Assembly (NCBI GenBank): GCA_003242955.1
Contig: QJPH01000592.1
Span: 1 to 33,692 of the forward strand
Length of the DNA stretch: 33,692 bases
Direction: 5' to 3'
DNA from: Candidatus Methylumidiphilus alinenensis
GTDB lineage: Bacteria > Pseudomonadota > Gammaproteobacteria > Methylococcales > Methylococcaceae
The notes beneath the pieces are model-generated. The model saw only the letters and a program-made list of their open reading frames with translations, searched no databases and was not told the origin of the DNA. Below are positions 1-33,692 of this stretch, in pieces. The position numbers and the translations under genes are program-made. Numbering within the stretch: the first letter of the stretch is position 1; each line of letters opens with the position of its first letter.

Positions 1-763
1 GGAACTCGCTGCGCTGGAAGCCTTCTGGCAATTTCTCCCGCACGGTCTGTTCGATTACACGAGGCCCGGCAAAACCGATTAATGCACCCGGTTCGCCAAT
101 GTTAATGTCGCCAAGCATGGCGAGGCTGGCAGATACCCCGCCCATGGTCGGGTCGGTCAGCACAGAAATAAAGGGGATGCCGGAATCGGCCATTTTGGCT
201 AGTGCGGCGCTAGTTTTGGACATCTGGAACAAGGAAAGCAAGGATTCCTGCATTCGCGCCCCGCCACTGGCCGAGAAACATATCAGCGGGATATTTTGCT
301 CCAGGCAAATATTGGCGCCACGCACAAATCCTTCGCCCACCACGGAACCCATTGAACCAGCCATAAACTCAAAGTTGAAAGCGGCCACAACCACTGGACG
401 GCCTTTCAACTGCCCGTGGATGACGATAAGGGCATCTTTTTCACCCGTTTGCTTTTGTGCCTGCACCAGTCGATCCTTATACTTTTTACTGTCCTTGAAC
501 TTTAGCGGGTCAAGCGGACTGAGTGTATTCCCCACTTCGCGCTGGTTGTCAGGGTCCAGAAACGCATTCAAGCGCTTGCGGGCGCTGATGCGCATGTGAT
601 GGCTGCATTTCGGGCATACATCCAAGTTTCGTTCCACTTCGGCACGATAAAGAATGGCGCTACAGAGGTCACACTTGCACCATAAGCCTTCGGGTACAAC
701 GCTTTTTGTAGACGCATCAGTGCGAATTTTCGACAATACCTTCTTATGAAACCAGCTACTCAC
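1..763 (-). CDS. accD: Acetyl-CoA carboxylase carboxyltransferase subunit beta (partial, C-terminus off window)
   Basis: Carboxyltransferase beta subunit of acetyl-CoA carboxylase; with AccA it transfers carboxyl from carboxybiotin to acetyl-CoA in fatty-acid synthesis. About 254 N-terminal residues are visible. The protein begins [14 protein letters not shown] and carries the zinc ribbon Cys31-x2-Cys34 and Cys50-x2-Cys53 within a stretch matching the family ([27 protein letters not shown]). The start is a GTG at 763, preceded by GGGGA on the minus strand; no ATG lies near the conserved N-terminus. It begins 20 bp after the trpA stop, so it is probably the last gene of the trpF-trpB-trpA-accD transcript, an order common in gammaproteobacteria. 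Confidence 0.96.
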
Positions 764-783
764 TTTATTCCCCGTGGGTTTGT

Positions 784-1587
784 TTAGGCATCAAGCGATG
801 ATCGCATGGAGCTTATTAGTGCGGTGATTTCTTTCAAGGCCAAACGGGTGTCACCCCCTGCAGCCTCAATCTTACTGACCAATGCACTGCCTACCACAAC
901 GCCATCGCCTAATTTTGAAATCGCCGCCGCCGTCTCGGCGTTCTTGACACCAAAGCCGACGGCAATCGGCAAACTGGTCAGTTGGCGGATTTCCTTGATC
1001 TTATGCGCTACATCATCAAGATTTAGGTGTGAAGCCCCGGTCACCCCTTTGAGTGAAACATAATACAAGTAGCCACGCCCCAACTGCCCCATTTTAGCGA
1101 TGCGTTTGTCGGTGCTGTTAGGTGCCAGCAGGAAAATCGGGTCTATGCCGGCCTCATCCAACATGGGTAGAAATTCAGATGATTCTTCCGGTGGCATGTC
1201 TACCGTGAGCACACCGTCAACACCCGCCTCGCGAGCCTTGTCCACAAAGTTGCGATAACCCAGTGATTCCACCGGATTCAAATAACCCATCAGAACCACA
1301 GGTGTGGAATCATCCTTTTGGCGAAATTCCCTCACTTGTTCCAGCACCTTGCGCAGACTCATCTTATGTGCCAATGCTCGTTCGCTGGCTCTTTGAATCA
1401 CTGGCCCGTCGGCCATGGGATCGGAAAAAGGAACACCGAGTTCGATGATGTCAGCACCCGCTTCGACCAAGGCATGCAGGGCGGGTACGGTGAATTCCGG
1501 GGTGGGGTCGCCTGCGGTTATGAAGGGGATCAGCGCTTTGCGGCCGGCCCTCTTTAGGCTTTCGAGTTTAGGCGTAATTCGGCTCAC
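784..1587 (-). CDS. trpA: Tryptophan synthase alpha chain
   Basis: Cleaves indole-3-glycerol phosphate to indole and glyceraldehyde-3-phosphate; works as an alpha2-beta2 complex with TrpB in the cytoplasm. At 267 aa it has the family length. The catalytic acids fall at the canonical numbers: Glu49 in [13 protein letters not shown] and Asp60 in MADGP. The phosphate-binding end ([21 protein letters not shown]) is present. The ATG overlaps the trpB stop by 4 bp (ATGA), implying translational coupling and matched subunit synthesis. Confidence 0.98.
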
Positions 1588-2801
1588 AGGGTGATTCCTT
1601 CGCGTGCGGCTATGGTGTTAATGTCTTTATCGCCCCGCCCTGACAGATTGACCAAGATGGTTTTGTCTTTGCCTAGGGCGGGGGCCAATTTCATGGCGTA
1701 GGCAATGGCGTGGGCCGATTCCAAGGCGGGTATGATTCCTTCCAGCCGGGTTAGGGCATGGAACCCTTGCATGGCTTCATCGTCGGTAATGCTGACATAC
1801 TGGGCACGGCCTGAGTCCTTGAGCCATGCGTGTTCGGGGCCAACGCCAGGATAGTCCAAGCCCGCCGAGATGGAATGGGTTTCTATGATCTCGCCATCTT
1901 CGTCTTCCATCAAGTAGGTGCGATTGCCATGCAATACGCCTGGACGCCCCGCACTTAAGGGAGCCGAGTGCCTGCCCGTGGCAATGCCATCGCCGGCCGC
2001 TTCGACACCATGCATCTGCACTTGATGGTCATTAATGAACGGATAAAACAGGCCGATGGCATTGGAGCCGCCGCCGACGCAGGCGACTAGCACATCAGGC
2101 AAGCCCCCGGTCATTTCCAGCATTTGTGGTTTGGCTTCGCGCCCGATGACGGCTTGAAAATCCCGCACCATGGCTGGATAGGGATGCGGACCCGCGACCG
2201 TGCCAATGATGTAGAACGTGTTGTCCACATTCGTCACCCAATCACGCATTGCCTCGTTAAGCGCGTCTTTCAGCGTCTTGGAGCCGGATTCCACCGGTAC
2301 GACCGTCGCGCCGAGCAGTTTCATGCGCAACACATTGGGAGCCTGCCTGGCCACATCCACCGAACCCATATAAACGACGCATTCCAGCCCCAAACGGGCG
2401 GCGACAGTCGCCGTTGCCACGCCATGTTGCCCGGCTCCGGTTTCGGCAATAATCCGTGTTTTGCCCATGCGCTTAGCGAGTAAAGCCTGGCCTACGGTGT
2501 TGTTCACTTTGTGTGCGCCAGTGTGGTTCAGATCCTCGCGTTTGAGGAAAATCTGCGCACCCCCCGCCTCCCTGCTTAGACGTTCGGCATGGTAAATCGG
2601 GGAGGGCCGGCCCACATAATGCAGCAAGTCGTAATCCAACTCTGCCAGAAAATCCTTGTCCTTCATGTAGCGATAGTAAGCATCGGTCAGCTCACTAATA
2701 GGCAACATCAGGGTTTCGGCTACGAAAACACCCCCATAGGGACCGAAATGCCCCCGTTGGTCAGGCAAATTGTAAAGCTCAGTTAATGCGAGATTGGTCA
2801 A
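1584..2801 (-). CDS. trpB: Tryptophan synthase beta chain
   Basis: PLP enzyme that condenses indole with serine to give tryptophan. The PLP lysine is Lys98 in [10 protein letters not shown]; the glycine-rich phosphate loop ([10 protein letters not shown]) and the substrate loop ETGAGQHG are present. An open frame continues upstream to 2924, but that part lies inside trpF in another frame. I place the start at a TTG (2801) giving [19 protein letters not shown], because AGAGG sits 9 nt upstream and the product (405 aa) has the usual length. It overlaps the trpF end by 23 bp and the trpA start by 4 bp. Confidence 0.96.
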
Positions 2802-3414
2802 AATCGAGAACCTCTTTAATAAACGCCGCCATTTTATACTCATCCTTGATGCCTTTTCCGGCTTCCACGCCGCTGCTGACATCCAGCCCATAGGGTTTAA
2901 CCTGCCGCAATGCTTCCTTTGCATTGCCAGGGTTTAGGCCACCGGCCAAAATAACCGGTAGGGTGCATGCCGGTGGCACCATTGCCCAGTCAAAACCTTT
3001 TCCCGTCCCGCCTTTGGCCATTGGGTCGTCCGCGTCCAACAACAGCCCAGAAGACGAGCAGTAAATTGATGATATCCGTTGCAAATCGGTTTCCGGTTTC
3101 ATGCGGATCGCCTTAATATAGGCGCGGTCGAAAGCCTTGCAATAGCCAGGGCTTTCGTCTCCGTGGAATTGGAGCAGGTCGATGCGCACCGAGTTTAAAA
3201 TTTCCACAACACGCTGCGGTTGCTCGTCAACAAACAGCCCTACCACCGTGACGAAGGGTGGCAAGGCATCAATGATGCGTTTGGCTTGCGCTATGTCTAC
3301 GTTGCGCGGGCTGGGAGGATAAAAAACCAAGCCTATCGCATCCACGCCAAGGCCGGCCGCAGCTTGCGCGTCCTCGCTTCGAGTCAAGCCGCAAATTTTA
3401 ACGCGAGTTCGCAT
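2779..3414 (-). CDS. trpF: Phosphoribosylanthranilate isomerase
   Basis: Amadori isomerisation of phosphoribosylanthranilate in tryptophan synthesis. The N-terminal catalytic motif VKICGLTR, the [11 protein letters not shown] segment and the C-terminal GLDVSSGVE phosphate-binding region are all visible. I use the ATG at 3414 (211 aa, normal length). The frame is open to 3558, but the extension is low-complexity (SSRSSRSSRKK) and is encoded by a dispersed repeat with three GGGATGAAC units, so it is probably not protein. No strong ribosome site precedes 3414. First gene of the trpFBA-accD run; no Trp-rich leader peptide or attenuator was seen upstream. Confidence 0.94.
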
Positions 3415-3457
3415 GTTTGGGATATTAGAATTTTGAATCAGTTTATGCATCAAATCA

Positions 3458-3564
3458 GAGGCAAGAACCCTGACCGTTTTTTTTCGGGATGAACGGGATG
3501 AACGGGATGAACAGGATATGCATTGAGGATAATATATTAACAAAAATCGACGGTTCACGCTCAG
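3458..3564. repeat. Dispersed repeat, copy 1, with three 9-bp tandem units
   Basis: This stretch matches 4919-5080: both contain GAGGCAAG..CC.TGACCG, a T-run, CGGGATGAAC, AGGATATGCA and later ACAAAAATCGACGGTTCACG. Here GGGATGAAC is repeated three times in tandem (3486-3512), while the other copy has one. Copy 1 also lacks the 72-bp insertion seen in copy 2, so it represents the unoccupied site. It abuts the trpF 5' end. Confidence 0.8.
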
Positions 3565-3587
3565 GCACTTCTAACTCCCCCCTTTTG

Positions 3588-3764
3588 TATCGTTCCCACG
3601 CTCTGCGTCACTGCCATTAAGTTAAGATGCATTAAGCGTGAAATAAGCCTTTGACGGAACGCCAAGCCCCAGCTTGGCGCGGTACACCCTGATGCCAAGC
3701 TGGGGCTTGGCGTTCTGATAAACGCTTGACTTAATTGCAGTGACGCGGGAGTGTGAGAACGATA
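3588..3764. mobile_element. MITE-like composite element, copy A
   Basis: The core is 3608-3743: terminal inverted repeats beginning TCACTGCCATTAAGTTAAG (left) and mirrored on the right with two mismatches, around a strong hairpin whose arms read GCCAAGCCCCAGCTTGGC and its complement. Outer arms extend the inverted repeat to TATCGTTCCCACGCTC (3588) and its near complement ending GATA at 3764. No ORF of its own. Nearly identical to the core at 6395-6531. Confidence 0.75.
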
Positions 3765-3776
3765 AAAAAAGTAATG

Positions 3777-3847
3777 CGGGAGTTCAAGGCTCGCCTTGCG
3801 ACGGCGTGTGCAAGCAAGGCAAGCCTTGCACTCCCGGTGTCATTTCA
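3777..3847. repeat. GC-rich hairpin repeat (GGAGTGCAAGGC family), copy 1
   Basis: Inverted repeat with arms near GGGAGTTCAAGGCTCGCCTTGC and GCAAGGCAAGCCTTGCACTCCC, followed by GGTGTCATTTCAA. The same unit, with an extra internal repeat, is at 30377-30475 next to the purK stop. An 81-codon open frame across it is not considered real. From 3848 to about 4060 nothing recognisable is seen. Confidence 0.75.
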
Positions 3848-4063
3848 AATATTGCCGTTCGTGTGCATCACTTTGTTAATCGCACCCGTGTAGGGGATTT
3901 TCATGGTTTATACCGGCCTACTTTGACCACAATCGGTGTCTGGCCTAAAACGCGACTGGCTGGTCAACGGGGGGAGGCGGGATGAAGACGTGCCCGCCAT
4001 GGCTAGGGCAAAGCCCATGTCACCGACATCCAAATAAATTCCGCAACCCCCCCCAAATTTTTT

Positions 4064-4110
4064 TTGTAGCTTTTAAATTTGTACTCTATATACTGGTTGC
4101 AACAAGTACA
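4064..4110 (+). promoter_or_regulatory. Putative promoter/operator of the RHH-ParE toxin-antitoxin pair
   Basis: TTGTAG (4064-4069), 17 bp, then TATATA (4087-4092) form a reasonable sigma70-like pair ahead of the antitoxin ATG at 4128. The -10 region is bracketed by an inverted repeat, TTGTAC (4079-4084) and GTACAA (4106-4111), a plausible site for autorepression by the ribbon-helix-helix antitoxin. Inference from sequence only. Confidence 0.4.
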
Positions 4111-4127
4111 ACTTTGAGAATGATGCA

Positions 4128-4412
4128 ATGACGACTACATTAGGCATTAAGGTTGACGAAGAAATCCGTTCCCGCCTAAAAACACTAGGTGCGGCCCGCC
4201 AGCGTTCAACGCATTGGATCATGAAGGAAGCAATCCTCCGTTATTTAGAGCGTGAGGAAGAAATAGAGCGTCGAAATAAGGATGCGGACGAAGCGTGGAA
4301 AGAGTACAGGGAAACCGGTCAATATGTGAGCCACGAGGATATGACCGCATGGTTAGACACATGGGGTACAGATAAGGAAGCTCAATGTCCGGCCATAACC
4401 AAGCAAGGATAA
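4128..4412 (+). CDS. Ribbon-helix-helix (CopG/ParD-like) antitoxin
   Basis: 94 aa. The N-terminus TTTLGIKVDEEIRSRLKTLG followed by RSTHWIMKEAILRYLEREEE is a typical ribbon-helix-helix DNA-binding and dimerisation domain (about residues 1-45). The acidic, charged C-terminal half would wrap the toxin. The frame overlaps the downstream ParE-like gene by 28 bp, usual for type II toxin-antitoxin pairs. Likely autoregulates through the inverted repeat upstream. Only a weak ribosome site (GAGAA) is visible. Confidence 0.85.
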   Translation: MTTTLGIKVDEEIRSRLKTLGAARQRSTHWIMKEAILRYLEREEEIERRNKDADEAWKEYRETGQYVSHEDMTAWLDTWGTDKEAQCPAITKQG

Positions 4413-4681
4413 TTTGGTCTTTAGCTGCTTTGCGGGACATTGTGCGGTTACGCAATTTTATTGAGCCAAATAACCTGGATGCTTCCCGCCGTGTAGCAGA
4501 AGCTCTAAAGAAAGCAGCCTCACTACTCATGGAGCATCCGGCAATTGGAAAAATTGTGGACGGTAGGCAGGAACGTGAGATTTTTGTCCCGTTTGGGCAG
4601 CGTGGTTATGCGATGCGTTACCGTGTGCAGGATGACACAGTGGTAATCTTGCGTATCTGGCACGGCTTAGAAGATAGATAA
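4385..4681 (+). CDS. ParE/RelE-superfamily toxin
   Basis: 98 aa. The fold signature is visible: ARIIWSLAALRDIVRLRNFI, then a helix rich in Ala and Leu (VAEALKKAASLLMEHPAIGK), then the strands EIFVPFGQRGYAMRYRV and VVILRIWHGLEDR. The HPAIGK...R.I..PFG..GY..RYR pattern is typical of the ParE branch (gyrase-directed) rather than the ribosome-dependent RelE branch, but the target cannot be read from sequence. It starts inside the antitoxin gene. Confidence 0.85.
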   Translation: MSGHNQARIIWSLAALRDIVRLRNFIEPNNLDASRRVAEALKKAASLLMEHPAIGKIVDGRQEREIFVPFGQRGYAMRYRVQDDTVVILRIWHGLEDR

Positions 4682-4762
4682 GTTGGGAATGCGGTTTTAG
4701 AAACTCCGGCTTCCAGAGCCACGGCAAGCTAGAGCTTGAAAGACCGGTGACACAGCCGTTAT

Positions 4763-4850
4763 TCCGGCATGGATCGCCGGAATCCAGATTGCATGGACGC
4801 TTCCAAGCCACGCCATCCTTGGAACCTAGGTTCCGGCGATCCATGCCGGA
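4763..4850. repeat. CCGGAATCC-type hairpin repeat, copy 1
   Basis: Perfect 20-bp inverted repeat: TCCGGCATGGATCGCCGGAA at 4763-4782 and its complement at 4831-4850, with a 48-bp spacer that includes CCTAGG. A related unit in reverse orientation is at about 26200-26292, nested in another inverted-repeat element. Short ORFs on both strands across it are artefacts of the palindrome. Confidence 0.8.
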
Positions 4851-4864
4851 GCTACGGGGAAGCG

Positions 4865-4882
4865 CTTAATTCAACAACATTG
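4865..4882. repeat. Solo terminal repeat CTTAATTCAACAACATTG
   Basis: Matches, with one or two differences, the terminal inverted repeat of the element at 8105-8228 (CAATGCTGTTGAATTAAG, reverse complemented) and a site at 26506-26520. No partner end was found nearby, so it is probably a remnant. It is followed by a small hairpin, GGTTCCC...GGGAACC (4883-4909). Confidence 0.5.
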
Positions 4883-4918
4883 GGTTCCCTAGCAGGAGCT
4901 TGGGAACCAGCGCAATCG

Positions 4919-5080
4919 GAGGCAAGGGCCATGACCGTTTTTTTGACGGGATGAACAGGATATGCAATAGACATTATCAAAAACTTAGCCAGTGGTCACG
5001 CCGCTGCTGGATCGGCAAGTGGTTTTTGATAATGTCTATTGAGCCAATATACTAACAAAAATCGACGGTTCACGCCCGGA
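4919..5080. repeat. Dispersed repeat, copy 2, carrying an inserted palindromic element
   Basis: Same repeat as 3458-3564 but interrupted. The insert (about 4967-5038) lies within a perfect inverted repeat, 20-bp arms 4965-4984 (CAATAGACATTATCAAAAAC) and 5022-5041, with a 37-bp spacer. In copy 1 the flanks join as ATATGCA-TTGAG, so the two copies are an empty and a filled site for a roughly 72-bp element. Confidence 0.75.
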
Positions 5081-5108
5081 CGATTTTTTCAGGTAGTCAA
5101 TGTCGGGC

Positions 5109-5293
5109 CAGCAATTCTCATTATGGAACTTTATATAAATCATATAGTTATAAACTTGACTTTTATGTAGTTTTATATATTGAGGCTAATTTTTAGACAA
5201 ATCGACGATATTTGCGGCAAATATCGAAGTAAACACATAATTTCCATTTTTATCATATTGAATTCATTGAATATTCCATAATGAGAATTGCTG
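5109..5293. mobile_element. 185-bp MITE with 20-bp TIRs and 9-bp target duplication
   Basis: Left end CAGCAATTCTCATTATGGAA (5109-5128) is the perfect reverse complement of 5274-5293. The direct repeat ATGTCGGGC flanks it at 5100-5108 and 5294-5302, as expected of a transposase-made insertion. The interior is AT-rich with no ORF and contains a perfect 21-bp palindrome (5206-5226, CGATATTTGC arms around a central G). It probably depends on a transposase encoded elsewhere. It lies 74 bp downstream of the vapC stop. Confidence 0.85.
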
Positions 5294-5367
5294 ATGTCGG
5301 GCACGCATCTTTATCTGCAGAATTCATGCAAAATTGGCCTGATTTTTGGCGCAGGTATTGATGCAGT

Positions 5368-5793
5368 TTAAATATATAACCTGATATCCATTTTTTGGGC
5401 AGCATTTGCCAAATTGCCGTCAAACACCAAGAAACGGAAATCTTGATGGGCGGCAACCCGCCAGATCGCTTCGACCGCCGCCAAATGCACACTGTCGTAA
5501 CCGCGTAGACGGTGTGCTTCGGCTAAATCCCCCGCACGATGGATTAATTCTTGGGTGATGCTAACAATCTCAAAACTCGGCCAATCCCGTTCGAAATCTT
5601 CGCGCCACGATTGTAGCCTGTCTTGGTATCCCGGCTGTTGTGCCTTTCGAGTAAACGCGGCACGGGTTTCGGCATAAGCAATCAGATGGGTTGTAGAAAT
5701 GCTTGCTTCGGCAACTCCCGCACGGACTCGGTCGGAGCCGGTTTCGTCCGCGTAGAGTTTCACCACGGCAGAAGTGTCGAGGTAAAGAATCAT
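5368..5793 (-). CDS. vapC: VapC-type PIN-domain toxin ribonuclease
   Basis: 141 aa PIN-domain protein, a Mg-dependent RNase toxin. The acidic active-site residues are in place: Asp6 (LDTSA), Glu42 (AYAETRAA), Asp100 (YDSVHLAA) and Asp125 (VFDGNL). The ATG overlaps the stop of the upstream Phd-like antitoxin by 4 bp (ATGA). RNA target unknown; tRNA or rRNA cleavage is typical of the family. All four acids are present, so it appears catalytically intact. Confidence 0.9.
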   Translation of the reverse strand: MILYLDTSAVVKLYADETGSDRVRAGVAEASISTTHLIAYAETRAAFTRKAQQPGYQDRLQSWREDFERDWPSFEIVSITQELIHRAGDLAEAHRLRGYDSVHLAAVEAIWRVAAHQDFRFLVFDGNLANAAQKMDIRLYI

Positions 5794-6080
5794 TCGCGCA
5801 TTTCACTGACTATATCAGCGAGTTTTTTTTCATTCGAACCGACGCACACCGGATTGGAAGCACCCATCGGCTTGTTGCCATTACCGGGAATGACCCACGG
5901 CAAGGAGCGCAACCTTGCAATAGACGTTTCTTCCAAGTTTTCCTGCGTGGCATCCAAAGATGCGGGAACCAGCCGAGCCAATGGCTTGCCGCGCAGTGTA
6001 ACCATCACTTCTTCGCCCAAGGCCGCCCGGTGTAAATATTCGGACAGGTGTGCTTTTAGATCGCGGACATTGGTTTCCAT
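5790..6080 (-). CDS. Phd/YefM-family antitoxin
   Basis: 96 aa. The start METNVRDLKAHLSEYLHRAALGEEVMVTLRGKPLARLVP is a textbook Phd/YefM N-terminal domain that dimerises and binds DNA; the remainder would neutralise VapC. AGGTGA lies 5 nt upstream of the ATG. The Phd antitoxin with VapC toxin pairing is common. Two TGACTACA direct repeats 20 bp apart lie directly upstream and may be its operator. Confidence 0.9.
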   Translation of the reverse strand: METNVRDLKAHLSEYLHRAALGEEVMVTLRGKPLARLVPASLDATQENLEETSIARLRSLPWVIPGNGNKPMGASNPVCVGSNEKKLADIVSEMRE

Positions 6081-6094
6081 GCAATCACCTTTTA

Positions 6095-6122
6095 TGTAGT
6101 CATTTTATTCTTATTGTAGTCA
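6095..6122 (-). promoter_or_regulatory. Putative operator: two direct TGACTACA repeats upstream of the Phd/VapC pair
   Basis: TGTAGTCA occurs at 6095-6102 and 6115-6122 on the plus strand, exactly 20 bp apart (two helical turns), starting 15 bp before the antitoxin start. This suits cooperative binding by Phd-like dimers for autorepression. No convincing -35/-10 pair was settled on. Confidence 0.4.
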
Positions 6123-6281
6123 CATTGTTATCAACAATATACCGGTTTTTATCCTGAACAGCCTTGTAGGTAGGGTGTCTCTCTTTGCGATGCGCCCGAC
6201 ACTTAAGTTGGCCAAGATTTGCAATTCAGCCCAAGTGTTTAGTATTTGCGACGAAGTGCGGTTGCGGGTAACAAAAAGTTA

Positions 6282-6305
6282 CGGACGGGATACAAATCCC
6301 GTCCG
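6282..6305. repeat. Small perfect hairpin in the intergenic region 6123-6394
   Basis: CGGACGGGA (6282-6290) and TCCCGTCCG (6297-6305) form a 9-bp perfect stem with a 6-nt loop. No T-run follows, so it is not called a terminator. The rest of 6123-6394 has no gene. Confidence 0.45.
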
Positions 6306-6394
6306 GCTGCGGAAATAGCTAATTTGTTGAGTTGACATTCGTGGATGTCTCCGATAGCCCATTCGACGCAATACGCTTCGCTATTGCTTCCTAC

Positions 6395-6531
6395 GAGCTA
6401 CCATTAAGTTAAGATACATTAAGCGTGAAATCAGCCTTTGACGGAACGCCAAGCCCCAGCTTGGCGCGGTACACCCTGATGCCAAGCTGGGGCTTGGCGT
6501 TCCGATTAAACGCTTAACTTAATGGCAGTGA
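6395..6531. mobile_element. MITE-like element, copy B
   Basis: Close match to the core at 3608-3743, with only scattered base differences. It has ACCATTAAGTTAAG on the left, CTTAACTTAATGGCAGTGA on the right, and the same hairpin of GCCAAGCCCCAGCTTGGC with its complement. No coding capacity. No certain target duplication. Confidence 0.8.
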
Positions 6532-6634
6532 CTCTCCTGCGTGGGAATGCCTCCGGCGACGCTCCAGCGTCGGAGGTATCGAACCGCAGGAGCGGTAAAG
6601 GCTGCATTCCCACTCGGGAGCGTGGGAACGATAA
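6532..6634. repeat. Nested hairpin repeat upstream of rimO
   Basis: Several nested complementary segments: GTGGGAATGC with GCATTCCCAC, CTCCTGCG with CGCAGGAG, and an inner CCTCCGGCGACGCT with AGCGTCGGAGG. It ends CGTGGGAACGATA, complementary to the outer arm of the composite at 3588. It directly precedes rimO, so the rimO promoter must lie in or very close to it. Confidence 0.65.
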
Positions 6635-6706
6635 AAAACGATGAAACACGCCCGTTATTCCACCTTGTTTCGGGTAAACTACTCGTTTTTTCTATCTCAA
6701 CGCCCT

Positions 6707-8029
6707 ATGAACCCTCCCCGTATCGGTTTCATCAGTCTCGGTTGCCCTAAGGCACTGGTTGACAGCGAACGCATCCTAACCCAACTCCGGTCAGAAGGTT
6801 ATGACATGGTCCCTTCCTACAAGGATGCGGACTTGGTGGTGGTGAACACCTGCGGCTTCATTGATGCCGCTGTGGAGGAATCGCTGGATGCCATCGGCGA
6901 GGCTTTGGCGGAGAATGGCAAGGTGATCGTCACTGGTTGCCTAGGTGCGAGGGAGGAGGAAATCCGCGCTCGCCATCCGCAGGTTTTAAAAATCACCGGC
7001 GCACACGCTTATGAAGAGGTCGTCAACGCGGTGCATGAACAGTTGCCGCCGTTGCACGACCCCTTCGTCCATTTGGTCCCGCCGCAGGGCGTCAAATTGA
7101 CACCGCGTCACTATGCCTACCTGAAAATCTCAGAGGGCTGTAATCACCGTTGCACCTTCTGCATCATTCCTTCCCTGCGCGGCGATCTGGTCAGCCGTCC
7201 CATCGGCGAGGTCATGGGCGAGGCGGAACGTCTGGTAAAAGCTGGGGTGAAGGAATTACTCGTCGTGTCTCAGGATACCAGTGCTTATGGCGTGGATGTG
7301 AAATACCGCACTAGTTTTTGGGAAGGGCGGCCCTTGAAAACCCGCTTCCAAGATTTGGCCCAAGCTTTGGGCGAACTGGGGGTTTGGGTGCGGATGCACT
7401 ATGTTTACCCCTACCCCCATGTGGACGGCATTGTGCCGCTGATGGCGGAAGGAAAAATCTTGCCCTATTTGGACATTCCCTTCCAACATTCCAGTCCGCG
7501 CATCCTCAAGCTAATGAAGCGCCCCGCATCCAGCGAGGACAATCTGGAACGCATTCGCGCTTGGCGTGGCATCTGCCCGGAAATCACGATACGCAGCACT
7601 TTCATCGTCGGCTTCCCCGGCGAGACCGACGAGGATTTCGAGGATTTGCTGGACTTTCTTGATGCAGCGCAACTGGACCGGGTCGGCTGCTTTGCCTATT
7701 CCCCGGTGGCAGGGGCGGCGGCCAATGAATTACCCGATGCCGTGCCGGAGGAGGTCAAAGAAGAACGGCTGGCCCGCTTCATGGAACTGCAAGAGCAGAT
7801 CAGCGCAGACCGTCTACAGGCCAAAGTCGGGCGGCGCGAACAAGTGCTGATTGACGAAGTGGTGGAAGAAGGCGCAGTGGGCAGAAGCCGTGCCGATGCC
7901 CCGGAAATCGACGGGCAGGTATTCATCGATGGTGCCACACACTTGCAAGTGGGCGAGTTTGTCGAGGTGGAGATCGAAGAAGCCGATGAGCATGATTTGT
8001 GGGGGCATATCCCAACCGCCTTTGGGTGA
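6707..8029 (+). CDS. rimO: Ribosomal protein S12 methylthiotransferase RimO
   Basis: Radical-SAM enzyme that methylthiolates Asp89 of ribosomal protein S12. The N-terminal UPF0004 cysteines Cys13 (SLGCPKA), Cys49 (VVNTCGFID) and Cys78 (VTGCLGA) bind the auxiliary [4Fe-4S] cluster; the radical-SAM motif is Cys145-x3-Cys149-x2-Cys152 ([16 protein letters not shown]). A C-terminal TRAM domain follows. The ATG at 6707 gives 440 aa, matching E. coli RimO. The frame is open from 6641, but the extra 22 residues come from the flanking repeat. The ribosome site is poor. A hairpin repeat lies directly upstream, so expression may differ from relatives. Confidence 0.96.
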
Positions 8030-8354
8030 GGGTGTCAAAAATAAGGTTTCTACTTTGATTCTCTCCGACGAAACAGAATTGATTGGTCAGTGGGTTCTGC
8101 AAGGCAATGCTGTTGAATTAAGTTCGCTCACGCACCAAATGGTAGGGCGGCAACCCTTTGCCGCCGAGACAAACCGGGTGTCCAGTCGGCATAGGGATGC
8201 CGACCTACTCCTTAATTCAACAGTATTGGTTCTGCAAGGGAAATCTGTTATTGCCGATGATGTTTGCGACCGGATCAAAACGCTCGTAAGTTCTTACCTT
8301 GTATTTGTACAGCAAATTCGCCGTTCAAGACAACCTGAAGGGGATAATGTGTGA
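8022..8354 (+). CDS. Small conserved-looking protein with in-frame MITE insertion
   Basis: Not recognised. The frame overlaps the rimO end and the start of the TDT fragment, and reads [25 protein letters not shown], then repeat-derived sequence, then [20 protein letters not shown]. Removing the 124-bp element plus one 11-bp duplication (135 bp, exactly 45 codons) restores a continuous protein of about 65 aa reading [18 protein letters not shown]. The start is uncertain (TTG 8022 is the best candidate). Its stop overlaps the GTG of the next gene. Whether the enlarged protein is functional is unknown. Confidence 0.45.
8105..8228. mobile_element. 124-bp MITE with 18-bp TIRs and 11-bp target duplication
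   Basis: Left end CAATGCTGTTGAATTAAG (8105-8122) and right end CTTAATTCAACAGTATTG (8211-8228) are inverted repeats with one mismatch. GTTCTGCAAGG is duplicated directly on both sides (8094-8104 and 8229-8239). The interior has small hairpins (GGGCGGCAACCC, GTCGGCATAGGGATGCCGAC) and no gene. Related ends occur at 4865 and 26506. Confidence 0.85.
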
Positions 8355-8587
8355 CTGAATTGAACGCTTTTAATATTGCAACTGGCTTAAAGCCATTTTC
8401 CCTTCTCTCTCATCCACGCGAAGTCATTCGTCAGTTTACCCCCAACTGGTTTGCCGTGACCATGGGAACTGGCATCCTATCTTTAGCCTTGGTGCAATTT
8501 CCTGTTCATATCCCAGGATTGAGGGCTCTTGCCGAAGGTTTATGGTTTTTCAATATATTTTTGCTACGCATGGTTTTATATAACTGA
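8351..8587 (+). pseudogene. TDT-family (TehA/SSU1-like) transporter, N-terminal fragment
   Basis: 78 codons. The sequence FTPNWFAVTMGTGILSLAL followed by LRALAEGLWFFNIFLL is the first-helix region of tellurite-resistance/dicarboxylate (TDT) carriers, which are normally over 300 aa with about ten helices. Homology ends near residue 71 and a stop follows after RMVLYN; the next 3 bp begin the opposing histidine kinase gene. The GTG start and its AAGGGG ribosome site are intact, so the gene was cut by a rearrangement that removed its 3' part. Confidence 0.75.
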
Positions 8588-8589
8588 TG

Positions 8590-10983
8590 TTACGCATGAG
8601 GGGCATCGCTCGTCGGAAGAAGCGCCTCAATTTCATTACAGGCGTCATCCAGGGCTAGTTGTAGCGCTGCAATGTCATCGTCTAACTCGGTATTCCCCTC
8701 TCCCTGCTGAATTTTGTGTTCAAGATCGAGTGCGACCCGGCGGATGCCTTCAATGCCTAGTGTGGCCGATATGCCCTTGAGGGAATGGGCTATTCGCTCT
8801 GCCGATTCCCGCTCACCGCATTCCATTGCAGCCTTTAGCCTTGCCGCATCCAGTCTATGGGATTTGGCAAATTTGCCTAGGACACGGTGGTAACTCGAAA
8901 CTTTACCCCCGAAGTATTTAAGTCCGGACTCCGTGTCGATATGCTTTTTGATGTCGAAGGAGTTTTCAACTCTGGCTTGATTGAGTTGTCGAGGGGCTTG
9001 TTGTGCCGACTGTCTGCCGCTAGATTCAACCTCGGTAATCCAGTGCGCCAACGATGCAAGCATGTGTTCAGGCTCGACCGGTTTGGAAACAAAGCCATTC
9101 ATCCCCGCCTCCTCACAGCGCCTACGGTCTTCCTCAAAGGCATTGGCCGTCATAGCCAGGATGGGTATGTCCTGGCAAGCAGGCAGTTGCCTGATTCTGA
9201 GCGTTGCCTCAAGGCCGTCCATGACGGGCATCTGCAAGTCCATCAGAATCAAATCGTAATGACCCACATTGACTTTTTGTAACGCATCTAAGCCGTGGTT
9301 CGCTATCTCAACCACTAGACCGAAGCCTTCGAGGATTTCCTTGGCCACCTCCTGATTGATTTCGTTGTCTTCCACCAGCAGAATCCGCGCTCCGCTGCGA
9401 ATTTTGCCCCCTGGAACAACTGCATGCCCCCTCTGCAAGTCGTCGGCCCTGCCCCTGTTCAATGAGGCGGTAAACCAAAAGGTGCTTCCCTGGCCGAGTT
9501 TACTGTCAACCCCAATTTCACCCCCCATCAACTGTGCGAGCCTTTTGGAAATGGTCAGCCCCAACCCTGTACCGCCATATTTGCGAGTAGTGGAGGTTTC
9601 TGCCTGCTCAAAGGCATCAAACAACTTATCCCGTTGCGTTTCGTCAATGCCAATGCCGGTGTCTTGTACTTCGAATCGCAGCATCACCCGTTCCTTTTCT
9701 TCGGAAACAACTTTGGCTCGTAGGGTAATGCTGCCATGATCGGTAAACTTGACCGCGTTACCGATAAAGTTGACCAGGATCTGGCCTAGGCGCAAGGAAT
9801 CCCCGACCAAAGGCAGACTATCCAAGTGCGGGTCGATTTCCTCGACTAGTGTGAGTGCTTTACTGTCAATACGCTCAGTCATCATGCTGTGGACATGATC
9901 GATGATTTCAGGAACCAAAAAAATGGTTTCCTCCAGGGTCAGCCGATCCGCCTCGATTTTGGATAAATCGAGAATGTCGTTGATAATGCCAAGCAGGTGT
10001 TTGCCGGATTTGACAATCTTGTCAAGTTTATCTTTCTGATCTGGTTGCTTGACTTGCCTTAGCAACAGATGGGAAAAGCCGATGATGGAGTTCATCGGCG
10101 TGCGAATCTCATGGCTCATATTGGCCAAGAATGTGCTCTTGGACTGATTGGCTACCTCTGCTTCCCGCTTGGCATTTTCAAGATCAGCCGTTCGGATGCC
10201 CACCAATTCTTCCAAATGGTTTTTGTAACTCATTAACTCTTCTTCCGCTTGCTTCCGTTCGCTAATTTCAGCACAAAGTTTTTCGTTGATTTGACGCAGA
10301 CTGCTTTCGCGGCTTGCAATGGCATCCGACATGGTTTTAAAGCCGGAAAGAATAGGGGCAAACTCTACATAGGTTTGAGGCAGTTCAATCTGCAAGTACT
10401 TGCCCTCAACTATGTTGCCAGTTGCAAGGACGAGTTCATCCAACGGTTTTCTGAGCAATTTCAATAATATCCATCGCAACGCGCCAAGAATGACAACAAT
10501 AAGCAGAATTATGCTGGCTACGCTGACCAATAAAAGCTGCCTATCTCTATCCTCGTACACGTCTAACGACAGCCCTATTTTAATACTGCCAATGTGTTGG
10601 CCTTTGTGGTCAATGGAAAGTTCCCGATTGACCGATTTTACATTTGGCTTTTGCCGGTTATAGATAACCCTATTCTGATCATCGCGGATAGTTAGTAAAA
10701 CGATTTCCGGATTTGAAACAAATGCGCTACCCACTTTTTCTATCAGGTTATCATCCATATTCCAGAGTGGCCATTCAAGTGAATCACTAAGGTAAACGGT
10801 ATAGTCAATCAACTTGCTTTTGTAAACAGTTTCAGCTTCGTGTGAGGAATAAATGTAATTAATGAGGTTGACCGTAATAGACACGAGGGACACCAACAGA
10901 ACCAAAGCTACCGTGATTTTATGATACAGTGATTTCTGCTTTTTAAAAAAGGATGCGAAAGCACTAAGTATTATATGCAGCAT
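8590..10983 (-). CDS. Hybrid sensor histidine kinase (HAMP-HisKA-HATPase-REC-HPt)
   Basis: 797 aa from ATG 10983 (a TTG at 10995 is also possible). Transmembrane helices at about 22-45 and 150-172 flank a periplasmic domain of about 105 residues. A linker/HAMP region and coiled coil (225-285) follow, then the H-box [14 protein letters not shown] with His291, N-box (FIGNAVKF), G1/G2 boxes (DTGIGI, GGTGLGL), a receiver with Asp582 ([13 protein letters not shown]), and a C-terminal HPt with His733 (AHSLKG). This is a complete unorthodox phosphorelay (ArcB/BarA-like). It immediately follows the binding-protein gene, which is probably part of its sensing unit. No response regulator with an output domain is nearby. 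Confidence 0.93.
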
Positions 10984-10988
10984 TTGTT

Positions 10989-11801
10989 TTACCAAGTAAC
11001 AGAGTAATACTTCTCAAAGCTTTTCAACTGCTGAAACCTGTCGGCTGGAATTTTGTTTTTTCCATAAAAATTCTCTAGTATGTTGAAATATTCCTGACTA
11101 CGCAGCGTGCCATCCAACATTTGCCTATAACGTCGTGCGAGAGCTTTACCCTCTGGAATATCTTTATCGATTATGATGGCAATCGGTCGGACCGAATCCG
11201 TAATATCTATACCGCCGAAATTCTCTTGACTTTCCGGAAATAGTTGTTTTATCGTGTACCATCCAGTTCCTGCCACTAAAATACAGAAATCAATCCTTCC
11301 CTTCTGCAACTTCTTCAACAGCGACTCGTTCGAATCACTTTCTTCCACTGCTATGCCCGCTTTGACGAAGGAGTCCTTGTCTTCAAGCGTCCCTCTCAAC
11401 ACGCCCAAAGTATATCCCTGCAAGTCTTTCAGGCTATGCAATTCAAATTTCTTATGATGGGGTTTATAGTAGAAAATTACCGAATGAAATACACCAATAG
11501 GAAAGATAGCCCGATTTTTCTTGTCCATCAGCAAATCAGGGTCGCCAACGATATAGGTGGCATGGCTTTGGCGAAAGCGCTTTACCGGTAGATATTCAAT
11601 TGAATACTCGATTCCGGCAGTAGACGACACCAATTGCAAAAGGGAACCGCCTAGGCCATTATTAGGCAAAGCAGGAGACCAGTACGGGGGTGTTTCAGTT
11701 GACTGAAAGACAACGGGTTGGTTTTCGGCTATGGATATATTAGTGGATGTCGCGAACAACAGGAAAACTAAAGAAATGATTACGCTAAGGCCAGCTTTCA
11801 T
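10989..11801 (-). CDS. Periplasmic substrate-binding protein, SBP_bac_3-like (second of two paralogs)
   Basis: 270 aa. Signal peptide [25 protein letters not shown]. The mature part resembles type-3 extracellular solute-binding proteins ([35 protein letters not shown]). I choose ATG 11801 over 11813 because AGG lies 6 nt upstream of it, while the upstream ATG has no ribosome site and sits at the edge of a mobile element. It ends 5 bp before the kinase ATG. No permease or ATPase genes are present, so it is more likely a sensor partner of the kinase than an importer component. The ligand is unknown. Confidence 0.85.
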
Positions 11802-11823
11802 TCCGCGCCTCATTGAAGTTCAT

Positions 11824-11948
11824 GCCTTGGTCATCGTTCAGCCCACCAAATGTGGAGTGCGGTGACTTGTCGCCGCTTTCCGAGCAATGCGGCGACAAGT
11901 CGCCGCACTCCACAAACTCACCCATCGGGCTGAACGATGACCAAGGCC
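11824..11948. mobile_element. 125-bp MITE with 21-bp TIRs and 9-bp direct repeats, inside the kinase operon
   Basis: Ends GCCTTGGTCATCGTTCAGCC (from 11824) and the complement at 11927-11947 are perfect over 21 bp. GAAGTTCAT is repeated directly at 11815-11823 and 11949-11957. The interior is a second, nearly perfect palindrome (GTGGAGTGCGG..CTTGTCGCCGC and its complement, about 11851-11916) that could fold as a long stem. It lies between the two paralogous binding-protein genes and adds strong secondary structure to the transcript. Confidence 0.85.
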
Positions 11949-11960
11949 GAAGTTCATAAA

Positions 11961-12572
11961 TTATTTCCAACTAGAATTATAGTGTTTCAATCGACTGACA
12001 TAATCTGTGGATAGTTTACCCTTGCCATGATATTTCTCAAAAAGCTCAAGATACTTTCCAGTTTTTATTATTTTCTTTAGTCCATCGCTGAATGCTTTCT
12101 GCAATTCCTTTGCATGGGTATCCATTTTTCTAAATATCATGGAAAATTGTTGCTCTCCAGACCCAATAGGAATTAGATAAAACGTTATGATGTCATATTG
12201 ATTTTTTTCCTTCGCAGTCAGATCCCCCGGACTGCCAATTAAAGCCGCTGCATCACTTTTTAGTAATGCATATTTAGCTAGTTCTTTCGAGGGTAATATA
12301 TCTACAATCGGTGTTTTACCAGACGCTTTGAAAGCCTCCGTCACAATTTCCAACGACAGCTTGCCATCTAAATCGGTGGCGGTGGCATTCAAAGGTATCG
12401 ACTGATAACCCACGATATCGGCTTTCTTCTCTTCCCCGAGCATTTGAGCCGTAACACGCGGAGCCGTGGCTACCGCACTCCACGAGCTCATTATTAGGGA
12501 TAGCATTGAAAGCAAACGCATCATAGATATCAATGATGAGGACGCTAAATCAAGTGGATTATTTTGTTTCAT
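11961..12572 (-). CDS. Periplasmic binding protein-like (first of two paralogs)
   Basis: 203 aa from ATG 12572, with AGGGAG 6 nt upstream. Hydrophobic leader up to about residue 37 (LLSMLSLIMSSWSAVATA). The mature domain has type-3 binding-protein features (LSLEIVTEAFKASGKTP, DGLKKIIKTGKYLELFEKYHGKGK). The C-terminus, LELFEKYHGKGKLSTDYVSRL, parallels the downstream paralog ([21 protein letters not shown]), so the two arose by duplication and diverged. It is shorter than usual for the family (about 240 aa). The gene starts 16 bp after the serine hydrolase stop. Confidence 0.8.
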   Translation of the reverse strand: MKQNNPLDLASSSLISMMRLLSMLSLIMSSWSAVATAPRVTAQMLGEEKKADIVGYQSIPLNATATDLDGKLSLEIVTEAFKASGKTPIVDILPSKELAKYALLKSDAAALIGSPGDLTAKEKNQYDIITFYLIPIGSGEQQFSMIFRKMDTHAKELQKAFSDGLKKIIKTGKYLELFEKYHGKGKLSTDYVSRLKHYNSSWK

Positions 12573-12588
12573 AAAAAAACTCCCTAAA

Positions 12589-13920
12589 TCAATCAGCAAT
12601 ACTGGAGCTGGATAGGACCAGCAGTTTATCCCACAATTCAAAATGGTGATTAAATGGGTGTGTCTGCGACAGAAAAATGGTGATTTTTTCCTCCTTCGGA
12701 TCAACGCTGAACCGCGTGGAAAAAATCCCTGCCCATTCAAATGTCCCGATATCGCCACTGTCCACATTATGTGAGCGGTCAGCCTGAATCGCCACGCCCA
12801 GCCCGAACTTCCACCCTTCGTCATGTAAGGCAGTGGCATTGAGCTTGCCAATTTGATTGGTTTCGGTCATCAACTCGACGGTCTTGCGGCTCAACAGGCG
12901 GATTCCATCCATCTCTCCCTTATTCAGCAACATCTGACAAAAACGATAATAATCATAGGCTGTGCTGACAATACCGACCCCGCCGGAGAAAAAGGTTTTT
13001 GGCCCTTTGTACTGGTAGCTGGGCGAATAGACATAATCGCCTTCTTGCCGCGCACCGTCAGCCACTATTTCCAGCTTGCCATGCCAGTCTGTTTTCCATA
13101 ACGCTGAAAGCCTTGGTTGTTTACTTTCGGGAATAAAAAAATAAGTGTCATTCATTTTCAATGGCTTGAATATACGCTCACGCATATAATCGTCGAGCTT
13201 CATGCCAGAAACAACTTCGACCAAATAACCTTGAACATCCGCCGCCATTCCATATTCGAACGCCTCACCTGGCTGTCTGGACAAGGGCAAGCGGGCAAGC
13301 CTTTTGACCATATCCCCTATAGTTCCTTCGGTTTCATACAAGCCACTACTGATGCCTGCTTCCTGATAAAAGGCATGCATCTGTCTGTACAGGGGGTCTT
13401 TTGGATACCAGTCCGATGCGAAGCCGTAAGGCAAACCTGCGGTATGAGTGAGCAAATCCTTGATGGTAATATCCCGTTTTGCTGGCACGAGTTTAAACGG
13501 CGGATTACTCCCTTCCGGGAGCATTTCCAGTACCTTTGGGCGTGCGAATTCGGGTATATATTTGGCGACTGGGTCCGACAGGAGTAGACGCCCCTCTTCG
13601 TATAACTGGAGCACCGCCACCGTCACCAGCGGTTTGCTCATTGATGCGATGCGAAACATCGTGTCTTTTTGCATCGGCTTGTCACTATCGGCTTTCCCGA
13701 ATGGCTCGAAGTAGGCGATCTTCCCCCTTCGGGCGATTAGCACAACTGCTCCGGCTATCTTTTTCTCATCGACCGTGGCACGAATAAGATTGCTCACTCT
13801 TTCCAGCCTGGTGGATGACAGCCCGACACTCTCAGGGGCAACCGCTTGGATGTCCGCTGCTGTAACGGGATTCGCCAACAAGGCTATTGCCAGCAGAACT
13901 AGCATTATAGTAAGTTTCAT
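12589..13920 (-). CDS. Secreted serine hydrolase, beta-lactamase/esterase family (class C fold)
   Basis: 443 aa. Signal peptide MKLTIMLVLLAIALLANPVTA. Beta-lactamase family (PF00144) motifs: nucleophile Ser93-Met-Ser-Lys96 in FRIASMSKPL, the LLTHTAGLPYG segment, and Tyr223 in FEYGMAADVQGYLVE in the YxN position. C-terminal FSGGVGIVSTAYDYYRF and GWKFGLGV are typical of EstB-like esterases and related peptidases. Asn of YxN is replaced by Met here, as often in esterases, so beta-lactam resistance is not implied. First gene of a run with two binding proteins and the hybrid kinase. Confidence 0.88.
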   Translation of the reverse strand: MKLTIMLVLLAIALLANPVTAADIQAVAPESVGLSSTRLERVSNLIRATVDEKKIAGAVVLIARRGKIAYFEPFGKADSDKPMQKDTMFRIASMSKPLVTVAVLQLYEEGRLLLSDPVAKYIPEFARPKVLEMLPEGSNPPFKLVPAKRDITIKDLLTHTAGLPYGFASDWYPKDPLYRQMHAFYQEAGISSGLYETEGTIGDMVKRLARLPLSRQPGEAFEYGMAADVQGYLVEVVSGMKLDDYMRERIFKPLKMNDTYFFIPESKQPRLSALWKTDWHGKLEIVADGARQEGDYVYSPSYQYKGPKTFFSGGVGIVSTAYDYYRFCQMLLNKGEMDGIRLLSRKTVELMTETNQIGKLNATALHDEGWKFGLGVAIQADRSHNVDSGDIGTFEWAGIFSTRFSVDPKEEKITIFLSQTHPFNHHFELWDKLLVLSSSSIAD

Positions 13921-14000
13921 TTTTGTATCGCCGAACCAAAACGGGAAATATATTGTACTCTTTTTTCTGGGCGAAGATTTTTTGCCTCACGCAAAGTAGC

Positions 14001-14165
14001 AATTTTCATTTTGATACAGGTTGTAAGGGCGGGTTTGGAACCCGCCCCTACAAGGACTACAAGGACAATTTAATTTTGAATTATCACTGTATTATGAACA
14101 GAATGCGGAATGTCGATTCGTAGCGGGTTCCAAACCCGCCCGGTTTCGTTCAAAATGAGAATTTC
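14001..14165. repeat. Inverted-repeat element with GGGCGGGTTTGGAACCCGCCC hairpins
   Basis: Ends resemble each other in inverted orientation: TTTTCATTTTGA near 14004 and TCAAAATGAGAA at 14150-14161. Inside, GGGCGGGTTTGGAACCCGCC (14028-) and AGCGGGTTCCAAACCCGCCC (14122-) are each self-complementary and complementary to one another. No clear target duplication. It fills most of the gap between the serine hydrolase and btuB. Confidence 0.6.
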
Positions 14166-14215
14166 TGCAAACAAAGGCGCAACGTTAAGAACTGAACGTT
14201 AGTGATTTGTGGGTG

Positions 14216-16057
14216 TTATTGGGTTTTGCCCGGGCTGTAGTTTAATGACAAGAACAGGGTCGTACCCATCTGGTTGTACAAATAGGCCGTTTCGTAATGC
14301 TCATTGAATAGGTTGGAAGCCCTGCCTTCGAGCAGCACATCTTTGTAAACTTCATAACTGGCGCGTAGGCCCACTGTCGTAAAACCGTGCAACTTGATAG
14401 TATTTGCCAAGTCTTCATAACTGCGGCCTTGTTCGTTCACAATCAGACCGACGCGGAATTTGTCGAAGCGTCGGTCCAAGTCGAGTTGGGCCATTTGCTG
14501 AGCCCTGCGTGGCAACACATTGCCGTCATTGGGTCCGCCGTCGCGGTTGCGGGGGTCGAGCAAGCTGAGACTGGCTTTGATGATTACACCGAATAACTGG
14601 GTCGAAGCCTGGTTTTCCATGCCTAAAATTTCTGCATTGGAAATGTTATTGGGTTTGAGGGTGGTTGAGTCGAAAACAATCAAGTCGTCAATTTTAGTGT
14701 AATAGCCATTGACTGCCCAGTTGACATTAAACAGTTTGCCTTTTGCGCCTACCTCGGCACTTTGCGACGATTCCGGCTTCAGATTGGGGTTGCTGAAATT
14801 GGGGTAGTAGAGGTCATTGAAAGTTGGCGCTTTGAATGCCGTGCCATAGGAGGCGTTGAGACGCAACGTCTCGCCGAAGTCGTAGCCCCAGGCGGCTCCT
14901 CCGGTAGTCTTGCCGCCGAATTGTTGGTTGCTGTCTTGGCGTACCGACAGGTTCAAACTATGGCCTTCGATAAGCCCTTGGTATTGCAGGAAGCCAGCTT
15001 TATCATCGCGCGAAGTGACGGGAAAGACCAAACTGCTGTCAACCCTATTGACATAATAATCGAAGCCCACTGTCAATACATGGTCTTTATGCAGGGTGAA
15101 GTCGTTCTGCCATGTGGTGGTGACACGGCGGGTGTTGAAGCTGTCAACGAATGCTTTGCCCAAATAATCATTTTCCATATCCGCGTTGGTGCCTGCCCGT
15201 AGGGTGGTACTCCAAAATGACAGGGGGCTATAACGCAGTTTGCCGCCGATTACTTGCTGTTGGATTTGAGAATTATCGGTGTAGCTTCCGTTATACCGAT
15301 TGTTTCCTGCCGCTTGTAGTAAATTGCCTTCGATTTCCAAGCCATTTTCGAAGCGGTAGCCGGCACGGGCCGAACCGGAGGTGTTGTTGTAGCCGCCATT
15401 GCCTGGTTGAGTGACACCGCAGCCTTGGCCCGTGACCGGGTCGCCAAGGCAGGGGTGGATGCCGCCGGTGTACAGTTCGGCGCCGCTGAAATTGAACCAG
15501 CCATTTCCCCCGCCGCCTGAAACGCCGGCGGAAACCTTGTAGGTGTTGTATGTACCCCCGCCCAAGCTGATGAAAGGTTTCAGGTCGCCGCCGCCCTTGC
15601 GGGTGAATATCTGGATCACACCGCCGATGGCATCCGAACCGTAGAGGCTAGAGCGCGGCCCACGCACGATTTCTATGTGATCCACTTGGTCGATGGGAAT
15701 ATCCTGGATGGGTGTCGAACCCGCAGTCGCCGAACCCATTCTCACACCATCGACGAGAAACAGCACATGGTTGGAATTGGTGCCGCGCATGAATACATCG
15801 GATTGTTTGCCCAAGCCCCCATTGTTGCTGATGCCGATGCCGGCAATGCCAAACAAGGCATCTTGCACCGAAAGTATCTGTTTTTTCTCGATGTCTTCGC
15901 GGGTGATGACGCTGACCGAAGCCAGGCTTTCATCGACGCTTTGCGCGGTACGCGTGGCGGTGACCACAATCGGAGGCAGAGTTTCGGTTTGCGTGTCTGT
16001 ATCCGCCAAGGCGGTGCCTGTTGCGGCCAGCAGGAAAAATGATAGATTAAATTTCAA
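14216..16057 (-). CDS. btuB: TonB-dependent vitamin B12 outer-membrane receptor
   Basis: 613 aa from a TTG start at 16057 (LKFNLSFFLLAATGTALA signal peptide), with GAGGGG 7 nt upstream; E. coli BtuB has 614 aa. A TonB box-like segment, LPPIVVTATR, follows the signal, then the plug (VSVITREDIEKK, DVFMRGTNSNHVLFLVDGVR, VDHIEIVRGPRSSLYGSDAIGG) and a 22-strand barrel ending in an aromatic-flanked C-terminal strand (TLFLSLNYSPGKTQ). The upstream cobalamin riboswitch fixes the substrate assignment. An open frame extends to 16171, but the extra part is not needed. No btuCDF genes are adjacent. Confidence 0.94.
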   Translation of the reverse strand: MKFNLSFFLLAATGTALADTDTQTETLPPIVVTATRTAQSVDESLASVSVITREDIEKKQILSVQDALFGIAGIGISNNGGLGKQSDVFMRGTNSNHVLFLVDGVRMGSATAGSTPIQDIPIDQVDHIEIVRGPRSSLYGSDAIGGVIQIFTRKGGGDLKPFISLGGGTYNTYKVSAGVSGGGGNGWFNFSGAELYTGGIHPCLGDPVTGQGCGVTQPGNGGYNNTSGSARAGYRFENGLEIEGNLLQAAGNNRYNGSYTDNSQIQQQVIGGKLRYSPLSFWSTTLRAGTNADMENDYLGKAFVDSFNTRRVTTTWQNDFTLHKDHVLTVGFDYYVNRVDSSLVFPVTSRDDKAGFLQYQGLIEGHSLNLSVRQDSNQQFGGKTTGGAAWGYDFGETLRLNASYGTAFKAPTFNDLYYPNFSNPNLKPESSQSAEVGAKGKLFNVNWAVNGYYTKIDDLIVFDSTTLKPNNISNAEILGMENQASTQLFGVIIKASLSLLDPRNRDGGPNDGNVLPRRAQQMAQLDLDRRFDKFRVGLIVNEQGRSYEDLANTIKLHGFTTVGLRASYEVYKDVLLEGRASNLFNEHYETAYLYNQMGTTLFLSLNYSPGKTQ

Positions 16058-16257
16058 GGAATATCCCCTCAATAGGCCATGCTCACCCGCATGACCGTGG
16101 ATGCAGAATGTATCAAAGAGGACGGGGCAACAGAATGGCAATGACCATCGGAAAAGCAAATGATTTGCCACCCGGCAAAAGATGACGGGCGCAGGACGCT
16201 TTCACGGTGGACACCCTAGGCGGGAGCCGTGCTTGCCGGGACCGCCCTCCGCGATAC

Positions 16258-16460
16258 CCGAATTAATGCGGCTTGGGCCGGTATCCGGGCTCGCGAGTGA
16301 TGACTTGACGGCATCCAGGCCATCGCCTTCCCGCGTGTTACGCAGTGGCTCATTGATGGCCCTTGACTCGCTTACCGTTGCGGGGGCAGCGCCGGCTTTG
16401 CGGGATGGACTATGATCCCGCGCACCGGCTTCCCGTTTAACCCAGACGCGACCAAAGCCG
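16258..16460 (-). promoter_or_regulatory. Cobalamin (AdoCbl) riboswitch upstream of btuB
   Basis: On the minus strand the conserved elements appear in order: GGGAAGCCGGTG, then GCCGGCGCTGCCCCCGCAAC followed by GGTAAGCG, then GAGCCACTG (B12-box region), CGGGAAGG, and a closing GAGCCCGGATACCGGCCC. About 200 nt of leader with further GC-rich hairpins separates it from the btuB start and would hold the expression platform. Repression of btuB by B12 is expected. Confidence 0.93.
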
Positions 16461-16537
16461 CAGGGCACCCAAGAGGCAGTAAGGCTGCGCATTCTATAGT
16501 AAAATTGATTATCAAGCCACCAAAGTAATTCAAAAAA

Positions 16538-17911
16538 ATGCAAATTGACGATATTCTGCAAGTTCTGCCGCTTTTTCTAAACCATTCCAACGCGGCTGTC
16601 GCGATTAAAGATATCGACGGTTGTTACCTGTTCGCCAATAGTGAGTTTAGCCGCTATGCCGATAAGCCATGGCAGGAAATCAACGGTCATTGTGATGCGG
16701 ACTTCCAGATGCCGGAGTACAACCAGAAAATACAGGACATTGAGCAATCGGCGATTTCTCTTCTGAGGGGTGTCAGTTGTGACGAGGAATTTTCCCGCGA
16801 CGGGAATACGGTGTACTATCTTTCAACGCGCTTTCCGATTTTGGATGAACTGCAACATGTGATTGGCATAGGGATAGTCGCCATGGACGTGACCGCGCAG
16901 CACCAGTCGATTAGCGAAGCAGAACAAGCTTTGTGCGCTGCTGAACAAATGAATGCCCAATTACGCTTGGCAGTTGCAAGTCTTGAACAACTGGCAAGCA
17001 CTGACCGCCTGACCAACGCGTGGAACCGCCGCCGTTTTGAAGAGGCAGTGGAAAGTGAAATTCATCGCTTTCATCGCTATGGCCATCCCCTCTCCCTGAT
17101 GATGCTTGATATCGACCATTTCAAGAAAGTCAATGACACCTACGGACACCAAGAAGGCGACAGGGTTCTCAAGCAGGTAGCGGAACGAATCTTTGCAAGC
17201 ATTCGCAAATCGGATTCCCTGACCCGCTGGGGTGGTGAAGAATTCATTGTGCTCACGCCCAATACCGGGCTGGCCTATGCAAGCATACTTGCCGAGCGGA
17301 TACGGGCCAATATCGCAATCCAGGCGGTGGGTGATGTTGGAACCGTCACCGTCAGTATTGGGGTGGCCGAATATTTTCCGACTTCTTCCAGCAAAGATTG
17401 GCTAGAACGTGCCGACCGTGCCATGTACACCGCCAAACGGGAAGGCCGAAACCGGATCGAGATTGATGCGACAGTCGGCAATGCGCCTATCGTAGCCGAA
17501 CACTTTGAAGGCCACTTCGTGCAACTGGTCTGGAAAAACGCATTCCTCTCAGGCAACGAAGTGATCGACACCCAACACCAGGGTCTGTTCCGCGTAGCCA
17601 ACGAATTGCTTGATGCAGTCCTTTCCGGTCGCCCTAGCGACGAGGTTTCGTTGATTGTCTCACGCTTATTGTCCGATGTTGTCAGGCATTTCGAGGATGA
17701 AGAGGCCATTCTTGCGGCGTTGTCCTTTCCGGGCTTGGCCGAACACGCAGGGGAGCATGCCAGGTTGGTTGCCAAGGCACTTGAATTGGCGGATGCCTTC
17801 AAGACGGGTGTCCTGTCGGTGGGTAGCCTGTTTCAGTTTTTGGCTTACGACGTGGTCACTCGCCATATGCTTGGGGCAGACCGGGAGTATTTTCCCTATA
17901 CCGCAGCCTAG
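16538..17911 (+). CDS. PAS-GGDEF diguanylate cyclase fused to a bacteriohemerythrin domain
   Basis: 457 aa, no signal peptide. PAS-like sensor at about 10-120 (NAAVAIKDIDGCYLFANSEF), short coiled coil, then a GGDEF domain at 150-310 with an intact GGEEF (232-236) and an inhibitory I-site RKSD (223-226). The C-terminal hemerythrin domain (330-450) keeps the likely di-iron ligands His347, His384, Glu388, His403, His407, His443 and Asp448. O2 or redox state at the iron site probably tunes c-di-GMP synthesis. Ribosome site weak. Confidence 0.92.
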   Translation: MQIDDILQVLPLFLNHSNAAVAIKDIDGCYLFANSEFSRYADKPWQEINGHCDADFQMPEYNQKIQDIEQSAISLLRGVSCDEEFSRDGNTVYYLSTRFPILDELQHVIGIGIVAMDVTAQHQSISEAEQALCAAEQMNAQLRLAVASLEQLASTDRLTNAWNRRRFEEAVESEIHRFHRYGHPLSLMMLDIDHFKKVNDTYGHQEGDRVLKQVAERIFASIRKSDSLTRWGGEEFIVLTPNTGLAYASILAERIRANIAIQAVGDVGTVTVSIGVAEYFPTSSSKDWLERADRAMYTAKREGRNRIEIDATVGNAPIVAEHFEGHFVQLVWKNAFLSGNEVIDTQHQGLFRVANELLDAVLSGRPSDEVSLIVSRLLSDVVRHFEDEEAILAALSFPGLAEHAGEHARLVAKALELADAFKTGVLSVGSLFQFLAYDVVTRHMLGADREYFPYTAA

Positions 17912-17919
17912 TTGGCACT

Positions 17920-17954
17920 CAGACCGGCTCGGTTTTCAAAACCAAGTCGGTCTG
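17920..17954. repeat. 17-bp hairpin between the diguanylate cyclase gene and gltX
   Basis: CAGACCGGCTCGGTTTT, a single C, then AAAACCAAGTCGGTCTG; one mismatch-type pair in the stem. No T-run, so at most a weak or bidirectional terminator. A similar unit is at 25249-25284 (CAGACCAACGCGGTTT...ACCGAGTCGGTATTG), suggesting a dispersed family. Confidence 0.55.
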
Positions 17955-18015
17955 AATCTCTCCCCCCAATTTGTTATGATATGCCCCATTCGGCGTCAAC
18001 AAAACGGACAAGTCC

Positions 18016-19431
18016 ATGAGCATACGCACACGATTCGCACCCAGCCCCACAGGCTACCTTCACATTGGCGGAGCACGCACGGCGCTTTTTTCCTGGCTTT
18101 ACGCCCGCAAACACGGCGGGACGTTCATCTTGCGGATAGAAGACACCGACTTGGAGCGGTCTACGGTTGAGTCGGTCAATGCCATTCTGGAAGGCATGAC
18201 TTGGCTGGGGCTGGAATATGAGGAGGGACCGTTCTATCAGACCGAGCGCTTTGGTCGTTACAAGGAGGTCATCAAGCAGTTGCTGGAAACCGGTCACGCT
18301 TATCATTGCTATTGCTCCAAAGAAGAATTGGACGAACTGCGCACCCGGCAAATGGAAAACAAGGAAAAGCCCCGATATGATGGGCGCTGCCGCCAACGCA
18401 CCGAACCGCGACAGGGTGTCTCTCCGGTGGTTCGCTTTCGCAACCCTGACGATGGCGCGGTGGTGATTGATGACAAGGTCAAGGGCAGGGTTGTAGTCAG
18501 CAACGCGGAGTTGGATGATCTCATCATTGCCCGTTCCGACGGATCGCCAACCTATAATTTGTCAGTGGTGGTGGACGACTTGGACATGAGGGTAACCCAT
18601 GTCATACGCGGTGATGACCATCTGAACAATACCCCGCGCCAGATGAACATCCTCAATGCCTTGGGCGCGGCAGTGCCAATCTATGCCCATGTGCCGATGA
18701 TCCTAGGTGCGGACGGCGCACGTTTGTCCAAGCGCCATGGGGCGGTCAGCGTGATGCAATACCGCGACGAAGGCTATTTGCCGGAAGCCTTGCTTAATTA
18801 TTTGGTGCGGTTAAGTTGGTCCCATGGCGACCAGGAAATCTTTTCCGTGGACGAAATGATAGGCTTGTTTGAAATCGAGGATATCAACGTGTCGGCATCT
18901 TCCTTCAATCCCGACAAGCTTTTGTGGTTAAACCACCATTATTTAATGCACTCCGACCCGCTCCATGTCGCCCACCACCTGCGCTGGCATTTGGGGCAAT
19001 TAGGCATTGACCCGTCCGATGGACCGGACCCGGTGGATATTGTCGTAGCCCAACGGGAGCGCAACAAGACTTTAGTGGATATGGCAAAAAGCAGTGTTTT
19101 CTTCTATCGGGATTTCGAGGATTATGATGAAAAGGCCGCGCAGAAAAATCTAACCGCCAACAGCGCCTTGTTGCTGCAAGACCTGCGCGATAGCCTGGAT
19201 GCCCTGCCGGCATGGAACAAGGAAGCCATACACTTATGCGTGGATTCTGTGGCAAGGGAGGCGGAAGTCAAGATGGGCGTAGTGGCGCAGCCGCTCCGTG
19301 TTGCAGTGTCGGGGACAACCGTTTCGCCTCCTATCGATATTACATTATCCTTGTTAGGGAAAGACAAGACGATATCACGAATAAATCGAGCGGTTTCATT
19401 TATTAAGCAAAAATCTGTCACAACAGGCTAG
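18016..19431 (+). CDS. gltX: Glutamyl-tRNA synthetase
   Basis: 471 aa class I aminoacyl-tRNA synthetase that charges tRNA-Glu. HIGH motif as HIGG at 16-19 ([16 protein letters not shown]); KMSKS motif as LSKR at 237-240 (ARLSKRHG). E. coli zinc ligands Cys98, Cys100 and Cys125 are conserved at the same numbers, but the fourth (His127) is Gln here. The tRNA-Glu(UUC) gene, its substrate, lies about 140 bp downstream and may be co-transcribed. Confidence 0.98.
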
Positions 19432-19477
19432 ACGGAAAGCTTAACACCATTTATAATAATTGGCTCAAGTTGCTTAG

Positions 19478-19553
<76 letters not shown>

Positions 19554-19571
19554 AAGTTCTTGAAACCTTTA

Positions 19572-19647
19572 GTCCCCATCGTCTAGAGGCCTAGGACACC
19601 GCCCTTTCACGGCGGCGACGGGGGTTCGAATCCCCCTGGGGACGCCA
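19572..19647 (+). tRNA. tRNA-Glu (anticodon UUC)
   Basis: 76 nt with encoded CCA. Acceptor GTCCCCA/TGGGGAC; anticodon stem CCGCC/GGCGG around loop CTTTCAC, anticodon TTC; T-loop TTCGAAT. 18 nt after tRNA-Ala; followed by a rho-independent terminator. Confidence 0.97.
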
Positions 19648-19711
19648 AATCCTTAAATTACGGAAAGTTTAAAGTTCCGTGTTTAGCTGGCGAAGTCCAA
19701 AGCCAAAAAAT

Positions 19712-19739
19712 GCCCGGTCAATGACCGGGCTTTTTTTTT
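19712..19739 (+). terminator. Rho-independent terminator after the tRNA pair
   Basis: GCCCGGTCA (19712-19720), a single-A loop region, TGACCGGGC (19722-19730), then nine T. Ends the gltX-tRNA transcript. Confidence 0.93.
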
Positions 19740-19756
19740 GCAATTCAATTGCAAAA
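19736..19756. promoter_or_regulatory. Perfect 21-bp palindrome upstream of the cytochrome cluster
   Basis: TTTTGCAATT, a central C, AATTGCAAAA. It lies about 50 bp upstream of the candidate -35 of the cytochrome operon and overlaps the T-run of the preceding terminator. The dyad would suit a homodimeric regulator, but part may be fortuitous because it uses terminator bases. Confidence 0.35.
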
Positions 19757-19807
19757 TTAGCAACTGAATGTTGACAATGAGTTTGTTGTATAAAGGGCAA
19801 CGTATAG

Positions 19808-19836
19808 TTGACATTAAGCCACATACCGTTTAAATT
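19808..19836 (+). promoter_or_regulatory. Candidate sigma70 promoter of the cytochrome/Mtr cluster
   Basis: Consensus TTGACA (19808-19813), 17-bp spacer, TAAATT (19831-19836), about 37 bp before the ATG of the first cytochrome gene. A second TTGACA at 19771 lacks a well-spaced -10. Confidence 0.5.
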
Positions 19837-19873
19837 CCTTACCAAATAAAATTAATTTTTCTGGGGGAACTTT

Positions 19874-20212
19874 ATGAGAATTTCACAAACAACGCTAGTT
19901 TGCGCCTTTATTGCCTCGGCACTTTTCGCATTTGATGCCAATGCCGTCGATGCCGATGCGGCGAAGGCGCTAGCTAAGAAAAGCAACTGCCTGCGCTGTC
20001 ACGGCATCGACAAGGAAAAAACCGGGCCTGCGTTTAACGCGGTAGCCGCCAAATACAAAGGTGTGGGGACTGCCGAAGAAAAGCTGATAAAGCATCTCGC
20101 CTCGGGGGAAAAAGCCAAGTTCCCCGACGGTCATGAAGAAGATCATATGATACTCAAGACGGACGATCCTGCCGACACCAAAAATCTGGTGGATTGGATT
20201 CTGTCGCTCTGA
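19874..20212 (+). CDS. Periplasmic class I monoheme cytochrome c
   Basis: 112 aa. Signal peptide to about residue 24 (FAFDANA). One heme site, Cys39-Leu-Arg-Cys42-His43 (NCLRCHGIDKEKTGPAFNAVA); the likely distal ligand is Met92 in EEDHMILKT. GGGGGAA lies 4 nt upstream of the ATG. The small soluble cytochrome is the first gene of the MtrA/MtrB cluster, so it probably shuttles electrons between the decaheme conduit and periplasmic or inner-membrane partners, as proposed for MtoD-like proteins. Confidence 0.92.
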   Translation: MRISQTTLVCAFIASALFAFDANAVDADAAKALAKKSNCLRCHGIDKEKTGPAFNAVAAKYKGVGTAEEKLIKHLASGEKAKFPDGHEEDHMILKTDDPADTKNLVDWILSL

Positions 20213-20368
20213 TTTTTAGCCCCTAATTTCCCTTGAGCCGCCCTCCTGAGAGAAGGCGGCAACTGGGTGACAGGTATGTTGAAGATCGACGCACCCCACC
20301 AAACCCAAATCCTGGGCCATCCCTTGCCTAGCCACAACGGTAGTATTTGTTCCTGAAAAGCGAAAATT

Positions 20369-21391
20369 ATGAACCTATTGATTAAAATAATTCTTGTCTG
20401 CGGGATGATGTTTTCATCCGCCTATGCAGAAACGGCCCCTGCCGAAGTATTGGGTAGCCCATTGGTCAAGCCTGGCGTTGCGGGTAACTCTGCGGCGAAG
20501 CCAGCCCAGGGTTTGGACCAAGACGCAGTGTGTACTAGTTGCCATGACGAGAATGACAGCAAGCCCATCCTCGCCATCTACCAGACACCGCACGGCAATA
20601 AGGCCGATGCGCGCACCCCGTCTTGCCAGCAGTGCCACGGTCAGAGCGATGCCCATTTGAAAGGCGTTCCCGGCCAGAAAGGGCGGGCCGCCCCCGACAT
20701 CGTGTTTGGCACAAAAACCAAAGACCATGAGCCAACCCTGCCCGCTACCCAAAATGATAAATGCATTAGCTGCCACCAAAGCGGTTTGCGTACCCATTGG
20801 AGCGGTAGCCAGCATGATATGCAAGGCGTGACATGCAGCAACTGCCATACGGCTCACACACCCAAAGACAAGGTGCTTGAGAGAATCAGCCAGCCGGACG
20901 TTTGCTTTACTTGCCACCAGACCCAGCGGTCAGAGACCCATCTATTCTCCACCCACCCCATTTTGGCCGGCAAGACCGCTTGCTCGGAATGCCATAACCC
21001 CCATGGTTCCACGGGTCCGAAGATGCTAGTCAAACAATCGACTAACGAGACCTGTTATACCTGCCATGCTGAAAAGCGCGGTCCCTTCCTGTGGGAACAC
21101 TCGCCGGTATTTGACGATTGCACCAACTGCCACACGCCGCATGGCTCCAACAATTCACCGTTGTTGAAACAGCGAGTGCCTTGGTTGTGTCAAGAGTGCC
21201 ATACGGCCGATCATGCCAGTACGGTGAACAGCGGGTCGAATTTGATCAATGGCGATGTGACGACCGTTGATGGCAAGCAAACCTTTAACAACCTTTCACC
21301 GCGTGCCCAGGCTAATGGCCTTGCTTGTTTGAACTGCCATTCGATGATTCATGGATCGAACCATCCTGCCGGCGCTAAATTCAACCGATAA
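20369..21391 (+). CDS. mtrA: Decaheme cytochrome c, MtrA/DmsE/PioA family
   Basis: 340 aa. Signal peptide MNLLIKIILVCGMMFSSAYA. Ten CxxCH sites in order: CTSCH (Cys55), CQQCH, CISCH, CSNCH, CFTCH, CSECH, CYTCH, CTNCH, CQECH, CLNCH. Ten hemes in roughly 340 residues is the MtrA signature, a molecular wire that sits inside the MtrB barrel. Paired directly with an MtrB-like gene 22 bp downstream. No outer-surface MtrC/OmcA-type gene is in the window. The direction of electron flow (metal reduction or Fe(II)/extracellular donor oxidation) cannot be told from sequence. Symbol given by family; an mtoA or pioA label would be equally fair. Confidence 0.95.
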   Translation: MNLLIKIILVCGMMFSSAYAETAPAEVLGSPLVKPGVAGNSAAKPAQGLDQDAVCTSCHDENDSKPILAIYQTPHGNKADARTPSCQQCHGQSDAHLKGVPGQKGRAAPDIVFGTKTKDHEPTLPATQNDKCISCHQSGLRTHWSGSQHDMQGVTCSNCHTAHTPKDKVLERISQPDVCFTCHQTQRSETHLFSTHPILAGKTACSECHNPHGSTGPKMLVKQSTNETCYTCHAEKRGPFLWEHSPVFDDCTNCHTPHGSNNSPLLKQRVPWLCQECHTADHASTVNSGSNLINGDVTTVDGKQTFNNLSPRAQANGLACLNCHSMIHGSNHPAGAKFNR

Positions 21392-21413
21392 ACCAGAATA
21401 AGCGGGAAGAATC

Positions 21414-24059
21414 ATGGACAACAAAAATGTAAGCTTCAAACTAAAGGCCAGCGCATTCGCTGTCTTCACCACCTTGCTAATGGGTCAATCCGCAATCGCC
21501 GAAAATGCGACAGGGCAACCCACTGCCAAACCGGTTAAAGCCAGCCATGCGACCAAACACAAAAAAGCCAAAGCGACGACTGCTGGCAAAACGGTAAAAG
21601 CCGCTCCTGTCGCTAGACCTATTGCGGTTGCCCCTGCGCCTAAACCGGCGGTAGCGTTAGCCGGTACGGCAACAAAAGTGGCCGATGCATCGGACAACGC
21701 TGAGTTGAGAGAACTGACGACACCCCAAAGCACCATAGAGGCGGGCGTACTCGGGGTGAGTAATGGCAGTTGGAAGTACGGTCAGTATAACGGTCTGCCG
21801 GATAGCGGAGCCTATGGAATCGGCAACTTTGACATCAAAGGCGGTGGTGCTTACGATAGCAAAGATGCCACCCGTTGGCGCTTGACCGGCAAGAACATTG
21901 GTCTGGAAACACGCGAATTCACCGGCGAATATAAGGACCAGGGCAAATATAAGCTCAATTTCGGCTATGACGAAATTACCCAATACAAACAAGGCACCTA
22001 CCAGACACCTTACATCGGTGCGGGCGGTAATGAGCTTTTTTTACCCCCCAATTGGAAGTATCCGACGACAGCCAATAACATGCGGACCTTGCCGAGTTCT
22101 GACCAACCGCTGTTTCAAGGCGTTGAATTGTCCACCAAGCGTCGTCGATTCGATGGCGGGTTCAGTTATTTTCTGGACAACGAATGGGAGGCCAAAGCCA
22201 GTATGCGCCACGAGGAAAGAAATGGCATCCAAGCACTGGGTGCCCCGATTGTAGCAAGTAGGTCGGTCACGCTGCCTAATCCTATTTCCCAGTCAACGGA
22301 TCAGATCAACGCCAGCCTTAACTTCACTGGCGAAAAAGCATACGGATCATTAGCGTATTACGGATCAATATTCCATAACGACTACAACTCGGTAATCTTC
22401 CAAAACGCATTCTCAGCGCCAGCGGCTGGCAACCCAAAATTTGGGCAGATGAGTAGCATGCCGGACAACCAGTTCCATCAGTTTATTATGAATGGCGGGT
22501 ATAACTTTTCAGCAGACACCAAGTTAGTCGGTTCCGGTGGCTATGGTCGCAATTGGCAGGATCAAAACTTCCTTCCGTATAGCACCTCGACTTTTGCGAT
22601 GCCCACCCAAGGCAATCTGAATGGCGCGGTGGATTTCAAGAATGTCAATGTCAAGCTGACCCATAAGGCGACCAAGGATTTGAATTTTGCGGCATCGTAT
22701 AAATACGACGAGCGCGAAAACCTCACGTCTGTTCACACTTACCAGTTTCCTGATGTGGATACCGCCGGGGCAGGCACTAATTTCCGCAATAACACGCCAT
22801 TCAGCCGAAGAGTCCAAACCGGTAATCTTGATGCTAACTATACCATCGCCAAGGGACATAATTTGAAGCTCGGCTACGAAGTGCAAAACATTGACCGTTG
22901 GTGTAACGGCACATGGACCTCTTGTGTCGATTCATCGACAACTCTGGAAAACATCGGCAAGATCGACTATCGTGGCAACCCGATAGATAGACTAACGACT
23001 AATCTAGGTTACGCCTATTCCAATCGGAGTGCCTATAACTACAATCAAGATAACGCGTATTTGGCATCATTCCAAGGGCCACAGACCTTATCTCAATTGA
23101 GACTATACGATTCTTATTTGGCGACAGGAATACCCGCATGGGGTCCGTTCTTAGGATATCCCACCAAGGGAATGCCCTACCCGTATCCCGGCGTGTTTGT
23201 GAACAATAACCCAGTTACGCTCGCTCCAGGCGGTGGCAATGCACTGGATATAAACGGCTTGGGTCGCTTCAACACAGCACCGCGAGACCGCCAAAGTTTC
23301 CATTCCTTGCTGAGTTATCAGTTGACCGATAAACTGGCGTTATCCGTCAACGGGGATTACAAATACGATAACTACTATGAATCGAACTATGGACTGCAAT
23401 CGTCGAAGAATTGGTCCCTCAACTTCGACAGCAGCTATAACTTCAGCGAAGACCTTAGTGGGCATGTGTTTTACACCTACCAAGATATATTTAACAAGAC
23501 GGCGGGTTCATCAGCCGGCAGTAATAGCAACACAGGCAGCACAGCAGCGGGTTCTGTCGTCGGCGGATGTGTCAATAATGTGTTGGCAAAGAATGTTGCT
23601 GCCAAGATTGACCCCTGCCTGAACTGGCTGTCCAACATGGGCAATAACATCAACACGGTGGGCTTGGGTCTGAAGCAGAAGGGATTGTTTTCTGGCAAAC
23701 TCGATCTTAACGGGGATTTCCTGTTGAGCTTTGCGAAAACCACCACAGATGTAACCGGTGGGCAATATTCATCCGTCACCGGGGCCAATGCAACCACTGG
23801 GCCATTCTATTATATCCCGGCCACTAACATGCCGATTGTCAACACCCAGACTTATCAGTTCAAGCTGAATGCCAAATACAACATCAACAAAGCCTCGGCG
23901 GTTAATTTGGTCTACTCTTTCCAGCACATGTGGAGTAATGATTACACCTACATCGGCATGCAGCCTTTCGGGACACCAACGGGTGTGATGCCCACCAATA
24001 TGCAGGCTCCGGTTTACTCGATTCACGCCGTGGGTTTGTCATACATCTATAATTTCTAG
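21414..24059 (+). CDS. mtrB: MtrB/PioB-family outer-membrane beta-barrel
   Basis: 881 aa. Signal peptide ends near residue 29 (LLMGQSAIA). A Lys/Ala/Pro-rich linker (about 30-90) is followed by a long barrel domain with alternating strands such as WRLTGKNIGLETREFTGEY and KYKLNFGYDEIT, ending SIHAVGLSYIYNF with a terminal Phe as in outer-membrane proteins. GGAAG precedes the ATG. It would form the pore sheath around the decaheme cytochrome. The N-terminal CxxC of Shewanella MtrB is absent; the only cysteines are two widely spaced pairs in presumed loops (WCNGTWTSC; GGCVNN...DPC). The linker is unusually long. Confidence 0.92.
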   Translation: MDNKNVSFKLKASAFAVFTTLLMGQSAIAENATGQPTAKPVKASHATKHKKAKATTAGKTVKAAPVARPIAVAPAPKPAVALAGTATKVADASDNAELRELTTPQSTIEAGVLGVSNGSWKYGQYNGLPDSGAYGIGNFDIKGGGAYDSKDATRWRLTGKNIGLETREFTGEYKDQGKYKLNFGYDEITQYKQGTYQTPYIGAGGNELFLPPNWKYPTTANNMRTLPSSDQPLFQGVELSTKRRRFDGGFSYFLDNEWEAKASMRHEERNGIQALGAPIVASRSVTLPNPISQSTDQINASLNFTGEKAYGSLAYYGSIFHNDYNSVIFQNAFSAPAAGNPKFGQMSSMPDNQFHQFIMNGGYNFSADTKLVGSGGYGRNWQDQNFLPYSTSTFAMPTQGNLNGAVDFKNVNVKLTHKATKDLNFAASYKYDERENLTSVHTYQFPDVDTAGAGTNFRNNTPFSRRVQTGNLDANYTIAKGHNLKLGYEVQNIDRWCNGTWTSCVDSSTTLENIGKIDYRGNPIDRLTTNLGYAYSNRSAYNYNQDNAYLASFQGPQTLSQLRLYDSYLATGIPAWGPFLGYPTKGMPYPYPGVFVNNNPVTLAPGGGNALDINGLGRFNTAPRDRQSFHSLLSYQLTDKLALSVNGDYKYDNYYESNYGLQSSKNWSLNFDSSYNFSEDLSGHVFYTYQDIFNKTAGSSAGSNSNTGSTAAGSVVGGCVNNVLAKNVAAKIDPCLNWLSNMGNNINTVGLGLKQKGLFSGKLDLNGDFLLSFAKTTTDVTGGQYSSVTGANATTGPFYYIPATNMPIVNTQTYQFKLNAKYNINKASAVNLVYSFQHMWSNDYTYIGMQPFGTPTGVMPTNMQAPVYSIHAVGLSYIYNF

Positions 24060-24069
24060 GCGACTGATA

Positions 24070-24810
24070 ATGATTGACACCAAACAGATTACCACGCTGG
24101 GCAAATTGCCAATGCCTTTCAAGGTGTTGTACACTGGCTTTTTGCTAGTCATCGGCGTGGGCTTGATGATGGCGGGGGCTCAGATCATGCTGACCCATGG
24201 CATGGCGGATGGCAAACCGGGTTTGTCTAAAGAGGATATTGTCTATAGTTACTATGGCAACCGGTCCGGCTCCAAACTGGAGGCTGCCCTTACGGGTAAG
24301 ATGAAAGCGAATGCACCAGACGAGGTGCGCTTTAAATTGATCCAGTGGGCACGCGACGAAGCACCGATGGATCAATGGGATAAGATCGGCCCTTTATTGG
24401 AACAAAATTGCAGCAAGTGCCATGATGAGGATTCCGGGCTGGATTTGGTGGCAAAAAAGGAAGTTGCGCAGAAGTTGGCACAAGTTGACCATGGGGCCAG
24501 TTTTGCCGGCCTTACCCGGGTATCCCATATCCATTTGTTTGGCATTAGTTTCATTTTCTTGTTTGTGGGTTGGATATTTGCCATGTCTGAATTTAACGCC
24601 CGATGGAAACTGATTCTGATTGCAACCCCGTTTATTTTCTTGATTCTAGATATTCTGTCTTGGTGGCTGACTAAATTCTGGCCTGAATTTGCTTGGCTCA
24701 CCATGATAGGCGGTTTTGGCTATAGTTTGGCCTCTACTGTGATGATATTTACATCCCTGATGCAAATGTGGTTGCCGCGTTGGGCAGATGAGGATTGGAA
24801 AGCTTCCTAA
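24070..24810 (+). CDS. Four-helix inner-membrane protein with one c-type heme site
   Basis: 246 aa, no family name recognised. Predicted helices at about 18-42, 152-172, 179-200 and 207-232. Between helices 1 and 2 lies a soluble segment (43-150) with one CxxCH, Cys114-Ser-Lys-Cys117-His118 (LEQNCSKCHDEDSGLDL). The second helix opens VSHIHLFGISF, with His153 and His155 at the membrane face, possible ligands for a second heme or a quinol site. It starts 11 bp after mtrB, so it belongs to the conduit. I infer it connects the quinone pool to the periplasmic cytochromes, a role filled by CymA elsewhere. Confidence 0.75.
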   Translation: MIDTKQITTLGKLPMPFKVLYTGFLLVIGVGLMMAGAQIMLTHGMADGKPGLSKEDIVYSYYGNRSGSKLEAALTGKMKANAPDEVRFKLIQWARDEAPMDQWDKIGPLLEQNCSKCHDEDSGLDLVAKKEVAQKLAQVDHGASFAGLTRVSHIHLFGISFIFLFVGWIFAMSEFNARWKLILIATPFIFLILDILSWWLTKFWPEFAWLTMIGGFGYSLASTVMIFTSLMQMWLPRWADEDWKAS

Positions 24811-25341
24811 ACGGTTGTTCTTGTTGTTCTGGTTCTGGTTCCCAGGCTCCAGTGCTCATCGTTATACACAAGTGTGGCGATATTTGTCAGAACACATGAA
24901 TCTTCGACAATTCCAAAGAGCAAGTTTCACGCAAAGACGCAAAGGCGCAAAGAAAATCGCTCTTCTTTGCGTGAAACTACTTTTTCCGGTAAAGATGGTA
25001 TAACCCGTATTCCACGGAATATTTCGACTCGGACGGACTTGTGTATAACGGCGGACGCAGGAGCGCGGGAACCATTAGGAATAACTTCATTTTGGAAGTC
25101 GGAACATTCCATTAGTTCCGGCAATTCACTAATTCACCCCAAATACCTGCAATTGTTTCTCAACTCGCGTATATTAAACTGGCAGGCTGTTTAATAGTAG
25201 CAGCCAGTTTTTAATTCTAAATCCCACGCAAGATTAACGTTAGGGGTCATTGACAGACCAACGCGGTTTAAAAAACCGAGTCGGTATTGATAACGGCGGT
25301 TAAGCTGTAGTGCGAAATAAAGATAACGAGGTAAATAGATC
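24811..25341. other. Gene-free region with inverted repeats
   Basis: No credible gene. Contains AGTTTCACGCAAAG (24923-24936) with its complement at 24965-24978; a terminator-like AAACTGGC (25176-25183) with GCCAGTTT (25203-25210) followed by TT, which could end the conduit transcript; and a hairpin at 25249-25284 related to 17920-17954. Confidence 0.55.
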
Positions 25342-26127
25342 ATGACAGGTTCAATTGTCGCTATGGCTTTCAGTGTGCTATTCGGCACAGGGCTTTTGTA
25401 TTTCTTTTTAGTGACTAGGGGTGCGCTTATTGCCAATGCATTTGTACCCCGCGCACAAGATAGATTCCATGTCTACTGGGTTTATTCCAATATGCGATTA
25501 ATTAAGTTTTCCGACAGGAAAACTTGGGTTGCTGCGGTTTTGTTGTTTCAGTATGACCGATTGGTCGATAAGGTCGTAAGCGAAATCAGGCGGGCCTCAA
25601 TCAACGGCAAAACATTTTTAATGACTTCTTGCGCTTTCGGCGATGTGATGCCTAAGGTTGTCAAAGCTTTAGTCAGGGGCGGGGCAGGTCATATCTGTAT
25701 TAGCGATCTGATTGGAAACGAACTCATACACGCGGGTAAAAAGCTTAATGAATTCCATGGTAAGTTTGAGCTTGCCGAGGCGGATGCCACCTGTATGCCG
25801 AAAGATGATGGCACTGTTGACATCAATCTGATTTTCTTTCTATTCCATGAACTCCCCGATGAAAGCAAGAAACTCGCTTTTAGTGAGGCCGCACGTTTGA
25901 CCGCGCCTGGCGGCAAACTCATCATTGCGGAGTTTCACCGACCACGCAAAAGGATAATGCGCTTTCTAGGCTGTATGTATTTCACCGTATTTGAACCCTT
26001 TGCACTCAGCATGTGGGGACAATACGACCCGGTTCATTGCCTAGAAGGGATGGGAGGTTGGACTTGCGAAAGGGCTACCTATTTTTTCGGCAACTTCCAA
26101 GTTGTGACTGCAACAAAGACAGCATAA
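25342..26127 (+). CDS. RquA-like SAM-methyltransferase homolog (putative rhodoquinone biosynthesis)
   Basis: 261 aa. A hydrophobic N-terminal segment (4-24) is followed by a degenerate class I methyltransferase. Features that, from memory, distinguish RquA from UbiE/COQ5 are present: FQYDRLVDKVV, motif I as MTSCAFGDVMPKVV (93-106) in place of DxGxGxG, LIFFLFHELPDE (163-174), IIAEFHRPRKR (194-204) and FEPFALSMW (217-225), with RATYFFGNFQVV at the end. RquA converts ubiquinone to rhodoquinone. The extra N-terminal helix is unusual. I am fairly confident of the superfamily, less of the RquA assignment. A plain UbiE-like methyltransferase is the alternative. Confidence 0.65.
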   Translation: MTGSIVAMAFSVLFGTGLLYFFLVTRGALIANAFVPRAQDRFHVYWVYSNMRLIKFSDRKTWVAAVLLFQYDRLVDKVVSEIRRASINGKTFLMTSCAFGDVMPKVVKALVRGGAGHICISDLIGNELIHAGKKLNEFHGKFELAEADATCMPKDDGTVDINLIFFLFHELPDESKKLAFSEAARLTAPGGKLIIAEFHRPRKRIMRFLGCMYFTVFEPFALSMWGQYDPVHCLEGMGGWTCERATYFFGNFQVVTATKTA

Positions 26128-26169
26128 GCATGGGAAGCGCCGCAAGCCGTTCGCTCCCAGTGTAAGTCC

Positions 26170-26316
26170 TCACTGCCATTAAGTTAAGAAAAAGCTCGTC
26201 GTTCCGGCAGGGATCGCCGGAACCTAGGCTCCATGGATGGCATAGATTGTTGGCATCCCTGCAATCTGGATTCCGGCGGTCCATGCCGGAATGACGGGTT
26301 AACTTAATGGCATTGA
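26170..26316. mobile_element. MITE-like element, copy C (same ends, different core)
   Basis: TCACTGCCATTAAGTTAA at 26170 and TTAACTTAATGGCATTGA ending 26316 match the ends of copies A and B. The interior instead holds the CCGG hairpin family (GTTCCGGCAGGGATCGCCGGAAC ... GGATTCCGGCGGTCC). TAAGTCCT is repeated directly at 26163-26170 and 26320-26327, though the fit to the ends is off by a few bases. Confidence 0.75.
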
Positions 26317-26374
26317 GTATAAGTCCTGCGAAAGAACATCCCATTAAGAATCTAATCCTTAAGCATAATAGAGA

Positions 26375-26425
26375 GTCCACGAAAGACACGAACAAAAGCA
26401 TGTCTTGTTCGTGTTTTTCGTGGAC
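26375..26425. repeat. 21-bp hairpin (GTCCACGAAAGACACGAAC)
   Basis: Left arm 26375-26395 and right arm 26405-26425 are complementary with one mismatch; 9-nt loop. No T-run. It is followed by a CCCCCCTACC/GGTAGGCGGGG inverted repeat at about 26463-26501. Confidence 0.7.
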
Positions 26426-26481
26426 AATGCTTTTGGTAGATTCATTATTAGAAATCACCTAACCCCCCCTACCCTGCTTTT

Positions 26482-26952
26482 TCAAAGTGAGGTAGGCGGG
26501 GATTTCAATGCTGTTGAATTCAAAAAACGGTCCAACTGGTTGGCAAATGCCTGCCGGTCGGCTTGGCTGAAGGTCGATGGACCGCCTATATCCACACCAC
26601 TGCTTCTTAACTCCTCCATGAAGTTCCGCATCGTCAAACGTTCCTTGATGTTTTCCTCGCTATAAAACTCCCCGCGAGGGTTTAACGCAAAGCCCTTTCT
26701 TGCAATCACGGCGGCAGCAAGTGGAATGTCGGCGGTGATCACAAGGTCGCCAACATTCACTTGTTGTGAAATCCAGTTATCCGCCACGTCGAAACCTGAA
26801 CCCACTCTAATCGCCTTTATATACGGCGATGGAGGTATGCGGACATGCTGATTGGCGACTAAGGTCAAACTAATTTTGACCCTGGTCGCAGCACGGAAAA
26901 GTATTTCCTTGATGACATTCGGACACGCGTCGGCATCCACCCAAATTTGCAT
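26482..26952 (-). CDS. YaiI/YqxD family protein (DUF188)
   Basis: 156 aa. Begins [18 protein letters not shown] and has [33 protein letters not shown], matching the DUF188 PIN-like family; biochemical role unknown. The conserved end normally runs ...FSQADRQ.F...LDRFL; here the last 12 residues ([12 protein letters not shown]) are encoded by sequence matching a terminal repeat (26506-26520), so the natural C-terminus may have been replaced by an element. Confidence 0.9.
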
Positions 26953-26972
26953 GATTTACAGCGTTTTCAACA

Positions 26973-27350
26973 TCAATGGTAACGTCCAGTCAGTGGCAAA
27001 ATACGGGCGCGAATTTTTTCTTCATCTATTGTAATCAGCGCACCCTGAATCAAAATATCCTCAAATTGTCTTAGTGCTGATAGCACTATCTCTCCCAGAT
27101 AGTTTGGCGTAACGTGCTGAGTTCGCACTTGGATGACACTGGGTTTTGTGCTTCCAGTCGCTGATAGAATGGAACCGAAATCAAGGTCGTGAGTAAAAAC
27201 AATGTAGCCATGTTTACCGGCCCATGCAAAAATAGTTTTGTCCGTGGCATTGGGTTCTCCAACCATCGACCAGTGAATTGCCTCGATAGCCTGCGTTTGA
27301 AAGGTCTGCACCCAACTGGGCGACAAATTCATGTCGATGAGCAATTTCAT
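26973..27350 (-). CDS. DUF5615 PIN-like toxin
   Basis: 125 aa from ATG 27350, beginning MKLLIDMNLSPSWVQTF; conserved DKTIFAWAGKHGYIVFTHDLDFGSIL gives the Asp residues of a PIN-like fold. DUF5615 proteins are paired with DUF433 antitoxins, as here. The ATG overlaps the upstream stop by 4 bp. The frame extends further upstream but into the partner gene. Nuclease activity is inferred from the fold. Confidence 0.88.
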   Translation of the reverse strand: MKLLIDMNLSPSWVQTFQTQAIEAIHWSMVGEPNATDKTIFAWAGKHGYIVFTHDLDFGSILSATGSTKPSVIQVRTQHVTPNYLGEIVLSALRQFEDILIQGALITIDEEKIRARILPLTGRYH

Positions 27351-27577
27351 GCGGCGGCAAGTGGCACTTCGATTTCCTCGGACCTCCAAGCGGCATATGA
27401 TAAGGCAGCTTGTATATCTTCTGGTTCAAGGTAGGGATAAAGCTCAAGAATTTGCTGGTGAGAATATCCCGATGCCACTAAACCGACGATAGTACCCACG
27501 GTAACGCGCAACCCTCGAATACAAGGCTTGCCACCCATCACCTGTGGATTGGTGGTAATTCGAGACATGATTTTCAT
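27347..27577 (-). CDS. DUF433 antitoxin
   Basis: 76 aa. RITTNPQVMGGKPCIRGLRV followed by SGYSHQQILELYPYLEPEDIQAALSYAAW is the hallmark of DUF433, a winged-helix-like DNA-binding antitoxin. AGGGG lies about 9 nt upstream of the ATG at 27577; an internal ATG at 27568 is an alternative. Third toxin-antitoxin pair in the window. Confidence 0.9.
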   Translation of the reverse strand: MKIMSRITTNPQVMGGKPCIRGLRVTVGTIVGLVASGYSHQQILELYPYLEPEDIQAALSYAAWRSEEIEVPLAAA

Positions 27578-27608
27578 GGTCTAAACCCCTATACTTTTGA
27601 CTCGTAAC

Positions 27609-27755
27609 TTAAACAACTTCATTTTTTTTGGCTAGTGCTTCTGCTGAAAGCGGTGGGTTCAATCTATGCAACATGCGATGGCAGTTAGAGCACCCCGCAA
27701 TTAGATCAAATTTTTTATCTTGCCGCGTGTTCAACTCCATGCAATTATGACTCAT
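27609..27755 (-). pseudogene. C-terminal remnant of an HNH-type nuclease
   Basis: 48 codons. FDLIAGCSNCHRMLHRLNPP followed by LSAEALAKK matches the end of HNH endonucleases, where CxxCHRM.H is the final zinc/active-site segment. The upstream half, including the other Cys pair and the HH motif, is missing; the sequence breaks at the partial copD copy. Confidence 0.5.
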
Positions 27756-27781
27756 ATTTATTAAATTACGAAGAGGTTTAC

Positions 27782-27901
27782 ATGTCACTCTCGTTAGCTT
27801 TGCATTTACTCGCCGCCACTAATTGGGTCGGCGGCATGTTCTTCGCCTATCAAATCCTCCGTCCGGTGGACGGGGAAATGCTGGAACCACCTATCAGGTA
27901 A
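27782..27901 (+). pseudogene. Truncated duplicate of the CopD-family gene (5' end only)
   Basis: 39 codons, MSLSLALHLLAATNWVGGMF followed by FAYQILRPVDGEMLEPPIR and a stop. It matches the first 39 residues of the intact gene at 29891-30346 at nearly every position, including the GAGG ribosome site. Homology stops at the stop codon. The sorA-sorB pair lies between the two copies. Confidence 0.85.
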
Positions 27902-27962
27902 TTTTAAATACTGCCCGGTTCGTGCGCATCACTTTTAATCCCCTAGTCGAAAGAGGCTTACT

Positions 27963-29192
27963 ATGAACGTGAATGATGAAAGCAATAAGCTCCAGCGTCG
28001 GCTTTTCCTCCAAAGATTGGGCATCACAGCGGCAAGTTTGACATTTATCCCTTTTCGTGGCATGGCTGATACAGAAACCCTTGAATTTGGCAATGGTATA
28101 AGGGAATTGGTTGCCTACCCACAGAAACGCCCCCTCATGCTCGTCACTGCGCGGCCACCTCACCTAGAAACGCCTTTCGCGGTATTCAATGAAGGGGTGC
28201 TGACTCCCAACGATGCTTTTTTTGTGCGTTACCACCTGCCTAACTTCCCCACGTCAATTGATGTCGGGCAACATCGTTTGACGGTTACGGGGCAGGTGAA
28301 TAAACCCTTATCCCTGAGTCTAGCAGAATTGAAAGCCTTAGGTGAAACCGTCGAGATTGTCGCCGTCAACCAATGTGCTGGCAACAGCCGTGGTTTTTCA
28401 TCACCTAGGGTGTTTGGCGCACAGCTTGGCAATGGTTCGATGGGCAATGCCCGATGGACAGGTATTCCGTTGAAAACGGTACTTGAACGAGCCGGTGTCC
28501 GGGCCGGTTCCAAACAAATCACGCTACGCGGGCTGGATCGTCCAGCACTTCCCGGCACTCCCGAATTTGTCAAAGCAATCGATATTGACCTAGCCTTGAG
28601 CGGCGGCCCTTTGATTGCCTGGGCCATGAACGGCACGGAAATTCCATTCCTTAATGGATACCCCATTAAGCTGATCATTCCAGGCTATTTTGGTAGTTAC
28701 TGGGTCAAGCACTTGAGCGAGATCGAAGTGATTGACCACGACTTCGATGGCTTCTTCATGAAAACTGCTTACCGAGTGCCGGATAATGACTGCCAGTGTG
28801 TTCCCACCGGCTCGATACCAGAAAAAACCCGACCAATTTCCCAATTGAAAGTCCGTTCTTTCATCACCAATCTACGCAGTGGCGAAAATGTAAGCGCAGG
28901 CCACCCCATTAACCTGCAAGGCATTGCTTTCGATAGCGGAAGCGGTATCAGTTCAGTCGATATTTCTGACGATGGCGGGAGGCATTGGCAAGCTGCAACT
29001 TTGGGCAAAGACTTGGGCAATTATTCCTTCCGTGAATGGCATAAAACTTGGGAACCCCAAGACAAAGGAAAGGTGGCGCTGCAAGTCCGGGCACGTAATC
29101 GCCGTGGGGAAGAACAGCCTGCCGCTGGCCTTTGGAACCCAGGTGGCTATGCCCAAAATGCCATTGAAACCCTTTCCGTCTTGGTCGTTTAG
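27963..29192 (+). CDS. sorA: SorA-type sulfite dehydrogenase, molybdopterin subunit
   Basis: 409 aa. N-terminal Tat signal with RRLFLQ (12-17) and a hydrophobic stretch, so the enzyme is exported folded. The molybdenum-ligand cysteine is Cys138 in VNQCAGNSRG; other sulfite-oxidase-fold features are RYHLPNFP, PGYFGSYWVKHLSEIEV and the C-terminal dimer domain (DISDDGGRHWQAA, ARNRRGEEQP). Oxidises sulfite to sulfate in the periplasm. The cytochrome partner follows 11 bp downstream. YedY-like reductases are a less likely alternative because of the length and the cytochrome partner. Confidence 0.92.
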   Translation: MNVNDESNKLQRRLFLQRLGITAASLTFIPFRGMADTETLEFGNGIRELVAYPQKRPLMLVTARPPHLETPFAVFNEGVLTPNDAFFVRYHLPNFPTSIDVGQHRLTVTGQVNKPLSLSLAELKALGETVEIVAVNQCAGNSRGFSSPRVFGAQLGNGSMGNARWTGIPLKTVLERAGVRAGSKQITLRGLDRPALPGTPEFVKAIDIDLALSGGPLIAWAMNGTEIPFLNGYPIKLIIPGYFGSYWVKHLSEIEVIDHDFDGFFMKTAYRVPDNDCQCVPTGSIPEKTRPISQLKVRSFITNLRSGENVSAGHPINLQGIAFDSGSGISSVDISDDGGRHWQAATLGKDLGNYSFREWHKTWEPQDKGKVALQVRARNRRGEEQPAAGLWNPGGYAQNAIETLSVLVV

Positions 29193-29203
29193 GAACTGAT
29201 GCC

Positions 29204-29839
29204 ATGAAGCTATTGATCGCACAGACCGCAGGGCTGATTGCTTTGTGTGTAGTCGCAGTATTCGCAGCAGCCGAGCCGCTCAGCATCAAGCTGCCGACGG
29301 AAACCGCCAAATTAAGGCCATCCAGTTTGCCGGGCTACGCCCTTGCGACACAAAAATGCCAAATTTGCCATTCGGTGGATTACATAGAGTATCAGCCTCC
29401 TGGGATGATTGAGTCACAGTGGGTCGCCGAGGTGCGTAAAATGCAACATGCCTACGCAGCCCCTATAACCGATGACGAGATCAACCGAATTGGTGCTTAC
29501 CTAGCGGCCAGCTACTCAGGAAAGCAGGCACAGGAGGTTGGTTTGCAACCCTCTACAGCTCCGGTTCCATCCACCCAGGGCGCTACAATGACTGATGTAA
29601 CGACATTGCTCGATCAAAACTCCTGTCTGAATTGCCATGCAATAGACAAGAAACTTGTCGGGCCATCCTATCGGGATGTAGCCGCACGTTACAAAAACGA
29701 CCCAAAGGCGGTGGATACATTGGCAGACCGTATGGGTAAAGGGAGTTCTGGTCGCTGGGGCGGAATCCCCATGCCTCCATTTCCCGCCCTCACGCCCGAT
29801 GAGTTGAAAAGCTTGGCAGTTTTCGTGCTAAGTCATTGA
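29204..29839 (+). CDS. sorB: Diheme cytochrome c, electron acceptor of the sulfite dehydrogenase
   Basis: 211 aa. Signal peptide (LIALCVVAVFAAAE). Two cytochrome domains: Cys52-x2-Cys55-His56 (KCQICHSV) with Met80 nearby, and Cys141-x2-Cys144-His145 (SCLNCHAID) with the c551-like GRWGGIPMPPFP (Met190). Starkeya SorB is monoheme, so this two-domain form is larger. Gene order and 11-bp spacing from sorA support a SorAB-type complex delivering electrons to the respiratory chain. Confidence 0.88.
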   Translation: MKLLIAQTAGLIALCVVAVFAAAEPLSIKLPTETAKLRPSSLPGYALATQKCQICHSVDYIEYQPPGMIESQWVAEVRKMQHAYAAPITDDEINRIGAYLAASYSGKQAQEVGLQPSTAPVPSTQGATMTDVTTLLDQNSCLNCHAIDKKLVGPSYRDVAARYKNDPKAVDTLADRMGKGSSGRWGGIPMPPFPALTPDELKSLAVFVLSH

Positions 29840-29890
29840 TGTTTTTGCACCGCGCTATTGAATACCCAACCCTATTCTGAGGAGGTTCGC

Positions 29891-30346
29891 ATGTCACTCG
29901 CTTTTGCTTTGCATTTACTCGCCGCCACCATTTGGGTGGGCGGGATGTTCTTCGCCTATCAAATTCTCCGACCGGTGTCAGGGGAAATGCTGGAACCACC
30001 CATCCGGCTGACATTATGGAAAAACGTCTTATGGCGCTTTTTCCCTTGGGTGAAGGGCAGCATCGTGTTGCTGTTCCTGAGTGGATTCTGGATGATTCGC
30101 GGCCTAGGCGGGATGGCAAAGCTTGGATGGCATGTCCATTTGATGCTTGTGCTGGCTGTGGTGATGACAGCCGTGTTTTTTGTAATCCGGGGCAAATATT
30201 ATTGTGGGCTTAAGGATGCCGTGAAAAATGAGAACTGGGGCGAAGGTGCCGAACGTTTGGGGGAAATTCGCAAGGCGGTGGGGTTGAACCTTGTCCTAGG
30301 GTTGATTGTCATCGCCGGGGCGGGTTTGGGCCGTTATTTGGGGTGA
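29891..30346 (+). CDS. CopD-family integral membrane protein
   Basis: 151 aa from ATG 29891 (GAGGAGG 6 nt upstream; a further upstream in-frame ATG at 29858 has no such site). Four helices. His8, the WVGGMFFAYQILRP segment, WRFFPWVKGS and WHVHLMLVL resemble the CopD/DUF-type copper or heme membrane domain; the His residues could bind heme or copper. Function not established. It is 51 bp after sorB and probably co-transcribed. A truncated copy of its 5' end precedes sorA. Confidence 0.75.
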   Translation: MSLAFALHLLAATIWVGGMFFAYQILRPVSGEMLEPPIRLTLWKNVLWRFFPWVKGSIVLLFLSGFWMIRGLGGMAKLGWHVHLMLVLAVVMTAVFFVIRGKYYCGLKDAVKNENWGEGAERLGEIRKAVGLNLVLGLIVIAGAGLGRYLG

Positions 30347-30376
30347 GACAGAGGGTAGCGCAAATATAAAGTCATG

Positions 30377-30475
30377 CTGGAGTGCAAGGCTTGCCTTGCG
30401 AGAACATGTAGTGCAAGGCTTCCCTTGCGAGGGCATGTTGGGCAAGGCAAGCCTTGCACTCCAGGTATTATTTCA
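30377..30475. repeat. GGAGTGCAAGGC hairpin repeat, copy 2, reaching into the purK stop
   Basis: Arms CTGGAGTGCAAGGCTTGCC (from 30377) and GGCAAGCCTTGCACTCCAG (to 30464) with a third GTGCAAGGCTTCCCTTGC inside, followed by GTATTATTTCAA as in the copy at 3777-3847. The shared TTGAAAT segment contains the purK stop codon. It lies between the convergent copD-like and purK genes and might end transcription in both directions. Confidence 0.75.
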
Positions 30476-31598
30476 ATCGACGCTGAAGTTCAAGTGCCTG
30501 TTTCAATGCTATTCCGGCCTCTTCGGCGAGGACATTGAAATGCCCCATTTTACGACCGACTCTGGCAGATTTTTTGCCGTATAGGTGCAGATGGACATTG
30601 GGTTGGCTGAGCAGGATATCCCATGAGGGTTCTTCGTCGCCCCAAATGTCGCCTAGCAGGTTGACCATCACCGCAGGGCTAAGTAGTCGAGTATCACCCG
30701 GTGGTAGCCCGCATAGGGTTCTGACTTGTTGGTCAAACTGGCTTACTTGGGTTGCGTTCAAGCTGTAATGGCCGCTGTTATGGGGGCGTGGGGCGATTTC
30801 GTTGATCAGCAATTCGCCGCCCTCCAGCACAAAAAACTCGATTGCCAGCACACCGGCATAATCCATCGATTCGGCTAGTTGCAAGGCCATTTGCCGGGCC
30901 TGTTCTGCGACCTTATTGTCTACGCGGGCCGGTACGATGCTGATATCGAGGATGCCACCTGCATGGCGGTTTTCCGCCACCGGAAAGCAAACCGACTGGG
31001 CTGCGCCAGTCCGGGTGACTATAACGGAAATCTCTGTCTGCAATTCCAATTTACGTTCCAGCACACAGGGTTTACAGCCCAGCCCTAAGAATGCGGTTTT
31101 AGCCTCCTCGCGGCAATTGACGTGAACCTGGCCTTTGCCGTCGTATCCTAGCCGGGCAATTTTTAAGATTCCAGGTAAATGATCACTTAACGCCTGATCA
31201 AAATCCTGCAAGTTTTCGATGGCTAGGAATGGCGCAACTTTCAGACCGGACGAGGAAATAAACTTCTTTTCGCGTATGCGGTCTTGCGCGATTGCGACGG
31301 AATTGGACGAGGGGCTGACACGAATATGCCGCTCAAGGAAAGCCATGCTTTCAGCAGGCACGTTCTCAAACTCGGTCGTGACTGCGGCGCAGGTGTCTAC
31401 CAATTGTTGCAAGGCATCAGGATCGTCATAAGCGGCGCACAAGTGGACATCGGCCAAGGCTCCGGCTGGGCTTTCGGTATCGGGGTCGAGCACGGTGACC
31501 CGATATCCCATGGAAAGTGCCGACATCGTGAACATGCGACCCAATTGCCCTCCGCCCAAAATGCCCAGCATCGCAGTTGGTAAAATATGCCTACTCAT
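30468..31598 (-). CDS. purK: N5-carboxyaminoimidazole ribonucleotide synthase
   Basis: 376 aa ATP-grasp enzyme that carboxylates AIR to N5-CAIR in purine synthesis. Motifs: [12 protein letters not shown] (nucleotide-fold start), [21 protein letters not shown], and [15 protein letters not shown] near the catalytic metal. The ATG overlaps the purE stop by 4 bp (ATGA). The final codons and stop lie at the edge of a dispersed repeat. Confidence 0.97.
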
Positions 31599-32086
31599 TC
31601 TTTCACCTCGGGTAACTGCATGGCTAATACGGTTTCGGATTGACGGCGACGGAAGGCTTGTAAACGTTCGTGAAGATCAGGGTTGTTATTAGCCAGCATG
31701 GCGGCTGCAAACAACGCCGCATTGCTTGCCCCTGCTTCGCCGATGGCAAAGGTTGCCACGGGGATTCCTTTTGGCATCTGTACGATGGAATATAGCGAAT
31801 CCATGCCTTTTAGATATTTTGACGGAACCGGCACACCCAACACCGGCAGGATAGTCTTCGCCGCCAGCATTCCTGGCAGGTGGGCCGCACCGCCAGCCCC
31901 GGCGATGATACAGTGCAGTCCCCTTGAGGAGGCGTTTTCCGCATATTCAAATAGTAAGTCAGGGGTACGGTGCGCTGAAACGACACGGGCTTCGTAATCT
32001 ATCCCTAAATCCTTCAACTGTTTTGCTGCATGTTGCATAACTTCCCAGTCGCTATTGCTGCCCATGACGATACCAATTTGAACCAT
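31595..32086 (-). CDS. purE: N5-carboxyaminoimidazole ribonucleotide mutase
   Basis: 163 aa from ATG 32086, preceded by GGAAG at 8 nt; a TTG five codons upstream is less likely. Moves the carboxylate of N5-CAIR to C4, giving [27 protein letters not shown] (catalytic His) and [13 protein letters not shown] are class I PurE signatures. Translationally coupled to purK. Confidence 0.97.
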
Positions 32087-32169
32087 GCTGGTGACTTCCA
32101 AAATAATTCTAAAAAAGCTAGATTTTACCTGATTAGGCAGGAGATTGGGTATTTTTTACCCAATGGATT

Positions 32170-32269
32170 GTAAGCGTTCACTCCCCCCCGCTTTTTCCTG
32201 GGAGTGCGGCCATCTTGGCCGCCATTTCAGCGGGCGAGACGCCCACGCTCCCAGGGGGTGAACGCTTAC
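32170..32269. mobile_element. 100-bp MITE with 8-bp target duplication at the end of the DUF2971 gene
   Basis: Ends GTAAGCGTTCAC (32170-32181) and GTGAACGCTTAC (32258-32269) are perfect inverted repeats. AATGGATT is duplicated at 32162-32169 and 32270-32277. The interior has CCTGGGAGTGCGG...CACGCTCCCAGG-type hairpins and no ORF. The right duplication reaches the first base of the DUF2971 stop codon (TTA on this strand at 32277-32279). Confidence 0.9.
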
Positions 32270-32276
32270 AATGGAT

Positions 32277-33161
32277 TTATCGTTGTCGATAAGGTATCTG
32301 GCAATAGGATATGCCAGTTTTGACCTTGACACGCATTTTTGACAGGAACATAGTCAACGAATTCATCGAAAGATTGATATTGGGGGTTGGTCCAAGGACC
32401 ACCTGCTCAAACTCAATCGGGGCATCCTCGCCAATACCCAATTTAAATTCAAGATAAGGCACTAGCATGGAGGTGCCTTCACGAAATTTGACCGGGGTGG
32501 AAACGTAATCGACCAGCACCGGCGAAACGATGCGCCACTCCTCTTCCTCCTTAAACGATGGGTGTTTTAACAAAGCTGCAATGCGCAGTAGATCGCTTTC
32601 AACCTGCTCAAATACATCATAATACGATTGTGCAGGATTGCGCTTCGATTCATCTGTGTTTTCACCGTATTCAGCGGCTAGGCATTCGACAGATTCGATC
32701 ACTTTTTCAATTAGTGTTAATTGTTGCTCCGTGTCATAGACGCACTGACCGAGTTTGAATGACTGGCTTTTGGCGCAAGCCATCAAATATTCCGAGTCGA
32801 AACCGATACTGACCCCTTTGCCTAAAGCACTATAGCCTCGCCACTGGCTCAACAGGTTGCCGTTGGCGCGAAACGATGCTGCAAACAGCATATGGCCGCT
32901 GATAATCCGGTTGGTCACCCAATCGAGGAATTGCCCCAACAGTTTTTGGTTGGTGCGGTTGTCTGCGATTCGCGCCGAAACCTTCGCTTTGATCAGTTCG
33001 ACGGTATGGTTCATCTCCGCCGAGTCGTTCATATATAGGATATTGCTGGCCCACAGCACCCGCTTTTCCACCATCCCGATCAGACCGGGGAAATTGGTGT
33101 AATGGTAAATCGTTTCTGTCGGAATATCGGCGTAAAGTTTTTCGGTGATGTCTTTGATCAT
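32277..33161 (-). CDS. DUF2971 domain protein
   Basis: 294 aa. Typical DUF2971 (PF11185) features: IYHYTNFPGLIGMVEKRVLWASNI near the N-terminus, MNDSAEMN, then SFRANGNLLSQWRGYSALGKGVSIGF, and late EEEEWRIVSP. Biochemical function unknown; members often sit in accessory or defence-associated regions. No signal peptide or membrane helix. The ribosome site before the ATG is weak. Single gene between purE and hppA. Confidence 0.85.
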   Translation of the reverse strand: MIKDITEKLYADIPTETIYHYTNFPGLIGMVEKRVLWASNILYMNDSAEMNHTVELIKAKVSARIADNRTNQKLLGQFLDWVTNRIISGHMLFAASFRANGNLLSQWRGYSALGKGVSIGFDSEYLMACAKSQSFKLGQCVYDTEQQLTLIEKVIESVECLAAEYGENTDESKRNPAQSYYDVFEQVESDLLRIAALLKHPSFKEEEEWRIVSPVLVDYVSTPVKFREGTSMLVPYLEFKLGIGEDAPIEFEQVVLGPTPNINLSMNSLTMFLSKMRVKVKTGISYCQIPYRQR

Positions 33162-33198
33162 TAATTATAGAAACGGCATCTGACAAATAACGGGAAAC

Positions 33199-33226
33199 AA
33201 AAAGGCCGACATAAGTGCCGGCCTTT
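33199..33226 (-). terminator. Rho-independent terminator of hppA
   Basis: On the minus strand AAAGGCCG...CGGCCTTTTTG forms a stem with the loop GCACTTATGT and a T-run; 25 bp after the hppA stop. Confidence 0.8.
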
Positions 33227-33250
33227 CGGACTTCGAGGTTAAGCCTAGCT

Positions 33251-33692
33251 TTACAATAAAGGCACGATCAACAAAGCGACGATGTTGATAATCTTGATCA
33301 TCGGGTTGATCGCGGGGCCTGCGGTGTCTTTGTAGGGGTCGCCCACCGTGTCACCCGTGACGGCAGCCTTGTGGGCATCGGAACCCTTGCCGCCATAATT
33401 GCCATCCTCAATGTATTTCTTGGCATTGTCCCAAGCGCCTCCACCCGTGGTCATGGAAATCGCCACGAACAGGCCAGTGATGATAGAGCCGATCAACACG
33501 CCACCCAAAGCCTCTTTGCCGAGTGTCAAGCCAACCGCGAACGGCACGGCGATGGGCAGCAGCGAGGGGATAATCATTTCACGGATGGCGGATTTGGTCA
33601 GCATATCCACGGCCTTGGAATAGTCTGGCTTGGCGGAGTAATCCATGATTCCGGGGATTTCCCGGAACTGGCGGCGCACCTCATCAACGATT
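33251..33692 (-). CDS. hppA: Membrane-bound H+-translocating pyrophosphatase (partial, N-terminus off window)
   Basis: Last 147 codons. The frame is open to the window edge ([20 protein letters not shown]). [21 protein letters not shown] and [33 protein letters not shown] are the signature C-terminal helices; [31 protein letters not shown] includes the final pyrophosphate/metal-binding acidic loop. Couples PPi hydrolysis to proton (or Na+) export. The residues that decide K+ dependence are outside the window. Confidence 0.96.

Follow-up and report, generated by a model that had tools for sequence, protein, structure and literature searches.

A Mto-type porin-cytochrome cluster with a four-helix monoheme cytochrome in the imoA/cymA position of a Methylococcaceae methanotroph

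Gene cluster and flanking signals

The window, a stretch of 33,692 nucleotides from a methanotroph of the Methylococcaceae, carries a four-gene set on a single strand at positions 19874-24810. The open reading frames, all on the plus strand, encode in order proteins of 112, 340, 881 and 246 aa and are separated by 156, 22 and 10 bp. The fourth product is called X in the following. A linked fifth gene for a methyltransferase-fold protein (25342-26127) had been omitted from the first-pass annotation of this DNA. The features are:

19712-19730, plus strand: terminator-like stem-loop between tRNA-Glu and the cluster (8-bp stem with 7 GC pairs, T-rich tail)
19808-19836, plus strand: weak sigma-70-like promoter match upstream of mtoD (TTGACA-17-TAAATT, 10/12)
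19874-20212, plus strand: mtoD-like gene, periplasmic monoheme cytochrome c (112 aa, one CxxCH)
20369-21391, plus strand: mtoA/mtrA-like gene, periplasmic decaheme cytochrome (340 aa)
21414-24059, plus strand: mtoB/mtrB-like gene, outer-membrane barrel (881 aa)
24070-24810, plus strand: X, four-helix inner-membrane monoheme cytochrome in the imoA/cymA seat of mto clusters (246 aa, one CxxCH)
25342-26127, plus strand: linked fifth gene, RquA-like quinone-modifying protein of methyltransferase fold (NF038261, 118.2 bits)

The first product was affiliated to Cytochrom_C (PF00034, 3.2e-8) and matched 4XXL, according to PMC4412085 the MtoD of Sideroxydans lithotrophicus, over residues 11-112 (phmmer 7.7e-35); the HEExH stretch was kept, with HEEDH aligned to HEEEH. 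MtoD is defined as a class I cytochrome with a bis-His heme. The second product has ten CxxCH motifs at positions 55-320 and exceeded the cut-off of the DmsE/MtrA decaheme model TIGR03508 (2.9e-81, 272.7 bits, cut-off 192.2). The barrel protein matched MtrB_PioB (PF11854, 5.8e-132) and was above the cut-off of TIGR03509 (4.3e-130). Both proteins were related to the solved structure 6r2q, given in PMC10654088 as MtrAB of S. baltica (8.5e-65 to 6r2q_A and 2.3e-45 to 6r2q_B). A decaheme MtrA-family gene adjoining an MtrB/PioB barrel gene across a 22-bp gap characterizes the locus as a Mto/Mtr-type porin-cytochrome conduit. The earlier description as four closely spaced genes of one strand, with a monoheme cytochrome, a ten-heme MtrA-type protein, an MtrB-type barrel forming an MtrAB-type conduit and a four-helix monoheme protein, was confirmed by open reading frames, protein families and the structural model of X. 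The order D-A-B-X was complete in 27 of 33 excerpts; in the other six, 1-718 bases lie between the beginning of the contig or excerpt and the first gene found, one of these being the excerpt of the window itself, where the cluster is whole. The arrangement is therefore not a matter of chance.

The flanking signals were less distinct. A match for the promoter described as good in the first-pass annotation is present, but the region 19420-25400 contains ten such matches on both strands vs 6.4 +/- 2.6 in shuffled sequences, so the match is weak evidence. An interval of 531 bp that includes a terminator-like stem separates X from the RquA-like gene, which makes a co-transcription of both genes doubtful. 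No reading frame of this interval contains a CxxCH motif.

The searches for further known partners agreed with the first-pass view of an inner-membrane protein outside the CymA/NapC type and of a system that needs no surface MtrC or has it encoded elsewhere. At an E-value of 0.001, neither the host nor its six congeners (7/7 genomes) had a match to PF03264 (NapC family). Among 31 other clade genomes a match was obtained in six, at full length in three. In one genome of the same order (G045) a single contig carries mtrB and a NapC-family gene at a distance of about 2 kb, and the X match there is C-terminal only. The cut-off of TIGR03507, which covers MtrC/OmcA among the surface multihemes, was exceeded in none of 61 genomes; 18 had weak matches, and the best score in the host was 20.7 bits of 209.3.

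The X protein and its family

The AlphaFold2 model of X had a mean pLDDT of 89.5 and long helices at residues 15-42, 145-170, 177-203 and 205-234, and the single CxxCH (114-118) is placed between the first two; the name four-helix monoheme membrane protein is thus correct. The helix residues H153, H155, D194 and W198 are invariant over 105 sequences. M78 in the periplasmic part is invariant as well and is a candidate for the sixth heme ligand. X had no Pfam or NCBIfam match and no significant match to PDB sequences (best E 0.97 by profile and 1.5 by sequence), and Foldseek retrieved no matching fold from the PDB either (best E 0.76), thus membership in a known family was rejected. Kinship to NapC/CymA was also rejected, given the one CxxCH and the lack of a PF03264 match.

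The mto-linked copies of X form one clade (support 100/99), with 36 of 38 rows beside mtoA/B. The two exceptions are L012, preceded by transposase-like ORFs, and L040, where a broken X copy lies upstream at the contig start. The clade accompanies MtoB of two divergent kinds, which share 57-82 % and 29-36 % identity with the protein of the window, includes tandem X copies at three loci (L033, L043, L045) and has varying genes around its mto-X loci. In a survey of 35 clade loci, 34 fetched ones plus the window, clustering revealed as recurring neighbours of X MtoB (33), MtoA (30), MtoD (26), a UbiE-like methyltransferase (13, a 14th being cut by the contig end) and an RquA-like protein (4); any other neighbour occurred at no more than four loci. 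With blastp, MtoD was detected in 27 of the 34 fetched loci, plus the window. UbiX-like and UbiA-like ORFs, named by eye, were seen near L009, L010, L029 and L022, at three loci at most, and were left out of the argument.

Co-occurrence of X with mtrA/mtrB across genomes, suggested in the first-pass annotation, was found for this one clade. The refuting condition named there, homologues lying mainly away from mtrAB, also applies at the level of the family: only 37 of 107 distinct X rows were on loci with mtoA/B, and these rows are best matches, hence biased towards the type of the window. Of 274 genomes of the class, 42 had X, 19 had MtrB and four had both, adjacent in the host only. A class-wide linkage of X to mto genes was not seen, with this single case in 274 genomes, where contig breaks may hide others, and X as a family restricted to extracellular electron transfer (EET) was rejected with the majority of the copies seen located elsewhere. 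Because one clade is mto-linked while most family copies lie away from mtrAB, X is a paralogue that mtoAB recruited from a general family of inner-membrane cytochromes, rather than a member of an EET-specific family. Another family member in the host sits after a gpmI-like gene, and one in the Gallionellaceae lies between priA-like and FAD-oxidase-like genes (neighbours named by eye).

Quinone-methylase-like and Cyc2-like neighbours

In 18 of 35 loci the gene after X resembles quinone methylases; it is RquA-like in four (the window and three congeners) and UbiE-like in 14. Among 61 relatives the RquA-like gene was present in precisely the four with a window-type mtoB-X cluster, always after X (Fisher 1.9e-6, relatedness ignored), and in 4/4 clusters of the genus. 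RquA makes rhodoquinone from ubiquinone. NF038261 was the best NCBIfam model for the fifth gene of the window, and RquA has an unusual SAM motif I according to PMC5953543 and PMC9814641; the motif I stretch reads TSCAFGD here, but the score of 118.2 bits is below the cut-off of 175. The proteins of the four congeners had 118-124 bits and did not reach this equivalog cut-off. Likewise, the UbiE-like proteins beside X scored 129-148 bits, below the subfamily cut-off of 158. In 17 of 35 loci X is followed by no methylase, and 14 of these have at least 1.5 kb of sequence past X. Two of them, L038 and L043, belong to genomes with a UbiE-like copy of 131-133 bits elsewhere. That the UbiE-like gene is the only UbiE of the cell was rejected in 13 of the 14 genomes carrying it beside X; in the genome of L012 (G336) no TIGR01934 match was over the cut-off. 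The search for UbiE (TIGR01934) covered 26 of 35 clade genomes and was positive in 24, the exceptions being G336 and G341 (L017). The X-linked methylase-like gene suggests how X plugs into the respiration of the cell.

Some divergent X copies adjoin Cyc2-like genes. In one genome (G260) the row reads monoheme cytochrome, Cyc2-like (weak, 48.5 bits), RquA-like (169.2 bits, below the cut-off of 175) and X (39 %). Of 19 relatives with a Cyc2-like gene, seven have an X gene on the same strand at a distance of no more than about 1.5 kb; in the other 12, the host included, none lies beside it. At the named X loci blastp revealed no Cyc2-like gene in 76 of 80. In the class sample X and a Cyc2-like gene occurred together in 12 of 274 genomes vs 5.8 expected (hypergeometric 0.005, or 0.011 without the host, both ignoring relatedness), one of the 12 (G238) having a C-terminal X match only. 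Cyc2 is characterized by a one-heme domain at the N-terminus that is fused to a barrel. A CxxCH followed by FGR or YGR was present in eight Cyc2-like proteins of 453-487 aa and in one of 405 aa (L050). Two Cyc2-like proteins were scanned and had no Pfam or NCBIfam match; the AlphaFold2 model of one was poor (mean pLDDT 55.7), mostly with long strands from residue 85 on, and was considered for this strand content only.

Proposed electron path and its alternatives

The mto cluster of Sideroxydans lithotrophicus ES-1 (Slit_2494-2498) comprises pmcA, imoA/cymA, mtoB, mtoA and mtoD. Homologues of MtoD, MtoA and MtoB and a gene for an inner-membrane cytochrome are common to ES-1 and the window, as far as described in PMC13390432 and PMC4412085. 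ES-1 has a tetraheme NapC-family ImoA and a low-potential PmcA, the window has instead the one-heme, four-helix X, which occupies the imoA/cymA position. With the MtrCAB-CymA system of Shewanella the MtrA-MtrB core is shared, whereas the host has no MtrC match over the cut-off and no CymA-family match. The cluster itself is not new. It was published in June 2026: ter Horst et al. (PMC13322032) reported for Methylobacter_1 a four-gene porin-cytochrome (PCC-like) cluster with the same four products, including an inner-membrane monoheme cytochrome with four helices, in order as tags 02045-02048, a gene order conserved over Methylococcales genomes and no MtrC/OmcA. The accessible part of that article contains no mention of a methyltransferase, rhodoquinone, RquA, UbiE, paralog, Sideroxydans, Cyc2, MtoA, MtoD or NapC; the linkage to quinone-methylase-like and to Cyc2-like genes, the clade of X and its imoA seat are results of the present analysis.

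The proteins, their order and linkage, the clade of X and a host genome in which no NapC-family match was found are given by the sequence, and from them we infer an electron path, a quinone contact of X, a product of the RquA-like enzyme and a direction of flow. On balance we favour a Mto-type conduit with the recruited X as inner-membrane module working with a modified quinone. The cluster would provide a Mto/Mtr-type path across the entire cell envelope of an aerobic methanotroph. Electrons would cross the outer membrane through MtoA, which lies inside MtoB, and MtoD would be the periplasmic monoheme carrier. X, a recruited paralogue of a widespread four-helix family with one heme c, would form the inner-membrane terminus in the ImoA/CymA seat. 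Its heme most likely links the quinone pool with a periplasmic cytochrome in an exchange of electrons, with a quinone site in the highly conserved helix bundle; helix conservation and gene linkage are the grounds for this putative contact. The first-pass proposal that X replaces CymA fits the place of the gene and a host without CymA gene, and a CymA-like oxidation of quinol coupled to the reduction of a periplasmic cytochrome may be assumed from the seat, the linkage and the conserved helix residues. The gene after X, RquA-like here and UbiE-like elsewhere, probably modifies the quinone and in this way tunes its potential to the conduit. For Sideroxydans MtoD a potential of +155 mV, at which ImoA could not be reduced, and no interaction with ImoA or MtoA were reported (PMC13390432), hence the actual route may differ from the MtoD-X step.

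X could also be a membrane-anchored relay between MtoD/MtoA and bc1 or a terminal oxidase, working without quinone, the methylase genes being passengers or part of a general quinone supply. The single heme c with M78 as potential sixth ligand, the absence of a methylase in nearly half of the loci and the proposal that the high-potential MtoD of Sideroxydans feeds an oxidase (PMC13390432) are consistent with such a relay. However, a plain anchor has no need for four invariant residues in the helices, two distinct quinone-methylase-like families come after X, and an RquA-like gene adjoins also a distant X near a Cyc2-like gene; we regard the relay as unlikely. Very improbable is a general inner-membrane protein outside the conduit that reached its place after mtoB accidentally and stayed there through synteny. 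The family is indeed widespread away from mtoAB, as in the host and the Gallionellaceae, but a single clade is held beside mtoA/B in nearly all its rows though the flanking genes differ, with tandem copies and with both kinds of MtoB.

Electron flow outward under oxygen limitation is the direction we prefer for the conduit. Uptake from Fe(II), minerals or reduced humics, with X reducing the quinone pool or feeding an oxidase, differs from the favoured explanation solely in direction and is a possibility to be taken seriously, short of a probable one; uptake has been proposed for mtoAB of Sideroxydans. The nearest solved relative of the monoheme product is an mto-cluster protein of a bacterium that oxidises Fe(II), no MtrC/OmcA match exceeded the cut-off in the host and 60 relatives, and some X copies occur with Cyc2-like genes, Cyc2 being described as an iron oxidase (PMC10734462). 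The expression of cyc2 in Methylobacter S3L5C was reported to rise with dissolved organic matter (PMC12211021). Outflow is rather suggested by a methane-dependent current at a poised anode in an enrichment whose Methylobacter has the cluster, although its authors, ter Horst et al., state that direction is not established (PMC13322032). A low-potential quinone, such as rhodoquinone with -63 mV (PMC11707229), would also fit outflow better.

The conduit with X as quinone-linked module may, in a rather tentative extension, point to a new class of inner-membrane quinone:cytochrome c oxidoreductases with a four-helix core and a swappable periplasmic redox part, joined to MtoAB or Cyc2-like conduits of lithotrophs and methanotrophs and equipped with an own quinone-tailoring enzyme, so that EET would run on a dedicated quinone. 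The linkage of X to quinone-methylase-like genes makes the idea of a dedicated quinone directly testable, and family members near Cyc2-like genes are candidates for the inner-membrane partner of Cyc2. X touches the question how EET bacteria lacking CymA tie an outer-membrane conduit to respiration; for aerobic methanotrophs, this question is relevant to the oxidation of methane at low oxygen supply.

The mto cluster and its inner-membrane protein

The first-pass annotation had described four closely spaced genes on one strand. Open reading frames and family profiles confirmed these as mtoD-mtoA-mtoB-X, with intergenic gaps of 156, 22 and 10 bp in this order.

Features of the cluster and its 5' flank (genes by ORF calling and family profiles)
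19712-19730, terminator-like stem that separates the cluster from the upstream tRNA genes
19808-19836, promoter match 5' of the cluster, 1 of 10 such in the region
19874-20212, +, cytochrome c (MtoD-like), 112 aa
20369-21391, +, DmsE/MtrA family protein (MtoA), 340 aa, ten CxxCH
21414-24059, +, MtrB/PioB family protein (MtoB), 881 aa
24070-24810, +, X, 246 aa, one CxxCH, without family match

The 'good promoter' reported ahead of the cluster has little weight, because the region holds 10 matches of this type against 6.4 +/- 2.6 in shuffles. Downstream, 27963-30346 contains genes for a SorA/SorB sulfite dehydrogenase, both over cut-off, and a CopD-like gene (PF05425, 38.9 bits, cut-off 32.1). 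The four-gene cluster itself is already known: a June 2026 paper presents the same genes, their order, the spread in Methylococcales and the absence of MtrC (PMC13322032). In the main text of that paper, the terms methyltransferase, rhodoquinone, RquA, UbiE, paralog, Sideroxydans, Cyc2, MtoA, MtoD and NapC do not occur.

The monoheme protein aligned over residues 11-112 with 4XXL (7.7e-35), the bis-His MtoD of Sideroxydans lithotrophicus with +155 mV (PMC4412085); in the sequence alignment, a histidine-bearing stretch is conserved as HEEDH (HEEEH in 4XXL). MtoA and MtoB matched 6r2q_A and 6r2q_B, respectively, of the Shewanella baltica MtrAB structure (PMC10654088). X is paired with two types of MtoB, which share 57-82% and 29-36% identity with MtoB of the window; their mapping on the X tree required at least three changes. 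The mto cluster of S. lithotrophicus ES-1 (Slit_2494-2498) is reported to hold mtoD, mtoA, mtoB, imoA (earlier cymA) and pmcA (PMC13390432, PMC4412085); X thus occupies here the seat held there by imoA/cymA.

The proposal that this inner-membrane protein is not of the CymA type was borne out: X has a single CxxCH, and PF03264 had no match at E 0.001 in the host genome and six congeners. Among the 61 relatives, ten had any PF03264 match, four of them over cut-off; in the other genomes with an X of the mto clade, the X-tree clade of mtoA/B-linked copies, 6 of 31 matched, three full-length (L020, L025, L034). In G045, a genome of the same order, about 2.1 kb of a single contig separates mtrB from a PF03264 gene, and the only X match was C-terminal (1.7e-4); this genome thus represents the CymA type with mtrB, in contrast to the X type of the host.

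The AlphaFold2 model of X (mean pLDDT 89.5) presents four long helices, the first two of which flank the heme part; a Foldseek search with this model found no solved relative. Among the residues invariant in 105 aligned sequences were C114, C117, H118 and M78, and in the helices H153, H155, F157, P187, D194 and W198; H43 was conserved in 104. A 180-aa host protein without CxxCH matched residues 142-237 of X (hhalign E 7.2e-7), which suggests that the helix bundle occurs as an independent unit. At L003:1426-3222 (host contig C62) the gene for this protein forms a row with a barrel-like ORF and the gene for an FMN_bind-like protein (PF04205, 21.8 bits, cut-off 22). Is this row a sister system with flavin replacing heme c? 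Further four-helix relatives of X (L170:3609-4298, L172:3504-4151, L173:4297-4932) have, by eye, a Met/His-rich loop at the position of the heme part, which may bind metal.

A methyltransferase-like gene beside X

Neighbouring ORFs of 35 mto-clade loci (34 fetched and the window) were clustered without a prior gene list. X recurred in 35, MtoB in 33, MtoA in 30 and MtoD in 26 loci (by blastp MtoD in 27 of the 34 fetched). A UbiE/COQ5-like methyltransferase was present in 13 loci, with a 14th copy truncated where its contig ends, and an RquA-like protein in 4. Every further neighbour was found in at most four loci. The UbiE-like ORF lies on the strand of X, from a 28-bp overlap to 709 bp 3' of it, and scored 129-148 bits (cut-off 158); 13 of the 14 genomes with such a linked ORF additionally possess a regular UbiE. 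In two further genomes (L038, L043) the UbiE-like copy does not adjoin X. The RquA-like gene (118-124 bits, cut-off 175) follows X after 298, 311 or 317 bp and in the window after 531 bp (25342-26127, +). Inside this long gap is a repeat-like stretch, CGCAAAGACGCAAAGGCGCAAAG (24930-24952), with an inverted partner by eye; it had one match in the window and may be a small inserted element.

Four of the 61 relatives carry the RquA-like gene, and the window-type mtoB-X cluster is confined to the same four; in the same search it was not found in G045 and G057, both with another MtrB. Seventeen of the 35 loci had neither gene, three of these ending within 400 bp past X. In G260, a genome of the class sample, a monoheme cytochrome, a Cyc2-like protein and an RquA-like protein (169 bits) precede an X of 39% identity. 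As two unlike genes of the quinone-methylase type recur beside X, their presence is the best hint that X may work with quinones; both proteins score under the curated cut-offs, and their quinone-methylase role is putative. Among the literature matches listed, no title or opening of an abstract linked either RquA or an X-type protein to Mto or Cyc2; an Acetobacteraceae paper covers Cyc2 and rhodoquinone, treated separately (PMC10715153).

Distribution of X and its Cyc2-like neighbours

Relatives of X were collected by a scan of genome contigs. Judged by its closest matches in named genomes, the host probably belongs to the Methylococcaceae, a family of methane-oxidising Gammaproteobacteria. The best 80 of 447, together with the loci of the host and its relatives, gave 107 distinct sequences, a set biased towards the window because the best matches were taken. 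Thirty-seven rows of the tree were on mtoA/B loci, 36 of them within one 38-row clade (support 100/99); the other, L033_8810, is a divergent copy belonging to a Cyc2-like gene. The coupling of X to mtrAB thus holds for the mto clade (36/38), whereas the family lies mainly away from mtrAB (37/107 on mtoA/B loci). The two clade members without mtoA/B are L040, which has a broken X copy upstream at the contig start, and L012, where mtoAB is absent from the 1.7 kb of contig preceding X; transposase-like ORFs (L012:322-1518, by eye) are directly 5' of this copy. No row of the Gallionellaceae/Nitrosomonadales clade had mtoA/B in the fetched flanks (0/22). By eye, X lies there between PriA-like and GlcD-like FAD oxidase genes (L049, L052, L057, L060, L063, L072 and L075, Gallionellaceae and kin), in some loci with an intervening small ORF. 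The second X of the host is located behind a gpmI-like gene (named by eye). Relatives with a C-terminal extension (L140:723-1643, L143:3928-4866) adjoin two FAD-dependent oxidoreductase-like genes (by eye), and tandem copies occur in L033, L043 and L045. Among 274 class genomes, X was present in 42 (some with a C-terminal match only), MtrB in 19 and both in 4, adjacent in the host only. With most of the family off mtoA/B and one clade on it, the simplest reading of the sequences would be a single recruitment of X to mtoAB within Methylococcaceae.

Some X copies have Cyc2-like neighbours, 453-487 aa long, in which FGR/YGR comes after an N-terminal CxxCH. The model of one of these Cyc2-like proteins had poor confidence and chiefly strands past residue 85; Cyc2 has been annotated in Methylobacter genomes (PMC12810054, PMC12211021), and the Cyc2-like proteins here may correspond to it. 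Blastp located the gene in 4 of the 80 named X loci (L033, L040, L050, L080). Nineteen of the 61 relatives possess it. In seven of these, an X (broken in G032) is encoded on the same strand at most about 1.5 kb away; twelve, including the host, have no X nearby. In the class sample, 12 genomes had both genes, and in three the two were close together, sharing a strand in G081 and G260 and divergently oriented in G100. An mto-clade X is tail to tail with an X'-Cyc2-like pair in L033:2903-10940 and L040:1-3663.

A proposed electron path

Electrons probably move between an outside partner and the quinone pool by way of MtoA inside MtoB, a periplasmic carrier and X. The step through the carrier is uncertain, because MtoD of ES-1 has +155 mV and no interaction with MtoA or ImoA was seen in that strain (PMC13390432). 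An enrichment carrying this cluster is reported to give a methane-dependent current at an anode, with a direction that its authors do not regard as established (PMC13322032). Rhodoquinone has a potential of -63 mV (PMC11707229); if the RquA-like enzyme makes this quinone, quinol would more easily pass electrons outward through X.
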